The position numbers and the translations under genes were made by a program. Shown in pieces: positions 1 to 64,000 of a stretch of 64,000 nt of DNA. Source of the stretch: Microbispora bryophytorum. GTDB lineage: Bacteria; Actinomycetota; Actinomycetes; Streptosporangiales; Streptosporangiaceae. The notes beneath the pieces are model-generated. The model did not search any database and was not told where the DNA came from. It saw only the letters and a program-made list of their open reading frames with translations. The stretch lies in the NCBI RefSeq assembly GCF_006874465.1, contig NZ_VIRL01000006.1, positions 62,001 to 126,000 on the forward strand, in the 5' to 3' direction. How positions within the stretch are numbered: the stretch's first letter is position 1; every line of letters begins with the position of its first letter.

Positions 1-916
1 CATCGATTGCGGGACCAACTCGGTCCGCCTTCTCATCGCGGACATCTCTGGCGACGAACTCACCGACGTCGAACGGCGGATGGAGATCGTCAGGCTCGGC
101 CAGGACGTCGACCGTACGGGCCGGCTCGCACCGGAGGCCCTGGAGCGGACGTTCACGGCCATGCGCGGCTACGCCAAGCTGATCAGGGAGCATGCCCCGG
201 ACGGTCCCGTTCCGGTCCGCGTGGTCGCCACGTCGGCGACCCGCGACGCCGCCAACCGGGCCGACTTCGTCTCCGGCGTACGGGACGTCTTCGGCGTGGA
301 GCCCGAGGTGGTGACCGGTGACGAGGAGGCGCGGCTGTCCTTCACCGGCGCGACCCGGGGCCTGGCCCGCGCGGGCGCCGAGGCCGAGACCCCCTGTCTG
401 GTGGTGGACATCGGGGGCGGTTCGACCGAGTTCGTCGTCGGTTCCCGGTCGGTCGAGGGCGCGCTGTCGGTGGACATCGGCTGCGTACGGCTGACCGAGC
501 GTCACCTGCGCGACGACCCGCCGAGCGCGACGACGGTGGAGGCGGCCGTCGCCGACATCGAGGCGGCCATGGACCGGGTCGAGGAGAGCGTTCCCGTGCG
601 CACGGCGCGGACGCTGGTCGGCCTGGCGGGCTCGGTCACCACGGTCGCCGGGATCGCGCTCGATCTGCCCGCCTACGACCCCGCGCGCATCCATCACTCG
701 CGTATCCCCGCCGAGCGGGTCCACGAGGTGTCCGCGCGGCTGCTGCGCATGACGCACGACGAGCGGGCGGCCATCCCGGTCATGCATCCGGGCCGGGTGG
801 ACGTCATCGGCGCGGGCGCGCTCATCCTGGACCGCATCGTCCGCCGCTACGGCTTCTCCGAGGTCGTGGTCAGCGAGCACGACATCCTCGACGGCATCGC
901 CTGGTCCCTCGCCTGA
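1..916 (+). CDS. Ppx/GppA family exopolyphosphatase, 5' end cut by window
   Basis: The frame is open from base 2 (IDCGTNSVRLLIAD), so the gene starts upstream of the window and only the first few codons are missing. The protein belongs to the actin-like Ppx/GppA phosphatase family, which hydrolyses polyphosphate or pppGpp. Visible family signatures are the N-terminal phosphate-1 motif (DCGTNS), the phosphate-2 motif VVDIGGGSTEFVVG near residue 140, and the adenosine-type motif GLAGSVTTVAGIAL near residue 210. The visible 304 residues match the short actinobacterial form, which lacks the C-terminal HD domain of enterobacterial Ppx. A hairpin at 965-985 follows the stop. Polyphosphate and pppGpp substrates cannot be told apart from sequence. 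Confidence 0.93.
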   Translation, partial: IDCGTNSVRLLIADISGDELTDVERRMEIVRLGQDVDRTGRLAPEALERTFTAMRGYAKLIREHAPDGPVPVRVVATSATRDAANRADFVSGVRDVFGVEPEVVTGDEEARLSFTGATRGLARAGAEAETPCLVVDIGGGSTEFVVGSRSVEGALSVDIGCVRLTERHLRDDPPSATTVEAAVADIEAAMDRVEESVPVRTARTLVGLAGSVTTVAGIALDLPAYDPARIHHSRIPAERVHEVSARLLRMTHDERAAIPVMHPGRVDVIGAGALILDRIVRRYGFSEVVVSEHDILDGIAWSLA

Positions 917-964
917 CGCGAGCCGGGGCCTCACGAGAACCCGGACCTCAGGGTGCGACGGGCT

Positions 965-985
965 CGGCGCTCGTCTCGAGCGCCG
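965..985 (+). terminator. Hairpin after the Ppx/GppA gene
   Basis: CGGCGCTCG (965-973) and CGAGCGCCG (977-985) form a perfect 9-bp stem with a 3-nt loop, 49 bases after the stop codon. There is no T tract, as is usual for high-GC actinomycete terminators. Confidence 0.6.
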
Positions 986-1045
986 ACGGCCGCGGAACGT
1001 ACGTCGTCCGGATCGCATGAAGGCCGCGTGGAGCACCTCAAAATC

Positions 1046-1082
1046 TTGGCTCTACTGCGCAATGCGTAGTACTGTGCGACGC
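1046..1082 (+). promoter_or_regulatory. Probable PadR operator and leaderless promoter
   Basis: A 19-bp palindrome at 1053-1071 (TACTGCGCAATGCGTAGTA) has only one mismatched pair besides its centre. It lies between a possible -35 (TTGGCT, 1046-1051) and a possible -10 (TACTGT, 1070-1075). The -10 ends 7 bases before the GTG start at 1083, so the transcript would be leaderless. PadR proteins commonly repress their own operons from such sites; binding here is inferred. Confidence 0.55.
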
Positions 1083-1412
1083 GTGGACAGTAGCCAGCTC
1101 CTCAAGGGAGTCCTCGACCTGGCGGTCCTCGCGGTGCTCGCCGAGCGCGACAGTTACGGATACGACGTCGTACGCCGACTGCGTGAGGCGGGGCTCGAGG
1201 ACGTCGGCGACGCCTCGGTGTACGGAACGCTGCGGCGGCTGTTCAAGGCCGGAGCGCTCACGTCCTACGTGGTCGCCTCCGACGAGGGACCGCACCGCAA
1301 GTACTACGGCCTGAACGACGTGGGCCGTTCGCTCCTCCAGACCTCGGCGAAGACCTGGACCTCCTTCGCCGCCACCATGAACGACCTGCTCAAGGAGGTC
1401 GATCCGGGATGA
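1083..1412 (+). CDS. PadR family transcriptional regulator
   Basis: A 109-residue winged-helix repressor of the PadR family. The N-terminal part reads SQLLKGVLDLAVLAVLAERDSYGYDVVRRL, followed by the wing region DASVYGTLRRLFKAGALTSY and a short C-terminal dimerization helix. GTG 1083 is chosen because the family begins at SSQLLKG and a promoter/operator palindrome ends just upstream; the in-frame ATG codons further up would lie inside the operator. The stop overlaps the start of the next gene (ATGA), so the two are translationally coupled. PadR regulators paired with HAAS-domain membrane proteins typically control envelope-stress or drug-responsive operons; the inducer is unknown. Confidence 0.9.
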   Translation: MDSSQLLKGVLDLAVLAVLAERDSYGYDVVRRLREAGLEDVGDASVYGTLRRLFKAGALTSYVVASDEGPHRKYYGLNDVGRSLLQTSAKTWTSFAATMNDLLKEVDPG

Positions 1413-2479
1413 ATCCCCCCATGACGCCCCAGAACTACGCCGCCGCCGTACGGGAGGCGCTCGCCGATCTGCCTGCCCACGACAGAGACGCGCTGCTGGA
1501 GGACCTGGATGAGCATCTCGCCGAGGTCGCCGCCGAGCCGGGCATGTCGCTGGAGGAACGCCTCGGCAGCCCCGAGGCGTACGCGGCCGAGTTGCGGGCC
1601 GCCTACGGCGGGCGGCCGCCGGGCGGCGGCTCCTCCCTGGGCGGGCGGCTGCGCGAGCGCATGAGCGGAGCCGTCCGGCGCGTTCACACGCGGCTGCTCG
1701 TGCTCCCGCCCTACCGTCAGGCCGCCGTCTTCGCCCCCGAGCTGCGCCCCGCGTGGTGGGTGCTGCGGGGCTACGCGATCGCGCTGGCCGTGCTCGCGCC
1801 GATCAGCGCCCCCGGGCTGATCCCCGGCGACATCGCCGCCTGGGTGTTCACCCTCGCGGTCGTCTGGGGGTCGGTGTGGTTGGGCCGGCGAGGCCGGACA
1901 GGGGGGTCACGCTGGGGCCGGGCGCTGCTGCTCGGAGCTAATCTGGTGGCCGCGGTCCTCGTGATCACGGCGATGGCCGACGTCCCGAGCACGTCGTCGC
2001 GCGAGGTGGCCTTCGACTACGGCCCCCGGCCAGGCGCGTACGCACCGGGCATGCGGGTGGAGAGGGTGTCCTCGCTGGGCGGGGACGTCTCCAACATCTT
2101 CCCGTACGCGGAGGACGGGACACCGCTGCGCAACGTCCGGCTCTACGATCAGGACGGCAACCCGATCACGCTGGAGCAGGGATTCGGCCAGGAGCTCGCC
2201 ATTCCCTGCGACGGGGAGCCGCCGATGCGCAACGCCTACCCGCTGCCGCTGCGGCCCGTGGAGGACCGCGCCGGCCCCGCCGCCCGCAGAGCGGAGGCGA
2301 CCTGTGTGCCCGGCATGCCCGCACCCGCCACGCCTGCACCCGCCATGCCGGTGCCCACGGACGCCACGCCGACACCGACGGACGCGACGGATGCGACGGC
2401 CTCCACGACGCCCTCCGCCGCCACCACGCCTTCCGCCTCACCGTCGCCCTCCGCCACGCCGGCCCGTCGAGAGCGGTAG
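1409..2479 (+). CDS. HAAS-domain membrane protein, PadR partner
   Basis: A 356-residue protein. Residues 1-75 match the HAAS domain (short helical domain found with PadR regulators), with the ALLEDLDEHLAEVAAE helix. Three hydrophobic segments follow, at about residues 114-135, 141-156 and 168-186. The remaining C-terminal region is probably extracytoplasmic and ends in a low-complexity Ala/Pro/Thr/Ser tail of about 60 residues with APATPAPAMP-like repeats. ATG 1409 overlaps the padR stop. The pairing suggests a membrane sensor or partner for the PadR repressor. No enzymatic motif is visible, and the Thr/Pro-rich tail may cross the cell wall. Confidence 0.82.
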   Translation: MNPPMTPQNYAAAVREALADLPAHDRDALLEDLDEHLAEVAAEPGMSLEERLGSPEAYAAELRAAYGGRPPGGGSSLGGRLRERMSGAVRRVHTRLLVLPPYRQAAVFAPELRPAWWVLRGYAIALAVLAPISAPGLIPGDIAAWVFTLAVVWGSVWLGRRGRTGGSRWGRALLLGANLVAAVLVITAMADVPSTSSREVAFDYGPRPGAYAPGMRVERVSSLGGDVSNIFPYAEDGTPLRNVRLYDQDGNPITLEQGFGQELAIPCDGEPPMRNAYPLPLRPVEDRAGPAARRAEATCVPGMPAPATPAPAMPVPTDATPTPTDATDATASTTPSAATTPSASPSPSATPARRER

Positions 2480-2493
2480 GGGGAACCGCGGAG

Positions 2494-2518
2494 CCGGGCC
2501 GGGTGGAGGACGGCCCGG
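2494..2518. terminator. Hairpin between convergent genes
   Basis: CCGGGCC (2494-2500) and GGCCCGG (2512-2518) form a 7-bp stem with an 11-nt loop between the HAAS gene and the convergent P450 gene. It could terminate either transcript; weak support. Confidence 0.35.
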
Positions 2519-2555
2519 TCCACCTCTTTGTATAGGGGCGGAGGCGGGCCGGGTG

Positions 2556-3761
2556 TCAGCCGCGCAGGCGGACGGGCAGGGAGAACAGGCCGCGCATGAT
2601 GGCGCTGGGCCACCAGCTCAGCTCGGTGGGGTCGGCGGCGAGGGCCAGATCGGGGAACCGTTCGAGCACCCGGCCGATCGCGGCCTCTCCCTCCACCCTG
2701 GCCAGGGCCGCGCCGACGCAGTAATGAGGCCCCCGGCCGAAGGCGAGGTGCGGCTCGCCGACCCGGCCGGGGGAGAACGCGTCCGGGTCGGTGAACGCCG
2801 CCGGGTCCCGGTTGGCCGCCAGCAGTGAGACGAGGATGGGCTCCCCGGGCAGCATCTCCTGGCCGCCGACGACCACGGGCTCGGTGGGAAAGCGCCAGGT
2901 GGCGTTCCGTACGGGACCGTCGTAACGCAGCATCTCGTCGATGAAGTCCGGCAGCAGGGAGAGGTCGGCGCGCAGGGCCGCCGCCTGGCCGGGATGCCGC
3001 AGCAGCGCGAGCAGGCCGTTGCCGATCAGCGCCACGGTCGTCTCGTGGCCGGCGATCAGCAGCAGGAACGCGGTCGAGGTCAGCTCGTCCTTGTCGATCT
3101 CGCCCTGGTTGGACCGCCGGACGAGGTCGGTGAGCAGGTCGTTGCCGGGCCGGGAACGCTTGAGCTCGACCAGGTCGGCCAGGAAGATCTCCAGGGCGTC
3201 CGTGGCGCGGGCGATCTCCTCCACCTCGGACGCCGCCGCCGAGTCGATGACGGAGGCGTGGTGGTGGAAGGTGGCCCGGTCCTCCTCGGGCACGCCGAGC
3301 AGGTCGCAGATGATCGTGATCGGCAGCGGATAGGCGAGGTCGGCGACCAGATCCGCCTCGGGGCCGTCGAGGCGGTCGAGCAGCGCGTCGGTCACCTCCA
3401 GCGCCCGCGTCCGCAGCCCCGCCATCCGCCGAGGCGTGAAGGCCGCGCTCACGAGCCGCCGCAGCCGCGCGTGGTCGGCTCCGTCAGCGTTGATCATGTG
3501 GCGGGCGAGCCCGGGCCGATGATCCAGGGGCAGGCCGAGAGAGGCGGCCCGCCACTCGGGCGAGCCGGCCGCCGGGTCCTTGGCGAGGGCGGGATGGGTC
3601 AGCGCGGTCACGGCGTCCTCGTACCGCGTGACCAGCCACGCCTCGCAGCCGGGCAGCGGCACGCGGGTCACCGGGGCGTTCCGGCGCAGCCAGTCGTAGG
3701 CGGGGTAGGGGTCGGCGTCGAAGGCCGGGCCGTACAGCGGGGGGAATGAGTCGGTGGACAC
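2556..3761 (-). CDS. Cytochrome P450
   Basis: A 401-residue soluble bacterial class I P450. The I-helix oxygen-activation motif is AGHETT, the K-helix ExxR is EMLR (in [17 protein letters not shown]), and the haem-binding loop is [10 protein letters not shown] with the thiolate Cys near residue 348. GTG 3761 ([22 protein letters not shown]) gives the usual bacterial length; an upstream in-frame ATG would add 36 non-conserved residues. No ferredoxin, ferredoxin reductase or biosynthetic gene is adjacent, so redox partner and substrate cannot be assigned. It diverges from the uracil-DNA glycosylase gene with 137 bp between the starts. Confidence 0.95.
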
Positions 3762-3898
3762 GGGCCGTACGTACCCATCCGCGGCGCGACGGAAAAGATC
3801 GGCATCTTTCTCGGCATGACCTCTTTGTGACACCGGCAGGCGTCGCCAGAGCCGGCTTCTGGCGAACACACATTTTCCGACCTGGCACGATCGGTGTC

Positions 3899-4702
3899 AT
3901 GAGCTCCGTTCCTCCCGGTTCCGGCTGGCCGGACGACCCCGCGCGCCCGGACACCCCCGTCGCCCACGACGCCCACGAGGTGGCCGAACTGGCCGCCGAG
4001 GGCCGCACACTGCCCGAACTGACCGCCAGACAGTCGGTGTGCCGCGCCTGCCCGCGTCTCGTCGAGTGGAGGGAGGAGGTCGCCGACGTCAAACGGAGGG
4101 CGTTCGCGGACGAGACCTACTGGGGCCGGCCGATCGCGGGATGGGGCGACGAGGCGCCGCACACGCTCATCGTGGGGCTGGCGCCCGCCGCGCACGGCGG
4201 CAACCGGACCGGCCGGATCTTCACCGGCGATCGCAGCGGCGACTGGCTGTTCGCGTCGCTGTACCGCACCGGCCTCGCCGCGCAGGAGACCAGCGTCCAC
4301 GCGGGCGACGGTCAGCGGCTGGTCGGGGCCCGGATGATGGCGGCGGTGCGGTGCGCCCCGCCCGCCAACAAGCCGACCCCGGAGGAGCGCGACACCTGTT
4401 TTCCCTGGCTCGCGAGGGAGCTCGCGCTCGTGGCCGGCACGACCCGGGTGATCGTGGCGCTCGGCGGCTTCGCCTGGCAGGCGGCGTGGCCCGCGCTGCG
4501 CAAGGCCGGGTTCACGCTGCCGTCCCGCAGGCCGCCGTTCGGCCACGCGGTGGAGGTGCCCCTCTCCTACGGCGCGGCTCCGGTCACGCTCATCGGCTGT
4601 TACCACCCGAGTCAGCAGAACACCTTCACCGGCCGGGTCACCGCGGACATGCTCGACGCGGTCTTCGCCCGCGCCGCCGCACTGGGGACCGCGACCTTGT
4701 GA
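3899..4702 (+). CDS. Family 5 uracil-DNA glycosylase (UdgB-like)
   Basis: A 267-residue uracil-DNA glycosylase superfamily protein that removes uracil, and in characterized UdgB enzymes other deaminated bases, from DNA in base-excision repair. The active-site motif [19 protein letters not shown] and the C-terminal [13 protein letters not shown] are those of family 5, where Ala replaces the catalytic Asp of other families. Four Cys residues (two in the N-terminal CRACPRL segment, then AAVRC and ERDTC) are positioned as iron-sulfur cluster ligands. ATG 3899 is chosen because conserved sequence starts soon after it and upstream codons run into the P450 promoter region. A Rex-like palindrome spans its stop codon. 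Confidence 0.93.
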
Positions 4703-4714
4703 ATCGTTTCACAA
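4697..4714. promoter_or_regulatory. Rex-type operator 1 (distal)
   Basis: TTGTGAATCGTTTCACAA is an 18-bp inverted repeat (TTGTGAA-N4-TTCACAA) that matches the Rex operator consensus known from Streptomyces. It spans the stop codon of the glycosylase gene, 166 bp before the ndh start. Confidence 0.7.
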
Positions 4715-4847
4715 GACTGAAGCCGATCACTCAGGGAAGATTGGACGAATTTTCCGGAGAAATGTCTCCAGGACATGCCGGAGTGGGGAAAATCACTACA
4801 CCTTTGGTGCTAGGGGATTGGTGCGGTTGCCGACTCGTGACGTAGGC

Positions 4848-4865
4848 TTGTGAATGCTTTCACAA
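4848..4865. promoter_or_regulatory. Rex-type operator 2 (proximal to ndh)
   Basis: TTGTGAATGCTTTCACAA is an 18-bp inverted repeat, and the outer GC pairs at 4846-4867 extend it. It lies immediately before the ndh Shine-Dalgarno sequence (GAGGAGGG, 4868-4875). Rex is the NADH/NAD+-sensing repressor, and ndh is an established Rex target in Streptomyces; binding here is inferred from the motif. Confidence 0.8.
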
Positions 4866-4879
4866 GCGAGGAGGGCATC

Positions 4880-6211
4880 GTGGCAGACCGCAACTGGAAG
4901 CACGTCGTCATCGTCGGCGGTGGATACGTGGGCCTTTACTCGGCTCTTCGTCTCCAGCGCACGCTCCGCCGTGAGCTGCGCGACGGCAGCGTGCGGATCA
5001 CGCTCATCGACCCGCAGTCGTACATGACCTACCAGCCGTTCCTCCCCGAGGCGGCCGCCGGCAACATCTCGCCGCGCCACGTCGTGGCCCCGCTGCGCCG
5101 GGTGCTGCCCAAGGTGCGCATCCTCAACGGCAAGGTCTCCAAGGTGCACCACGAGGCCCGCACGCTGACCTTCGAGCCCGCCGCCGGCCAGTCCCGCGAG
5201 ATCGAGTACGACGTCGTCGTCATGGCGGCCGGCTCGATCTCGCGTACGCTGCCGATCCCCGGCCTGGAGGACGCGGCCATCGGCTTCAAGACCGTCGGCG
5301 AGGCCATCGCGCTGCGCAACCGGGTCCTGGCCCTCCTCGACCGGGCCGAGTCGAGCGAGGACGAGGACGTGCGCCGCCGCGCGCTGACCTTCGTCGTGGT
5401 CGGTGGCGGCTTCGCCGGCATCGAGGCCCTCGCCGAGCTTGAGGACATGACCGAGGACGCCGTCACGTACTACCCGGGCATCGACAAGAAGGACCTGCGC
5501 TGGGTCCTGATCGAGGCGTCCAACCGCATCCTGCCCGAGGTCGGCCCCGAGATGGGCGAGTGGACCGCCGAGCAGCTGCGCGAGCGCGGCATCGAGCTCA
5601 AGATGGAGACGTTCCTCCAGTCGTGCGAGGGCGGCCTGGTCAAGACCTCGGACGGCGACGAGTTCGAGTCGGCCACGATCGTCTGGACCGCCGGAGTCAA
5701 GGCGAGCCCGATCGTCAACTCCACCGACCTGCCGCTCGACGAGCGCGGCCGGATCAAGACCACGACGCGCCTGACCGTCGCGGGTGTCAAGGGCGCCTTC
5801 GCCGCCGGTGACATCGCCGGTGTCCCCGACGTGACCAACCCCGGTCAGTACTGCGCGCCCAACGCCCAGCACGCCGTACGGCAGGCGAAGGTCCTCGGCG
5901 ACAACATCACCGCGTACCTGCGCGGGGAGCAGCTGCAGGACTACCGGCACAAGTACGCCGGGTCGGTCGCCGGGCTGGGCCTCTACCGGGGCGTCGCGAA
6001 CGTGTACGGCGTGAAGCTGCGTGGCTTCCCGGCCTGGTTCATGCACCGCACCTATCACCTGTCGCGGGTTCCCACGGTCAACCGGAAGGTCCGCGTGGTG
6101 ATGGACTGGACGCTGTCGCTGTTCTTCAAGCGGGAGACGATTTCCCTGGGCGAGATCGAGCACCCGCGCGACGAGTTCAGGGCGGCCGCGAAGAGCGGCG
6201 TCAAGCGCTGA
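4880..6211 (+). CDS. ndh: Type II NADH dehydrogenase
   Basis: A 443-residue single-subunit flavoprotein that passes electrons from NADH to menaquinone at the cytoplasmic face of the membrane without pumping protons. The FAD-binding dinucleotide motif is VVIVGGGYVGLYSA at residues 8-21 and the NADH-binding one is FVVVGGGFAGIEA near residue 175. The AGDIAGVPD segment near residue 313 is the second FAD contact, and an amphipathic C-terminal region probably anchors it. GTG 4880 is preferred over GTG 4850 because 4850 lies inside the Rex operator, whereas 4880 follows GAGGAGGG at 4-5 nt. Two Rex-type palindromes upstream predict repression when NADH/NAD+ is low. A strong hairpin at 6253-6290 ends the unit. 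Confidence 0.95.
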   Translation: MADRNWKHVVIVGGGYVGLYSALRLQRTLRRELRDGSVRITLIDPQSYMTYQPFLPEAAAGNISPRHVVAPLRRVLPKVRILNGKVSKVHHEARTLTFEPAAGQSREIEYDVVVMAAGSISRTLPIPGLEDAAIGFKTVGEAIALRNRVLALLDRAESSEDEDVRRRALTFVVVGGGFAGIEALAELEDMTEDAVTYYPGIDKKDLRWVLIEASNRILPEVGPEMGEWTAEQLRERGIELKMETFLQSCEGGLVKTSDGDEFESATIVWTAGVKASPIVNSTDLPLDERGRIKTTTRLTVAGVKGAFAAGDIAGVPDVTNPGQYCAPNAQHAVRQAKVLGDNITAYLRGEQLQDYRHKYAGSVAGLGLYRGVANVYGVKLRGFPAWFMHRTYHLSRVPTVNRKVRVVMDWTLSLFFKRETISLGEIEHPRDEFRAAAKSGVKR

Positions 6212-6252
6212 CCCGCCCGGCGCGCAGGAAGCGCGGGGCGACCTCAGGACGC

Positions 6253-6290
6253 GCACACGGCCCGGCGGCGCACACCGCCGGGCCGTGTGC
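6253..6290 (+). terminator. Strong hairpin after ndh
   Basis: A 16-bp perfect stem (6253-6268 with 6275-6290; left arm GCACACGGCCCGGCGG) with a 6-nt loop, 42 bases after the ndh stop. There is no T run. Confidence 0.85.
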
Positions 6291-6464
6291 GTGTTCCTGC
6301 GCTCTGACATGCTGGTGTGGTGGACGGTGGGGAAGGTGCGACGGTCTCCAGGACCTTGACCGAGTGGCTCCCGGGGGTACCGTTCACGCGCTGTGGAAAG
6401 GGGGACAAGCCGCGTAAGACGTAACTTGCTTACAGAGGAGTGATCCGTGACATATGATCGCGGC

Positions 6465-6540
6465 GCCCCCGTAGCCCAATGGCAGAGGCAAGCCCCTTAA
6501 AAGGGCTGTGGTGTGGGTTCGAGTCCCACCGGGGGCACCA
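6465..6540 (+). tRNA. tRNA with anticodon UAA (nominal Leu), short variable arm
   Basis: A complete 76-nt cloverleaf. The acceptor stem GCCCCCG/CGGGGGC is followed by discriminator A and an encoded CCA. The D-stem GCC/GGC has only 3 bp and encloses loop CAATGGCAGA. The anticodon stem AGCCC/GGGCT encloses loop CTTAAAA, giving anticodon UAA. The variable loop is the 5-nt GTGGT, and the T-arm is GTGGG-TTCGAGT-CCCAC. UAA would read the rare Leu codon UUA, yet bacterial tRNA-Leu normally has a long variable arm, so charging identity is uncertain. From the anticodon stem onward the gene is part of the 99-bp attachment repeat of the adjacent element. Confidence 0.85.
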
Positions 6541-6591
6541 GAGCCTCTCAGCACGAAAGAGCCGGTGACCTGCGTCATCCAGGCCACCGGC
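6493..6591 (+). repeat. Left attachment repeat (tRNA 3' half plus flank)
   Basis: 99 bp matching 9875-9973 with two mismatches. The shared sequence begins at CCCCTTAAAA in the anticodon arm, runs through CCA, and continues 51 bp past the tRNA to ATCCAGGCCACCGGC. Confidence 0.9.
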
Positions 6592-6599
6592 TGATCTAC

Positions 6600-6900
6600 T
6601 CAGTCCGGCTGTCTACGACTACGCGTCGCTGCCCGCTGTTCGACCAGGCGGCTCCAGGCGCGGGACTGGCCTCCTCCACGATCAGCTCCCCCCATCCTTC
6701 GTCGGGGATCAGGAGGTTGCGCTTGAAGAGGTTGACCGCCTCCTCGGGCCGAAGCCCGGCATAGTACATGACGGCGAAGAACGCGACCAGCCGCGGCCCG
6801 CTCGGTTTCTGGGCGCGAACCGCCTCCAGGAGGTTCCGGGCCTGGGCCGGATTGACGACGACGCGCTTGTCCACCTGGCGGGACCGACTTGGCAGACTTC
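6600..6900 (-). pseudogene. Tyrosine recombinase (integrase) remnant
   Basis: The minus strand encodes about 90 residues of the catalytic domain of an actinomycete tRNA-targeting tyrosine integrase: QVDKRVVVNPAQARNLLEAV, AFFAVMYYAGLRPEEAVNL (with the first catalytic Arg) and EGWGELIVEEASPAPGAAWSNSGQRR. Family-like sequence just upstream (WKSAKS) lies in another frame, implying a frameshift near 6880. The C-terminal part with the HxxR box and catalytic Tyr is absent, because the frame closes beside the left attachment repeat. The N-terminal SAM-like domain is also missing. It cannot be functional, but orientation and position fit the integrase of the surrounding element. Confidence 0.8.
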
Positions 6901-6970
6901 CACGGCAAAAGTGGGTGCAAGGACGAAGCCCTTTCATGATCCGCGAGGCCACACGCGCCGGGCCGAGGGC

Positions 6971-7543
6971 TCACCCCACCCACTCGTCGCCCGAAAAGAG
7001 TGTGCCGCCGGTCCAGATGTAGCGGGCGGCGAAGGGGTCCCAGACGGAGACCTGTGCGTGCACCTCTGCCCGGTAAAAGCCAGGCCCACCACAATATGCA
7101 GTCGAGCCATCTGGATACGTTGCGCCGATGTAGTAGGTGAACTGTGAGCTGGGCCCGGTGGGGCCCCAGGCGTCCGTGCCCGTTGTTCCCTCATGCCAGC
7201 CATTGTCCCCAAGGAGTCCAATGCAGTAATGCCACTCGCTCCCATTCCACCTCTGGACCTCCAGGCCGATCCTGGCTCTCATGACCTTCGGGGTGACGCA
7301 GTCCGCCTCAAGTGCGTAGGCGGTCCCCCACGCCTGGTTCGCGGACCAGACGCCCGGCGTAAGGTGGTCGATACCTGCCGTGGCCTGGACGCAGTAGGAC
7401 CCGGCGACGGCGAGGGTGGACCGCGCCACCGTGACCCGAACCCTTTGCGTGTACGCCTGGGCGGGTTGCGGCAGCGCGATCATCAGCAGCAGCGCGAGGA
7501 TGGTGGATAACGGGCCGAGGAACAAGGTGCTTCGTCGCGACAT
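6971..7543 (-). CDS. Secreted protein of unknown function
   Basis: A 190-residue protein with a typical Sec signal peptide (MSRRS, hydrophobic core LSTILALLLMIALP, cleavage after QPAQA near residue 29). The mature part is rich in Trp, Tyr and Gly and has four Cys (YCVQATAG, ADCVTP, HYCIG, AYCGGPG) suited to two disulfides. No family is recognised. ATG 7543 follows a purine-rich AAGGAGGAC ribosome site. The gene lies inside the decayed element, just upstream of the integrase remnant in the same orientation, and appears intact. It may be a cargo gene of the element. Confidence 0.65.
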   Translation of the reverse strand: MSRRSTLFLGPLSTILALLLMIALPQPAQAYTQRVRVTVARSTLAVAGSYCVQATAGIDHLTPGVWSANQAWGTAYALEADCVTPKVMRARIGLEVQRWNGSEWHYCIGLLGDNGWHEGTTGTDAWGPTGPSSQFTYYIGATYPDGSTAYCGGPGFYRAEVHAQVSVWDPFAARYIWTGGTLFSGDEWVG

Positions 7544-7729
7544 GGCGTCCTCCTTGCGGACCGAACACGGAGTCCACGTATCGCGTCGGCGACACGACGA
7601 ACGTCAGGACCTGCGCGCAGTGGACCGATGGTGTGCAGGAGCATCGCTTCATTACCGGCGGGCCGATGCGGGAGGACACCCCTTCCCCCAAAAGTGATCG
7701 GTGGCCGATCAATCGTCAACCCGCTTTCA

Positions 7730-8176
7730 CGCTGTGGGGGATGGCGACACGAACCCCGCACGCCTGCGGACCCTCGCCCGGCGGTGGCAGAGTGGCCGCA
7801 GCACAACCCGGGGCAACCCGTGGCCCAATCCCGGGCGGCTGGTGAGTCGGCGACGAGCATGCCCCCGGGGTAGAGCGTCTTGCCAGTTGACTCCCCAGAC
7901 GTATCCGTCGAGGTTGACCCCGGTTTCGTAGGTGGTAAGCCGGTCATCGAGGGACTTGCGCCAGACGTGGGCTGGCACGGTTGTGACGCAGTTGGCCTGC
8001 AGGCAGTAGCGGAACAGGTAGCGCAGCGTTGTTGGCTCGATCCCGGTTCCGTTTCTGGGATCGACCATTGGGCGGATCACGAGCTGGTAGTCGCGTGTGT
8101 AGTTGACGAAGCCGTGTTCGAGCAGAGCTTGGTCAAAGACCTCATCCAGCGCCTCTTGCAGCTTCAGCGGATCCAT
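7730..8176 (-). pseudogene. Frameshifted YxiG-like gene
   Basis: Reading leftward from ATG 8176, the first 100 residues (LQEALDEVFDQALLEHGFVNYTRDYQL, LRYLFRYCLQANCVTTVPAHVW, SLDDRLTTYETGVNLDGYVWGVNWQ) resemble the small YxiG-like family common in actinomycetes. At about 7880 the reading shifts: the expected continuation LYPGGMLVADSPAARDWA appears in another frame. The C-terminal part of the family is not recognisable. The family name is from memory of similar proteins and is moderately certain; the frame change is seen directly. It lies within the decayed element, consistent with loss of selection. Confidence 0.5.
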
Positions 8177-8225
8177 GAACGCAGTTGTACCGCCCGATGA
8201 CGGCCGGGCGTGGTTACAAGTTGCC

Positions 8226-8536
8226 CTACGGGTTCAAGCCGCCGCCCGTGCCGGGCGGCGGTGGCGCGGCGCGTCCGGACGCGGCCGGGCGTGCGGCCTC
8301 TTCGGGCCGGTCCCGTCCGCGCCGACGCCAGCCGCGCCCGATCCCAGGCAGACGCATGACGCCCGCGGGGAGCGTGACCACCAGGACGAGCACGACACCA
8401 ACCGCCACTACCAGACGGACGCGCCGTAGCGGGGTGAGGTCCTTCTTTGCCTCCGGCGGGGGATCTCCGGCCCCGAGGTGATCGGCGCGCGGAAGCCGGA
8501 GTTGGTGGGTGGCTGGGGAGCCTGATTACCTCGCCC
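8226..8536 (-). pseudogene. Possible membrane-protein fragment
   Basis: An open minus-strand frame with no good start codon encodes DPPPEAKKDLTPLRRVR, then a single hydrophobic segment (LVVAVGVVLVLVVTLP, about 8360-8408), then an Arg/Pro-rich tail ending at TAG 8226-8228. The frame opens after an in-frame TAA near 8537. It may be the remnant of a single-pass membrane protein of the element. The hairpin at 8239-8261 lies inside its 3' end. Low confidence. Confidence 0.25.
8239..8261. terminator. GC-rich hairpin inside the element
   Basis: CCGCCGCCCG (8239-8248) and CGGGCGGCGG (8252-8261) pair perfectly around a 3-nt loop. The preceding GGTTACAAGTT resembles GGTTACGAGTT at 10023-10033, which also precedes a similar hairpin (10049-10068), so the two may be duplicates. 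Confidence 0.45.
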
Positions 8537-8607
8537 GCCATCGACCCAGGCAAGCCCAGCAGACCGGCTCCTCCGGCTCAAGGCCGGCCGTGACCGATGG
8601 CGTCCGA

Positions 8608-8694
8608 TGACTGAGGAACCGCGACCATGTTGACGTACACGCGAGGCCGGCCTTGCCCCTCCGTCCCCGGCCCGCTGCCGCTCCGCGGTGGGTC
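8608..8694 (+). repeat. Element-internal direct repeat, copy 1
   Basis: 87 bp that resembles 9573-9660 at roughly 80% identity by eye. The best-conserved cores are GTACACGCGAGGCCGGCC and CCGTCCCCGGCCCGCTGCCG. In one frame both copies encode YTRGRP-N2-SVPGPLPL-N-GGS. Confidence 0.7.
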
Positions 8695-9040
8695 GACGGC
8701 GTACGAGGTGATCAGGGCGGCGGCACCACTGCTGCGAGGGGCTGCCATACCGTTTGGTTATGGCTACACGCACGCTTTTGGATGAGGTTCTTCACCTGCT
8801 GTGACCAGGGGAATTGTAGATCAACAGGGGAATGACCTGGGCGACTAAGTGCCCGTACCGGCTGTTAAGTACCTGGACAGTCGCGCTAGATGGATGTAAC
8901 ATAGGTTGTTTTTGCCCGGTAGCGCTCGTCCAGCGCTCCGGCTAATCTCCCTCATGCAATGCCGTCTCCCGGGCTCGCGATCTTCGCGGGCCGGAGCCCC
9001 GGGAGCGGCGTCGAATCACGCATGAGAGGAGTGATTCCCT

Positions 9041-9394
9041 ATGAGAGTACCCCTTGGGGGCGGTTCTCCGTGGGACACGGTCGTCACTGCCCTGTTGGCC
9101 GTCGCGCTCATCGGCCTCAAAGTGCCGACTACCGAGATCCTTCAGATTGTTGGTCTGGTGTCGGCGCCCTCGGTGTTGCGGCGAGTCGAGCGGTCGCCGC
9201 GTGCGGAGGGAAGACCGGGCCGGTGGCGCAGGAGTCAGCGAAAAATCAGCGAACAGCCTGATCACGGACCGTCTCACGGCGCACCAGTAGAGACCGCCCG
9301 CGAAATGAACGACACGGAACGGCAGCCGCAGAATCGCAGGCGGAAGCGCAACCCGCGTTCGCATCGAAGGGGTCTGGGGGTCAAATCCCCATAG
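9041..9394 (+). CDS. Small putative membrane protein in the element
   Basis: ATG 9041 follows AGAGGAG at about 9 nt. The first 50 residues read WDTVVTALLAVALIGLKVPTTEI, a plausible single membrane segment, followed by SAPSVLRRVERS. After about residue 55 the composition becomes Arg-rich and the frame runs into a tRNA-like 3' end at 9375-9402, so the C-terminal half is probably not original. No family is recognised. It may be a short accessory gene of the element whose end was replaced by a recombination junction. Confidence 0.4.
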   Translation: MRVPLGGGSPWDTVVTALLAVALIGLKVPTTEILQIVGLVSAPSVLRRVERSPRAEGRPGRWRRSQRKISEQPDHGPSHGAPVETAREMNDTERQPQNRRRKRNPRSHRRGLGVKSP

Positions 9395-9402
9395 CCTCAC
9401 CA
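9375..9402 (+). other. tRNA-like 3' end (T-arm, acceptor strand, CCA) inside the element
   Basis: A 5-bp T-stem (TGGGG/CCCCA) encloses the 7-nt loop GTCAAAT, followed by TAGCCTC and ACCA. The corresponding 5' half of a tRNA or tmRNA is not visible. A rho-independent terminator follows at 9410. It may be the attachment remnant of a second, nested integration. Confidence 0.5.
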
Positions 9403-9409
9403 CGACGAA

Positions 9410-9441
9410 GCCCGTCAGGTGATTCACCTGACGGGCCTTTT
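9410..9441 (+). terminator. Rho-independent terminator
   Basis: GCCCGTCAGGT (9410-9420) and ACCTGACGGGC (9426-9436) form a perfect 11-bp stem with a 5-nt loop, followed by CTTTT. It is one of the few terminators in the window with a real T tract. Confidence 0.85.
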
Positions 9442-9572
9442 GCTGCTGGGGGAGCGGAGACAACCCGAGCTCGGTTGTGTTCCGCTCCCGGGAGGGGTGT
9501 GTGTAGCGAGGTGGGAGTGGTCGAGGGCTGAAGGTGCCAGAGCAGGCTTGTCACGTCGCTCGTCGGTACTCA

Positions 9573-9660
9573 AATGACCGAGGAACGGTGACCAGGCGAT
9601 GTACACGCGAGGCCGGCCCTGGCACTCCGTCCCCGGCCCGCTGCCGCTGGGTGGTGGGTC
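9573..9660 (+). repeat. Element-internal direct repeat, copy 2
   Basis: About 88 bp that matches copy 1 at 8608-8694. The two copies are about 965 bp apart. Outside the shared block the sequences diverge. Confidence 0.7.
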
Positions 9661-9874
9661 TCGCCTGGAGGTCAGCACCCTTGGCGCGAGACCCCAGCGA
9701 TATCGGTCCTACCGGGCACAGCCGACACGGAAGCCGCCGTCACGGACGAGTGAGCCCGGCCGGAGAGGTCGGCAGTGCGTGGCTGTGCCCCATGCGTGCC
9801 CGGAGTGACAGCAAGAGGCGCACCGGATGGCGGTTGTGCCAGCTCAGAGAGTGCGCCGAGACGAGGTAGCGAGA
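9661..9874. other. Non-coding remainder of the element
   Basis: No open frame with family resemblance or a credible start, and no hairpin of note, in this stretch leading to the right attachment repeat. Confidence 0.5.
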
Positions 9875-9973
9875 CCCCTTAAAAGGGCTGTGGTGTGGGT
9901 TCGAGTCCCACCGGGGGCACCAGAGCCTCTCAGTACGAAAGAGCCGGTGACCTGCGTGATCCAGGCCACCGGC
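9875..9973 (+). repeat. Right attachment repeat (orphan tRNA 3' half)
   Basis: Second copy of the 99-bp repeat at 6493-6591 (differences at repeat positions 60 and 84). The 5' half of the tRNA is absent here, so this copy is not a functional tRNA gene. Confidence 0.9.
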
Positions 9974-10048
9974 GGGTCGGGCCGCTCCGAGAGGATCGGC
10001 GTCACCGGGCGACGTTCAGGCGGGGTTACGAGTTCCCTTGCGCGATCA

Positions 10049-10068
10049 CGCCGCCCACGCGGGCGGCG
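10049..10068. terminator. GC-rich hairpin outside the right attachment repeat
   Basis: CGCCGCCC (10049-10056) and GGGCGGCG (10061-10068) pair around a 4-nt loop. It may terminate transcripts leaving the element or the ancestral tRNA transcript. Confidence 0.45.
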
Positions 10069-10164
10069 TACGGTGCCGTCGCGGGCCGACCGCGCCGCCG
10101 CGGCCGCCGGTAGATCTTTCCGTCACGTTTGCCAGGCGTAGCCCATGCTCGGATACATTCGTGC

Positions 10165-10935
10165 ATGCGTTTTGTCCCTTTTGTCATGATTCTCTCGGGT
10201 TTGGTGGCAGGTCTCGCCTCGCCTGCGTGGGCCATCACCCATGGTTCGGTCGATACGACCGAACACCCGGAAGTGGGAGCCCTCGTCGGCGACAAGCCGG
10301 AAAGCGACGGCACGTGGGCGTACTGCACCGGCACCCTCATCTCGCCGACCGTCTTCCTCACGGCCGCCCACTGCGGGAGCAAGGGCCAGAAGACCGCCCG
10401 GGTCTCCTTCGCCAGCCACTACGAGTCCGGGGCGAAGCTCTACACCGGTCACTACGTGCCCGACCTGCGATACAAGGGCGACGCCTATGACTTGGCGGTC
10501 GTGGTCTTCTCCGAGCCTGTCACCGGAATCAGGCCGGCCAGGCTGCCTTCCGCGGGCCTGCTCGACCGGCTCAAGGCCGACGGCAGTCTGACGACCGCGC
10601 GTTTCACCCCGGTCGGCTACGGCTCGGTGGAGCCCACGAAGAAGCGGCACGGATGGCGCTACCACTACACCGACACGCGCAGCCAGACCGCCATCTCCTT
10701 CAAGCGTCTCGGCAGCAGGTGGCTCGACCTGGCGCCGGACCCCTCGCGAAGGGAGGGCGGGACCTGCTACGGCGACTCGGGCGGCCCCAACTTCCTCGGA
10801 GGTCCCGACTCGAACCTGCTCGTGGCCACGACGATCAGCGGAGTGGACGACGCCTGCGAGACGACCAACGTCGACTACCGCCTGGACATCCCGGAGGTCC
10901 GGGAGTTCGTCGGCAAGTACGTCACGCTCCCCTGA
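10165..10935 (+). CDS. Secreted trypsin-like serine protease
   Basis: A 256-residue chymotrypsin-fold (S1) protease exported by a Sec signal peptide (MRFVPFVMILSGLVAGLASPAWA). The catalytic triad is visible as VFLTAAHCG (His), AYDLAVVVF (Asp) and GTCYGDSGGPN (Ser), with disulfide-forming Cys around His and Ser. There is no long propeptide. ATG 10165 starts the signal peptide directly; the in-frame ATG at 10129 would add 12 residues before it. TTGCCA (10129-10134) and GATACA (10152-10157), spaced 17 bp, end about 7 nt before the ATG and suggest a leaderless transcript. Substrate is unknown. Confidence 0.9.
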   Translation: MRFVPFVMILSGLVAGLASPAWAITHGSVDTTEHPEVGALVGDKPESDGTWAYCTGTLISPTVFLTAAHCGSKGQKTARVSFASHYESGAKLYTGHYVPDLRYKGDAYDLAVVVFSEPVTGIRPARLPSAGLLDRLKADGSLTTARFTPVGYGSVEPTKKRHGWRYHYTDTRSQTAISFKRLGSRWLDLAPDPSRREGGTCYGDSGGPNFLGGPDSNLLVATTISGVDDACETTNVDYRLDIPEVREFVGKYVTLP

Positions 10936-10950
10936 GGTCGCGATCGGACA

Positions 10951-10991
10951 TGGGGGTAGACGCATAACCCCATTGGGGGTATGAATGATGC
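10951..10991 (+). promoter_or_regulatory. Operator/promoter of the RHH-Clp_N gene
   Basis: A near-palindrome, ATAACCCCATTGGGGGTAT (10964-10982), contains one of two direct copies of TGGGGGTA (10951-10958 and 10974-10981), which are 23 bp apart. TATGAAT (10980-10986) is a likely -10 ending just before ATG 10992, giving a leaderless mRNA. Directly repeated short boxes are typical ribbon-helix-helix operators; autoregulation is inferred. Confidence 0.5.
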
Positions 10992-11837
10992 ATGCCTAAG
11001 ATCAACGTGTACCTGCCGGATGATCTCGCGGAGGCGGTCAGGGAAGCGGCGCTTCCGGTGTCCGCGATCTGCCAGCGGGCGCTTGAGCAGGCGGTCCGCC
11101 GGGTGAGCGCCATCCGCGAGAGCATCCTCGGCGATTTCGAGATCGACGACCCCCGCCTGTCGCACTTCACGCCCAGGACCCGCGCCGTCTTCCGGCTGGC
11201 ACTGGACCGGGCCCGGGCCGAGAACGCCGCCGGCATCGGCACCGAGCACCTGCTCGCCGCGATGCTGGACGAAGGGCAGAACCTCGCCCTGCACGTCCTG
11301 CGTGCCATGGAGGTCAAGCCCACTCTGGTCGAGCGCGACCTCGCGAGCCGCCGCCCGTCCGCACGCGCCGCAGCGGCAGACCGGGAGCAGCCGGCGGACG
11401 AGGGAACGCGGGACGACGGTCCCCGCCGGTTCGACGCGCACGCGGCCAACGCCCTCGAGCTCGCGGTCACCGAGGCCCATGCGCTGGGGCACAACTACAT
11501 CGGGTGCGAGCACCTGCTGCTCGGCCTGGTCGCCGAGCCGGACGGGATCGGCGGGCAGGTGCTGCGGGATCGGGGCGCCGAGCCGCGCCTCACGCGGCGT
11601 GCGGTCGCCGCGGCGCTCGCCGGCTACGTCCACCTCCGGGCTCAGGCGCAGGACGCCTCCGGATCCGGGACCGGCCCTCAGGCGGCCTCCCCGGCCACCT
11701 CCCAAACCGCCGCGCAGACCGCCGCACAAGTCGTGGCGGCGGTCGTCCGTCAGGAGATCGCTCCGCTCCTGCGGCGCATCGAGCGGCTGGAGCGGCACGC
11801 CGGAGTGGACGCGCCCGCCGGGGACGACGCCTCGTGA
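10992..11837 (+). CDS. Ribbon-helix-helix / Clp N-domain fusion protein
   Basis: A 281-residue protein of unusual architecture. Residues 1-40 (MPKINVYLPDDLAEAVREA, then ALPVSAICQRALEQAV) look like a ribbon-helix-helix DNA-binding domain of the CopG/antitoxin type. Residues about 55-115 and 140-205 are two Clp_N half-repeats like the substrate-receiving N-domain of ClpC (IGTEHLLAAMLDE, then HNYIGCEHLLLGLV). An Ala/Thr linker and a short coiled coil (IAPLLRRIERLERH) end the protein. There is no AAA ATPase domain, so it is not a Clp unfoldase; it may be a regulator that senses or presents ClpC substrates or adaptors. GTGA overlap couples it to the next gene. Confidence 0.8.
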   Translation: MPKINVYLPDDLAEAVREAALPVSAICQRALEQAVRRVSAIRESILGDFEIDDPRLSHFTPRTRAVFRLALDRARAENAAGIGTEHLLAAMLDEGQNLALHVLRAMEVKPTLVERDLASRRPSARAAAADREQPADEGTRDDGPRRFDAHAANALELAVTEAHALGHNYIGCEHLLLGLVAEPDGIGGQVLRDRGAEPRLTRRAVAAALAGYVHLRAQAQDASGSGTGPQAASPATSQTAAQTAAQVVAAVVRQEIAPLLRRIERLERHAGVDAPAGDDAS

Positions 11838-12805
11838 CCGGACGCGTGCTGCTCGTGGCGACGGGCGACATCATGGCGTACGCCCGTCACACCGGCCGCC
11901 CGGGGCTCGCGACGGCCGCCGACCTGCTGGCGGCCGTACCCGGCGATCTCGGTGTGAAGGTCGTGACCGAGGACGTGCAGGCCGAGCCGAGCTGGGACAC
12001 CTCGCCCTCCACGATGCTGCGGCTGGCCAGGCGCGTCCGGACGGCCCTGCTCGACGAGGGGTTCGACGGGGTGGTCGTCACCCACGGCCTGGACACGATC
12101 GAGGAGACGGCCTTCCTCACGGACCTGTTGGCCGGGCCCGCCGCTCTCCGCGGCGGCATCGTGCTGACCGGCGCCGTACGCGGGCTGGACGAGCTGTCGA
12201 GCGACGGCCCGCGCAACCTCGCGTCGTCCCTGGTCGCCGCCGCCGACCCCGCTCTTCGCGGCGCCGGCGCGGTGGTCTGTGTGAACGACGAACTGCACGC
12301 GGCCCGATGGGTCACGATGGCCGACGCGACGGGCGTGGCGGCGCTCTCCTCCGCCCCCGCGCCGATCCTCGGCCGGGTCGCGGACGGCAGGGCCGAGATG
12401 ACGGGGACGCCGCCGCCGAGGCCCCCGGCGGCGCGGGGAGAGCCGGAGACGAACGTCGCGCTGATCAAGACGTATCCGGAGATGGACCCCGTGCTCGTCA
12501 CGGCCGTCGTGGACGCCGGAGCCAGGGGCGTCGTGCTGGAGGGCACCGGCGCCGGAAACATCCCGATCACCCTGTACGCGACGCTCAGTGAGCTGGCGGA
12601 GTGGGACATCCCCGTGGTGGTCGCCTCGCGGTGCCGCACCCGGCCGGTCACGCTGGAGGACCTGCCACCGGCCTTGGGGCTGGCCGCGAAGGTCGGCGCC
12701 ATCGGGGCCCGGGGGCTGGCTCCGGTGAAGGCGCGGTACGCCCTGATGGCGGCGCTCGGCGGGGGCGGGCGGCGCGCTGTCCGCGACTGGTTCGCCCGAC
12801 TCTGA
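11834..12805 (+). CDS. Asparaginase-fold protein lacking catalytic residues
   Basis: A 323-residue type I/II L-asparaginase homologue over its full length (VLLVATGD, VVVTHGLDTIEETAF, VLTGAVRGLDELSSDGPRNL, GVVLEGTGAGNIP). Compared with E. coli AsnB-type enzymes (AnsB), the first catalytic Thr (T12 in ATGGTIA) is Ile in ATGDIMA, the second (T89 in HGTDT) is Leu in HGLDT, and the catalytic Lys162 (VTKTN) is Met in VTMAD. Asp90 is kept. The fold is therefore probably preserved but ordinary asparaginase chemistry is not expected. GTG 11834 overlaps the stop of the RHH-Clp_N gene by 4 bp, implying coupled expression and a shared role. It converges with the kinase gene, 6 bp apart. Confidence 0.82.
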   Translation: MTGRVLLVATGDIMAYARHTGRPGLATAADLLAAVPGDLGVKVVTEDVQAEPSWDTSPSTMLRLARRVRTALLDEGFDGVVVTHGLDTIEETAFLTDLLAGPAALRGGIVLTGAVRGLDELSSDGPRNLASSLVAAADPALRGAGAVVCVNDELHAARWVTMADATGVAALSSAPAPILGRVADGRAEMTGTPPPRPPAARGEPETNVALIKTYPEMDPVLVTAVVDAGARGVVLEGTGAGNIPITLYATLSELAEWDIPVVVASRCRTRPVTLEDLPPALGLAAKVGAIGARGLAPVKARYALMAALGGGGRRAVRDWFARL

Positions 12806-12811
12806 CCGCAG

Positions 12812-14317
12812 TCAGGCGCGTCGCTCGTTCGCCGGCACCGGGGTGTTCTCCACCTGCGACGGCTCGTCGTACGCGTCGGCTGCGCCGGGGATCGCGGCCG
12901 GCGTGGGCGCGGCGTCGGCGGTCGGGGGACAACCGGAGACCGGCAGGCGCAGCACGAACATGGCGCCGCCGTACGGCGACTCGGAGGCCACCAGGCTGCC
13001 GCAGTGGGCGCGGGCGATGTCCCGGGCGATGGCCAGGCCGAGCCCGGCGCCCCCGCGGCCCCGGCTGCGCGCCGTGTCCGACCTGGTGAACCGTTCGAAG
13101 ACCCGCTCCCGTTCGCCGACCGGGACGCCGGGACCGTCGTCGCTGACCCACAACTCGACGAAGCCGTCGGCGCGCCGAAGCCCGACCTCGGCCACGCTCC
13201 GGGCGTGCCGCTGCGCGTTGTCGAGCAGGTTGGTGAGCAGCCGGGCGAGGTGGAGCGGCGCGGCGTGCATCCTGACGCCGTCCTCCAGTTGAAGGCGCAC
13301 CGGAATCCGGTCGCTCCGGCGGGCGACCTCATCCCTGACCAGCGCGGACATGTCCACCGGCTTGCGGTCCGGGGCCGTCGCGCCCACCTTGGCCAGCAGG
13401 AGCAGGTCGTCGATGATCGTTTCCAGCCGCTCCACGTCGAGCAGCGCGTCCTTGAGCAGCGACCGCAGGTCGGTCTCGTCGGGGTGAAGCTGCGCCTCCT
13501 CCAGTTGCGTGCGCAGGCCGGCGAGCGGAGTCCGCAGTTCGTGGGACGCGTCCGCGGCGAACTCGCGCTGCCGCCGCAGTGCCCGCTCGGTGGTGAGCTT
13601 CGCCTGTTCGATGCGGGCAAGCGTGCTGTTCACGGTGCGGGCGAGCCGGGCGATCTCGTCGTCCCCGGCCGGTACGGGCACCCGGGTGTCCAGGTCGTTC
13701 ACGTTGACGGCGGCCAGGTCGCTTCGGATCGCCTCGACCGGGCGCAGGGTGCGTCCGGCGATCTTCCAGGCTGCCCAGGCGGTGAGCAACACAAGCACGG
13801 AGACCTCCACGGTGAAAAGTAGATCGAACATCGCGACAGGGGTGAAGCCGTCGATGGGGCGTCCCGCGTACACGACGGGGGAGTCGGGCCCCGGCATCAC
13901 CCGGAGCGCCGACAGATGCAGGCAGCCGATCCCGTCGTGCGCGCAGGCCTGCACGTCCTGCATCGGATCCTCCTCCGACGGCCAGAAGGAGCTCAGCGGG
14001 GGCAATCCCTGGGCGGCGGGCGAGGCGGCGAGCACCCGCCGGTTCGGGGCCACCACCTGGACCAGGTCGACTCCGGTCACCTGCGGGGTGATCAAGTGGT
14101 GGAAATGGCCCGAACGCCACGCGGCGGCCGTGAGCGCGGCCTCCTGCCGTGCGTCGAGCCAGACCGCGGTCGAGAACGCCTGCCGGGCGACAATGCTGCC
14201 CAGGATCCCGGTGGGGATCAGCAGCAGGGTGGCGAGCGCCGTGACGAGGACGGTGATGCGTCCCCGGATGGAGGGAGGCCGGAACCTTCGCAGTAACGAT
14301 GGGCCGCTGACCTTCAT
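12812..14317 (-). CDS. Orphan sensor histidine kinase
   Basis: A 501-residue membrane kinase. The first membrane segment is ITVLVTALATLLLIPTGILG (about 20-40). It is followed by a ~120-residue extracellular sensor with two Cys (CAHDGIGC) and a second membrane segment (LLFTVEVSVLVLLTAWAAW, about 165-185). HAMP, the H-box FAADASHELRTPLAGLRTQ, the N-box LLTNLLDNAQRHA, G1 VSDDGPGVP and G2 GGAGLGLAI are all present. The ~40-residue C-terminal tail is Pro/Ala-rich. No response regulator is encoded next to it, so its partner is elsewhere or has been lost. Only three bases separate the HATPase end from unrelated tail sequence; function is otherwise typical of the EnvZ/BaeS-like class. Confidence 0.92.
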   Translation of the reverse strand: MKVSGPSLLRRFRPPSIRGRITVLVTALATLLLIPTGILGSIVARQAFSTAVWLDARQEAALTAAAWRSGHFHHLITPQVTGVDLVQVVAPNRRVLAASPAAQGLPPLSSFWPSEEDPMQDVQACAHDGIGCLHLSALRVMPGPDSPVVYAGRPIDGFTPVAMFDLLFTVEVSVLVLLTAWAAWKIAGRTLRPVEAIRSDLAAVNVNDLDTRVPVPAGDDEIARLARTVNSTLARIEQAKLTTERALRRQREFAADASHELRTPLAGLRTQLEEAQLHPDETDLRSLLKDALLDVERLETIIDDLLLLAKVGATAPDRKPVDMSALVRDEVARRSDRIPVRLQLEDGVRMHAAPLHLARLLTNLLDNAQRHARSVAEVGLRRADGFVELWVSDDGPGVPVGERERVFERFTRSDTARSRGRGGAGLGLAIARDIARAHCGSLVASESPYGGAMFVLRLPVSGCPPTADAAPTPAAIPGAADAYDEPSQVENTPVPANERRA

Positions 14318-14729
14318 CGCCGTCCTCCTCGCGATGGCGTTCCCTGCCGAGCGGAACTGGCGGCGGCGGCCCGCTCCTCGGTCGTCATACGGCCTCCGGG
14401 CGGCTTGCCACGCCTGTCTGATTGGGATGAGGCTCGCAACGGCAGGCGGAGTGATCGACGCGTTCTGCCTGGTCAGGTCGCTGCTTCTCGGCTTCGCACC
14501 ACGCTAACACTAAACTTGAAGACCTCAAGTAAAGGAATTGTTCAAGTTTTATCGCACGGCCGTCGCCGGTCGATCTCATCCGTGCGGACCGGCGGGAACT
14601 CACCGGAAAGTCTGATCGTTGCCACTGTGGTGGAGTGGCGCTTCCCCTTGTGGGGGCACCACTCCTCGGGCACCATCCCCACTAGGCCGCGCAGCGGCTG
14701 ATCAGTGAGTCGCGTCCTGGAGGAAGCGA
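14318..14729. other. Intergenic region between kinase and Bax-inhibitor genes
   Basis: 412 bp between divergent genes with no credible ORF. The 14500-14560 segment is A+T-rich relative to the rest and contains an inverted repeat (14514-14530), so it is the likely promoter area. The remainder shows nothing recognisable. Confidence 0.5.
14514..14530. promoter_or_regulatory. Inverted repeat ACTTGA-N5-TCAAGT
   Basis: A perfect 6-bp-arm inverted repeat in an A+T-rich patch, with an extra half-site TTCAAGT at 14541-14547. The layout resembles operators of MerR-type regulators. Neither gene's promoter is certain, so the regulated gene could be the kinase (-) or the Bax-inhibitor protein (+). Confidence 0.45.
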
Positions 14730-15515
14730 ATGGAGAGCAAGAACCCCATATTCAGTCGGCGCGGGGCGGCTGGTCGGCAGGCGTGGGCCGGTCCTACGCC
14801 CAGCGTGCAGCAGCTGAACCAGATGTATGCCACGCCGTCGTACGCTCCCCCCGGGGCGCGGACCATGACCATCGACGACGTCGTGGTGCGGAGCGCCATG
14901 ACCCTCGGCACGCTCGTCGTGTCGGCGGCCCTGGCCTGGTACTTCAACGTCGGCTGGGGGCTGGCGGCGCCGGCGATGATCGTGGGCCTGATCCTCGGGC
15001 TCATCGTGTCGTTCAAGCAGAGCACGAACCCCGCGCTGATCCTCGGGTACTCCGTGTGCTACGGCATCGCGATCGGCGTGCTGAGCCACATGTACGAAAA
15101 CGTCTACAACGGCATCGTCCTGCAGGCCGTGCTCGGCACGATGGTCGCGTTTGGCGGCACGCTCGCCGTGTACGCGCTGAAGATCTTCCGGCCGACGCCG
15201 AAGTTCGCCAAGTTCGTGATCGCCGCCGCGTTCGGCGCGGTCGGCCTGATGCTGATCAACTGGATCGCGGGCATCTTCGTCACCGGCGGCCTGGGCCTGC
15301 GCACCGACAGTCCCATCGGCTGGATCTTCAGCGTCGGCATGATCCTGCTCGGCTGCTTCTTCCTGCTGCTCGACTTCAGCGAGATCGAGCAGGGGGCGCG
15401 GGCCGGCGTGCCGGAGCGCTACTCGTGGCTGATGGCGTTCGGTCTGACCCTGAGCCTCGTCTGGCTCTACCTGGAGATCCTCCGCTTCATCAGCTACTTC
15501 ACGAGCAACGACTAG
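14730..15515 (+). CDS. Bax inhibitor-1 / YccA family membrane protein
   Basis: A 261-residue polytopic protein of the BI-1/YccA superfamily. About 55 hydrophilic N-terminal residues (including MTIDDVVVRSAMTLGTLVVSAALAW) precede seven hydrophobic segments. The C-terminal half carries the family pattern LLLDFSEIEQGARAGVPERYSWLMAFGL, whose Asp/Glu residues are part of the pH-sensing pore motif in characterized homologues. ATG 14730 follows CTGGAGGAAGCGA, a good ribosome site. Members act as ion leak channels or modulators of membrane proteolysis; which applies here is unknown. A terminator hairpin follows at 15528. Confidence 0.92.
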   Translation: MESKNPIFSRRGAAGRQAWAGPTPSVQQLNQMYATPSYAPPGARTMTIDDVVVRSAMTLGTLVVSAALAWYFNVGWGLAAPAMIVGLILGLIVSFKQSTNPALILGYSVCYGIAIGVLSHMYENVYNGIVLQAVLGTMVAFGGTLAVYALKIFRPTPKFAKFVIAAAFGAVGLMLINWIAGIFVTGGLGLRTDSPIGWIFSVGMILLGCFFLLLDFSEIEQGARAGVPERYSWLMAFGLTLSLVWLYLEILRFISYFTSND

Positions 15516-15527
15516 CCGTACGACCAG

Positions 15528-15562
15528 AAGGGGCGCCGTTCCTCCGGGAACGGTGCCCCTTT
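15528..15562 (+). terminator. Terminator after the BI-1/YccA gene
   Basis: AAGGGGC-G-CCGTTCC (15528-15542) pairs with GGAACGG-T-GCCCCTT (15547-15561) with one G-U pair and a 4-nt loop, ending in TTT then GTTG. Confidence 0.85.
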
Positions 15563-15702
15563 GTTGTGCTATATCAGGATCTGGTGATCGGCGCTGCAAC
15601 TTTTGATCAACATCCTGTAACAAATCAATGCCACAGAGGGCTTGTCAAGCGCGGACCGGTGATGCACTGTGACACAAAGCAGCCTTTTCCGTGGAGGTGC
15701 CC

Positions 15703-15921
15703 ATGTCGTTGAACCACTCACCGGAGACCCAGACCAAGCTGATCGCCCGCGTCCCGTCCATAACCGGACGCGACCTCCCAGAGTGGTTCGAAGCCATCGA
15801 CAACGGCCCGTCGTTCCTACGCTGCGACGAGCGAGCCAACTGGCTCGCTGACGAGCACGGGCTGAGCCACGGCTACGCCGCCGCCATCGTCCTCGAACAC
15901 GAACGGCGCCGTCGCTTCTAG
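15703..15921 (+). CDS. DUF4287-like small protein
   Basis: A 72-residue hydrophilic protein. The pattern ITGRDLPEWFEAIDN followed by CDERANWLADEHGLSHGYAAAIVLEHER is that of DUF4287-type small domains, a helical fold of unknown function found alone or beside DUF5655. ATG 15703 is preferred because GTGGAGG (15691-15697) is its Shine-Dalgarno sequence; starting at GTG 15691 would translate through it. The gene stands alone between a terminator and the next gene. It may be DNA-associated, but nothing in the sequence proves this. Confidence 0.7.
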   Translation: MSLNHSPETQTKLIARVPSITGRDLPEWFEAIDNGPSFLRCDERANWLADEHGLSHGYAAAIVLEHERRRRF

Positions 15922-16052
15922 ACCGAGGCGCGGGAAGGGGCAGTGACGTCCCGCGCACACCGGCAACAGCCGTCCCACGTTCCGTACGGAGGTTTCCCGC
16001 CCAGGGGCACTGAGGCGCCCGCACCGGTCCGGTGCGGGCGCATCATTGTTCT

Positions 16053-16463
16053 ATGGATCTCGACAAGGCGCGTGAGTTCGTCAGGAGCAACCACCGAGCG
16101 GTCATGGTGACCCGCTATGCGGACGGCCGGCCGCAGACCTCCCCGGTGACCGTCGGCTGCGACAAGGACGGCTACATCGTCATCAGCAGCCGCGAGACGG
16201 CCGTCAAGACCCGCAACCTGCGGCACAACCCCCAGGTCGTGCTCACGGTGATGACCGACGCCTTCTACGGCGAATGGATGCAGATCGAGGGCACCGCGCA
16301 CGTCGTCTCGCTGCCGGACGCGATGGAGCACCTGGTGCAGTACTACCGCGACATCAGCGGCGAGCACCCGGACTGGGACGACTACCGCGCCGTGATGATC
16401 CGGGACAAGCGAGTGATCATCCGGGTCGAGCCCACGCGCGCGGGCCCCGACCACCACGGCTGA
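16053..16463 (+). CDS. PPOX-class F420-dependent flavin-type oxidoreductase
   Basis: A 136-residue split-barrel protein of the PNPOx-like superfamily: [32 protein letters not shown] with the strand-loop [21 protein letters not shown] and [19 protein letters not shown] typical of actinobacterial F420-binding FDOR-B members. These small dimers use reduced F420 to reduce diverse substrates or simply bind F420. ATG 16053 matches the usual N-terminus; a start at 16032 would add seven residues. No purine-rich ribosome site precedes it, so it may be leaderless. A bidirectional hairpin separates it from the convergent thiolase gene. Confidence 0.85.
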
Positions 16464-16466
16464 GTC

Positions 16467-16500
16467 CGTGCCGGTCCCGGCCCTGGCCGGGACCGGCACG
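16467..16500. terminator. Bidirectional hairpin between convergent genes
   Basis: A perfect 16-bp inverted repeat (16467-16482 with 16485-16500; left arm CGTGCCGGTCCCGGCC) sits between the F420 oxidoreductase stop (16463) and the thiolase stop (16512). Confidence 0.85.
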
Positions 16501-16511
16501 AAGCCCGTCGC

Positions 16512-17729
16512 TCAGGACAGCCGCTCCAGGACCATCGCCATGCCCTGGCCGCCGCCGACGCACATCGTCTCCAGCCCGATCGGCTTGTCGTGGAACCGGA
16601 GGCTGTTGACCAGCGTGGAGGTGATGCGGGCGCCGGTCATGCCGAAGGGGTGGCCCACCGCGATCGCGCCTCCGTTCACGTTGAGCCGCTCGATGTCGAT
16701 GCCCAGCTCCTGGTAGGAGGGGATCACCTGGGCCGCGAACGCCTCGTTGATCTCGACCAGGTCGACGTCGCCGATCGACATGCCCGCGCGGGCGAGGGCC
16801 TGCCGCGACGCCTCGACCGGGCCCAGTCCCATGATCTCGGGGGACAGGCCGGTGACGCCGGTCGACACGATCCGGGCGAGCGGCGTGATGCCCAGCTCGG
16901 CGGCCTTGGTGTCGCTCATGACGACCACCGCGGCGGCGCCGTCGTTCAGCGGGCAGCAGTTGCCCGCCGTCACCGTGCCGTCCGGACGGAAGACCGGCTT
17001 GAGCTGCGAGACCGCCTCGTACGTCGTGCCGGCCCTGGGGCCGTCGTCCTTGCTCACCACGGTGCCGTCGGGAAGCGTCACCGGGGTGATGTCGCTCTCC
17101 CAGAAGCCGTTGGCGATGGCCTTCTCGGCGAGGTTCTGCGAGCGCACGCCGAACTCGTCCTGTTCACGCCGCGAGACGCCCCTCAGGGCCGCGACGTTCT
17201 CGGCCGTCTGGCCCATGGCGACGTAGACGTCCGGCAGCGCGCCGTCCTCGCGCGGGTCGTGCCACACCGGCGCCCCCTCCTTCGCGGTCTCCTCCGTCCG
17301 CGCCTTCGCCTCGTCGAACAGCGGGTTCTGCGCCTGGGGCATGTCGGAGCTGCCGTTCACGAAGCGGGAGACGGTCTCGACACCCGCCGAGATGAACACG
17401 TCGCCCTCGCCCGCCTTGATGGCGTGGAACGCCATCCGGGTCGTCTGGAGCGAAGAGGAGCAGTAGCGGGTCACCGTGGTGCCCGGCACCGTGTCGAGCC
17501 CGAGCATCACCGCGACCACACGTCCCAGGTTGTGGCCCTGCTCGCCGCCGGGGAGCCCGCAGCCCAGCATGAGGTCGTCAACGTCTTTCGGATCGAGCTG
17601 CGGCACCTTCGCCAGCGCGGCGCGGACCATCTGCACGGTGAGGTCGTCCGGGCGGATGTCCTTGAGCGACCCCTTGAAGGCGCGGCCGATCGGCGACCGC
17701 GTGGTCGCCACGATGACTGCCTCGGGCAT
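16512..17729 (-). CDS. Acetyl-CoA acyltransferase (thiolase)
   Basis: A 405-residue thiolase catalysing CoA-dependent cleavage of 3-ketoacyl-CoA (or the reverse condensation) in fatty-acid beta-oxidation. The acyl-enzyme Cys is in [16 protein letters not shown] near residue 90, the GHP loop is [17 protein letters not shown], and the second catalytic Cys is in [12 protein letters not shown]. The NEAFAAQ motif is present. ATG 17729 ([17 protein letters not shown]) follows GGCAGGAGAG; the longer frame from 17762 adds 11 non-family residues. No FadB or acyl-CoA dehydrogenase gene is adjacent, so substrate length is not determined. Confidence 0.95.
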
Positions 17730-17843
17730 GTGACTCTCCTGCCTGATCTCGTGCCCCTCCACTCAGGGTTTCGGGGGGCCTCCTTCCCGGAGGTTACCCC
17801 TCGGTACGCCGCCCGCCACGTCCCGGGCCCCACTCAACAGAAT

Positions 17844-17859
17844 TTTGTACTACTGCACA
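17844..17859. promoter_or_regulatory. Imperfect inverted repeat upstream of the thiolase gene
   Basis: TTGTACTACTGCACAA has matching TTGT/ACAA ends and a weak centre. It lies 115 bp upstream of the thiolase start. It could be an operator for a TetR-type regulator; weak evidence. Confidence 0.3.
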
Positions 17860-17869
17860 AGCCGGTGAA

Positions 17870-19237
17870 TCAGCCGTACATGCCGGGGGTTGTGGCGGTG
17901 CGGTCGTTGACGGCGTGGAGGCCGCCCTTCTCGTCGCGCCACAGGCGCCAGCCGTTCTGGCTGCCGGTGAACCAGGAGGGCGGCGCGGAGGAGGAGTCCT
18001 TGCGCTTGCCCGTGGCCAGGTCGAACTCGCACAGCGCCGCGATCGAGTAGAACCCGGAGATCATGCCGCGCAGCGGCAGCGGCTTGGGGTCGGTCACGCA
18101 GAACGACCAGCCGGTCGCGCCGCTCACCGGGGTCGGTTCGCCGGTGCCGAGGTCGAAGACCGAGCCGGGCGCGTCGCGCTTGAGGAAGCCGAGTTTGTTC
18201 ATCTCGGGCGGGAAGGCCAGCCACCAGCCGGACCCCGGGACCTGGGTGGGCGTGATCTGCCCCAGAACCCGTCCGGTTTCGGCGTCGAGCCGGGCGAACC
18301 CGCCGTACTGGCCCTGCTCGTCGACCGGCCGGACCACCGGCGCGAACGCGGGGTTGCCGCTGGGGTAGACGCGGACGACGGACGGCCGCATCCAGTCGAC
18401 GGCGCCGTCGGCGAGACGCGCGGAGAACAGGCCGAACGTCGAGGTCTCCTTCGTCTGCGGGTTGGTGTACGGAGCGACGTAACCGATGATCTTGTCGCCC
18501 GTCGCGCCGAAGGACCAGCCCCCGCTCAGGTCGACGTCGGGGCCGAGGGCCTGCTCGATCGGCAGCTGCCAGATGGTCTTGCCGTCCTTGATCGCGCGGG
18601 CCTCCAGCACCGGGTGGGCGGCGAGCCTGAGCAGGACGACCTTGGACGCGTCGGACCATTCGACCTCCGCGATGCCGGCCAGGCGCCACTTCATGGCGCC
18701 GTTGCGGGGGTCGAGGACCACGACGCGGGCGGACGAGAGCGCGGTGTCCTCGGAGACGCAGACATACGGCCCGCAGCGCTGCGGGCCGAAGGTGGACCGA
18801 ACGGGCCTGGTCCACTTCTGCTGCCCGGTGCGGGCGTCCCTGGCGACCAGGGCGGCGCCCTTGTGGCCGGCCGCGGCGGGGTCGAGCGCGATCACCACGG
18901 CCTGTCCGCCGCCGGTCTCCACGGTCGCCGGAGCCTGCACCCCCATGCCGGGGAGCCGGCCCGCCATCGTCGCGGGGTGCGCCCACAGCCGGCGGCCGGT
19001 GGCGAGGTCGAGGGCGACGGTCTCCAGGGAGCCGTCGGGCCGCATGGAGGTGGTCGTCGCGACGCCGCCTCCCGTAGTGGCCCGGCTGACCGCGTTCACC
19101 TGCGTGTTCTGCCAGGCCGGGTTGTCCTTGGCGGCCTCGTCGTCGCCGGAGCAGCCGGTGAGGGCGCCCCCGGTCAGCAGGGCGGTCGCGGCGAGTGCCA
19201 GAGCGGGTTTCACGTGGTTCAGCTGGGGCCGGATCAT
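17870..19237 (-). CDS. PQQ-like beta-propeller lipoprotein
   Basis: A 455-residue exported lipoprotein. The N-terminus MIRPQLNHVKPALALAATALLTGGALTGC is a lipoprotein signal with lipobox LTGC. The mature protein contains repeated DLATGRRLWAHP, DARTGQQKWTRPV, DPRNGAMKWRLAG, DAETGRVLGQI and DLATGKRKDS units, each a blade of a PQQ-type beta-propeller. Paired Cys residues (RCGPYVC, FCVTD, ALCEFD) may form disulfides. ATG 19237 starts the signal peptide; the longer open frame upstream is unsupported. Such propeller lipoproteins usually mediate protein binding at the cell surface; no quinoprotein catalysis is implied. Confidence 0.85.
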   Translation of the reverse strand: MIRPQLNHVKPALALAATALLTGGALTGCSGDDEAAKDNPAWQNTQVNAVSRATTGGGVATTTSMRPDGSLETVALDLATGRRLWAHPATMAGRLPGMGVQAPATVETGGGQAVVIALDPAAAGHKGAALVARDARTGQQKWTRPVRSTFGPQRCGPYVCVSEDTALSSARVVVLDPRNGAMKWRLAGIAEVEWSDASKVVLLRLAAHPVLEARAIKDGKTIWQLPIEQALGPDVDLSGGWSFGATGDKIIGYVAPYTNPQTKETSTFGLFSARLADGAVDWMRPSVVRVYPSGNPAFAPVVRPVDEQGQYGGFARLDAETGRVLGQITPTQVPGSGWWLAFPPEMNKLGFLKRDAPGSVFDLGTGEPTPVSGATGWSFCVTDPKPLPLRGMISGFYSIAALCEFDLATGKRKDSSSAPPSWFTGSQNGWRLWRDEKGGLHAVNDRTATTPGMYG

Positions 19238-19284
19238 TTCGCTCCTACAGGGGGTGATGGCCCGGCCGCAGGAGGTGACCGGCC

Positions 19285-20259
19285 CTAGGCGTTCGGAAGC
19301 GGCCCGGGTCTCCGGCGGAGCAGCGCCGCCCACCGTCCATGGGGGCCGACCGCCCGGCCGGCGACACGGGTCGCGGTGACCTCGGTGCCGGGTTCCTCCA
19401 CGGCCATTGCGGCCAAGAGGTATTGCGATCCTTCGACGCGCACGGGTTCCGGCTCGGGCCACAACCCCAACGCAGCGCATACAGAAGGTAGCACTGCGTA
19501 CGCGGCCTGTAGGTAACCTCGGGCAGATGGATGAAAACGATCAGGTCCGAACATCTCGGCAGGGTTCGCGTCGAACTCGGGTCCGAGCAGGTCGGCGAAC
19601 GCCACGGTGCGGCCGCCCGCCTCGACGACGGCGACCGTCTGGGCCGCGGCGAGCTGCCGCGACCAGCGCCGTGTGACCCATCGCAGCGGTTGCGCGATCG
19701 GGCGTACGGTGCCCAGGTCGGGGCAGGTCCCCACGACCACCTCCGCACCGGCCTCGCGCAGCCGGCGCACCGCCTTCTGCAGGTGCCGCACGGCGCGGGC
19801 CGGCAGGGTGGCCGTGGTCACGTCGTTGGCCCCCACGAACACGAGCGCGATCTCCGGCCGGGCCTCCAGCGCGCGGTCCACCTGGGCGCCGAGGTCCACC
19901 GACGCCGCGCCCGACTGACCGGCGACGGTGAGCCGCACCGGGCGCTCGGCCACCGCCGCGAGGCCGTACGCGATGCGGACGGCCGGAGTGTCCTCGGGGC
20001 GGGTCAAGCCGAGGCCGACGGACAGGGAGTCGCCGAGGACGACCATGCGGATCGGCTCCCCGGGGAAGGCGCCGTACACGCCGTCGGCCTGCGGGCCGTC
20101 GAGGCCGTGCGGCTGCCCGACGATGCGCCGGGCCACCATGGCCTCGGCCACCAGCAGGCCGTACGTGACCGCTCCCAGGGCCGTCAGCCCGCCTCCGCCG
20201 ACGGCGGCGGCGGTGGCGATGCGCCGCGCGGCGCGCACCGCGCCGGACGTCCAGATCAC
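19285..20259 (-). CDS. SGNH/GDSL-family hydrolase
   Basis: A 324-residue esterase/lipase of the SGNH superfamily. The nucleophile block is RMVVLGDSLSVGLG near residue 75, the Gly block is in VAGQSGAASVDL, the Asn block is VFVGANDVTT near residue 145, and Asp-His lie in GPDRFHPSARGY near residue 245. An N-terminal hydrophobic segment (AAAVGGGGLTALGAVTYGLLVAEA) probably anchors it. GTG 20259 is the start given the conserved anchor. It converges with nothing and diverges from the cystathionine beta-synthase gene, with 120 bp between. Substrate unknown; acyl ester hydrolysis is the family activity. Confidence 0.9.
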   Translation of the reverse strand: MIWTSGAVRAARRIATAAAVGGGGLTALGAVTYGLLVAEAMVARRIVGQPHGLDGPQADGVYGAFPGEPIRMVVLGDSLSVGLGLTRPEDTPAVRIAYGLAAVAERPVRLTVAGQSGAASVDLGAQVDRALEARPEIALVFVGANDVTTATLPARAVRHLQKAVRRLREAGAEVVVGTCPDLGTVRPIAQPLRWVTRRWSRQLAAAQTVAVVEAGGRTVAFADLLGPEFDANPAEMFGPDRFHPSARGYLQAAYAVLPSVCAALGLWPEPEPVRVEGSQYLLAAMAVEEPGTEVTATRVAGRAVGPHGRWAALLRRRPGPLPNA

Positions 20260-20379
20260 CCGCCCTCCTCCTGCTCACGGTACGGTTTGAAGAAGAAACT
20301 AGCCGAGTTCCGGCCACCCCTATCGGAATCCCGGCTGACGGCAGGCTGACAAGCTTCGGCAAACAAGGTGGTCATCGCG

Positions 20380-21750
20380 GTGCGCGTACACGACTCGCTG
20401 GTGGAGCTGATGGGCGACACTCCGCTCGTCCGGCTGCGCAAGGTCACGGCGGGCGCGTCCGCCCAGGTCCTGGCCAAGGGGGAGTACTTCAACCCCGGCG
20501 GCTCGGTGAAGGACCGCATCGCGGTGCGGATGATCGAGGCGGCCGAGCGGAGCGGCGAGCTCAAGCCGGGCGGCACGATCGTCGAGCCGACCTCCGGCAA
20601 CACCGGCGTGGGCCTGGCCATCGTGGCTCAGGAGAAGGGCTACCGCTGCCTGTTCGTCTGCCCGGACAAGGTCGCCCAGGACAAGATCAACGTGCTGCGG
20701 GCGTACGGCGCGGAGGTCGTCGTCTGCCCGACAGCCGTCTCGCCCGACCACCCCGACTCGTACTACTCGGTGTCCGACCGGCTGGCCCGCGACACCCCGA
20801 ACGCCTGGAAGCCCGACCAGTACTCCAACCCCGAGAACCCGGCGAGCCACTACCACTCCACCGGCCCGGAGATCTGGGAGCAGACCGAGGGCAGGATCAC
20901 GCACTTCGTCGCCGGCATCGGCACCGGCGGGACGATCAGCGGCACCGGCAAGTACCTCAAGGAGGTCTCCGGCGGGCGGGTGAAGATCATCGGCGCGGAC
21001 CCCGTCGGTTCCGTCTACTCCGGCGGCACCGGCCGTCCCTACCTGGTGGAGGGCGTGGGCGAGGACATCTGGCCCGCGACGTACGACACCACGATCTGCG
21101 ACGAGATCATCGCGGTCTCCGACAAGGACTCGTTCGGCATGACGCGCAGGCTCGCCCGCGAGGAGGCGCTGCTCGTCGGCGGCTCGTGCGGCATGGCCGT
21201 GGTGGCGGCGGTCCGGGTGGCCCAGGCGGCCGGGCCGGACGACGTCGTGGTCGTGCTGCTGCCGGACGGCGGCCGCGGCTACCTGTCGAAGATCTTCAAC
21301 GACGAGTGGATGGCCGACTACGGCTTCCTCACCACGACGAGCGAGGAGGGCCTGGTCGGCGACGTGCTGGGGCGCAAGACGCCGGGCCTGCCCGAGTTCG
21401 TCCACGTCCATCCGCACGAGTCCGTCGGCACGGCGATCTCGATCATGCGGGAGTACAACGTCTCCCAGCTTCCGGTCATGAAGGAGGAGCCGCCGGTCAT
21501 GGCGGCCGAGGTCATCGGCTCGATCGTGGAGCGCGATCTGCTGGAGGGTCTCTACCGCGGCCGGATGCGGTCCGACGACGAGATCGGCGGCCACATGTCC
21601 GCCCCCCTGCCCATGATCGGGTCAGGTGAGCCGGTGGCCCGGGCGGTCGAGGTGCTGGAGAAGGCCGACGCCGCCGTGGTCCTCGACGACGGCAGGCCGG
21701 TGGGCATGGTCACCCGCCAGGACCTGCTGGCCTTCCTCGCCAACCACTAA
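20380..21750 (+). CDS. cbs: Cystathionine beta-synthase
   Basis: A 456-residue PLP enzyme condensing serine (or O-acetylserine) with homocysteine in reverse transsulfuration. The PLP Lys is in FNPGGSVKDRIAVRMIE near residue 40, the Asn loop is VEPTSGNTGVGLA, and the phosphate loop is GIGTGGTISGTG. Two C-terminal CBS domains (about residues 330-455, including VSQLPVMKEE and GMVTRQDLLAFL) are the regulatory Bateman module. GTG 20380 (VRVHDSLVELMGDTPLVRL) aligns with family N-termini and has AAGGTGG at about 8 nt; GTG 20368 is the alternative. With the downstream gamma-synthase it links homocysteine, cystathionine and cysteine pools. Confidence 0.94.
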   Translation: MRVHDSLVELMGDTPLVRLRKVTAGASAQVLAKGEYFNPGGSVKDRIAVRMIEAAERSGELKPGGTIVEPTSGNTGVGLAIVAQEKGYRCLFVCPDKVAQDKINVLRAYGAEVVVCPTAVSPDHPDSYYSVSDRLARDTPNAWKPDQYSNPENPASHYHSTGPEIWEQTEGRITHFVAGIGTGGTISGTGKYLKEVSGGRVKIIGADPVGSVYSGGTGRPYLVEGVGEDIWPATYDTTICDEIIAVSDKDSFGMTRRLAREEALLVGGSCGMAVVAAVRVAQAAGPDDVVVVLLPDGGRGYLSKIFNDEWMADYGFLTTTSEEGLVGDVLGRKTPGLPEFVHVHPHESVGTAISIMREYNVSQLPVMKEEPPVMAAEVIGSIVERDLLEGLYRGRMRSDDEIGGHMSAPLPMIGSGEPVARAVEVLEKADAAVVLDDGRPVGMVTRQDLLAFLANH

Positions 21751-21772
21751 CCCACCCCTCCCACCCCCTCCG

Positions 21773-22010
21773 CGTGATCTTGTAGTTTGTCGCAGAGGCA
21801 TGGCTTGACCAGGGCGTACGCCCTCCGTGATCAGGCAGAAAATCGAGCGCACCCCGTCTGGCCTGCGCAGCGAGCGTCCGTGATCTTGCAAATGCAAGAT
21901 CACGGAGCGTGTCCGGGCAGGTCATGCGGTGAGGCTGAGAATAAGTACAAGATCACGGAAGACGTTTGCGCAGTTCACGGCTCTCTTTGCAACAAACTGC
22001 AAGATCACGG
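21773..22010. repeat. Cluster of five CGTGATCTTG repeats
   Basis: Five related units fill the gap between the two sulfur-metabolism genes. Unit 1 (21773-21797) and unit 5 (21983-22010) are long, inverted with respect to each other and share CGTGATCTTG-Y-AGTTTGT-Y-GCA. Unit 3 is a perfect palindrome with 14-bp arms TCCGTGATCTTGCA (21877-21890) and its complement (21893-21906). Unit 4 (21947-21958, ACAAGATCACGG) and a degenerate unit 2 (21824-21844, TCCGTGATCAGGCAG) complete the set. Confidence 0.8.
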
Positions 22011-22031
22011 GGGGAGGGTAGGCTCGGCTTT

Positions 22032-23171
22032 ATGAACCAAGGTTTTGAGACGCTGGCCATCCACGCGGGTCAGGAGGCGGACCCGCACACGGGTGCCGTC
22101 GTTCCTCCTATATACGCCGTTTCCACCTACAAGCAGGACGGCGTGGGCGGCCTGCGGGCGGGATACGAGTACAGCCGGTCAGCCAACCCGACCAGAACCG
22201 CCCTTGAGGAGGCGCTGGCCGCCGTGGAGGGCGGTGCGCGCGGGCTGGCCTTCGCGTCGGGACTCGCCGCCGAGGACACGCTGCTGCGCACCGTCTGCAA
22301 GCCCGGCGACCACGTGGTGATCCCCGACGACGCGTACGGCGGCACCTACCGGCTGTTCTCCCGGGTGCTCCGGGAGTGGGGGGTCTCCTTCGACCCGGTG
22401 CCGCTCGGCGACCTCGACGCGGTGCGCGCCGCCGTACGGCCGGACACCAAGGCGATCTGGGTGGAGACGCCCACGAACCCCCTGTTGAACGTCGCCGACA
22501 TCGCCGCGCTGGCGGACGTCGCCCACGACGGCGGCGCGGTGCTCGTGGTGGACAACACCTTCGCCTCGCCCTACCTGCAGCAGCCGCTCAGCCTGGGCGC
22601 GGACGTCGCGGTCCACTCGACGACCAAGTACGTCGGCGGCCACTCCGACGTGGTCGGCGGCGCGCTGGTGACGCGGTCGGCGGACCTCGGCGAGCGGCTG
22701 GCCTACCACCAGAACGCTATGGGCGCGGTGGCCGGGCCGTTCGACGCCTGGCTCACCCTGCGCGGCCTCAAGACGCTGGGCGTGCGGATGGACCGGCACT
22801 GCGACAACGCCGAGCGCGTGGTCGACCTGCTGCTGTCGCACCCGAAGGTCGTCCAGGTCCTCTACCCGGGCCTGCCCGAGCACCCCGGCCACGAGATCGC
22901 GGCCAAGCAGATGCGCCGCTTCGGCGGGATGGTGTCGTTCCGCGTCGAGGGCGGCGAGGAGGCGGCCGTCGAGATCTGCAACCGCGCCAAGCTGTTCACG
23001 CTCGGGGAGTCGCTCGGCGGCGTCGAGTCGCTGATCGAGCACCCGGGCCGGATGACCCACGCGTCGGCCGCCGGGTCGCCGCTGGAGGTCCCGGCCGACC
23101 TGGTCCGCCTGTCGGTCGGCATCGAGACCGTCGACGACCTGCTGGCCGACCTTTCCGAGGCCCTCGGCTGA
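22032..23171 (+). CDS. metB: Cystathionine gamma-synthase / gamma-lyase family
   Basis: A 379-residue PLP enzyme of the Cys/Met metabolism family. The PLP Lys lies in DVAVHSTTKYVGGHSDVVGGA near residue 200, the substrate/cofactor Tyr-Arg in YEYSRSANPTRTALE near residue 50, and the C-terminal SLGGVESLIEHPGRMTH is characteristic of the MetB/MetC clade. ATG 22032 (MNQGFETLAIHAGQ) matches family starts; upstream codons cross the repeat cluster. Alone, sequence cannot separate gamma-synthase (methionine biosynthesis) from gamma-lyase (cysteine formation); proximity to cystathionine beta-synthase would suit either. The repeat cluster lies directly upstream of the start. Confidence 0.9.
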   Translation: MNQGFETLAIHAGQEADPHTGAVVPPIYAVSTYKQDGVGGLRAGYEYSRSANPTRTALEEALAAVEGGARGLAFASGLAAEDTLLRTVCKPGDHVVIPDDAYGGTYRLFSRVLREWGVSFDPVPLGDLDAVRAAVRPDTKAIWVETPTNPLLNVADIAALADVAHDGGAVLVVDNTFASPYLQQPLSLGADVAVHSTTKYVGGHSDVVGGALVTRSADLGERLAYHQNAMGAVAGPFDAWLTLRGLKTLGVRMDRHCDNAERVVDLLLSHPKVVQVLYPGLPEHPGHEIAAKQMRRFGGMVSFRVEGGEEAAVEICNRAKLFTLGESLGGVESLIEHPGRMTHASAAGSPLEVPADLVRLSVGIETVDDLLADLSEALG

Positions 23172-23223
23172 CGACCGCCTGACGCCTGTTCGGCGCCTGT
23201 TCCGCGCCCGTTCCGCGCTCTGT

Positions 23224-24441
23224 CTAGCGCCCGCTCCGCGTCGGGGCCGCAGGCTCCGGCGCGGAGGCGCGGGCGGGAGCCACCCACCGTTCGCACAGCA
23301 GGGCGGCGAGCGCCGCGGCGGTCAGGACGGCGCCCGCGACGGTCACGCTCCGAACCCCCGAGTGGTCGATGAGTGCGCCGCCGAGCAGCGACCCGCCCGC
23401 GATGCCGACGTTGAAGGCCGAGCCGCTGCCGGCCGAGGCGATGTCGGTGCTGCCCGGGGCCACCTGCAGCGCGCGGCTCGCGATGGCCGCCGCCAGCGCG
23501 CTGAACGACATGCCCGTCACGCAGAGGGCCACCACCGCCACCGGGTGCAGGGAGCCGAAGACGTACAGGGCGAGCAGCGCGCACGTGATGAGGGCCAGCG
23601 GCCCGACGAGGGCGGCCCTTGGCCGGCTGTCGAGCAGCCGGCCGACCACGATGGTCCCCGCGACCCCGGAGATCCCGGACGCGAGGAGCAGCGGGCTGAG
23701 CGCGGCCGGGGCGAAGCCGCCGAAGTCCAGCAGGAACGGCGTGATGTAGGTGTACGCGGTGAGGTAGCCGCCCACGCCGATGACGGTGGCGCCGATGAGC
23801 AGCGCGTAGCGGCGGGCGTCCGGGGTCGCGCCGCGTCCGGGTTCGTGACCAGTGGAGCCTGCGCCTGTCTGGCGGCGGCCGGGCATGAGCGTCGCCACGG
23901 TCACGCAGGTGACCAGGCCGACGGCGGCGGCCAGGGCGAACGCGGTCCGCCAGCCGACCTGCTGGCCGAGCCAGGTGCCCGCCGGGACGCCGAGGACGGG
24001 CCCGAGGGAACTGCCGATCGACATCCGGGCGATCGCGCGCCCCCGGATCTCCGGGGGGAACATCGCCGCCGCGGCCGGGGTCGCGACCGACCAGAACAGC
24101 GCCTGGGTGGCCCCGACCAGCAGCCGGGCGGCCAGCAGCGTCGGATAGTTCGGCGCCACGGCGGTCAGCAGCATTCCCACGACGAACACGCCGAGCGTGA
24201 CGGTGAGCAACCTGCGCCGCGGCACCCGCTGGGTCAGCCGGGTGAGCGGCAGCGACGCCAGCACCACGACCGCGGCGTACCCCGTGACCAGCAGGCCCGT
24301 CTCGGACGGTGATCGGTTCAGATCGTTCGCCATGACCGTGAGCAGCCCGATGGGGAGGACCTCGGCGGTGACGTAGGTGAACGCCCCGACGGCGAGGGCG
24401 ACCAGCGCCCACGCCGCCCGGCGTTGCGTCGTAAGGTGCAC
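23224..24441 (-). CDS. MFS transporter, 12-TM drug or sugar efflux type
   Basis: A 405-residue major facilitator with 12 predicted membrane segments. Motif A (VTGYAAVVVLASLPLTRLTQRVPRRRLL) lies between TM2 and TM3, and the motif at TM5 (SLGPVLGVPAGTWLG) is that of proton-driven antiporters of the AraJ/Bcr group. GTG 24441 follows AGGAGCGG. The gene converges with metB, with 52 bp of CTGTTCCGCG-like degenerate repeats between. Substrate cannot be deduced; the family exports drugs, arabinose-like sugars or purine derivatives. Confidence 0.9.
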   Translation of the reverse strand: MHLTTQRRAAWALVALAVGAFTYVTAEVLPIGLLTVMANDLNRSPSETGLLVTGYAAVVVLASLPLTRLTQRVPRRRLLTVTLGVFVVGMLLTAVAPNYPTLLAARLLVGATQALFWSVATPAAAAMFPPEIRGRAIARMSIGSSLGPVLGVPAGTWLGQQVGWRTAFALAAAVGLVTCVTVATLMPGRRQTGAGSTGHEPGRGATPDARRYALLIGATVIGVGGYLTAYTYITPFLLDFGGFAPAALSPLLLASGISGVAGTIVVGRLLDSRPRAALVGPLALITCALLALYVFGSLHPVAVVALCVTGMSFSALAAAIASRALQVAPGSTDIASAGSGSAFNVGIAGGSLLGGALIDHSGVRSVTVAGAVLTAAALAALLCERWVAPARASAPEPAAPTRSGR

Positions 24442-24511
24442 CCGCTCCTCTTTCCCCCGTTTCCGGCCAAAGACGTTCTACCGGACATTCAGGGGAAAGC
24501 GGGAATCTTTC

Positions 24512-24943
24512 TCAGGGGTTGAAGAAGACCATCAGGAACAGGATGACGAGCCAGATCAGGGCGCTGATGCCGCCCAGCGCGGCGATCCGACCGGTCTGCA
24601 CCTTGGCGTCGTCGTCCGGCGACTCGCTGGACAGCGCCGCGATGGCCGTGCGCTGGTCACGCTCGACGATCACCAGCAGTACGGCCGCCACGACGAACAG
24701 CGTCATCGACACCGACAGGTAGGGCGCGCCGAGAGCGCTGCGGCCCAGCAGCAGGCCGAACAGGAAGACCCCGATCGTGAGCAGGCCGAACAGCCGGGTG
24801 GCGCGGTGCAGATACCGCAGCACCGCGACCTCCCGGGCCCGGATGTAGCGCGGCGTGACGCTCGTGACCGCCGTGAGCGGACCGAGCGCGAAGATCGCGA
24901 ATCCTATGTGCAGCCACAGCAGGAAATGGTCGAGAGGCGACAT
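24512..24943 (-). CDS. DUF2269-like integral membrane protein
   Basis: A 143-residue protein with four hydrophobic segments (about 8-28, 50-68, 75-93 and 122-141). The conserved opening DHFLLWLHIGFAIFALGP places a His in the first segment, and HRATRLFGLLTIGVF another in the second, a pattern shared with DUF2269/CopD-like families. Function is unknown; the His positions would allow haem or metal binding, but this is speculation. A 30-residue membrane peptide is encoded 87 bp upstream on the same strand. Confidence 0.72.
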   Translation of the reverse strand: MSPLDHFLLWLHIGFAIFALGPLTAVTSVTPRYIRAREVAVLRYLHRATRLFGLLTIGVFLFGLLLGRSALGAPYLSVSMTLFVVAAVLLVIVERDQRTAIAALSSESPDDDAKVQTGRIAALGGISALIWLVILFLMVFFNP

Positions 24944-25030
24944 GGGCAGAGGCTATCGCCTGGGCTGATCGCCCCGCAGCCGCCCGGCCGCCCCCGTCTC
25001 GGGCGCGCCGGACGCCGGGGCGTCCAGGAG

Positions 25031-25123
25031 CTACTTCCGGCGACGGGGGCGGTTGTGGACCGCCATTTCGTACAGCACTCCGGTGAGGATCATGAGAACG
25101 ACGAGACCTACCGCTGCGAACAT
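25031..25123 (-). CDS. 30-residue single-pass membrane peptide
   Basis: A very short ORF with convincing signals: ATG 25123 is preceded by GGAAGGAG (25131-25138 on the minus strand) at 7 nt. The product starts MFAAVGLVVLMILTGVLYEM and ends AVHNRPRRRK, i.e. one hydrophobic helix and a basic cytoplasmic tail (positive-inside topology). No homologue is recognised. It may act on the DUF2269 protein encoded downstream on the same strand or be an independent membrane-protein modulator. Confidence 0.6.
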   Translation of the reverse strand: MFAAVGLVVLMILTGVLYEMAVHNRPRRRK

Positions 25124-25484
25124 GGGAGCGCTCCTTCCACGGGCATGTGGAACGACCAGCGCGAACAGAGGATGCCTGTCTATCGTCCGCCGATTGCAAC
25201 CCGGTCGGCAATCGATTATCGATGTCCCGGTACCGGTCTCCGGGAGCCACGGCCGCCGGCTCCCCGCTCGCGCCCGCCTTCCGCAGCTCGTCCGGTCACC
25301 ATCCGTCGCCTGGGAACGCGCCCCCGAATCACGCCGATGTGTTTAGCAATGCCCGACATGGCAGGCGATGAACCACTTCCCGACGTCCGGTAAAGGCGAC
25401 GGGTCGCGATCCGGGGCCGCGACTGAGCGCCGACCGGGCCGTGATCGCACCGGCTACCGGCCAGCCGGCTCATGGCTCGGGCGC
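25124..25484. other. Intergenic region without recognised genes
   Basis: 361 bp upstream of the 30-residue peptide and downstream of the VWA gene. It holds the peptide's ribosome site, an ATCGATTATCGAT palindrome near 25209-25221 and a GTCGCG/CGCGAC inverted repeat near 25405-25425. No coding frame with family resemblance is seen. Confidence 0.5.
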
Positions 25485-27428
25485 TCAGCGGGTGCGGCGG
25501 GCGCGCAGGAAGTCGCTGACGACGTACTCGCCGAGGCGGTCGGCGCTGGCGGAGAAGACGCGGCCGCCGTTGCGCCGGGCGACCTCGTCCACGAACTCCC
25601 GCAGCCGGTCGTCGGCGGCCAGCATGAAGACGTTGATCGTCGCGCGCCGCCGGGTCATCTTGTCGACCTCGGCGAGCGTCAGCGTCAACGTCTCCTGCGA
25701 CGGCGGCCACTCGAAGCGCGGCACGCCGTCACGCATCAGGTGCGCCGTCGGCTCGCCGTCGGTCACCACCAGGACCACCGGCTCGAAGTCCGGGTGCCGG
25801 TCGAGGTGCCGGCCCGCGATCAGCAGCGCGTGGTGCAGGTTGGTGCCCTGGACCATGTCCCATTCGAGCCCGGCCAGCTCGTCGGGCCGCAGCACCCGGG
25901 CGTAGTTCGAGAACCCGATGATCTGCACCGCGTCCTGCGGGAACTTCGAGGCCACCAGCGCCTGCAGGGCGAGCGCGGTCTGTTTGGCCGCCGCCCAGGT
26001 GCCGCGCAAGGCCATCGAGTAGGATAGGTCGACCAGCAGGCACACGGCCGCGGCCGAGCGCCGCTCGGTCTCCACGACCTCGAAGTCGTCCACCGACAGG
26101 CGCACCGGCGCGCCCCCGCCCCGCTGTACGCCGTTCACGACCGTGCGTACGACGTCGATGGGCTGCTCGTCGCCGAAGCGCCACAGACGGGTCGATCCGG
26201 TCGGCTCCCCGGCCGTGCCCGCGTCGCGCTGGTCGTGGTCGCCGCGGCGGCCCGAGTCGAGCGAGGCGAAGACCCGGCGCAGGGCGGTCTCCCCGAGCCG
26301 GCGTACGGCCTTGGGCGTGAGCTCCAGCTTGCCGCGGTTGCGGCGCAGGTAGCCCTGGGCCTCCAGCTCGCGCTCGACCTGCCGCAGGGCCTCCAGGTCG
26401 TCCACGGCCGAGCGGCCGAGCGCCCGCCTGACGGCGGCCTCGTCGATGTCGTCGAGCCGGGCGCCGGGGTAGTCCTGGCGCAGCGCGGTCTCCAGGTCGC
26501 CGAGGTCGGCCAGCTCCTGCAGGGCCGTCACGGCGTCGCCCATGCCCATCGGCTGCTCGCCGGACACCCGTTCGGGTGCGCCCCAGGCGAGGTCGGGGCG
26601 GCGGGCGGAGAGGGCGTCGCCGAGCCGGCGCATCTGCTCGGCCAGGCCCGCCTGCTCCAGCGTGTGGTTGATCAGCCCGGCCAGCTCCTCGCGCTGCTCC
26701 GGGGTGAGCGAGGCGAGCAGCCGCTGCGCGGCGGCGGCGCGGCGGGCGAGCTGGTCGACCAGCTCGTCGAGGTTCCGCGGGTTCTCGGGGAACATGTCCC
26801 CGTATTTCTGTATGAACTGGTCGAAGTCCTCCTGGGTGTGCTCGCCCCGGGCGTCACGGTCCAGCATGTCGTTGAGGTCCGACATCATCTGCCTGACCCG
26901 CTCCATGGCGGCCGGGTCGGGGTTGGCCAGCGCGTCGCGCATGCCGCGGAACCGGCTGTCGAGGACCTCCCGGCGCAGCAGGTCGCGCAGCTCCTCGAAC
27001 GTCTGCCGCGCGGCGGCCGAGCGCCAGTCGTAGCCGGCCAGCTCCTGGACCGCCCGCGCCGCGTCCGAGGGCAGCGCGTCCAGCGCCGACTCCCGGAAGC
27101 GGGCGTCATCGTAGGGATCGGGGAACAGTTCGGCCCGCTCCTGGCCGATCGCCTTGTCGAGCAGGGCGCGCGCGCGTTCCAGCGTGCCGTCGAGCCGGGT
27201 GTTGTCCCGCAGCTCGCGGCGGCGCCGCCGTACCTGGCGGAGCAGGTCGTCGAGGCCGCGACGGTCGGGAGCGCCGGGGAGCCCTCGCCTGAGCAGGTCG
27301 CGCAGCGCGTCGAGCGGTGTCGAGCCGGACAGGACGGCGTCGCCCATACCGTCCAGCGCCGAACGCACGTCGTAGGGGGGAGCCAGCGGATCCGGCCCGT
27401 CGTGGTACTCCCGGTAGAAGTAGCTCAT
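25485..27428 (-). CDS. VWA-domain protein, partner of a MoxR-type ATPase
   Basis: A 647-residue protein. The C-terminal ~190 residues are a von Willebrand A domain with an intact metal-ion-dependent adhesion site: AVCLLVDLSYSMALRG (DxSxS), the Thr of VQGTNLHHALL, and VVLVVTDGEPTAH (Asp). The first ~400 residues are Arg/Glu/Leu-rich and helical (RRRRRELRDN, LLRREVLDSRFRGM, RDARGEHTQEDFDQFIQKYG) and carry no known catalytic motif. ATG 27428 begins 7 bp after the ATPase gene stop, so the two are an operon. AAA/VWA pairs act as metal-insertion or protein-remodelling chaperones of the BchI/BchD type. The substrate is unknown. Confidence 0.9.
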   Translation of the reverse strand: MSYFYREYHDGPDPLAPPYDVRSALDGMGDAVLSGSTPLDALRDLLRRGLPGAPDRRGLDDLLRQVRRRRRELRDNTRLDGTLERARALLDKAIGQERAELFPDPYDDARFRESALDALPSDAARAVQELAGYDWRSAAARQTFEELRDLLRREVLDSRFRGMRDALANPDPAAMERVRQMMSDLNDMLDRDARGEHTQEDFDQFIQKYGDMFPENPRNLDELVDQLARRAAAAQRLLASLTPEQREELAGLINHTLEQAGLAEQMRRLGDALSARRPDLAWGAPERVSGEQPMGMGDAVTALQELADLGDLETALRQDYPGARLDDIDEAAVRRALGRSAVDDLEALRQVERELEAQGYLRRNRGKLELTPKAVRRLGETALRRVFASLDSGRRGDHDQRDAGTAGEPTGSTRLWRFGDEQPIDVVRTVVNGVQRGGGAPVRLSVDDFEVVETERRSAAAVCLLVDLSYSMALRGTWAAAKQTALALQALVASKFPQDAVQIIGFSNYARVLRPDELAGLEWDMVQGTNLHHALLIAGRHLDRHPDFEPVVLVVTDGEPTAHLMRDGVPRFEWPPSQETLTLTLAEVDKMTRRRATINVFMLAADDRLREFVDEVARRNGGRVFSASADRLGEYVVSDFLRARRTR

Positions 27429-27435
27429 GGCCGGG

Positions 27436-28845
27436 TCACGTCCGGTACACCGCGGTGCCGTCGGTCTCGTCCTTGGACAGCCTGCGCATCAGGTAGAGCC
27501 CCTCCAACGTGAACTCCAGGGCCGCGGCGGCGTGGCCGGGCGACTCGTCGCCCTCGCCCATGCCGAGCCGCGCCATGATCTTCGACAGGCCCTCGACGCG
27601 GCCGATCCTGCGCAGCAGCTCGTGAGCCGCCACCAGCTCGCCGGACTCGACCTGCGCGCCCTCGCCGAACCTGTCGAGCAGCGGCGCGAGGTCGGCGCCG
27701 CCGAGCGAGGCGCGGAAGGTCTCGGCCGTCGCGCGGCGCAGCAGGTGGGCGAGCACGTCGATCTCCCGCCCCTCCTCGCTGACCTCGAACTCGACCTTGC
27801 CGCGCAGCGTGTGGACCACGCCGGGCAGGTCGCACACCCGCGTGACGGGCCGCTCCTCCCCGGTCAGCGCGGCCCGCCGTACGGCGGAGGCGGCGGCGGT
27901 CTCGGCGGCGGCGATCGAGAAGCGGGCCGACACGCCCGAGCGGGAGTCGACGGCGGTGGACTCGCGGACCAGACGGGTGAACCTGGCGATCACCTCCACC
28001 AGGTGGTCGGGCAGGTCCGCGCCGAGGGCGTCGAGGTCGGCCTCCTGGCGGATCAGGACCAGCTCGTCCTCGACCGTGCGGGGGTAGTGGGTGCGGATCT
28101 CCGCGCCGAAGCGGTCCTTGAGCGGAGTGATGATCCGGCCGCGGTTGGTGTAGTCCTCGGGGTTCGCGCTGGCGATCAGCAGGATGTCGAGGGGGAGGCG
28201 CAGATTGTAGCCGCGGACCTGGATGTCGCGCTCCTCCAGCACGTTGAGCAGCGCCACCTGGATGCGCTCGGCCAGGTCGGGCAGCTCGTTGACGGAGAAG
28301 ACGCCCCGGTTGGTGCGGGGGACCAGGCCGTAGTGGACCGTCTCGGGGTCGCCGAGCGTGCGGCCCTCGGCGATCTTGATGGGGTCGACGTCGCCGATCA
28401 GGTCGCCGACCGAGGTGTCCGGCGTGGCCAGCTTCTCGCCGTACCGGTCCTCGCGGTGCTTCCAGGCAACCGGCAGATCGTCGCCGGTGTCGCCGGCCAG
28501 CCGCCGGCACCGGGCGCAGACCGGCGCGTACGGATGGTCGTTGATCTCACAGCCCTCGACCACGGGCGACCACTCGTCGAGCAGGCCGGTGACGGTGCGG
28601 ATCAGGCGGGTCTTGCCCTGGCCGCGCTCGCCGAGGAGCACGAGGTCGTGACCGGCGATCAGCGCCCTCTCCAGGTGGGGCAGGACGGTGTCGTCGAATC
28701 CGACGATGCCGGGGAACCGGTTCTCACCGGCCCGCAGCCGGGCCAGGAGGTTCTCCCTGATCTCGGCCTTGACCGTGCGGTGCCGGTGTCCACTCTCGCG
28801 CAGTTCACGCAGAGTGCTGGGGGCAGGCGTGGGCGATTTGTGCAC
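27436..28845 (-). CDS. MoxR / magnesium-chelatase-like AAA+ ATPase
   Basis: A 469-residue AAA+ ATPase. Walker A is LVLLGERGQGKTRLIRT near residue 70, Walker B is the family's VFSVNELPDL (DE replaced by NE), and sensor 1 is ILLIASANPEDYTNRGR, near residue 225. An insertion with GCEINDHPYAPVCARCRRLAG near residue 100 places three Cys as a possible metal site. The C-terminal helical lid follows. GTG 28845 starts the protein; it precedes the VWA gene in a two-gene operon and diverges from the FIST gene. The family remodels proteins or inserts metal with its VWA partner; cellular target not known. Confidence 0.93.
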   Translation of the reverse strand: MHKSPTPAPSTLRELRESGHRHRTVKAEIRENLLARLRAGENRFPGIVGFDDTVLPHLERALIAGHDLVLLGERGQGKTRLIRTVTGLLDEWSPVVEGCEINDHPYAPVCARCRRLAGDTGDDLPVAWKHREDRYGEKLATPDTSVGDLIGDVDPIKIAEGRTLGDPETVHYGLVPRTNRGVFSVNELPDLAERIQVALLNVLEERDIQVRGYNLRLPLDILLIASANPEDYTNRGRIITPLKDRFGAEIRTHYPRTVEDELVLIRQEADLDALGADLPDHLVEVIARFTRLVRESTAVDSRSGVSARFSIAAAETAAASAVRRAALTGEERPVTRVCDLPGVVHTLRGKVEFEVSEEGREIDVLAHLLRRATAETFRASLGGADLAPLLDRFGEGAQVESGELVAAHELLRRIGRVEGLSKIMARLGMGEGDESPGHAAAALEFTLEGLYLMRRLSKDETDGTAVYRT

Positions 28846-29006
28846 GGAGTCGAGCCTACGTCCCCATCAGACGATCCTGCAGCCCGGTTTGAGAGACGCG
28901 GCTGCCGGCGGCCCGGCCCAATTGGCCGGGCGGCCCGCGCGTTGACCTCCTGTCAGTGGGGAGAATCGGCCCAAGGAAACAGTCGCGGAGGAAGAGAGGG
29001 CGAGAC

Positions 29007-30233
29007 ATGGCGGTATTGACGAGCCGCTTCGCCGACGGTCTCGCCGTGGGCGCAAACCTGGTGGAAGCGGCCGAGACGGCCGTACGCCAGGCGTTGGCCG
29101 GCCTGTCGGGTCCGCCGGACCTGGTGTGCTTCTTCATCTGTGGGGACGATCCCGACGACGTGGACCGGGCGGGCCGGCGGGCGATGTCCGTCGCGTCCGG
29201 CGCCGACGTGATCGGCTGCAGCGCGACCGGCGTCATCGGCCACGGCCAGGGCGTGGAGCTGACCCCTGCCGTGAGCGCGTGGGCGGCCTCCCTCGGCGGC
29301 GCCAGGATCGACACCTTCGCCCTGGAGACGCTCAGGACGGAGGACCGGTTCGTGGTCGTGGGGCTGCCCGAACGCGTGTCCGACGACCGGGCGGCGATCC
29401 TGCTCGCCGACCCCTACACCTTCCCCACCGACGCGTTCATCGAGCACTCGCACGAGGTGCTGGGCAACCTGCCGATCGTCGGCGGCCTCGCCAACGGGCT
29501 CAAGGGCCGTGGTTCCGTGCGGCTGTTCGCCAACGGAGAGGTCCACGACTCCGGCGCGATCGGAGTGGTCATCGGCGGTGCGGTGAACATCGGCACGGTC
29601 GTGAGCCAGGGCTGCCGGCCCATCGGACCGTCCATGGTCGTCACCCGGGCCGAGGACAACGTGCTGCTGGAGCTCGCCGGCCAGCCCGCCCTGGCCCGCC
29701 TGGAGGACATCGTCAGCGCTCTCGACGAGGAGGACCGCGACCTGGTGGCCACCGGTTTACAGATCGGCATCGCCATGGACGAGTACGCCGAGCGCCACGA
29801 GCGCGGCGACTTCCTGATCCGCGGGGTCATCGGCATCGATCCCGAACGCGAGGCGGTGGCCGTCGGCGACGTGATCGAGATCGGCAGGACGGTCCGGTTC
29901 CAGGTCAGGGATGCCGAGACCGCCGACGAGGACCTCTACGAACTGCTCGACGCCCATCTGCAGCAGCACTCCGGCCGGGTCGAGGGGGCCCTGCTGTTCT
30001 CCTGCAACGGCCGGGGCTCGGGCATGTTCGACTCGGCAGACCACGACGCGCTCGCCGTACGCGAGACGCTGGGGCCGATCGGGGTGGCGGGGTTCTTCGC
30101 CGCGGGCGAGGTCGGGCCGGTCAGCGGGCACAACCACGTCCACGGCTTCACCGCGTCGCTGCTCGTCTTCTCCAGCGGCACCGGATTCTCCAGCGGCACG
30201 GGCCTGTCCACCGGCACGGGAGCGGGTGCGTGA
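29007..30233 (+). CDS. FIST-domain sensory protein
   Basis: A 408-residue cytosolic protein with a FIST_N domain (about residues 35-230: SGADVIGCSATGVIGHGQG, NLPIVGGLANGLKGRGSVRLF) and FIST_C domain (about 235-375, with LFSCNGRGSGMFDS and GFFAAGEVGPVSGHN). FIST modules bind small ligands such as amino acids and usually sit in signal-transduction proteins; here no output domain is fused. ATG 29007 follows GAGGAAGAGAGGGCGAG. The C-terminus is a Ser/Gly/Thr repeat (SSGTGFSSGTGLSTGTG). The stop overlaps the ROK kinase start (GTGA), so ligand sensing may be linked to sugar phosphorylation (inference). Confidence 0.88.
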   Translation: MAVLTSRFADGLAVGANLVEAAETAVRQALAGLSGPPDLVCFFICGDDPDDVDRAGRRAMSVASGADVIGCSATGVIGHGQGVELTPAVSAWAASLGGARIDTFALETLRTEDRFVVVGLPERVSDDRAAILLADPYTFPTDAFIEHSHEVLGNLPIVGGLANGLKGRGSVRLFANGEVHDSGAIGVVIGGAVNIGTVVSQGCRPIGPSMVVTRAEDNVLLELAGQPALARLEDIVSALDEEDRDLVATGLQIGIAMDEYAERHERGDFLIRGVIGIDPEREAVAVGDVIEIGRTVRFQVRDAETADEDLYELLDAHLQQHSGRVEGALLFSCNGRGSGMFDSADHDALAVRETLGPIGVAGFFAAGEVGPVSGHNHVHGFTASLLVFSSGTGFSSGTGLSTGTGAGA

Positions 30234-31198
30234 GCGACCTCACGTTGGCCGTCGACATCGGCGGCACGAAGTTCGCGGCGGGCCTGGTGGAGCCGGACGG
30301 GCAGGTCGTGACCGCCGAGCGGGCCGCCACCCCGCAGGGCGGCGACGCCGAGACGCTGTGGCGGACGCTGACCAGCCTGCTCGACCGGCTGGACGTGCCC
30401 GCCGCCCTCGCCGGCGTGGGCGTCGGCTGCGGCGGCCCGATGACCTGGCCAGAGGGGGAGGTCTCTCCGCTCAACATGGGCGGCTGGCGCGGTTTCCCGC
30501 TGCGCGGGAGGCTGGCCGCCCGCTTTCCCGGCGTCCCGGTCCGCATCCACAACGACGCCGTCTGCCTGGCCGTCGCCGAGCACTGGTGCGGCGCCGGGCG
30601 GGGGAGCGCGGCCATGCTGGGGATGGTCGTGTCGACGGGCGTCGGCGGCGGGCTGATCCTCGGCGGCAGGCTCATCGACGGCGGGACCGGCAACGCGGGT
30701 CACATCGGCCATGTCGTGGTCGACCCCGAGGGCCCGCCCTGCGGCTGCGGCGGCAACGGCTGCCTGGAGGCGATCGCCCGTGGCCCCGGCCTCGCCGCCT
30801 GGGCGCTCGCCCAGGGCTGGTCTCCGGGCGACGCCGCCACCGAAGGGGACCTCTACCGGGAGGAGGGGACGGCCACCGCGCGCAGGCTGGCCGCCGACGC
30901 CGCGGCGGGCGACGCGATCGCGCTGGCCGCGATGGCCAGGGCCGGGCGTGCCCTCGGCGTCGCGATCGCCTCGGCCGTCAACCTGTGCGACCTCGATCTC
31001 GTGACCGTCGGCGGCGGGCTCAGCCAGGCGGGCGATCTGCTGTTCGGGCCCCTGGAGGAGGCCTTGCGGGAGCACACCCGGATGGAATTCGCCGGGCGGG
31101 TGCGGGTCGTGCCCGCCGCGCTCGGTCAGGACGCCGGTCTCGTCGGCGCCGCCGCCCTTGTGATCGAGGGAGACAGATACTGGCGCCCCGGCCTCTGA
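30230..31198 (+). CDS. ROK-family sugar kinase (glucokinase-like)
   Basis: A 322-residue ROK kinase that phosphorylates glucose, N-acetylhexosamine or a related sugar with ATP. The phosphate motif is LTLAVDIGGTKFAAGLV, the catalytic Asp lies in RIHNDAVCLAVAEHW, the ROK signature is TGNAGHIGHVVVDPEG, and the zinc-binding CGCGGNGCLEAIA follows near residue 170. GTG 30230 overlaps the FIST stop by 4 bp. There is no DNA-binding N-terminus, so this is an enzyme rather than a NagC-type repressor. Glucose specificity is likely but not proven by the sequence. Confidence 0.93.
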   Translation: MSDLTLAVDIGGTKFAAGLVEPDGQVVTAERAATPQGGDAETLWRTLTSLLDRLDVPAALAGVGVGCGGPMTWPEGEVSPLNMGGWRGFPLRGRLAARFPGVPVRIHNDAVCLAVAEHWCGAGRGSAAMLGMVVSTGVGGGLILGGRLIDGGTGNAGHIGHVVVDPEGPPCGCGGNGCLEAIARGPGLAAWALAQGWSPGDAATEGDLYREEGTATARRLAADAAAGDAIALAAMARAGRALGVAIASAVNLCDLDLVTVGGGLSQAGDLLFGPLEEALREHTRMEFAGRVRVVPAALGQDAGLVGAAALVIEGDRYWRPGL

Positions 31199-31235
31199 AG
31201 GCGTGTCGCCTGCCGGGACCTGTGATGATTGGCCC

Positions 31236-32450
31236 ATGGCTGTCCCACAGGTGACGTACGAGGACGTCGTCGCCGCGCGCGAGTTGCTGTCGGAAGTGGC
31301 GGCGCTGACGCCGGTCCTGCACTCACGGATGCTGTCCGAGATCGTCGGCGGCCCGGTGCACCTCAAATGCGAGAACCTCCAACGGGCCGGGTCGTTCAAG
31401 GTCCGGGGGGCGTACGTGCGGATCGCGCGGCTGAGCGAGGAGGAGCGGGCCAGGGGTGTGGTGGCGGCCAGCGCGGGCAACCACGCGCAGGGCGTGGCGC
31501 TGGGCTCGTCGCTCGTCGGGGCGAAGTCGACCGTCTACATGCCCGAGGGCGCGCCGCTGCCCAAGGTGGAGGCCACCCGGGCGTACGGCGCGGACGTGGT
31601 CTTCGCGGGGCACACGGTCGACCAGGCCCTGCGGGTGGCCAAGGAGCACGCCGACCGGACCGGCGCGGTGTTCATCCATCCGTTCGACCACCCCGACGTG
31701 ATCGCCGGGCAGGGCACGGTCGGCCTGGAGATCCTTGAGCAGCTTCCCGGCACGGCCACGATCGTGCTGCCCATCGGCGGCGGCGGTCTGGCGGCGGGGG
31801 TCGCGCTCGCCGTGAAGTCCCAGCGTCCCGGGATCAAGGTGGTGGGCGTGCAGGCCGAGCGGGCCGCGGCCTATCCCGACTCGCTGGCCGCGGGCCGGCC
31901 CGTCATGGTCGAGCCCACATCGACGATGGCGGACGGCATCGCGGTCGGGCGGCCGGGCGACCTGCCGTTCGAGCTCATCCACTATCTGGTCGACAGTGTC
32001 GTGACGGTCTCGGAGGAGTCGCTGTCGCGGGCCCTGCTGCTGTGCCTCGAACGCTCGAAGCTGCTGGCGGAGCCGGCCGGGGTGGCGGGGGTCGCGGCGC
32101 TGCTCGACCAGCCGCACGCGTTCGAGCCGCCGGTGGTCGTCGTGCTGTCGGGCGGCAACATCGACCCGCTGCTGCTGGCCAGGGTGTTGCGGCACGGCCT
32201 GGCGGCGGCGGGCCGCTACCTCGCCTTCCGCATCCGGCTGACCGACCGTCCCGGGGCGCTGGCCGCGCTGCTGGCCCGGCTGGCCGACCTCGGCGCCAAC
32301 GTGCTCGACGTGGTGCACGAGCGGTTCGGCTCCCGGCTGCATCTGGAGGAGGCCGAGGTCCTGCTGCAACTGGAGACCCGCGGCCCCGCGCACTGCGACG
32401 AGGTGCTGAGCGCGCTGCGGGGGGACGGCTACAAGTTGCTGTTCTCCTGA
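31236..32450 (+). CDS. ilvA: Threonine ammonia-lyase with one ACT domain
   Basis: A 404-residue PLP enzyme converting threonine to 2-oxobutanoate and ammonia. The PLP Lys is in RAGSFKVRGAY near residue 55, the Asn/Ser block SAGNHAQGVALG follows, and the phosphate-binding loop is PIGGGGLAAG near residue 180. A single C-terminal ACT-like domain (RIRLTDRPGALAALLARLADLGANV) indicates the shorter, allosterically simpler form found across actinomycetes. ATG 31236 follows TGATGAT (a possible -10 ending 7-8 nt upstream), with no ribosome site, so the mRNA may be leaderless. Isoleucine synthesis or threonine catabolism cannot be decided. A bidirectional terminator follows at once. Confidence 0.93.
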   Translation: MAVPQVTYEDVVAARELLSEVAALTPVLHSRMLSEIVGGPVHLKCENLQRAGSFKVRGAYVRIARLSEEERARGVVAASAGNHAQGVALGSSLVGAKSTVYMPEGAPLPKVEATRAYGADVVFAGHTVDQALRVAKEHADRTGAVFIHPFDHPDVIAGQGTVGLEILEQLPGTATIVLPIGGGGLAAGVALAVKSQRPGIKVVGVQAERAAAYPDSLAAGRPVMVEPTSTMADGIAVGRPGDLPFELIHYLVDSVVTVSEESLSRALLLCLERSKLLAEPAGVAGVAALLDQPHAFEPPVVVVLSGGNIDPLLLARVLRHGLAAAGRYLAFRIRLTDRPGALAALLARLADLGANVLDVVHERFGSRLHLEEAEVLLQLETRGPAHCDEVLSALRGDGYKLLFS

Positions 32451-32470
32451 CCCGCGTGGCGCGGGTCAGG
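32446..32470. terminator. Bidirectional hairpin containing both stop codons
   Basis: CCTGACCCGC (32446-32455) pairs with GCGGGTCAGG (32461-32470) across a 5-nt loop. The left arm contains the TGA of ilvA and the right arm the TGA of the convergent peptidase gene. Confidence 0.75.
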
Positions 32471-34022
32471 GTCCGGCGAGCGGGGCGGGACGCCTCGGCT
32501 GGAACAGCCAGGCGTCGAACAGCCCCTTGAGGTTCTTGCCCGAGATCCGCTCGGCCAGCGCGATGAACTCCTGTGTCGTGACGTTGCCGTACCTGTGGGC
32601 GTCGGTCCACGCCCTGATCAGCGGGAAGAACTTGTCGTCGCCGATCTCCCGGCGCAGGGCGTGCAGCGTCATCGCGCCGCGGTTGTAGACGGCCGCGCCG
32701 AACAGGTCGTCGGCGCGGGCGGCGCCCGGAGGGTAGGCCCACATCGGGTCCGCCGCGTTCGCGTACAGGCGTTTGAAGGCCGAATCGGCGGTGCCCTGGC
32801 CGGTGTGCTCCGCCCACAGCCATTCGGCGTACGTCGCGAAGCCCTCGTTCAGCCACAGGTCGCGCCAGCGCGTGATGGTCAGGCTGTCGCCGAACCACTG
32901 GTGCGCGAGCTCGTGCGCGATGATCGCGGGCTCGGGGGAGAAGCCGCCGTAGATGGGCTTGGTCTGGTTCTCCAGCGCGTATCCCGCCGCGTAGTCGTCG
33001 ATCACGCCGCCCGTGGAGGAGAAGGGGTACGGCCCGAACACGGTCGACCAGTAGTCGGTGATCTTCCCCGTCTGCGTGAGGAGTTGGTCGAGCGAACCGC
33101 GGAAGGAGTCCGCGACGGCGACGTAGATCGGCAGGCCCTTGTCGCTCGTGCCGGTGCGGACCTGGAACTTGCCGGTCGTCATCGTGGCGAGGTAGCTCGC
33201 CATCGGGTGCTTCTCCCGCCAGGCGAAGGTCGTCCTGCCCGCCTTGGTCTGCGGCGTCCCCGTCATCTCGCCGTTGGCGATCGCGGTCAGCCCCTCGGGA
33301 ACGGTGATCCGGAAGTCGTAGGTCGCCTTGTCCGACGGGTGGTCGTTCGACGGGAACCAGGTCTTCGCGCCGTTCGGCTCACATGTCACGAACGCGCCGT
33401 CCGCGGTGGAGATGAAGCCGTATTCGCCGAGGTTGGCGGAGTCGTGCATCGGTTCGGGCACGCCCGCGTAGTCGACCGTGACCGCGAACCGGTGGCCGTT
33501 CGAGATCCGCTTGCCCGGCTCGATCACGAGCTCGTCCTTGCTGCGGTCGAACGAGGCCGCCCCGCCGTCCACCGTCACCCGGCTCACCGTGAGCCCGTGC
33601 AGGTCGAGGTCGAACGACGTCAGGTCCTGTGCGGCCTTGGCCTCGATCGTGGCGCTGCCCGCGAGCTTCCTGGACGCCGGGTCGTACGACAGGCGCAGGT
33701 CGTAGTGCTGGACGTCGTAGCCGCCGTTGCCGTCGTCGGGGAAGTCCGGGTCGCCGATCCCCGGGGCGCCCGTGGTGCTCTTCGACGCGCCCGGTGTCAC
33801 CGGGGCGACCGCCGCCGCCTGGGACGGCGCGACGACCGCGCCCTCGGACGGCGCGCAGGCCGTCGCGGCCCCCACGGCCACGGCACAGATCAGGGCGGAG
33901 ACCGATCTGCCGGCCCGTACGCCGGCCCGCGTCGTGGTCGGCGTCGTGGTCGGCGTCGTGGTCGGCGCGGTGGTCGATGCGGTGGTCGGCCCTGGGAACG
34001 GAGGAAGACGATGCGTGGACAT
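32466..34022 (-). CDS. Exported M1-family metallopeptidase
   Basis: A 518-residue aminopeptidase of the gluzincin class. Zinc ligands and catalytic Glu lie in IIAHELAHQWFGDSLT plus WLNEGFATYAEW, and the exopeptidase loop is YALENQTKP in place of GAMEN. An N-terminal hydrophobic segment (SALICAVAVGAATACAPSEG) with a possible lipobox Cys indicates a surface lipoprotein or secreted enzyme. The stretch before it is a Thr/Pro low-complexity run. ATG 34022 is chosen; the longer frame (34091) adds residues before the cytosolic N-terminus and cannot be excluded. The C-terminal ERAP1-like domain of longer M1 enzymes is absent. Confidence 0.88.
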   Translation of the reverse strand: MSTHRLPPFPGPTTASTTAPTTTPTTTPTTTRAGVRAGRSVSALICAVAVGAATACAPSEGAVVAPSQAAAVAPVTPGASKSTTGAPGIGDPDFPDDGNGGYDVQHYDLRLSYDPASRKLAGSATIEAKAAQDLTSFDLDLHGLTVSRVTVDGGAASFDRSKDELVIEPGKRISNGHRFAVTVDYAGVPEPMHDSANLGEYGFISTADGAFVTCEPNGAKTWFPSNDHPSDKATYDFRITVPEGLTAIANGEMTGTPQTKAGRTTFAWREKHPMASYLATMTTGKFQVRTGTSDKGLPIYVAVADSFRGSLDQLLTQTGKITDYWSTVFGPYPFSSTGGVIDDYAAGYALENQTKPIYGGFSPEPAIIAHELAHQWFGDSLTITRWRDLWLNEGFATYAEWLWAEHTGQGTADSAFKRLYANAADPMWAYPPGAARADDLFGAAVYNRGAMTLHALRREIGDDKFFPLIRAWTDAHRYGNVTTQEFIALAERISGKNLKGLFDAWLFQPRRPAPLAGP

Positions 34023-34149
34023 ATGTCTGGCAACTCTACGGGAGGCCGCGGTGTGGTCCGGGTAGTGACTTCGGGTGTTTGCCCTGCTCATGGGGGTCGT
34101 GGGGGTTGTGGGGTCGCGGGGGTCTGGGGCGTCCCCGGACGGCCAGGTC

Positions 34150-34656
34150 TCAGGCGTCGACGACGAGCGTGCGGGCCGCCTTGTCGTGCAGGGCCTGCTT
34201 CCTGCGGTCGAACAGGATCCACGCGAGGTTCACCAGCCCGAGGCAGCACAGCCAGCCCAGCACGATCTCCACCGCCTGCCGCACCGCGATCGGCCCGGGA
34301 CCGGCCGGCTCCCCGGTCTCCCGCACGACGCGCATGCCGAACAGCCTCTTGCCCACCGTCTGGCCGTTCCAGAACGACTGGAGCAGCCAGTAGTAGAGGA
34401 ACGCGATCACTCCGAGGAGAAGGCCGTTGCCGACGGGGACCCGCGCCATCGCCCCGGTCGTGCTGTCGTACACGACCCTCCAGTTGTCCCAGGTGAGCGG
34501 CGAGGTGACGAGCGCGACGAGCACGGCGTCCACGATCCCGGCGAACAGGCGGCGCCAGCGGCCGGCGAGCCGCGGCGCCGTCTGCCCGAAGGGCGGGGGC
34601 GTCCAGGGAATCCTCGGTTCCTCGTACGGGCTTCCCGGAGGCGGCGGTGTTCCCAT
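34150..34656 (-). CDS. RDD-family membrane protein
   Basis: A 168-residue protein. After a Pro-rich cytoplasmic N-terminus (MGTPPPPGSPYEEPRIPWTP) come the RDD motif region LAGRWRRLFAGIVDAVLVAL and three hydrophobic segments, with WNGQTVGKRLFGMRVV, typical of the family, between the second and third. ATG 34656 is used instead of 34689, which would add 11 unsupported residues. RDD proteins are thought to be transporters or membrane accessory factors; no specific role is visible. It lies downstream of hppD on the same strand, separated by an 11-bp tandem repeat. Confidence 0.85.
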   Translation of the reverse strand: MGTPPPPGSPYEEPRIPWTPPPFGQTAPRLAGRWRRLFAGIVDAVLVALVTSPLTWDNWRVVYDSTTGAMARVPVGNGLLLGVIAFLYYWLLQSFWNGQTVGKRLFGMRVVRETGEPAGPGPIAVRQAVEIVLGWLCCLGLVNLAWILFDRRKQALHDKAARTLVVDA

Positions 34657-34718
34657 GGCTGAATGGTCACCCCGCCGCCCTTCGGTCAAAGCCGGGCGCG
34701 CGCAAAGGGTGCGTCAGC

Positions 34719-39144
<4,426 letters not shown>

Positions 39145-39236
39145 CGGCCCGGGCGGGCACTCGCTTGCGCGGTGTCGCTTGTGCCGTGTCGCTTCCGCGG
39201 CGTCGCTTCTAGCGGGCCGCTTGTGCCGTGTCGCTT

Positions 39237-41333
39237 CTATCGGGCCAGTTCGGCGCGCAGCTCGGCGGGCGTGGTGACCGGCGCCCGGCAGGTGAACCGC
39301 CGGCACACGTAGGCCGCGGGCGAGCCGTCGACCATTCCCCGCCCCTCCAGCAGCGGCACGTCCACCGGCACGTTCGCCGGCAGGTCCCCCGGCACGCTGC
39401 CGGCGGGTCCTGCGCCGGCAGGTCGTGTGCCTGCTTGTCCGGTGGCGGCGTGTCCCGTGCCGGCGGGTCCTGTGCCGGCGTGTCCCGTGCCCAGCGCGAC
39501 GACCAGCCCCGGCGTGCCGGACATGAGGGCCGCCGTGTGCAGCGCGCGGGTGCGGGCGTCGTCGGCCGGGCCGACGATCGCCACCTCGACAGGGCCGCGC
39601 AGCGCCGCCTCCGCCACCGCGAGACCCCACCCGGCGAACCGGGCGTACCGCTCCGCCATCGCGGAGACCGTGCCCAGCGCCGCCTCGGCCGCCTCCCGGT
39701 GCCGGGCCGAACCGGTGAGCGCGGCGTACGACAGCAGCGCCCCCGCCGCCGCGAACTGCCCCGAGGGCGTCGCGTTGTCGGCCGGGTCCTGAGGCCGCTG
39801 GAACAGCCGCTCGCCGTCGTCGGGGGCGTCGTAGAACCCCCCCGACTCGTCGGGGAACCGCGTCAGGACGGTTTCCAGCAGGTCTGCGGCGCGATGGAAC
39901 CACCGGCTCTCGCCGGTGACGCCATAGAGGGCGAGGAAGCCCTCGGCCGTGTTGGCGTAGTCCTCCAGCATGCCCGCGTTGGCCCCCGCCCGGCCGTCAC
40001 GGGAGGTGCGCAGCAGCCGGGCCGGGCCGCGGCTCACCGTGTGCAGGTCGTCGAGCAGCTCGGCCGTCTCGCGTGCGGCGTCGAGCAGGTCCGGCCGCTC
40101 GAACAGCGCGCCCGCCTCGGCCAGGGCGGCGATGACGAGCCCGTTCCAGGAGGCCACGACCTTGTCGTCCCGGCCCGGCCGTGGCCGCAGCTCCCGCGCG
40201 GCGCGCAGGGCCGTACGGACCCGGTCGAACCGCGCCGGGTCGTCGGGGTCGGTGAGAAGCTGGAGCACCGACGTGCCGTGCTCGAAGGTGCCGGTCACCT
40301 CGAACACCGATGCGGCCCAGGCGGCGTCGTCCTCCCCGAGGACCTCGCGGAGCTGGTCGGGCGTCCAGACGTAGAACAGGCCCTCGCAGTGAGCGCCGTC
40401 CGGTCCCTCACTGTCGGCGTCGAGGGCGGAGGCGAACCCGCCCTCGGGCGTGCGCATCTCCCGCAGCAGCCATTCGGCGGTCTCCAGGACCACCCGCTTG
40501 GCCAGGACCGAGCCGGTCGCGCGCCACCAGTGGGCGTAGACCCGCAGCAGCAGGGCGTTGTCGTAGAGCATCTTCTCGAAGTGCGGCACCACCCAGCCGG
40601 CGTCGACCGAATAGCGGGCGAAGCCCCCGCCGAGCTGGTCGTACATGCCGCCCCTGGCCATCGCCTCCATGGTCGTCTCCGCCATGGTCATGGCGTCGCG
40701 GGTGCCGTGCCGCAGCAGGAACTCCAGGACCATGGACGGCGGGAACTTGGGCGAACCGCCGAATCCGCCCCGCTGCTCGTCGAAGCTCTCCGCGAGGTTC
40801 CGTACGGCGAGGTCGAGGGTCTCGGCGGTGGGCAGCGGGCCCGAGGGCGCCCCGGTGCGCTCGACGAGCGCCTCCACCACCTTCTCCCCCTGGGCCAGGA
40901 CGCCTTCCCGGTCCTGCCCCCAGGCCTGCGAGACGGCGTGCAGCACTCGCTGGAAGTGCGGCCGGGGGAAGTAGGTGCCGGCGTAGAACGGGTGCCCGCC
41001 GGGGGTGGCGAAGACCGTCATCGGCCAGCCGCCCTGCCCGGTCATCGCCTGGACCGCGCCCATGTAGACGGCGTCCACGTCGGGCCGCTCCTCGCGGTCC
41101 ACCTTGACGTTGACGAACAACTCGTTCATCAGCCGCGCGGTGGCCTCGTCCTCGAACGACTCGTGCGCCATGACGTGACACCAGTGACACGCCGAATAGC
41201 CCACGCTGATCAGCAGGGGGACGTCGCGCCCGCGCGCCTCCGCGAACGCCTCCTCGCCCCAGGGGAACCAGTCCACCGGGTTGTCCGCGTGTTGCAGGAG
41301 GTAGGGAGAGGTCTCGTCACCCAGCCGGTTCAT
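39237..41333 (-). CDS. DUF255 thioredoxin-fold / six-hairpin protein (YyaL-like)
   Basis: A 698-residue protein. Residues 1-165 form the DUF255 thioredoxin-like domain ([43 protein letters not shown] with a CHWC motif). The remainder is an alpha/alpha six-hairpin region ([49 protein letters not shown]) like N-acylglucosamine epimerases. Members are conserved from bacteria to human SPATA20 and lack a proven reaction. A His/Pro/Ala/Gly repeat ([18 protein letters not shown]) near residue 650 is an unusual insertion. ATG 41333 is the start. A decayed copy of its first 35 codons lies 480 bp upstream. Confidence 0.9.
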
Positions 41334-41355
41334 ATGACGAGCCTTTCACAGATCG

Positions 41356-41445
41356 TCAGAAGAGAACGATGCGGGTAAGGATGACGTGGCGATCCTTCCG
41401 GCTGATGCGGTACTCGGCGATGCCGAACCCCTTGTCACCACTCAC
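41356..41445 (-). CDS. 29-residue ORF coupled to the upstream small gene, possible remnant
   Basis: Starting at GTG 41445, which overlaps the stop of the 99-residue ORF (GTGA), the frame reads VSGDKGFGIAEYRISRKDRHV then ILTRIVLF before TGA. The beta-strand-rich ending resembles the C-terminus of small toxin-like or nuclease-like proteins, but it is far too short to be a full domain. It may be the truncated second gene of a two-gene module. Low confidence. Confidence 0.3.
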   Translation of the reverse strand: MSGDKGFGIAEYRISRKDRHVILTRIVLF

Positions 41446-41741
41446 GAGGTGGTGCGCTCCTGCCTGCGGCGGGCGATGGCGTCCATCGTGGTGGTGGGCA
41501 GCGTGCCCGCCTCGGCGGCGGCATGGACGCGGTCACGATGGGGATCGGTGTCAAGCATCGCCCGCCCCCACCAGGCCGTCAGTACGCCGTCGAGTTCCGG
41601 CCCCTGCTGAGCTTCCAACAACTCCGCGAAGAACTGCGCCCGACGGGCGCCCCGCAGCGCGTTCGAAATCGCACCGATGGTCCGGGGCACACGCGGCCGT
41701 TCGGCCGAATGCTTGTGGACGGGCTGAGCGCTCGTCGACAC
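41442..41741 (-). CDS. Small hydrophilic protein, DUF6247-like
   Basis: A 99-residue acidic/basic mixed protein with a helical core (IGAISNALRGARRAQFFAELLEAQQ, then LDGVLTAWWGRAMLDTDPHRDRV) and C-terminal TLPTTTMDAIARRRQE. It resembles small antitoxin-like DUF6247 proteins of Streptosporangiales, a placement made from memory with modest certainty. ATG 41741 has no obvious ribosome site. Its stop overlaps a tiny downstream ORF, as in toxin-antitoxin or small-module gene pairs. The segment is flanked on the upstream side by a duplicated piece of the neighbouring DUF255 gene, so it may have arrived with a recombination event. Confidence 0.4.
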   Translation of the reverse strand: MSTSAQPVHKHSAERPRVPRTIGAISNALRGARRAQFFAELLEAQQGPELDGVLTAWWGRAMLDTDPHRDRVHAAAEAGTLPTTTMDAIARRRQERTTS

Positions 41742-41810
41742 CGCCTTTCGTCGCTCCCGACCAGGGTACGGCGCAGCGGACGGGCTCCGAGGTCACTCGC
41801 GTCAATCATT

Positions 41811-41914
41811 GGCACCAGTGGCACGCCGAACAGCCCACGCTGATCAGCAGGGGGACGTCGCGCCCGCGCGCCTTCGCGCACGCCTCCTCGCCCCACAGGA
41901 ACCAGTCCACCGGG
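41811..41914 (-). pseudogene. Duplicated 5' fragment of the DUF255 gene
   Basis: 104 bp nearly identical (about 90% by eye) to 41177-41280, inside the first 60 codons of the DUF255 gene. It encodes [20 protein letters not shown] then [15 protein letters not shown], followed by a stop; the original has CHWCHVM. The surrounding 41742-42062 contains no other recognised gene. Confidence 0.85.
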
Positions 41915-42062
41915 ACGCACGGTCGGCGTGTCTCCGGACAACTACCGCCGCACCTTCCGCCCGCGGACCCGCCCCGGCCCGGGGCGAGCCGCCAAGTCCG
42001 GGGAAACTCGTGGGGAACCGCGGGGATGTGTTCCGGCCCGTCCCGGCGTAGGCTCACAGGAC

Positions 42063-43226
42063 GTGGGCTTGGATCTGGACTTCGCTATCAGGCACTCGGG
42101 ACGCCCCGCGGCCGTCATGACGCGGCGCGACGTCGCGCGGGTGCTGCTGGCCGTGCCGTCCGGACAGGCCCTGGTCGCCCTACCCGACCTGCGGCGGCAA
42201 CTGCTCGCGGCGGGCAACCCGCTGTCGCCCAGGTTCTGGGAGTCGGCGAAAGCCGTGCTGATGAACATCGAATCCGGCGTGGCGACGGTCGGCGACGTGC
42301 AGCGCTGGCTGGAGTCCAGCGGGACCGAGCCGATCATGCTCACCCGCAGCTACTTCCTGTGGCCTGAGGAGAGCGAGCGCGGCCCGGTGGCCACCGAGAT
42401 GTACGAGCGGCTGGTCGAGTTCCTGGAGGAGCGGCTGGCGGCCGGGGAGATCGACGCGGACGCGCTGGCCGCCGGGGACTCCGACGCCCGGCACGCCTAC
42501 GAGGAGCTCCAGGAGCGCTGGCTCGGCACCGCGCTGCCGGACGGCAGGGTGCCCAACGTCGTGGTCAACGACGAGCAGGACCAGGAGCTGTACGCCGCCT
42601 GGGACGAGGAGGAGGCGTACGCGCTGAGCGAGTTGCGGCGGGTGCTCGACGACCTGCCGGAGCCGCCCTTTCCGGCGGACGCTCTCCGCGCGGCCGCCCG
42701 GCGGCTGCGCGTGACGTTGACCCGGCCCGGCTATCCGGGCAACGTGCTGCGCGCCTGCGCCGGGCTGGAGGACGGCGGGCTGCCCGAACGGGACGAGGAC
42801 CTGTGGCTCACCGTCGCCGCCGGGATCGCCGCGCCGATCTCCGACCTTCCCGACGAGGAGGACGCCGCCCGGTTCTTCGACATGGAGGGCGAGCTCAGCC
42901 ACGAGGACTCGATACTGGCCTCGTTGTGCGCCATCCACCACGCCGACTGGCTCGCGTCGGTGATCACCCTGGTCCGGTACGGCCCGGGCGTGCTCGCGTC
43001 GCCCGAGCGGATCGCCCGGTTCATCGCCGACTCCGAGGACGTCGACACCGACCCCGACGAGCCGGAGGACCTGGAGGCGACGGAGATGCTGTTCACGGCC
43101 GTGACGCCGCTGTGGGCGCACCTCGGCATCGTCGACCGGGCCGAGGTGCTGACCCCGCTGGGCTGGTGGGGCCTGCCCAAGGCACTGGAGCGCGCCTGGT
43201 CCTCGGGCACCGCGCTACCCGACTGA
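42063..43226 (+). CDS. Conserved protein of unknown function
   Basis: A 387-residue acidic soluble protein. Nothing in it matches a family I recognise. Visible features are an N-terminal segment [30 protein letters not shown], a central Glu-rich stretch ([51 protein letters not shown]) and a C-terminal part with [27 protein letters not shown]. There is no signal peptide, membrane segment or cofactor motif. GTG 42063 is preferred because TAGGCT (about 42049-42054) is a plausible -10 of a leaderless transcript and the earlier frame has no family support. Confidence 0.65.
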
Positions 43227-43312
43227 GCTCCCGGCTGCCCGCCTGCGCTCCCGACTGAGCTTCCGACCGCCCGATCGAGCTCCCGGCTGAGCTCCCCGCC
43301 GGAAGGCCAGAC

Positions 43313-43337
43313 CGCCCGGCTGAGGATCAGCCGGGCG
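43313..43337. terminator. Bidirectional hairpin at the GNAT stop codon
   Basis: CGCCCGGCTGA (43313-43323) pairs with TCAGCCGGGCG (43327-43337) around a 3-nt loop. The GNAT stop codon (43327-43329, minus strand) lies inside the right arm. Convergent transcription from 42063-43226 would end here too. Confidence 0.8.
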
Positions 43338-43644
43338 TGTCGACCAGGTCGCGGTAGTCGTCGTCCACCAGATCGCGGTATTCCGGATGCCGCCGGATGT
43401 AGTAGGCCACGAACGAGCACAACGGCACGACCCGCAGGCCGGCCGCCCGCGCTCCGTCGAGAGCCCCGCCCACCAGCCTGCCGCCCAGGCCGCGGCCCTC
43501 GAACTCGTCGCGCACCTCGGTGTGCGGGAGGATCATCGAGCCGTCCCGCAACCGGTACTGCGCGAACCCGGCGACCACGCCGTCGACGAGGATCTCGTAA
43601 CGCGAGGCGGCGGGGTTGTCGACGACCCGGGCGTCCGCGCTCAC
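43327..43644 (-). CDS. Small GNAT-family N-acetyltransferase
   Basis: A 105-residue minimal GNAT fold of the YjdJ-like group: AAGLRVVPLCSFVAYYIRRHPEYRDLV at the C-terminus and the acetyl-CoA loop EFEGRGLGGRLVGGALDGARAAG (R/Q-x-x-G-x-G/A) in the middle. GTG 43644 overlaps the stop of the small membrane protein gene (GTGA). It is the last gene of the mca operon. Substrate unknown; such proteins acetylate small amines or protein N-termini, and a link to mycothiol metabolism can only be suggested by position. Confidence 0.85.
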   Translation of the reverse strand: MSADARVVDNPAASRYEILVDGVVAGFAQYRLRDGSMILPHTEVRDEFEGRGLGGRLVGGALDGARAAGLRVVPLCSFVAYYIRRHPEYRDLVDDDYRDLVDTPG

Positions 43645-43808
43645 GCCTCGGGCCCGTTCCCGTGCCGCTCGTCCTCGTGATGGTCGTGCGGCACCTGGAT
43701 CTTTCTCATCTGCTTGTTCATGTTCTTCAGCAGGAAGAACAGGGCCAGACCGATCGCGGCGACGATGATGAAGCTCAGAAGACCCGGCCCGTAGCTGGTT
43801 GCATCCAC
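43641..43808 (-). CDS. 55-residue single-pass membrane protein in the mca operon
   Basis: GTG 43808 begins 10 bp after the mca stop. The product has one N-terminal hydrophobic segment (YGPGLLSFIIVAAIGLALFF), a basic region (LLKNMNKQMRKIQV) and a His/Glu-rich tail (PHDHHEDERHGNGPEA). The stop overlaps the GNAT start. Gene order mca, small membrane protein, GNAT with 4-10 bp spacing indicates one transcript. No family function is known; the His-rich tail could bind metal. Confidence 0.72.
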   Translation of the reverse strand: MDATSYGPGLLSFIIVAAIGLALFFLLKNMNKQMRKIQVPHDHHEDERHGNGPEA

Positions 43809-43817
43809 GCTTTCAGC

Positions 43818-44699
43818 TTACGAGCAGGCAGGGGTGACCCCGGCGGCGATCCCCGCGAACAGGTCGTCCTCCGGCAGCGTGACGTCGACGAGCGACCGCG
43901 CGAGGTGGTAGTCCTCGGTCGGCCAGATCTCCTCCTGCAGCTGACGCGGGCAGACGAACCAGAACCCGTCCGGGTCGACCTGGGTGGCGTGCGCGAGTAG
44001 CGCGAGATCGCGGATCTCGAAGTACTCCGCGCACGGGACCCTCGTGGTGACCTCCCACTTCTGCGGCCGGTCCTCCCACCGCGCGATCCAGTCGGCGTAC
44101 GGCGAGCCCATGCCACGCTCGGTCATGACGTGGTGCAGCGCCTCGAAGCGCTCCCGGGTGAAGCCCATGTGGTAGTAGAGCTTCAGCGGCTGCCACGGCT
44201 CACCCGTGCCGGGGTAGCGGTCGGGGTCGCCCGCCGCCTCGAAGGCCTCCACCGACACCCGGTTGGTCATGATGTGGTCCGGATGCGGATAGCCGCCGTT
44301 GTCGTCGTAGGTGAGGATCACATGCGGGCGGAACTCCCGGACGGCGGCGACGAGCGGCGCCGACGCCGCATCGAGCGACTGCAGTGCGAAGCACCCCTCG
44401 GGCAGCGGCTCGTTCTCGTCCTCCGGCAGGCCGGAGTCGACGAAGCCGAGGAAACGCTGCTGGACGCCGAGGATCTGGCGCGCCTTCTCCATCTCCAGGC
44501 GGCGCACCTCGCCCATGTTCTCCAGAATGTCCGGCCGGTCCATCTTTGGGTTGAGGATCGAGCCGCGTTCACCACCCGTACATGTGACGACGAGCACCTC
44601 CGCGCCCTCCGCGACGTAGCGGGCCATCGTGGCGGCGCCCTTGCTCGACTCGTCGTCTGGGTGCGCGTGCACGGCCATCAGCCTCAACGGTGCACTCAC
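43818..44699 (-). CDS. mca: Mycothiol S-conjugate amidase
   Basis: A 293-residue zinc amidase that cleaves mycothiol-xenobiotic conjugates to mercapturates for export. Zinc ligands lie in LMAVHAHPDDESSKGAA near residue 12 and GGYPHPDHIMTNRVSVE near residue 143. The long internal region (YYHMGFTRERFEALHHVM, EVTTRVPCAEYFEIRD) distinguishes Mca from the deacetylase MshB. GTG 44699 follows GAGGAGAGAC. It heads a three-gene operon and diverges from the DUF4307 gene. This gene is diagnostic of a mycothiol-producing actinomycete. Confidence 0.93.
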   Translation of the reverse strand: MSAPLRLMAVHAHPDDESSKGAATMARYVAEGAEVLVVTCTGGERGSILNPKMDRPDILENMGEVRRLEMEKARQILGVQQRFLGFVDSGLPEDENEPLPEGCFALQSLDAASAPLVAAVREFRPHVILTYDDNGGYPHPDHIMTNRVSVEAFEAAGDPDRYPGTGEPWQPLKLYYHMGFTRERFEALHHVMTERGMGSPYADWIARWEDRPQKWEVTTRVPCAEYFEIRDLALLAHATQVDPDGFWFVCPRQLQEEIWPTEDYHLARSLVDVTLPEDDLFAGIAAGVTPACS

Positions 44700-44850
44700 G
44701 TCTCTCCTCAGGTGTTCTATGGCTACGGAAAGAGGTTAGCTTCTAAGGGACCGTGCGTTTCGGACCCGGTATGGTCCGCGTCGCCGACACGGTCGACTTG
44801 TGCGGACGATCGTCTCGCACAACACCGACAATCCTCAGGGAGATTCCGCG

Positions 44851-45276
44851 ATGCCCACCGATGACGCCGGCGGCCAGGGGACACGCCCGGTGCTCGGCAC
44901 GCCGGACGACTTCGCGCCCCGCCCGGCGCGGCCCGCCAGGCTGGCGGGATACATCGTCATCGCGCTGATCGTGGCGGTGATAGCGGGCGGCTGGGGCTAT
45001 GTCATGCTCCGCGCGAACGGGAACCCCTCGGTGAGCGCCGACGTGATCACCTTCGACGCGAGCGCGGCGGACTCCGCCGCCATCACCTTCACGGTCCACA
45101 AGCCCGCCGACCGGGCGGCGATGTGCCGGATCCAGGCACTCGACACCCAGCACCTGGAGGTCGGCAGCCGTGAGGTCGACATTCCCAAGGGCCGGTCGGA
45201 CCTCGAGTTCACCGAACGGCTGAGGACGAGTTCCCAGGCCACAGCAGTACATGTCGACTACTGCGATCTCGTATAG
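44851..45276 (+). CDS. DUF4307 membrane protein
   Basis: A 141-residue protein with one membrane segment (LAGYIVIALIVAVIAGGWGYVML) after a hydrophilic N-terminus, then an extracytoplasmic beta-rich domain (VITFDASAADSAAITFTVHKPA, AMCRIQALDTQHLEVGSREVDIPKG) of the actinobacterial DUF4307 family. Two Cys (AMCRIQ and the final DYCDLV) could form a disulfide. ATG 44851 follows AGGGAGA. It is typically located beside mca and greA in actinomycetes, as here; function unknown. Confidence 0.88.
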   Translation: MPTDDAGGQGTRPVLGTPDDFAPRPARPARLAGYIVIALIVAVIAGGWGYVMLRANGNPSVSADVITFDASAADSAAITFTVHKPADRAAMCRIQALDTQHLEVGSREVDIPKGRSDLEFTERLRTSSQATAVHVDYCDLV

Positions 45277-45310
45277 TGGAATCTTTGGGGAAGCGTTCGA
45301 AGGCGTTAAC

Positions 45311-45347
45311 TTGACAGCCTTTCGAGTCACTTACGGAAACAAGGAGA
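45311..45347 (+). promoter_or_regulatory. Probable greA promoter element and ribosome site
   Basis: A perfect -35 TTGACA (45311-45316) is followed by poorly matching -10 candidates around 45328-45337. AAGGAGA (45341-45347) is the ribosome site for GTG 45352. Confidence 0.4.
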
Positions 45348-45351
45348 GCCC

Positions 45352-45852
45352 GTGGCCGTCTCCCAGAACGACAACGTCACCTGGCTGACGCAAGAGGCGT
45401 ACGACCGCCTCAAGGAGGAGTACGAGTACCTTTCGGGCCCGGGTCGCACGGACATCGCCAAGAAGATCGAGGCCGCCCGGGAAGAGGGTGACCTCAGGGA
45501 GAACGGCGGCTACCACGCCGCCAAGGACGAGCAGGGCAAGATGGAGGCCCGCATCTTCCACCTCCGGCAGATCCTGGACAGCGCCAGGGTCGGTGAGGCC
45601 CCCCGCGCCGAGGGCATCGTGGGTCCCGGCATGACGGTGACGGTCCGCTTCGCCGGCGACGACGAGGAGGTCACCTTCCTGCTGGCCTCCCGCGAGGAGA
45701 GCGGCGCGCCCATCGACGTCTACTCGCCGAACTCCCCCCTCGGCTCCGCGATCAACGGCAAGAAGATCGGGGAGAAGGCGACGTACACGCTGCCCAACGG
45801 CAGGCAGAACACCGTCGAGATCCTTGAGGCCGTTCCGTACATCGGCAACTAG
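45352..45852 (+). CDS. greA: Transcription elongation factor GreA
   Basis: A 166-residue GreA that rescues backtracked RNA polymerase by stimulating transcript cleavage. The N-terminal coiled coil holds the acidic tip (TWLTQEAYDRLKEEYEYL, AAREEGDLRENGGYHAAKDEQGKME) that enters the secondary channel. The C-terminal FKBP-like domain ends SPLGSAINGKKIGEKATYTLPNGRQNTVEIL. GTG 45352 has AAGGAGA at 4 nt. Length and motifs are those of the family. Confidence 0.96.
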   Translation: MAVSQNDNVTWLTQEAYDRLKEEYEYLSGPGRTDIAKKIEAAREEGDLRENGGYHAAKDEQGKMEARIFHLRQILDSARVGEAPRAEGIVGPGMTVTVRFAGDDEEVTFLLASREESGAPIDVYSPNSPLGSAINGKKIGEKATYTLPNGRQNTVEILEAVPYIGN

Positions 45853-45965
45853 CTCGGTCTCGCCCTTTTCGTCCCGGCCGGGAATTCCGGAATGGTTTGC
45901 GGTATTCCCGGCCGTGCGGCAGTCTCGTCGTGGACCGGACTATTCGCCGCGGGAGGGGTGAGAGC

Positions 45966-47279
45966 GTGCTCGACCACCGAGCGCGTCCGTCCGCCCGTTT
46001 AGGCCGGAAGTTCGCGAGAGCCGTGTCCGAGGCACGGCAGGATCTCGCCTACCGCCCCCGTCTGCCCCGCCCGGGGCGTCTGCGCAGGACGGTTCCCCTG
46101 ATCGCCGTGGCGCTCGTCACCGTGCTGACTGTCGACGTGCTCGTGCTCGGCGAGTCCGGGCCGCAGTCCAAGAACTCGGGCGTGGCCACGGCCCTGTCGC
46201 AGCGGCGCGCGGGCAACGGCTACGTGGCGGCGACCCGGCAGGCCCGCGAGCTGTCCGCCCCGGCGCCGGGGCGCCAGGCCCCGGCCGCCCAGACGGTGAC
46301 GCAGCAGCCGGTGGCTCCGCTGGAGCGGTTGATCCGCCCGCACCTGTTCGTGGTGGCCGACCGGCCCCTTCTCCCCGAGGTGGTGGAGAAGGTGCGCAAG
46401 GTGACCGGCGTGACCGCCGCCGAGGTGACCGGAGCGGCCGACGTGGCCGTGGACGGCAAGCGGGTGCCGACGATGGGCGTCGACCCGTCCACCTTCCGGT
46501 CGTACACGCCGAAGGTGACCGCATCCTCCGACGAGCTGTGGCGCAACATCGCCGCGGGCGACATGGCGGTCTCCTTCGAACTCGGCAATGACGGCGGCGT
46601 GCAGCTGGGCTCGCAGGTCCACAGCGGCGCCAGGCGCCTGCGCATCGGCGCGTACGCCACGGTGGGCATGGGCTCGATCGCGGCGATCGTCTCCAAGGGC
46701 ACGGCGACGGCGCTCGGCATCCCGGACGGCAACGCGCTGGTCGTGAGCGCGCCGAAGGTCGACTCCCGTAAGCTCCGCCTCAGGCTGCTGAAGATCCTGC
46801 CCAAGGGCAGCCAGGTCGCCACGATCAACCCGGTGGTGGTGACGCCCAAGGGACGCACGGTGTGGCCGCAGACCGCGTTCATGTCGGCGGATCAGCTCAA
46901 GGTCGCGCTCACGGCGGCCGTCGGCAAGCTGGGCCGGCCGTACGTGTGGGGCGCCGAGGGGCCCGACACCTTCGACTGCTCCGGGCTCGTGCAGTGGGCC
47001 TACGCGCAGGCGGGCGTGCGCATGCCGCGTGTGACCTCGCAGCAGTGGGCCACCGGGCCGCAGGTGCCGCTGTCGCAGGCGCAGCCGGGCGACCTGCTGT
47101 TCTGGCGCAACGACCCGACCAACCCCGGCTACATCTCACACGTCGCCATCTACTGGGGCAACGGGAAGATGCTGCACGCCCCGCACACCGGCGACGTCGT
47201 GAAGATCGCGAACGTCTACACCAAGAACCTCGCCGGGGTCGTCCGGGTCAGTCCGCAGATCTCCGCGCGCGTCCGCTGA
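45966..47279 (+). CDS. NlpC/P60 cell-wall hydrolase
   Basis: A 437-residue membrane-anchored or secreted endopeptidase. A basic N-terminus and one hydrophobic segment (RRTVPLIAVALVTVLTVDVLVLG) precede a ~250-residue region without known motifs. The C-terminal ~115 residues are NlpC/P60 with catalytic Cys in TFDCSGLVQWAYAQAG and His in SHVAIYWGNGKMLHAP, plus VYTKNLAGVVRV. GTG 45966 follows GGGAGGGGTGAG. It cleaves peptidoglycan stem peptides, probably D-Glu-meso-DAP bonds by family analogy. Its last 32 bases overlap the convergent TetR gene. Confidence 0.9.
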   Translation: MLDHRARPSARLGRKFARAVSEARQDLAYRPRLPRPGRLRRTVPLIAVALVTVLTVDVLVLGESGPQSKNSGVATALSQRRAGNGYVAATRQARELSAPAPGRQAPAAQTVTQQPVAPLERLIRPHLFVVADRPLLPEVVEKVRKVTGVTAAEVTGAADVAVDGKRVPTMGVDPSTFRSYTPKVTASSDELWRNIAAGDMAVSFELGNDGGVQLGSQVHSGARRLRIGAYATVGMGSIAAIVSKGTATALGIPDGNALVVSAPKVDSRKLRLRLLKILPKGSQVATINPVVVTPKGRTVWPQTAFMSADQLKVALTAAVGKLGRPYVWGAEGPDTFDCSGLVQWAYAQAGVRMPRVTSQQWATGPQVPLSQAQPGDLLFWRNDPTNPGYISHVAIYWGNGKMLHAPHTGDVVKIANVYTKNLAGVVRVSPQISARVR

Positions 47280-47844
47280 CCGCGCCGGCGACCAGCCCGT
47301 CCATGACGAGTGAGAACAGGTGCTCTCGGCGCTCGGCGACGAGCGGGCCCTGCTCGGCGACCCAGCCGACGGCGCTGACGAGCGCGAACACGTCCATCCC
47401 GTCGACGTCGGGCCGGATGTGGGCGTCGTCCTGGGCCCGTTCGACCAGCCGTCCGGCGGCCTCTCGCATGGCGGAGCACGAGGCGTGCAGGGGGGAGTCC
47501 TCGTCGCCGATCGTCGTCATCATCGAGGTGGTCAGGCCGCGGTAGGTGCTCGCGCCGCTGAGGAACTCCCGCAGCCACTGCCGTAGCGCCTCGTGGGAGT
47601 CGTCCGTGCCCTCCAGCTCCTCGGCCCGGGCCGTCAGCCGGTCGAACCGCTGCCGGAGCAAGGCCTCCAGCAGGTCGTCTCTGGTGGGAAAGTGCCGGTA
47701 GAGCGTGCCCATGCCCACCTCGGCGCGGCGCGAGATGTCGCGCAGGGACGCCTGTGTCCCCTGCTCTTCCACCACTGTCCTGGCGACCTCCAGGATGCGC
47801 TCGTAGTTGCGCTGCGCGTCCGCGCGCTGCTGTCGGCCCGTCAT
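47248..47844 (-). CDS. TetR-family regulator
   Basis: A 198-residue repressor with an N-terminal helix-turn-helix (ILEVARTVVEEQGTQASLRDI then SRRAEVGMGTLYRHFPTRDDLLEALL) and a ligand-binding helical C-terminus. ATG 47844 starts the protein; the longer open frame runs through the target promoter. It is divergent from a quinone oxidoreductase gene, and two matching palindromes lie between them, so it probably represses both. Its 3' end overlaps the NlpC/P60 gene by 32 bp on the opposite strand. Confidence 0.92.
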   Translation of the reverse strand: MTGRQQRADAQRNYERILEVARTVVEEQGTQASLRDISRRAEVGMGTLYRHFPTRDDLLEALLRQRFDRLTARAEELEGTDDSHEALRQWLREFLSGASTYRGLTTSMMTTIGDEDSPLHASCSAMREAAGRLVERAQDDAHIRPDVDGMDVFALVSAVGWVAEQGPLVAERREHLFSLVMDGLVAGAVSGRARRSAD

Positions 47845-47860
47845 GGGTAGATCCTTGCAC

Positions 47861-47906
47861 TTGACATGTGGAGCACCGCTCCGCTTATTATCTGGAGCAT
47901 CGCTCC
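47861..47906. promoter_or_regulatory. Promoter with two TetR-type operators
   Basis: TTGACA (47861-47866) and TATTAT (47886-47891), 19 bp apart, are a plausible promoter for the oxidoreductase gene. Palindrome GGAGCACCGCTCC (47870-47882) lies within the spacer and GGAGCATCGCTCC (47894-47906) just downstream; the centres are 24 bp apart. Only the central triplet differs between the copies. Confidence 0.7.
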
Positions 47907-47942
47907 GAATCGTAGTCGTCCGGTAGTCGTCAAGGAGGACCG

Positions 47943-48950
47943 ATGCCCACGATGAAGGCCGTCCGCATGCACAGGACCGGGGAGCCGGGGGTTCTGGCGG
48001 TGGAGGAGGTTCCCCGCCCCGAGCCCGGTCCCGGGGACGTGCTCGTCCAGGTCCACGCGGCCGGGATGAACCCGCCCGACTGGTACGTCCGCAGGGGTTT
48101 TTCGAACCTTCCGGAGAAGATGCGGCCCACGTTTCCGCTGCCGTACACGCCGGGATCGGACATCTCCGGCGTGGTCGTGGCCGTCGGCCGCGGCGTCGGC
48201 GAGTGGCAGGAGGGCGACGAGGTCTTCGGGCTCGTGCGTTTTCCCGCCGAGGAGCACGGGGGAAGGGGGTACGCCGAGTACACCACCTCACCCGCGTCCC
48301 ACCTGGCCCGCAAGCCCGCCTCGCTCAGCCACGTCGAGGCGGCCGCCGTGCCGATGGCGGGGCTCACCGCCTACCAGTTCGTCTTCGACCACATCAAGCT
48401 CGACGAGGGACGCAGGGTGCTGGTCAACGGCGCCGCCGGCGGGGTCGGCCACTTCGCGGTGCAGCTCGCCAAGGCGCGGGGCGCGTACGTCATCGGGGTC
48501 GCCTCAGGACGGCACGAGACGTTCCTGCGGGAGCTGGGGGTGGACGAGTTCGTCGACTACACGACCACCCGTGCGGAGGACGAGGTGCGGGACGTGGACG
48601 TGCTCATCGACGCCGTGGGCGGGGAGGACGCCCATCGGTACCTGCGGGTGCTGCGGCCCGGCGGCGTGATCAGTCCGGTCTTCTACGGCGAGTACCACCG
48701 GGAGCGCGCGGCCGAGCTGGGCATCACCTTCCGGTCCGGCCAGGTCCACTCGGACGGAAAGCAGATGGCCGAGCTGGGACGCCTGCTCGAAGAGGGCCGG
48801 CTGCGCGTCGGGCTGGACTCCGTCTTCCCGCTCGCCGAGGCCGCCGGAGCCCATGAACGGGCCGAGCGCGGGCACATCCAGGGCAAGATCGTTCTACGGG
48901 TCGTGCCAGACCAGGTAGACCGGGCAGCCAAGGCGGACCAGACGGGCTAG
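47943..48950 (+). CDS. NADP-dependent quinone oxidoreductase (MDR superfamily)
   Basis: A 335-residue zinc-independent medium-chain dehydrogenase/reductase. The Rossmann motif is VLVNGAAGGVGHFAVQLAKARGA (AxxGxxG) near residue 155. EVPRPEPGPGDVLVQVHAAGMNPPDWYVR at the N-terminus and LPYTPGSDISGVVVAVG are typical of the quinone oxidoreductase group, without the four structural Cys. ATG 47943 follows AAGGAGG. It is the likely target of the divergent TetR regulator. Its stop TAG shares the palindrome CTAG with the stop of the convergent regulator gene. Confidence 0.9.
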   Translation: MPTMKAVRMHRTGEPGVLAVEEVPRPEPGPGDVLVQVHAAGMNPPDWYVRRGFSNLPEKMRPTFPLPYTPGSDISGVVVAVGRGVGEWQEGDEVFGLVRFPAEEHGGRGYAEYTTSPASHLARKPASLSHVEAAAVPMAGLTAYQFVFDHIKLDEGRRVLVNGAAGGVGHFAVQLAKARGAYVIGVASGRHETFLRELGVDEFVDYTTTRAEDEVRDVDVLIDAVGGEDAHRYLRVLRPGGVISPVFYGEYHRERAAELGITFRSGQVHSDGKQMAELGRLLEEGRLRVGLDSVFPLAEAAGAHERAERGHIQGKIVLRVVPDQVDRAAKADQTG

Positions 48951-49579
48951 ATCGGCAGCCCGGCCTCCAGGTAGCCGAGGGCCTCGTCGAGCAGCACGGG
49001 CAGCGGCGTCCTGCCGTCCTGCTCCACCCACGTGAACAACGCCGGGAGCAGGACCCCCATGACCGCGCCGGCGAGCGTCCGTACGGCGGGGCTGCGGGGG
49101 TCGCGGCCCGCCCGCTCGGCCACCGCGCCCGCGAGCGTGTCGATCGTGGCGAACAGTCCCTCCACGGTCCGGGCCCGCAGTGCGGGCACGGAGGCGGACA
49201 GCCTGGTCCGGGCCAGGGCCTGATCGAGCTCCTCGGCCCCGATCGACTCGAAGGCGGTGCGGAACGCGGCGCGCAGCGCGGCCAGCGGGGGCAGGTCCGG
49301 CGGCTGGGCCTTGATCGCCTCCATGAGGATCGGGTCGTAGTCGTCCTGGGTGACCACGTCCTCCTTCGTGGGGAAGTAGCGGAAGAACGTGCTGGGGGAG
49401 ACCTCCGCCGCCTCCGCGATCTGCTCGACCGTCGTGGCCTCGTACCCCTGCTCGGCGAACAGCCGCAGGGCCTCCTCCTGGATGGTCCTGCGGGTCTTGG
49501 CCTTCTTGCGCTCGCGCAGGCTCGTGACAACGCGATCGGAGGAGTGCGGGGTCCGGTCAGCGCGCTGTGGTGAGCTCAT
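48947..49579 (-). CDS. TetR-family regulator of an MFS efflux pump
   Basis: A 210-residue repressor: helix-turn-helix in RRTIQEEALRLFAEQGYEATTVEQIAEAAEVSPSTFFRYF then PTKEDVV, and a helical ligand domain ending VEQDGRTPLPVLLDEALGYLEAG. ATG 49579 overlaps the preceding efflux-pump gene by 23 bp, so the two are co-transcribed and coupled. It probably binds the 21-bp palindrome next to the pump start codon. Its stop codon overlaps the convergent oxidoreductase stop (CTAG). Confidence 0.92.
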   Translation of the reverse strand: MSSPQRADRTPHSSDRVVTSLRERKKAKTRRTIQEEALRLFAEQGYEATTVEQIAEAAEVSPSTFFRYFPTKEDVVTQDDYDPILMEAIKAQPPDLPPLAALRAAFRTAFESIGAEELDQALARTRLSASVPALRARTVEGLFATIDTLAGAVAERAGRDPRSPAVRTLAGAVMGVLLPALFTWVEQDGRTPLPVLLDEALGYLEAGLPI

Positions 49580-51068
49580 GCCCCGATTCTGCCGTCTTTC
49601 CGCCCTCGGCCGTACTCCCCGGTAGGAAGGCCGCCACCAGGACGGCGGCCAGCGCCGACGCGGCACCGCACACCAGCAGGACCAGGTCCATGCCACTCAG
49701 GAACGCCTCCCTGGCGGCGTACAGGAGCGCGGCGTCTCCCGTACGCGCGGCCAGGACCGCCGCCGCCGCGATCGAGTCGCCCGCCGCCTCCGGGCTCCCC
49801 TCCGGCAGTCCGGAGGCGTACGCCGCGGACAGAACGCTGCCGAGGGCGGCCACGCCCAGCGCGCCGCCGACCTGACGTACGGTTTGCAGGGTCGCCGAGC
49901 CGGCGCCTGAACGCTCCTCCGGCAGCGTGGCGAGCACGCCGTCCATGGCGGGGACCATGGCCAGGCCCACGCCCGCGCCGAGGACGGCCAGCCACGCCGC
50001 GACGAACCCGTAGCCGGAGGACATCGAGGTCATCGCGCCCAGGCCGAAACCGGCGGCGAGCACGACCAGGCCCGCCGGCATCACCAGGCGCAGTCCGAGG
50101 CGGGCGGTGAGCCGCTCTCCGGCGAGACCGCCGAGCATGAGCCCGGCCACCATGGGGATCATCCGTAGGCCGGTGCCGAATGCGTCGTGGCCGAGCACGG
50201 CCTGCAGGTGCTGGGGGACGACGAACAACACGCCCGACATGCCGAGGCTCACGAACGCCGCGCCGACGGCGCCCCACACGAAGACCCGGCTTCGGAACAG
50301 GCCGAGGTCCAGCATCGGCCGCCGGGTGCGGGCCTCGACGCGGACGAGCACCGCCAGCAGCACCACCCCGGCCGCCAGGCCGGCGAGGACGCGAACGTCG
50401 CCCCATCCGCGGGCCGGCGCCTCGATGACGCCGTACACCAGCGCCGCCAGGCCCGTCACCGACAGCAGCGCGCCGGGGACGTCGGTACGGGGCGCGGCCG
50501 GGTCACGCGACTCGGGAATGAACACGGTCGCCGCCACCGCCGCCACGACGATCACGGGGATGTTGACGAGGAATATCGATCCCCACCAGAAGTGGTCGAG
50601 CAGGTAGCCGCCCACGATGGGACCGAGGGGCAGGCCGAGGGCCATGGCGGCGGTGAAGACGGCGATCGCGCGGCCCCGCTCCCGCGCGCCGAAGATCACC
50701 GGCAGGATCGATGTCGACAGCGGCATGATCACCGCGCCGCCCGCGCCCATGAGCGCGCGGGCCGCGACCAGGGTGCCCGTGCTCGTCGCGAACGTCGCGA
50801 ACACCGACGCGATCCCGAAGGCCACCAGGCCGGCCAGCAGTAGGCGCCTGCGGCCGAAGCGGTCTCCGATCGCACCTGCCGGGAGCATCAGCGCGGCGAA
50901 CGGAACCATGTACGCGTCGACGATCCACTGCAGGTCGCCGGTAGTGGCGTGGAGATCGGCCGCGAGCGTCGGCAGCGCCACGTTGAGCGCCGTCGCGTCC
51001 ATGCCGATGACCAGGGCGCTCAGCACGAGGGCGCCGAGCGCCCACCACCGAGAAGTGAAAGTAGCCAT
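49557..51068 (-). CDS. EmrB/QacA-type MFS efflux pump (14 TM)
   Basis: A 503-residue drug:proton antiporter with 14 hydrophobic segments. Signatures are motif D1 LVIGMDATALNVALPTLAADL in TM1, motif A GAIGDRFGRRRLL after TM2, and motif C LGPIVGGYLLDHFWW in TM5. ATG 51068 lies directly beside a near-perfect palindrome, so transcription is likely blocked by the co-encoded TetR until substrate binds. The stop codon falls within the regulator gene (23-bp overlap). Confidence 0.93.
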   Translation of the reverse strand: MATFTSRWWALGALVLSALVIGMDATALNVALPTLAADLHATTGDLQWIVDAYMVPFAALMLPAGAIGDRFGRRRLLLAGLVAFGIASVFATFATSTGTLVAARALMGAGGAVIMPLSTSILPVIFGARERGRAIAVFTAAMALGLPLGPIVGGYLLDHFWWGSIFLVNIPVIVVAAVAATVFIPESRDPAAPRTDVPGALLSVTGLAALVYGVIEAPARGWGDVRVLAGLAAGVVLLAVLVRVEARTRRPMLDLGLFRSRVFVWGAVGAAFVSLGMSGVLFVVPQHLQAVLGHDAFGTGLRMIPMVAGLMLGGLAGERLTARLGLRLVMPAGLVVLAAGFGLGAMTSMSSGYGFVAAWLAVLGAGVGLAMVPAMDGVLATLPEERSGAGSATLQTVRQVGGALGVAALGSVLSAAYASGLPEGSPEAAGDSIAAAAVLAARTGDAALLYAAREAFLSGMDLVLLVCGAASALAAVLVAAFLPGSTAEGGKTAESGHELTTAR

Positions 51069-51069
51069 A

Positions 51070-51105
51070 TTTTGAAAGTAACTATCAAAAAGTAGCTCCT
51101 GTCAA
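51070..51105 (-). promoter_or_regulatory. Operator/promoter of the efflux-pump operon
   Basis: A 21-bp inverted repeat (51070-51090) with arms TTTTGA-N-AGT and ACT-N-TCAAAA, three A/T positions being unmatched, begins 2 bp from the ATG. A perfect -35 (TTGACA, 51105-51100 on the minus strand) lies upstream, placing the -10 inside the palindrome. Confidence 0.75.
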
Positions 51106-51128
51106 TCTAGGACCGTTGGCCGTAGCGA

Positions 51129-51144
51129 TGTAATCTTGATTACA
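51129..51144 (+). promoter_or_regulatory. Perfect palindrome at the start of a leaderless gene
   Basis: TGTAATCTTGATTACA is a perfect 16-bp palindrome abutting ATG 51144. TAATCT within it is a plausible -10, which would make the transcript leaderless and place the operator on the promoter. Confidence 0.55.
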
Positions 51145-51662
51145 TGTCTGCAGAAGAACAGTTGAGCGCCTGGTTCACCGGCCGGCTGCCGGAGAACTGG
51201 TTCGCCGGGTCCCCCAAGATCGTGGTGGACCGCGAGGAGATCACCGTGCTGGGCACGCTCCCGCCGTTGTCGGTGGCCGAAGGGCTCCCCGACGCGGAGC
51301 GCGCCGCGGCGATGGACGGGTACGTCGAGCGGTTCCGTGAGGAGACGCGCGAGCGCAGGATCGACATCGCCGGAGAGGCCGAGCACCGCTTCCGCCGCAA
51401 GGTCTCCTGGGGCGTCGTCGTCGGTGACGAGACAGTGATGTTCACCACTCTTTCCGTCCCCGTCATGACCCGGCTGCGTCAGCCGGAACGGCAGGTCCTC
51501 GACACCCTGGTCGCCGCCGGTGTCGCACGCAGCCGAAGCGACGCGCTGGCCTGGTGCGTCAGGCTCGTCGGCAAACACACCGACACGTGGCTCGCTGACC
51601 TGCGCGACGCCCTCCAGCACGTGGACCGGATCAGGGCGGAGGGTCCCGGAGGATTGGACTGA
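51144..51662 (+). CDS. Conserved small protein with RHH-like C-terminus
   Basis: A 172-residue protein of unknown family. The N-terminal half (EEQLSAWFTGRLPENWFAGSPKIVVDREEITVLG) looks like a small alpha/beta ligand or nucleotide-associated domain. The C-terminal part (LRQPERQVLDTLVAAGVARSRSDALAWCVRLVGKH) resembles a ribbon-helix-helix segment. ATG 51144 directly follows a perfect palindrome, consistent with autoregulation of a leaderless gene (inference). No operon partner is adjacent. Confidence 0.6.
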   Translation: MSAEEQLSAWFTGRLPENWFAGSPKIVVDREEITVLGTLPPLSVAEGLPDAERAAAMDGYVERFREETRERRIDIAGEAEHRFRRKVSWGVVVGDETVMFTTLSVPVMTRLRQPERQVLDTLVAAGVARSRSDALAWCVRLVGKHTDTWLADLRDALQHVDRIRAEGPGGLD

Positions 51663-51942
51663 ACCAATTCGCCGAGAGGTCTGGACCATTCGAATTGGCC
51701 TATACCAATGTGTAAGGCCGGTCAGGCGGGTAAGGGGAAGGAGCACGTTTTTTCAACAGGGCCAGGGTGGGTAAGGTCCCACAACATCACGGCCGCTGCC
51801 TGCGCTGATGCTCTTCAGGGCCGTGATGTAAAGAATGGCGCCGATATGCAGGAGTGGAAACACGGTGGTCTACTCCAATTGGATTCGGCGGCCATTCTCC
51901 GCTGATGATGCTCTGGCCCTGAGAGATTAAGGAGCGGCCCCC
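51663..51942 (+). other. 5' leader region of pckG with hairpins
   Basis: 280 bp upstream of pckG. It has an inverted repeat CCAATTCG (51664-51671)/CGAATTGG (51691-51698) and a longer one with 11-bp arms, ACATCACGGCC (51784-51794) and GGCCGTGATGT (51819-51829). TAAGGAG (51928-51934) is the pckG ribosome site. No protein gene is supported. Confidence 0.55.
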
Positions 51943-53883
51943 GTGTCCATTTCAGTAGAGGTACCGACGCCCACCACCCACGGCGATCTGGCGGACTGGG
52001 TGAGGCGGATCGCGGAGCTGACCCAGCCGGACCGGGTCGAATGGTGCGACGGCTCCGAGGCCGAATGGACGCGCCTGACCAACCTCCTGGTCGAACAGGG
52101 CACCCTCAAGCGGCTGGTCAAGCGCCCCAACAGCTTCTACGCGGCCTCGGACCCCAGCGACGTCGCGCGCGTGGAGGACCGCACGTTCATCTGCTCGGAG
52201 CGTGAGGAGGACGCCGGGCCGACCAACAACTGGATCGCGCCCGACGAGATGCGCCGCACGTTCGCCACCCTGTTCGAGGGCTGCATGCGGGGCCGGACGA
52301 TGTACGTCGTGCCGTTCTGCATGGGCCCCCTGGGCGGGACCATCTCACAGCTCGGCGTCGAGATCACCGACTCGCCGTACGTCGTGGTGTCGATGCGGAT
52401 CATGACCAGGATGGGAGAGGCGGCGCTGCGCCTCATCGAGGAGCGCGGAGCGGCGCGAAAGGCCCGAGAGAGCGAGGCACGAGCCAACGAGGGCCGCAGC
52501 AAGCGCGACCACGAGGACGGAGCGGCGCGAAAGGCCCGAGAGAGCGAGGCGCGAGCCAACGAGGGCCGCAGCAAGCGCGACCACGAGGACGGCGACTTCG
52601 TCAAGGCGGTCCACTCGGTGGGCGCGCCCCTGGAGCCGGGCCAGGCCGACGTGCCGTGGCCGTGCAGCCGGACCAAGTACATCAGCCACTTCCCGGAGAC
52701 CCGTGAGATCTGGTCGTACGGCTCGGGCTACGGCGGCAACGCGCTGCTGGGCAAGAAGTGCTACGCGCTGCGGATCGCCAGCGCGATGGCCCGCGACGAG
52801 GGCTGGCTGGCCGAGCACATGCTGATTCTCAAGCTCACTCCGCCGCAGGGCGAGGCGAGGTACGTCGCGGCGGCCTTCCCGTCGGCGTGCGGCAAGACGA
52901 ACCTCGCCATGCTCCAGCCCACGATCCCGGGCTGGAAGGTCGAGACGATCGGCGACGACATCGCCTGGATGCGCTTCGGCCCGGACGGCCGGCTGTACGC
53001 GATCAACCCGGAGGCCGGCTTCTTCGGCGTCGCGCCCGGGACCGGCGAGTCCACGAACGCCAACGCCATCAAGACGCTGTGGGGCAACAGCATCTTCACG
53101 AACGTCGCGCTGACCGACGACGGGGACGTCTGGTGGGAGGGCCTCACGGACGAGCCGCCCGCGCACCTCACCGACTGGAAGGGCCGTGACTGGACACCGA
53201 AGTCCGGCGAGCCCGCCGCCCACCCGAACGCCCGGTTCACCACTCCGGCCGAGCAGTGCCCGACGATCGCGGGCGAGTGGCAGGACCCGGCCGGAGTGCC
53301 GATCTCGGCCATCCTGTTCGGCGGCCGCAGGGCGACCGCGGTGCCGCTGGTGACCGAGTCGCTGAGCTGGCGGCACGGCGTCTTCCTGGGCGCCAACGTG
53401 GCCTCGGAGAAGACCGCGGCGGCCGAGGGCAAGGTCGGCGAGCTGCGCCGCGACCCGTTCGCGATGCTGCCGTTCTGCGGCTACAACATGGGCGACTACT
53501 TCGCGCACTGGATCGAGGTCGGGACGATGACCGACCCGGAGAAGCTGCCCAGGATCTACTACGTGAACTGGTTCCGCAAGGACGCGAACGGGCGCTTCCT
53601 GTGGCCGGGCTTCGGCGAGAACAGCCGGGTGCTCAAGTGGATCGTCGACCGGCTGAACGGCGTGGCGGACGCCGTGCCCACGCCGATCGGCAACCTGCCG
53701 GCCTCGCTCGACACCGAGGGCCTCGACATCACGCCCGAGGACATGGAGCTCCTGCTCAGCGTCGATCCCGAAGTGTGGCGCGAGGAGGCCGAGCTGATCC
53801 CGCCCCACTTCGAGACCTTCGGCGACCACATGCCGAAGGAGCTGTGGGACGAGTACCGCGCCCTCGTCCAACGGCTCGGCTGA
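51943..53883 (+). CDS. pckG: GTP-dependent phosphoenolpyruvate carboxykinase with tandem insertion
   Basis: A 646-residue GTP-type PEPCK converting oxaloacetate to PEP at the entry to gluconeogenesis. Visible motifs are the kinase P-loop [15 protein letters not shown] near residue 315, [34 protein letters not shown] and the C-terminal [23 protein letters not shown]. Residues 169-216 are a 48-residue insertion of two near-identical 24-residue units (beginning [16 protein letters not shown]). Without it the sequence reads [15 protein letters not shown] as in other actinomycetes, so the frame and active site are kept. GTG 51943 follows TAAGGAG. Typical family length is about 600. Confidence 0.95.
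52447..52590 (+). repeat. Tandem 72-bp insertion inside pckG
   Basis: Two units, 52447-52518 and 52519-52590, differ at one position (GCA versus GCG, both Ala). Each encodes [16 protein letters not shown] then RSKRDHED. The insertion is exactly in frame. Confidence 0.93.
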
Positions 53884-53910
53884 GCCGGCCGGCTTCGACC
53901 CCCGGCCGGC
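53884..53910 (+). terminator. Terminator hairpin after pckG
   Basis: GCCGGCCGG (53884-53892) and CCGGCCGGC (53902-53910) form a perfect 9-bp stem around a 9-nt loop directly after the stop codon. Confidence 0.75.
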
Positions 53911-54068
53911 ACGCCGTCCAGGCCCACCGGCCGCGGGCCCGTGGGCCCTCCGACCGCGCGAAGCGGGTTACTCCGGCCGTGCTCAGGAAAGCCCGAGGAG
54001 GGCAGGGCATGCCGGTTCGCCCGCGATAATTGGTGATCGAGCCCCACCAGCGCGAGGAAGAGGGTCGC

Positions 54069-54155
54069 ATGAGCGAGCGCAGTGAGCGAATCGACAAACA
54101 CAGCGCTTGTCGCGAAGTGCCGATCTGTGCGCCGGCAGGTGAGAAGGCGGCATGA
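54069..54155 (+). CDS. 28-residue mini-ORF coupled to the cis-prenyltransferase gene
   Basis: ATG 54069 is preceded by GAGGAAGAGGG (a good ribosome site). The product begins MSERSERIDKHSACREVP and ends at TGA 54153-54155, which overlaps the ATG of the next gene (ATGA). It could be a leader peptide for translational coupling. The MSERSERID opening is familiar as an N-terminal extension in many Streptosporangiales annotations, so the segment may be a dispersed repeat instead of a dedicated gene (recalled, not computed). Confidence 0.4.
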   Translation: MSERSERIDKHSACREVPICAPAGEKAA

Positions 54156-54913
54156 GCATGCGCGATCTTGTGTACAAGCTGTACGAGCGCAGGCTCGAAC
54201 GGACGCTGTCGTCCGACCAGATTCCCCGCCACGTCGGCATCATCGTGGACGGCAACCGCAGATGGGCGCGGGCCATGGGCCTGCGGGACGTCAGCCGGGG
54301 TCACCAGAAGGGCGCCGACAAGATCTCCGAGCTGCTGGTGTGGTGCCGCGAGGCCGGGGTCGAGTACGTGACGCTGTGGCTGCTCTCCACCGACAACCTC
54401 TCCAGGGACAAGGCCGAGCTCGGACCGCTGCTCCAGGTGATCGAGAACCTCGTGCAGGATCTCGTGGACCAGGGATGGCACATCAACCCCATGGGCTCGC
54501 TCGACCTTCTGCCCGATCACACGGCTCGTGTCCTCAAACATGCAAAAGAAACCACATCGCATCGTCCCGGCCTGATTGTGAACGTTGCCGTTGGGTATGG
54601 AGGAAGGCGTGAGATCGCTGATGCGGTGCGCTCCCTCCTCCAGGAGCACGCCAGCAAGGGCGCGAGTATCGAGGACCTCGTCGAGGTCCTCGACGTCGAG
54701 CACATCGCGGAGCATCTCTACACGCGCGGCCTGCCCGATCCGGATCTCGTCATCCGGACCTCGGGAGAGCAGCGACTCTCTGGATTCCTGCTCTGGCAGA
54801 GCGCCCACTCCGAGTTCTACTTCTGCGAGGCCTACTGGCCCGACTTCCGCAGAGTCGACTTCCTGCGGGCGCTCCGCTCGTACGCCGCACGACACCGTCG
54901 GTACGGCTCCTGA
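54152..54913 (+). CDS. cis-prenyltransferase (isoprenyl diphosphate synthase)
   Basis: A 253-residue UppS-family enzyme that adds isopentenyl diphosphate in cis configuration to an allylic primer for lipid carriers of cell-wall synthesis. The catalytic Asp lies in HVGIIVDGNRRWARAMGL, and the C-terminal DLVIRTSGEQRLSGFLLWQ binds diphosphate. The size (about 250) is that of the short-product (Z,E-farnesyl) enzymes of the Rv1086 type rather than the ~300-residue decaprenyl enzymes, though product length is not proven. ATG 54152 overlaps a mini-ORF stop; ATG 54158 is an alternative. Confidence 0.93.
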   Translation: MSMRDLVYKLYERRLERTLSSDQIPRHVGIIVDGNRRWARAMGLRDVSRGHQKGADKISELLVWCREAGVEYVTLWLLSTDNLSRDKAELGPLLQVIENLVQDLVDQGWHINPMGSLDLLPDHTARVLKHAKETTSHRPGLIVNVAVGYGGRREIADAVRSLLQEHASKGASIEDLVEVLDVEHIAEHLYTRGLPDPDLVIRTSGEQRLSGFLLWQSAHSEFYFCEAYWPDFRRVDFLRALRSYAARHRRYGS

Positions 54914-54969
54914 GACGGTACGTGAACAGCGTCTTTCCGCCTGCGTAAACCTATTGGGCTGGGGAGATT

Positions 54970-55153
54970 CGTTACGTAACGTGGTAGCTGAGCGGCCGTC
55001 GAGGGGATCGGCGGCCACCACCTCGGGAGAGGGCCCGTCCTTGCGCGACCACCATGCGAGGAGGGCCGGAGCCCCGGTCTGCTCTCGCAGGTCACGGGCC
55101 CGGTCCGTTCACCACCAGTCAAGGCAGGGCGCCCACCTCAGGCGCCCGGGGGA
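54970..55153 (+). other. Leader region of the PhoH gene
   Basis: Contains a 12-bp palindrome CGTTACGTAACG (54970-54981) and a 7-bp hairpin GGGCGCC (55127-55133)/GGCGCCC (55141-55147) directly before the ribosome site GGGGAG (55148-55153). No riboswitch class I know is recognisable in the 240 bp. Confidence 0.45.
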
Positions 55154-55159
55154 GAACGC

Positions 55160-56470
55160 GTGGCAGTGTCCTCGAGCAACCCGTCCACATCCCGCACCTA
55201 CGTTCTGGACACGTCCGTCCTGCTCGCCGACCCGGCGGCGATGAGCCGCTTCGCCGAGCACGAGGTCGTCGTCCCGATCGTCGTCATCACGGAACTGGAG
55301 GCCAAGCGCCACCACCCCGAGCTCGGCTACTTCGCCCGGGAGGCTCTGCGCTTCCTCGATGACCTCAGAGTGCGGTACGGACGGCTGGATGAGCCCATGC
55401 CGATCGGCGACGGGAACATCCGGGTCGAGCTGAACCATAGTGATCCGTCCTGCCTCCCGGCGGGCTTCCGCCTGGGCGACAACGACACCCGCATCCTCAC
55501 CGTCGCGCAGAACCTCGCGGCGGAGGGCAAGGACGTGGTGCTGGTGTCGAAGGACCTTCCGATGCGGGTCAAGGCGGCGTCCATCGGCCTCAGCGCGGAG
55601 GAGTACCGCGCCGGCATGGTGGTCGAGTCCGGCTGGACCGGCATGGCGGAGCTCCAGGTCACCACGGAGGAGATGGACGCCCTCTTCGAGTCCGGCACGG
55701 CCGACATCGACGAGGCGCGCGACCTGCCGTGCCACACCGGCCTGCGGCTGCTGTCGAGCCGCGGCTCCGCGCTCGGCCGCGTCCTGCCGGACAAGTCGGT
55801 ACGTCTGGTGAGGGGCGACCGTGAGGTCTTCGGGCTGCACGGCCGGTCGGCGGAGCAGCGGATCGCGCTCGACCTGCTGATGGATCCCGACGTCGGCATC
55901 GTCTCGATGGGCGGGCGGGCCGGCACCGGCAAGTCCGCGCTGGCGCTGTGCGCGGGCCTGGAGGCGGTGCTGGAGCGCCGCCAGCATCGCAAGATCATTG
56001 TCTTCCGCCCGCTGTACGCCGTGGGCGGCCAGGAGCTCGGCTACCTGCCCGGCTCGGAGAACGACAAGATGGGCCCGTGGGCCCAGGCGGTCTACGACAC
56101 GCTGGGCGCGGTGACGTCCCCCGAGGTGATCGAGGAGGTCATCGACCGGGGGATGCTGGAGGTCCTGCCGCTGACCCACATCCGCGGCCGTTCCCTCCAC
56201 GACGCCTTCGTGATCGTGGACGAGGCGCAGTCGCTGGAGCGCGGGGTGCTGCTGACCGTGCTGTCCCGCATCGGCGCCAACTCGCGGGTCGTGCTCACCC
56301 ACGACATCGCCCAGCGCGACAACCTGCGGGTGGGCCGGCACGACGGCGTCGTCGCCGTGGTGGAGAAGCTCAAGGGCCACCCGCTGTTCGCCCACATCAC
56401 GCTGACCAGGTCCGAGCGGTCGCCGATCGCCGCCCTGGTGACCGAGATGCTGGAGGACATCACGCTCTGA
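55160..56470 (+). CDS. PIN-PhoH fusion ATPase/RNase (PhoH2-like)
   Basis: A 436-residue protein combining an N-terminal PIN ribonuclease domain ([40 protein letters not shown]) with a C-terminal PhoH-type helicase ATPase (Walker [19 protein letters not shown] near residue 255, Walker [19 protein letters not shown], the [11 protein letters not shown] loop). In mycobacteria PhoH2 unwinds and cleaves RNA and may act in stress adaptation. GTG 55160 follows GGGGGAG, with a hairpin just upstream that could affect initiation. Confidence 0.94.
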
Positions 56471-56479
56471 CCGATCACG

Positions 56480-57037
56480 TCACGGGGGGAGATGGCCGTC
56501 CTTGGGGGCCAGATCCCAGAACTCCCGGCAGGTGTGGACCTTCAGGGGTCCGTTCCTGTCGGGAGTGGCGTGAGCGATCTCCACGGCCCAGATCTCCGGG
56601 CGCAGCCGTGCCGTGCAGGTGATCTGGGCCATGGCGGTCCTGGTGATCTTCCAGCCGCTCACGAACAGCCGTACGCGCAGGCTGAGGGTGTTGTCGGGGT
56701 CGTTGCGGCTGCCCGCGTCCGGGGCGTACCTGACGAGCTGCACCTGGGCCAGGGTGAGCCCGGTCAGCGCGGTCGACAGCCGGTTCGACGTCCGCCCGCT
56801 GGCCGCGAACAGCGCGTCCAGCGCGTCGTTGACGTGCGGCGAGCGCGCCGCGACCCGGGTGGGCCGCAGCCGGCCGTCCTGCAGCAGGTAGATCGTGACC
56901 AGGGTGGGGGTGCCGCTGATGACCGGCGCGGGACCGGCGTCGATCACCCGGCTCGGTGCGACCCCGCAGGCCGCCGGCGCCATGAGCAGCCCCGCGAGCA
57001 GGGCCGCGGCCGCGTGCCTGATCCGTCTCCTGTTCAT
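56480..57037 (-). CDS. GerMN-type lipoprotein, LpqB-like
   Basis: A 185-residue exported lipoprotein (signal MNRRRIRHAAAALLAGLLMA, lipobox APAAC). The mature part starts VTIYLLQDGRLRPTRVAARSPHVNDALDALF, matching the GerMN module found at the N-terminus of LpqB, but the LpqB beta-propeller is absent. ATG 57037 overlaps the kinase stop (ATGA), so it is the third gene of a response regulator/kinase/lipoprotein operon. In the MtrAB system LpqB modulates the kinase; a similar accessory role is inferred. Confidence 0.85.
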   Translation of the reverse strand: MNRRRIRHAAAALLAGLLMAPAACGVAPSRVIDAGPAPVISGTPTLVTIYLLQDGRLRPTRVAARSPHVNDALDALFAASGRTSNRLSTALTGLTLAQVQLVRYAPDAGSRNDPDNTLSLRVRLFVSGWKITRTAMAQITCTARLRPEIWAVEIAHATPDRNGPLKVHTCREFWDLAPKDGHLPP

Positions 57038-58479
57038 TGTTTCGGGATCCAGACGCGGAAGAGGGTGCCGGGGTCGCAGCGCTCGGCCGTGATCGAACCG
57101 CCGTGCAGTTCGGCGTTGGCCTTGGCGATGGCCAGGCCGAGACCGCTGCCCACGCTCCTGGCCCGGTCGGTGCCCGCCTTGTAGAAGCGGTCGAAGACGT
57201 GGGGGAGGACCTCCTCCGGGATGCCGCTCCCGTGGTCGCGGACGGTCACTTCGAGCGCTCCGTGATTCTCGCCGCCGACCGCGACCCGCGCGCTCACCAC
57301 CACGGGGGGCGCGCCGTGGTTGAGGGCGTTGCCGACGAGGTTGGCCACGATCACGTCGAACCTCCGTGCGTCCAGGGAGAAGGTGAGCCCGACGGGCACG
57401 GTGAGCTTCACCCGGTCGGCCCAGCCCCGCATCTCCAGGCAGTCGGCCAGCGCGTCGCCCACGTCGACGGTCTCCCGGCGGAGGGTGGCGGCGCCGGCGT
57501 CGAACCGGCTGATCTCGATGAGGTGCTCGACCAGCACCCGCAGCCTGTCGATCTCACGGACGACGATCCGCACGGCCTCCCCGGCGTCGTCCGGAAGGTC
57601 CTCGGCGTCCTCCGACAGCATGTCCGTCACCGCGGTCATCGCGGTCAGCGGCGTGCGCAGCTCGTGGGAGACGTCCGCGACGAACCGCCGCGACATCGAC
57701 TCCATCGTCCGCAGCTCCGAGACGGTGTCCTCCAGCGCCGCCGCCGTCTCGTTGAACGTCGCGGTCAGCTCCGCCAGCTCGTCCCTGCCCCGTACGGGGA
57801 GGCGGACCTGCAGCTCACCGGCGCCGAGGGCGCGGGCGGCGGCGCCCAGCCGCCGTACGGGCAGCAGCACCCGCCGGGCCGACAGCAGGGCCAGGGTCAC
57901 CGCCAGGACGAGCGTGATGCCTCCGGCCTGCGCGAGGGCGGCCTTGAGGCGGGACAGCACGGCCTGCTCCTCCGACAGCGGCACGAAGACGTAGGCCGTC
58001 AGGCCCGTCGGGCGCAGCACGCCGTCGCGGGCGGCCCGCTGGATCTGCGTGGCGACGATCAGCCACGGACGGTCCCTGAGCAGCACCCTCTGGTGGACCA
58101 GCCGCCGGGCCGCCTGCCAGCGAAGCTGGTCGGGCACGTCGGTCATGGTGAACCTGGCGCCGGCGTTGGAGCTCTGGTGGTCGCCGTAGGTCACGATGAC
58201 GGTCCGCTCCGGGGCCTCGAGCGCCTGCACCACCCCGCCGAGGTCCTCGTCGGTGACGGTGGTGTCGCTCGGCCAGACCACGTCGCTCGCGCCGATCGGC
58301 AGCGTGATCCTGGACAGCGTCTCGCGCACGTCGGCGACCGCGCCCCGCTCCGCGTGCTCCAGGAGCCCCCGGCGGATGATCTGATATCCCAGGCCCGCCA
58401 CCATGGCGGACGCGGTGACCGCCACCAGCAGGAAGGTGATCACCAGCCGGGCCCGCAGCCCGGTGGGCACCCAGGTCAT
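57034..58479 (-). CDS. Sensor histidine kinase, MtrB-like
   Basis: A 481-residue kinase. TM1 is LVITFLLVAVTASAMVAGLG, then a ~140-residue extracellular domain, TM2 GGITLVLAVTLALLSARRV, HAMP (LLPVRRLGAAARALGAGELQVRLPVRGRDELAELTATFN), H-box FVADVSHELRTPLTAMTAV near residue 270 and the ATPase domain (NLVGNALNHGAPP, DHGSGIPEEVLPHVFDRFY, SGLGLAIAKANAELHGG). ATG 58479 overlaps the response regulator stop, and its own stop overlaps the lipoprotein start. Order and lipoprotein partner resemble mtrA-mtrB-lpqB. Confidence 0.94.
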   Translation of the reverse strand: MTWVPTGLRARLVITFLLVAVTASAMVAGLGYQIIRRGLLEHAERGAVADVRETLSRITLPIGASDVVWPSDTTVTDEDLGGVVQALEAPERTVIVTYGDHQSSNAGARFTMTDVPDQLRWQAARRLVHQRVLLRDRPWLIVATQIQRAARDGVLRPTGLTAYVFVPLSEEQAVLSRLKAALAQAGGITLVLAVTLALLSARRVLLPVRRLGAAARALGAGELQVRLPVRGRDELAELTATFNETAAALEDTVSELRTMESMSRRFVADVSHELRTPLTAMTAVTDMLSEDAEDLPDDAGEAVRIVVREIDRLRVLVEHLIEISRFDAGAATLRRETVDVGDALADCLEMRGWADRVKLTVPVGLTFSLDARRFDVIVANLVGNALNHGAPPVVVSARVAVGGENHGALEVTVRDHGSGIPEEVLPHVFDRFYKAGTDRARSVGSGLGLAIAKANAELHGGSITAERCDPGTLFRVWIPKQ

Positions 58480-59150
58480 GGCGGGCTGAAGCGGTACCCG
58501 AAGCCGCGCACGGTGTGGATGTAGACGGGGTCGGCGGGCGCCGGTTCGATCTTGGCCCTGATGCGCTGCACGCACGCGTCGACCAGCCGCGAGTCCGCCA
58601 CGTGCGTGTGGTCCCAGACGGCGCGCAGGAGGTAGCGGCGGTTGAGCACCTGACCGGGGTGGCGGACCAGTTCGAGCAGCAGGCGCAGCTCGGTCGGGGT
58701 GAGGTGGATCTCCTTGCCCGCGAGGCTCACCTTGAGGGCTCCGCGGTCGATCACGAGATCGCCGAAGGTGAGGCGGTCGGGCGTGGCCGACTCCAGGCGG
58801 CGCAGGATGGCGCGGATACGGGCGTCCAGGACCCGCGGCTCGACCGGTTTCACGACGTAGTCGTCCGCGCCGGCCTCCAGCCCCACCACCACGTCGAGGT
58901 CGTCGCCCCTGGCCGTGAGCAGGATGATCGGCAACGGGCCGAGCCTGCGGATGCGGCGGCACACCTCGACCCCGTCGATGCCGGGCAGCATGACGTCGAG
59001 GATCGCGATCTCGGGACGGCGGGAGCGCACGTGGTCGAGAGCCTCCTCGCCGGTGGCGTACGCGGTCACCGAGTGGCCCTGCCGGGTGAGCGCGAGCTCG
59101 AGTCCGGCGCGGACCGAGGGGTCGTCTTCGACCAGGAGGATGCCTGCCAC
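58476..59150 (-). CDS. OmpR-family response regulator, MtrA-like
   Basis: A 224-residue regulator. The receiver has VEDD near residue 8, the phospho-acceptor Asp52 in AILDVMLPGIDG, Thr in ILLTARGD and Lys in YVVKPVEPR; the C-terminal winged helix contains KEIHLTPTELRLLLELVRHPG and FGYRFSPP. GTG 59150 lies 7 bases after CATAAT (59157-59162, minus strand), a near-consensus -10, so the transcript appears leaderless. It heads the operon with the kinase and lipoprotein. The upstream region it shares with the next gene contains a CRP-type site. Confidence 0.95.
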   Translation of the reverse strand: MAGILLVEDDPSVRAGLELALTRQGHSVTAYATGEEALDHVRSRRPEIAILDVMLPGIDGVEVCRRIRRLGPLPIILLTARGDDLDVVVGLEAGADDYVVKPVEPRVLDARIRAILRRLESATPDRLTFGDLVIDRGALKVSLAGKEIHLTPTELRLLLELVRHPGQVLNRRYLLRAVWDHTHVADSRLVDACVQRIRAKIEPAPADPVYIHTVRGFGYRFSPP

Positions 59151-59156
59151 CCGGTC

Positions 59157-59162
59157 ATTATG
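59157..59162 (-). promoter_or_regulatory. Probable -10 of the leaderless response regulator gene
   Basis: CATAAT on the minus strand ends 7 nt before GTG 59150. No good -35 is seen. Confidence 0.45.
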
Positions 59163-59280
59163 GGGCGGACCTCACCAATTCCCCTATTTGTCTCAGTCCC
59201 GTGACCTCGTTCGCACCCCATCATCAAAAAGCGGGAGCAGGCTGGTACCGGGCACCCACGCCCCTCCCTGTGGCGTAAAG

Positions 59281-59296
59281 TGTGACTAAAATCACA
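59281..59296. promoter_or_regulatory. Perfect CRP/FNR-type operator
   Basis: TGTGACTAAAATCACA has the exact TGTGA-N6-TCACA layout of CRP-family sites. It lies 107 bp before the GTG of the cell-wall protein gene and 131 bp before the divergent response regulator gene. Confidence 0.7.
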
Positions 59297-59402
59297 TTGT
59301 TGGGGAAAGTCCATGTGATCGGCGGTCGGGTCAAGAAGTCACCAAACAGGTACCACGATTCGGTTGCGGAGCACCCCCCACCACAGGGCAAGCTCATAAG
59401 CC

Positions 59403-60113
59403 GTGAGCTCTGGTCAGCAGTTGAAGGATCGCCCCCGCGCCCCCCGGCCCCGGCGGGGGGCTGACGGCCGCACCCGGCCGGGCCGGCTGACGCCCGCGCG
59501 GATCGCGATCCTCTCGGTCAGCGTGGCCGTGCTCGCGGGTGGGACGGCCTTCGTGATCCGCACCTCGGTCGAGCACGGCAACGCGCCCAAGCAGGTGCTG
59601 GGCCCGGACAGCTTCCTCGCCCTCGACCCGAACGCGCCCGACCCCGAGACCGACATCCTCAAGGAACAGGCGGTCCAGGCGCTGCGCAAGGACAGGCTGC
59701 AGAGCACCCGCGACGATCGGAAGAAGGGTCTCGACCCGGTCGAGATCGCCGAGAAGGCCCCCGGCGGTGGCGGCTTCAACCCCGCCGCCTTCCCGCCCGG
59801 CTCCACCCCGGACCCCGGCAGCAACAAGGCGCTCGGCAAGCAGATGGCCGAGGCGCGCGGCTGGGGCGGCGAGTGGGGCTGCCTGGAGAAGCTGTGGGAC
59901 AGGGAGAGCCACTGGAACGAGCGGGCCATGAACCGCTACAGCGGCGCCTACGGAATCCCCCAGTCGCTGCCCGGCAGCAAGATGGCGAGCGCGGGCTCCG
60001 ACTGGCAGACCAACCCCGCCACCCAGATCAAGTGGGGGCTCGGCTACATCGCCGGCCGCTACAAGACGCCCTGCGGCGCCTGGGGGCACTCCCAGTCCAC
60101 CGGCTGGTACTAG
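59403..60113 (+). CDS. Lysozyme-like / SLT-domain cell-wall protein
   Basis: A 236-residue secreted or membrane-anchored protein. A basic N-terminus and one hydrophobic segment (PARIAILSVSVAVLAGGTAFVI) precede an ~85-residue linker and a C-terminal lysozyme-like domain (WGGEWGCLEKLWDRESHWNERAMNRYSGAYGIPQSLPGSKM, GLGYIAGRYKTPCGAWGHSQSTGWY) of the transglycosylase/resuscitation-factor-like fold. The Glu of DRESHW is positioned as the acid catalyst. GTG 59403 has no strong ribosome site. An upstream CRP-type site suggests nutrient-state control, as reported for mycobacterial rpfA (analogy). Confidence 0.88.
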   Translation: MSSGQQLKDRPRAPRPRRGADGRTRPGRLTPARIAILSVSVAVLAGGTAFVIRTSVEHGNAPKQVLGPDSFLALDPNAPDPETDILKEQAVQALRKDRLQSTRDDRKKGLDPVEIAEKAPGGGGFNPAAFPPGSTPDPGSNKALGKQMAEARGWGGEWGCLEKLWDRESHWNERAMNRYSGAYGIPQSLPGSKMASAGSDWQTNPATQIKWGLGYIAGRYKTPCGAWGHSQSTGWY

Positions 60114-60135
60114 TTCGCGGCGTCTGATCCGCGAA
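60114..60135 (+). terminator. Hairpin after the cell-wall protein gene
   Basis: TTCGCGG (60114-60120) and CCGCGAA (60129-60135) pair around an 8-nt loop directly after the stop codon. Confidence 0.6.
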
Positions 60136-60208
60136 ACTCTGGTCAGGGTTTCTCGACCTTTCGGCAAGCCCGCGCGTACGGCGGGGGTCGCACTGCACCC
60201 TTGGCGTC

Positions 60209-62158
60209 ATGGGTGTGAAGGTCAGCGTGGTTATGCCCGTGTCCAACCCCGGGCTGTCGAACGACGCCTTCGGCGCGTGCGTGCGTTCGGTGCTGGAGCA
60301 GTCGCTGCCGCCGGACGAGTACGAGGTCGTGTTCGCCGACGACGGGTCGACGGACGGGACCCGCAGGCGGCTCGACGCGATCGCCGAGCAGCGCGACAAC
60401 GTGCGGGTCCTGCACCTCGACCACAGCGGCTCGCCCGCACGCGGGCGCAACGTCGGCCTGTCCGTGGCCCGCGGCGAGTACGTCTACCTGCTCGGCCAGT
60501 ACGACAGGCTTGAGCCGCACGCGCTGGAGCGGATGTACGACAGAGCCGTGGAGACCGACGCGGACGTGCTGATCGGCAGGATCGCCGACCAGGGACCGCC
60601 GCCGGCCGCCTTCGCCCGCGACCGGGACCGGGCCGACGTGCTGCGCGACCACCTCCTCGCGCTGCCGACGGCGCACAAGCTGTTCAGCCGCGACTTCCTG
60701 GAGACCTGCCAGCTCCGTTTCGCCGACCGGCCGCTGTCGGAGCAGGCGTTCGTGACCAGGGCGTACCTCACCGCGAAGGTGATCGCCGTGCTGGCCGACG
60801 AGATCTGCTGCCACCTGGGCCCGGCTTCCCCGGGCACGGCGGAGGAGGAGACGCCGGACGCCGAGGCGCTCTTCGACGGCCTCAACGGGATCTTCGATGT
60901 CGTGGACGCCTACACCGAGCCGGGCTCGCAGCGTGAGCGCATCCAGGCCCACTGGTATCGGACGCTAGGGCTGCGCCGTCTCGCGGGCGCGCGGTTCCTC
61001 GCGGCCGAACCGGACGAACGGATGATCCTGTTCTCCTTCCTGCGCCGCTTCACCCTCGACCGCTTTCCCGCCGCGCTCGACGCTCACCTGCCGGCACACC
61101 TGCGCGCCCGTACGGCGCTGCTGCGCCTGGACCGCATCGACGGGCTGATCGCGCTCGCGGAGGCGTCCCGGGGCACCAGGCTCAGCGCGGACCTGCGGGA
61201 GCTGCGCTGGGACCAGGGCGTGCTGCAGCTCGACCTGAGCGTGGAGATCCTGCGGGCCGGGGGCGCCCCGCTGTGGCTGCGGCAGCGGGGCGACCGGCTG
61301 CTGTGGACCCCGCCACCCGGGGCCGAGGGCCCGCTCGACGGCCTGCTCGACGACGAGAGCGCCGACGTGACCGACGCGGTGCGCAGGGCCCGTGTGGAGG
61401 TCTGCGTCCGCCACGTGGAGACCGGCGTGATCCACTCCCTGCCGGTCACCTGCTCGGTGGGCCGCGCGGCACTCGGGGACCAGGCGCGCGTGTGGGTGAG
61501 CGGCCAGGCCCGCCTCGACGCCGGCGCGGCGGCCCTCGGACGGCCGCTGCCCGCCGGGCTGTGGGAGGTCCACGTGCGCATGCGGGGCATCCGCGCGGGC
61601 CGCACCCGGGTGGCCCGGCCCGCCCTGCCGATGAGCTGCGCGGGCGCGCTCGCCGGAGAGCCCAGGCGGCTCGTCGTGCCGTGCTGGTCCGAGCGCGGCG
61701 AGCTGGGCGTCTGCGTGGAGCCCAAGTCGTTTCCCGAGTCGATCGCACTGGTCTCGTCCCGGGCCACCGTGGCCAGGCAGGAGGGGCACGTCTTCGTCGT
61801 CGTGCCCGTGCCGTACGTGCCGCCGAGCGGCGGGCCGCCGGCCGAGCTGGTGCTGCGCGAGCAGGACGGGCGCGGCCGCAGCATGGTCGTGCCCGCGCTG
61901 GTCGAGCCGGGGATACCCGGCCGGGTGGCCGGGCAGCTCGTCGCGCGGGTGCCGGTGAGCCGGATGGGCGAGGACGACTGCCTCGGCCCGGGATCCTGGC
62001 GGCCCGCGCTCCGGGTCGACCAGAAGGACGTGGACCTGCTGTTCGGGCTGACGGTGCGCCGCGGCGGGCAGGTGCGCCTCCTGCCCGCCGGGGCGTCGCC
62101 GCAGGCCCCCTCACTGCTGCGGCGCATCGTCGTCCGCGTCCTGCGCGAGCGCCGCTGA
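60209..62158 (+). CDS. GT2-family glycosyltransferase-like protein
   Basis: A 649-residue protein. The first ~220 residues have the GT-A fold: KVSVVMPVSNPGLSNDAFGACVRSVLEQ, EVVFADDGSTDGTRRRLDAIAE and SPARGRNVGLSVARGEYVYLLGQYDRLEPHALERMY. The metal-binding DxD, usually LDADD at this spot, is GQYDR here, so nucleotide-sugar catalysis is doubtful. The C-terminal ~400 residues (two beta-rich parts with WLRQRGDRLLWTPPPG and PAGLWEVHVRMRGIRAGRTRVA) resemble the appendage domains of teichoic-acid transferases (TarP-like). No signal peptide. ATG 60209 starts it. Role in wall glycopolymer synthesis is possible but unproven. Confidence 0.8.
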   Translation: MGVKVSVVMPVSNPGLSNDAFGACVRSVLEQSLPPDEYEVVFADDGSTDGTRRRLDAIAEQRDNVRVLHLDHSGSPARGRNVGLSVARGEYVYLLGQYDRLEPHALERMYDRAVETDADVLIGRIADQGPPPAAFARDRDRADVLRDHLLALPTAHKLFSRDFLETCQLRFADRPLSEQAFVTRAYLTAKVIAVLADEICCHLGPASPGTAEEETPDAEALFDGLNGIFDVVDAYTEPGSQRERIQAHWYRTLGLRRLAGARFLAAEPDERMILFSFLRRFTLDRFPAALDAHLPAHLRARTALLRLDRIDGLIALAEASRGTRLSADLRELRWDQGVLQLDLSVEILRAGGAPLWLRQRGDRLLWTPPPGAEGPLDGLLDDESADVTDAVRRARVEVCVRHVETGVIHSLPVTCSVGRAALGDQARVWVSGQARLDAGAAALGRPLPAGLWEVHVRMRGIRAGRTRVARPALPMSCAGALAGEPRRLVVPCWSERGELGVCVEPKSFPESIALVSSRATVARQEGHVFVVVPVPYVPPSGGPPAELVLREQDGRGRSMVVPALVEPGIPGRVAGQLVARVPVSRMGEDDCLGPGSWRPALRVDQKDVDLLFGLTVRRGGQVRLLPAGASPQAPSLLRRIVVRVLRERR

Positions 62159-62175
62159 CCTCCGGATCGCGCTGG

Positions 62176-63210
62176 TTATCCGCGCAGGTGCGAGAGCAGC
62201 GCCGCGCGGAACTCCGCCGGCCTGTCGAGGTGCGGGCCGTGGCCGGCGCCCGCGACGACGACCTCCCGATAGGCGCCGTAGCGGTCCAGCGCGGTCCGCG
62301 TCTGGGTCACCATGGGCTGGGCGGGCGTGCCGTCCCAGCCGGGTACGGCGCCGATCGCCCCCAGGTGCGCGAGGTCGAACAGCGACGTGTCCGAGACGAT
62401 CATGTCCTGGTCGCCCCTGATCCACAGGATGGGCGGCTTCGGGTCGATCTCGTGCAGGTCGTCGATCCGGAAGTTCGTCGGCGCGATCGTGTTGAGCACG
62501 CCCCGCTTGCCGGGGGCCACGCCCGGCCAGGCCCCCGAGGGGAGGAAGTCGCCCGGGTAGTGGTCCTCGCCGATCCGGGTGGACAGCATCGACTGCACGA
62601 ACGCGTCCTCCTCCTCGCCCAGGTCGGTTCCGGCGGCGACGTACGTGGCGCGCAGCACGGTCCGTGGCGAGACGGGGGAGTCGGCCGACCGGTCGCCCGC
62701 CCGGAGCGCCGCCACGAACTCGGGGTTGGCCGCGCCGCCGCCGGAGCCAACGCCGTCGGGGCCGGTGAGCACGCCGTCCGGGCCCGTGGTGCCGCCGAAG
62801 CCGTACGGCGAGACGGGGTTGACCAGCGTGGCGCTGCGGACGGCCGCGGGCCGGTCGCGCATGGCCTGCATGACGACTCCGCCGCCGAGGCTCCAGCCCA
62901 CCAGGTGCACGGGCCCGAGATCTTCGAACGACGGGTGATCGAGCAGCGCGAGCAGGTCGTCGGAGTAGTCGCGCACGCCCCGGCTCGCGTCCACCGGCTC
63001 GGGGTCGGAGTCGCCGAAGCCGCGCAGGTCGAGCGCGTACGGCCGGAACCCCTCGGCCGCGATCGCGATCATCGTCGCGTGCCAGAACGCGCTGGAGGAG
63101 ACGTTGCCGTGCACGAACACCACCGCGTCGCCCGCCGAGCCGGGCACCGACAGGACGTTGAGGGTCAGACGGGGAGTGCTGACACGCTCGGCGGATATGG
63201 GCAGGGTCAT
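62176..63210 (-). CDS. Alpha/beta-fold hydrolase
   Basis: A 344-residue hydrolase. The nucleophile elbow is VHLVGWSLGGGVV (GWSLG) near residue 108, the acid is in WIRGDQDMIVSD, and the His is in VAGAGHGPHLDRPAEF. The oxyanion region is FVHGNVSSSAFW (HGN). A lid region of ~100 residues with GGTTGPDGVLTGPDGVGSGGG lies between. ATG 63210 overlaps the stop of the upstream gene (ATGA), so the two hydrolases are co-expressed. Substrate unknown; the neighbouring gene suggests ester or polyester monomers. Confidence 0.88.
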   Translation of the reverse strand: MTLPISAERVSTPRLTLNVLSVPGSAGDAVVFVHGNVSSSAFWHATMIAIAAEGFRPYALDLRGFGDSDPEPVDASRGVRDYSDDLLALLDHPSFEDLGPVHLVGWSLGGGVVMQAMRDRPAAVRSATLVNPVSPYGFGGTTGPDGVLTGPDGVGSGGGAANPEFVAALRAGDRSADSPVSPRTVLRATYVAAGTDLGEEEDAFVQSMLSTRIGEDHYPGDFLPSGAWPGVAPGKRGVLNTIAPTNFRIDDLHEIDPKPPILWIRGDQDMIVSDTSLFDLAHLGAIGAVPGWDGTPAQPMVTQTRTALDRYGAYREVVVAGAGHGPHLDRPAEFRAALLSHLRG

Positions 63211-64000
63211 GGTGTTGCTCCCAAGGTGCAGGTGTTCTCGAGGTCGCCCGTGGCCGGGCGAGGCAGAGTGGCGTTCGGCGGCGGCGGCGTGCCCGTGGCG
63301 ATCCACGCCTCCAGCGCGGTGAACGCGCTGCGGAAGCAGGGCAGCAGGGGCCGCAGCCGGTCGGGGAAGGCCGGGTAGAGGCTGTCGACGTGGTTGCCGC
63401 CCTCGACGCGGTAGTAGCGCAGCAGCCGGTCGCGGTGCCGGTCGGCGATCATCGTGGCGTAGACGTCGGAATCCTCGCGGATCGGCAGCAGCGTGTCCAG
63501 GGTGCCGTGGACGATGACCAGCGGCCGCTTGATCTTCCCGCTGAGGCTCACGCGCGCGACCGCCTGCTTCACCGCCGCGGGCCTGGAGGCGTAGTCGTAG
63601 TCGGTGTCGCAGCCGGGCGTGCCGGAGGCGCAGAACGGCGTGCCCGCCTCGGCGTCGCCGTCGTAGCCGGGGTCGAACTCCTCGCGGTAGAGGCGCTGGG
63701 TGAGATCCCAGTAGTACTGGTAGTGGAACGGCCACAGGAAGTCGGACTCCGGCGCGAAGCCCGCCGCCGCGACCCCGGCCGTGTCGCCCTTCGCGTACGC
63801 GCGCAGCGCGGGCGGCAGGACCGTCAGCAGGTTGGGTCCGTCGGCGGTGAAGAGCGTGCCCTCCCAGTCGACGCCGCCGTCGAACAGGTCGGGACGGTTC
63901 TCGATCTGCCAGCGGACCAGGTAGCCGCCGTTGGACTGACCGGCCGCGATCGTCGTGCGGGCCGGCCTGCCGTACCGCTGCCGGACGACCGTCTTGGCGG
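63207..64000 (-). CDS. 3-hydroxybutyrate-oligomer / tannase-like hydrolase, 5' end cut
   Basis: The frame is open to the window edge, so the N-terminus is missing. About 263 residues are visible: RTTIAAGQSNGGYLVRWQIENRPDLFDGGVDWEGTLF with the Ser nucleophile (GQSNGG), PLVIVHGTLDTLLPI with the acid, and VEGGNHVDSLYPAFPDRL with the His. Pairs of Cys (FCASGTPGCD) suggest a disulfide. The pattern fits the 3HB-oligomer hydrolase/tannase branch of alpha/beta hydrolases. Its TGA overlaps the next hydrolase start. Confidence 0.8.
   Translation of the reverse strand, partial: AKTVVRQRYGRPARTTIAAGQSNGGYLVRWQIENRPDLFDGGVDWEGTLFTADGPNLLTVLPPALRAYAKGDTAGVAAAGFAPESDFLWPFHYQYYWDLTQRLYREEFDPGYDGDAEAGTPFCASGTPGCDTDYDYASRPAAVKQAVARVSLSGKIKRPLVIVHGTLDTLLPIREDSDVYATMIADRHRDRLLRYYRVEGGNHVDSLYPAFPDRLRPLLPCFRSAFTALEAWIATGTPPPPNATLPRPATGDLENTCTLGATP

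Follow-up and report, generated by a model that had tools for sequence, protein, structure and literature searches.

Mobile hairpins that sit in frame within genes are known as a peculiarity of Rickettsia, and similar repeats reportedly occur in Wolbachia, going by a cited title. The Rickettsia palindromic elements are short dispersed hairpins, 105-150 bp in length and carrying terminal inverted repeats of some 12 bp. They lie in frame in unrelated conserved proteins as well as in intergenic DNA and are apparently tolerated (PMC10969869, PMC2229807). REP elements are small hairpins with GTAG or CGTC tags that are sometimes intragenic (PMC3733652). PARCELs are tandem coding repeats of 25 residues with dyad symmetry that are thought to be mobile; they are amphipathic, they lie in ORFs of unassigned function, and many are membrane-targeted (PMC2996958). 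Mycobacterial MIRUs are described as intergenic tandem minisatellites, for example the 77-bp units in senX3-regX3 (PMC4213456).

The window analyzed here is a stretch of 64,000 nucleotides from Microbispora bryophytorum (contig NZ_VIRL01000006.1, positions 62,001 to 126,000 of the forward strand). Its gene for GTP-dependent PEP carboxykinase (PEPCK) carries an insert of two tandem units. With a probability of about 0.78, we read the repeated unit as a non-autonomous, structured, coding-tolerant mobile element of Streptosporangiaceae that has been doubled in tandem in PEPCK. The features are as follows.

51943 to 53883, + strand: GTP-dependent PEP carboxykinase gene, host of the insert (646 aa; ORF with Pfam PF17297 and PF00821)
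52448 to 52519, + strand: unit 1 of the putative 72-bp coding hairpin element (TRF; match of covariance model R2 at 52447-52510, 49.7 bits)
52520 to 52591, + strand: unit 2, with one silent base relative to unit 1 (TRF; match of model R2 at 52519-52582, 45.5 bits)
52461 to 52465, + strand: 5' arm GGCCC of the predicted upper stem, unit 1 (unit 2: 52533-52537; from the sequence and the covarying stem)
52491 to 52495, + strand: 3' arm GGGCC of the predicted upper stem, unit 1 (unit 2: 52563-52567; from the sequence and the covarying stem)

Compared by description, and leaving sequence homology aside, the element appears to work like the Rickettsia palindromic elements. It is inserted in frame in many unrelated protein genes (14 of 55 loci) and appears to form a hairpin, and both features support the likeness in style that the original prediction had drawn. 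Unlike the Rickettsia elements, it is a GC-rich unit of actinomycetes that is often in tandem, is biased to the coding strand and lacks long terminal inverted repeats; it also differs from them in size (72 bp) and in the modelled stem at its ends, the outermost of which is 4 bp. The element resembles REP elements in being a small and at times intragenic hairpin. Unlike them, it has no GTAG or CGTC tag at its ends among 49 aligned elements (consensus GGAGCG...CGCGACC, by inspection), its tandem units run head to tail, and two copy-rich genomes have no hit to Y1_Tnp, the domain of the RAYT/Y1 transposase that partners REP. With the PARCEL, the element shares a tandem coding repeat of similar size and dyad symmetry; it differs in the strong hydrophilicity of its peptide and in its insertion into known enzymes. 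The likeness to MIRUs lies in the tandem minisatellite form. As for features of a MITE, long inverted repeats are absent, and GAGCG-like letters flank both sides at some sites and are also part of the unit.

The host protein has the domains that are standard for its class (PF17297, PEPCK_N, 4.8e-100; PF00821, PEPCK_GTP, 8e-172), and the insert is spanned by the best stretch of neither (18-181 and 288-644). TRF reports a tandem repeat at 52446-52592 with a 72-bp unit, 2.0 copies, a 98% match and a score of 287, the top score among the 30 TRF rows of the window. The original prediction of near-identical 72-bp units that differ by one silent base and add 48 residues to PEPCK is confirmed by TRF and by the sequence itself, in which the units are in frame and differ as GCA and GCG, both alanine. 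The repeat was also found where it had been placed, at 52447-52590, with its best register one base off, at 52448-52591. The two-unit state is that of the assembly, where the array spans about 145 bp of a 328-kb contig. The phmmer alignment of the window protein with its best PDB match, 4WIU, is split into residues 9-163 and 215-646 and is interrupted at the insert only. An AlphaFold model of the window protein, built from 9 sequences, was uninformative (mean pLDDT 34) and lent no support to the surface loop of the original prediction. The window also contains other short tandem repeats at 38810-38889, 39398-39491 and 43209-43296 (periods 9-45 bp); at E<=1 model R2 finds none of them.

The PEPCK site varies among species of Microbispora. 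PEPCK was matched in all 15 genomes of the genus, with two units in the window genome, one unit in 5 and none in 8. Empty congeners read GAGGAGCGC or GAGGAACGC across the site, followed in most by GGCGACTTC. One unit thus amounts to exactly 72 additional bp (156 vs 84 bp). Variation in copy number had been anticipated, and states of 2, 1 and 0 units are indeed present. The insert is not a normal PEPCK loop of all relatives either, since 8 of the 15 Microbispora genomes are empty and the PEPCK match is unsplit at the site in 51 of 54 Nonomuraea genomes. One Microbispora genome (G010, locus L022) has a net insert of 17 residues with unlike sequence at the PEPCK site, which may be a decayed copy of the element. 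In the six filled Microbispora genes, pN/pS is 0.80 for the insert vs 0.15 for the rest of the host gene. The insert peptide thus looks as if it evolves nearly neutrally, as a tolerated stretch under little constraint, and the tolerance that had been proposed is borne out to that extent, as an appearance.

The original prediction also described a dispersed coding repeat able to spread through protein genes. This part stood for the family and failed for the genome itself, in which the PEPCK units alone stand out: peptide and DNA searches returned no other convincing copy there. The peptide search found both PEPCK units and one match at the chance level (E 2.9), and the DNA search found both units and matches at E 0.04 or worse, also at the chance level. 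With model R2 there were two matches at E<=1e-4; model R1 added a third, at E<=0.01, too weak to be listed. Dispersal is evident in Nonomuraea, and copies are also present in Planotetraspora, Planobispora and others. A protein search of 297 family genomes gave matches in 21. In PEPCK, Planotetraspora and Nonomuraea have them at the main site, Planobispora at a second site, and Nonomuraea also at the 3' end of the gene; other matches fall in unrelated places. When a sequence model of the core was used, 128 of 341 family genomes gave a match at E<=0.01, in many cases a weak one, and chance probably accounts for many of the matches in the range from 1e-3 to 1e-2. Strong multiple matches to the core model are found in Nonomuraea, where the threshold E<=0.01 is passed in 49 of 54 genomes and the stricter E<=1e-5 in 44. 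The matches in these 54 genomes total at least 262 when the best candidates, up to 16 per genome, are scored. With 150 candidates scored in each, five Nonomuraea genomes gave 10, 16, 11, 13 and 13 matches; deeper scoring of two Microbispora genomes gave 2 (one at E 0.0099) and 0.

Beyond the family, a sample of the actinomycete class gave matches at E<=1e-4 in 8 of 394 genomes, all of them Streptosporangiaceae. The element has so far been seen in this family only, by a class search that missed the known copy in G002. Among candidate phage carriers, matches had E values of 0.2 or worse. A collection of plasmids gave one full-length match, in a Nonomuraea gerenzanensis record (NZ_LT559118.1, locus L303). 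This record is labelled plasmid I, and its size of 11.85 Mb suggests a chromosome. A copy in an Eisenbacteria MAG, first picked up as a pattern match, was rejected, being absent with model R2. Among open-licence PMC papers, a literature search returned no title about this element.

The element occurs in transcribed DNA with a strong strand preference. Merging 121 arrays by flank similarity gave 55 loci, taken from matches that were returned or chosen as best. At 14 loci the element is in frame within an ORF, which agrees with the claim of a dispersed coding repeat that fits in frame in many protein genes. At a further 14 the two flanking ORFs are co-oriented with the element between them, and at 22 a single flank is called, in the sense orientation. 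Flanking genes are therefore called as sense only at 50 of 55 loci (binomial p 2e-10, with coding calls from a home-made codon score and not a gene finder). The remaining 5 comprise 1 that is antisense to both flanks, 2 that are antisense to the sole called flank, 1 mixed and 1 uncalled. By Pfam, the in-frame hosts include PEPCK, glycerate kinase, an S9 peptidase, a glycosyltransferase, MMPL, cytochrome b, SRAP, a BTAD-AAA regulator and a methyltransferase. In a cytidylyltransferase-NeuB protein, the element lies in frame in the stretch between the domains.

Many copies are associated with gene ends. At six listed loci the upstream ORF reads through the element and stops just past it, and at ten other listed loci the upstream ORF ends within about 20 bp of the element start. 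Neighbors of the element include citrate synthase, HPr and a dehydrogenase-aminotransferase pair. In this pair, which we take to be tdh-kbl and which is one of the six read-through loci, a tandem array lies at the end of the zinc-binding dehydrogenase gene, ahead of the aminotransferase-fold gene. At L173 the element sits at the stop codon of the citrate synthase gene (Pfam), and L178, L201 and L221 share its flanks. Elements are also present at the PEPCK 3' end (L072, L087, L186, L284). In three of these genomes (G271, G112, G286) the TAG of the element's CGATAG is the stop codon of the gene, and the protein ends ...RLGAAR; in G291 the 3' end carries the first part of an element only. Three further copies of the PEPCK subfamily also have CGATAG and are read in another frame; where frame 0 is read through, the copy has CGAAAG or CGACAG instead. 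Frame-0 copies free of TAG are what would be left by coding selection.

Reading frames alone do not account for the bias. Of 55 units (close to one per locus, though not precisely so), 54 offer one or more open frames on the sense strand, as do all 55 on the antisense strand, so stop codons are not the cause. Since antisense peptides are less hydrophilic than sense peptides (mean hydropathy of sense frame 0, -2.08), some protein-level selection may still act within genes.

The alignment is best read as that of a hairpin whose stems covary and whose internal loops are conserved. In 49 aligned distinct elements, an upper and a lower stem vary in their letters yet keep their pairing around a conserved loop region. 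Pairing holds in 88.9% of cells, 11 of 16 pairs show double-sided changes, and cells changed on both sides number 78, vs 27.8 in shuffles. Pairing falls to 25-38% when the partner is slid by 1-3 columns. One stem pair alone is found as C-G (20), G-C (11), A-U (8) and U-A (2). The alignment took 49 of 106 distinct extracted elements (68 after removal of near-copies, 60 after removal of odd rows, and 11 more omitted), and shared ancestry can inflate its covariation figures. Structure is nevertheless the best reading because the slid controls fail and the pair types are varied. Folding of single units was no better than that of shuffles in 4 of 5 tests, and it was dropped as evidence; the case for structure therefore rests on covariation. 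In the PEPCK subfamily the upper stem is kept and the lower stem looks shifted, by inspection only. Searches with Rfam at 20 loci gave 5 weak matches, none at the element and none at the gathering score. A tRNA gene at 6465-6537 is the sole Rfam match at the gathering score in the window. The original prediction had missed the hairpin, the coding-strand bias and the repeated use of one site.

Under the preferred reading, the PEPCK insert would be a copy of a non-autonomous mobile element of about 72 bp (24 codons), later doubled in tandem. Such an element would spread into transcribed DNA, almost always on the coding strand, and would persist where it is harmless. With a length divisible by three and, as a rule, two open sense frames, the unit could survive within genes, where it would encode a charged and hydrophilic segment, or at their ends. 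The PEPCK copy would be a tolerated passenger, and tandem duplication, internal deletion and loss would alter the length of the element. The reading is directly supported by the family of copies, the hairpin, the in-frame hosts, the strand bias, the patchy filled and empty sites and the near-neutral peptide; the case for movement is comparative throughout. We infer that the bias arises from strand-selective insertion, via a transcript or an exposed single strand, and not from selection alone.

The element presumably moves in trans. Counts of Y1_Tnp and RVT_1 across the genomes pointed to no mobilizing enzyme. Copy number correlates weakly at most with either (Y1_Tnp, rho 0.21, p 0.13; RVT_1, rho 0.32, p 0.017). 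Two copy-rich genomes, G283 and G312 (13 and 14 matches), have no Y1_Tnp hit, and G283 with its 13 copies has no RVT_1 either. On these counts, a Y1 transposase or a reverse transcriptase was not favored as the helper. It is a speculative and rather doubtful extension that the element is SINE-like, a structured RNA that has no enzyme of its own and inserts via its transcript into the coding strand at preferred sites of expressed genes. If true, such an element would go on adding new in-frame loops to core enzymes.

At the PEPCK site alone, the pattern can also be explained by a single ancestral insertion with many exact losses since then, or by short recombination with PEPCK alleles between species, in place of repeated insertion. 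We regard this as a serious possibility, somewhat short of even odds. The insert occupies the identical nucleotide position in three genera. The match is split at this site in 3 of 54 Nonomuraea genomes, all of which are read as filled. Two of these inserts (G254 and G277) are identical 72-mers, the third has 2/72 differences, and G277, with a single model match, shows no second copy. The window genome likewise has a single locus. Filled PEPCKs are also clustered on the PEPCK tree (9 of 500 shuffles as low; shuffle mean 10.9 changes), so inheritance explains part of the pattern. In the 60 bp that precede the insert, G311 resembles G254 (91.7%) more than it does its empty sister G280 (86.7%). 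In 2 of 4 windows from -60 to +240, G277 is slightly closer to G254 than to G210, its sister.

Against loss or transfer, the tree of 52 genes with the insert removed requires 8 changes between filled and empty, at least 6 of them forced by well-supported branches. It uses 33 of 54 Nonomuraea PEPCKs, and 12 of its 30 "empty" labels come from an unsplit match where the insert pattern did not fit; in G300 and G312 the PEPCK matches are slightly longer. Among the Nonomuraea rows, each filled one has an empty sister. The host genes of G254 and G277 differ by about 9%, and under vertical descent at this divergence zero changes in 72 bases are unlikely. Transfer is constrained as well: immediately past the insert region, G277 shares the codon AGC with its empty sister G210, where G254 has GAC, so a transferred stretch would have to end within a few bases. 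The data give no clear signal of local allele transfer either way. Several PEPCK-subfamily copies lie in or beside PEPCK, and one lies about 2 kb downstream of PEPCK in G291, a clustering that suggests local spread. The evidence at PEPCK thus does not fully separate repeated insertion from exact loss and short transfer, and exact losses or allele transfer could lie behind the rest of the pattern.

The element might instead be a functional mRNA structure, such as a protein-binding, processing or translation-coupling site, which selection holds on the sense strand and whose stems it restores; the in-gene copies would then be side effects. The coding-strand bias outside coding frames, the upstream stop codons close to the element start at ten listed loci, the compensatory stem changes and neighbors such as citrate synthase, HPr and the dehydrogenase-aminotransferase pair all accord with such a role. 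We nonetheless consider it unlikely, given the patchy presence at one locus among related species (PEPCK, cytochrome b), the unrelated hosts, the shortened copies in cytochrome b and our impression of no shared regulatory theme. An assembly duplication of a normal PEPCK loop, which the near-identity of the second unit might suggest, is hardly credible in view of the five congeners with one unit and eight with none, the one-base difference between the units and an array of only about 145 bp inside a 328-kb contig.

If the mobile element is real, a Rickettsia-like lifestyle would be present here in large actinomycete genomes, with core-enzyme hosts, tandem arrays, filled and empty sites in sister species, and a strong coding-strand bias beyond what stop codons explain. 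Two old questions, by what route coding-tolerant elements spread and whether proteins gain new loops from them, would become testable in culturable bacteria.

Changes in length are seen at several sites. The net gain is 72 bp at PEPCK, at the regulator (G222 vs G242) and at the second PEPCK site in Planobispora, where it is reckoned against the window gene. The regulator gene (L215, L216) carries two separate in-frame elements in G222 and one in G242. At the cytochrome b site, 14 of 30 loci could be classified (1 full with an extra part, 3 partial and 10 empty), and the 16 that did not fit the pattern were left unclassified. In the cytochrome b gene of Nonomuraea G303 (L243), the full element is followed by its last 27 bp (9 codons) twice more, in frame.
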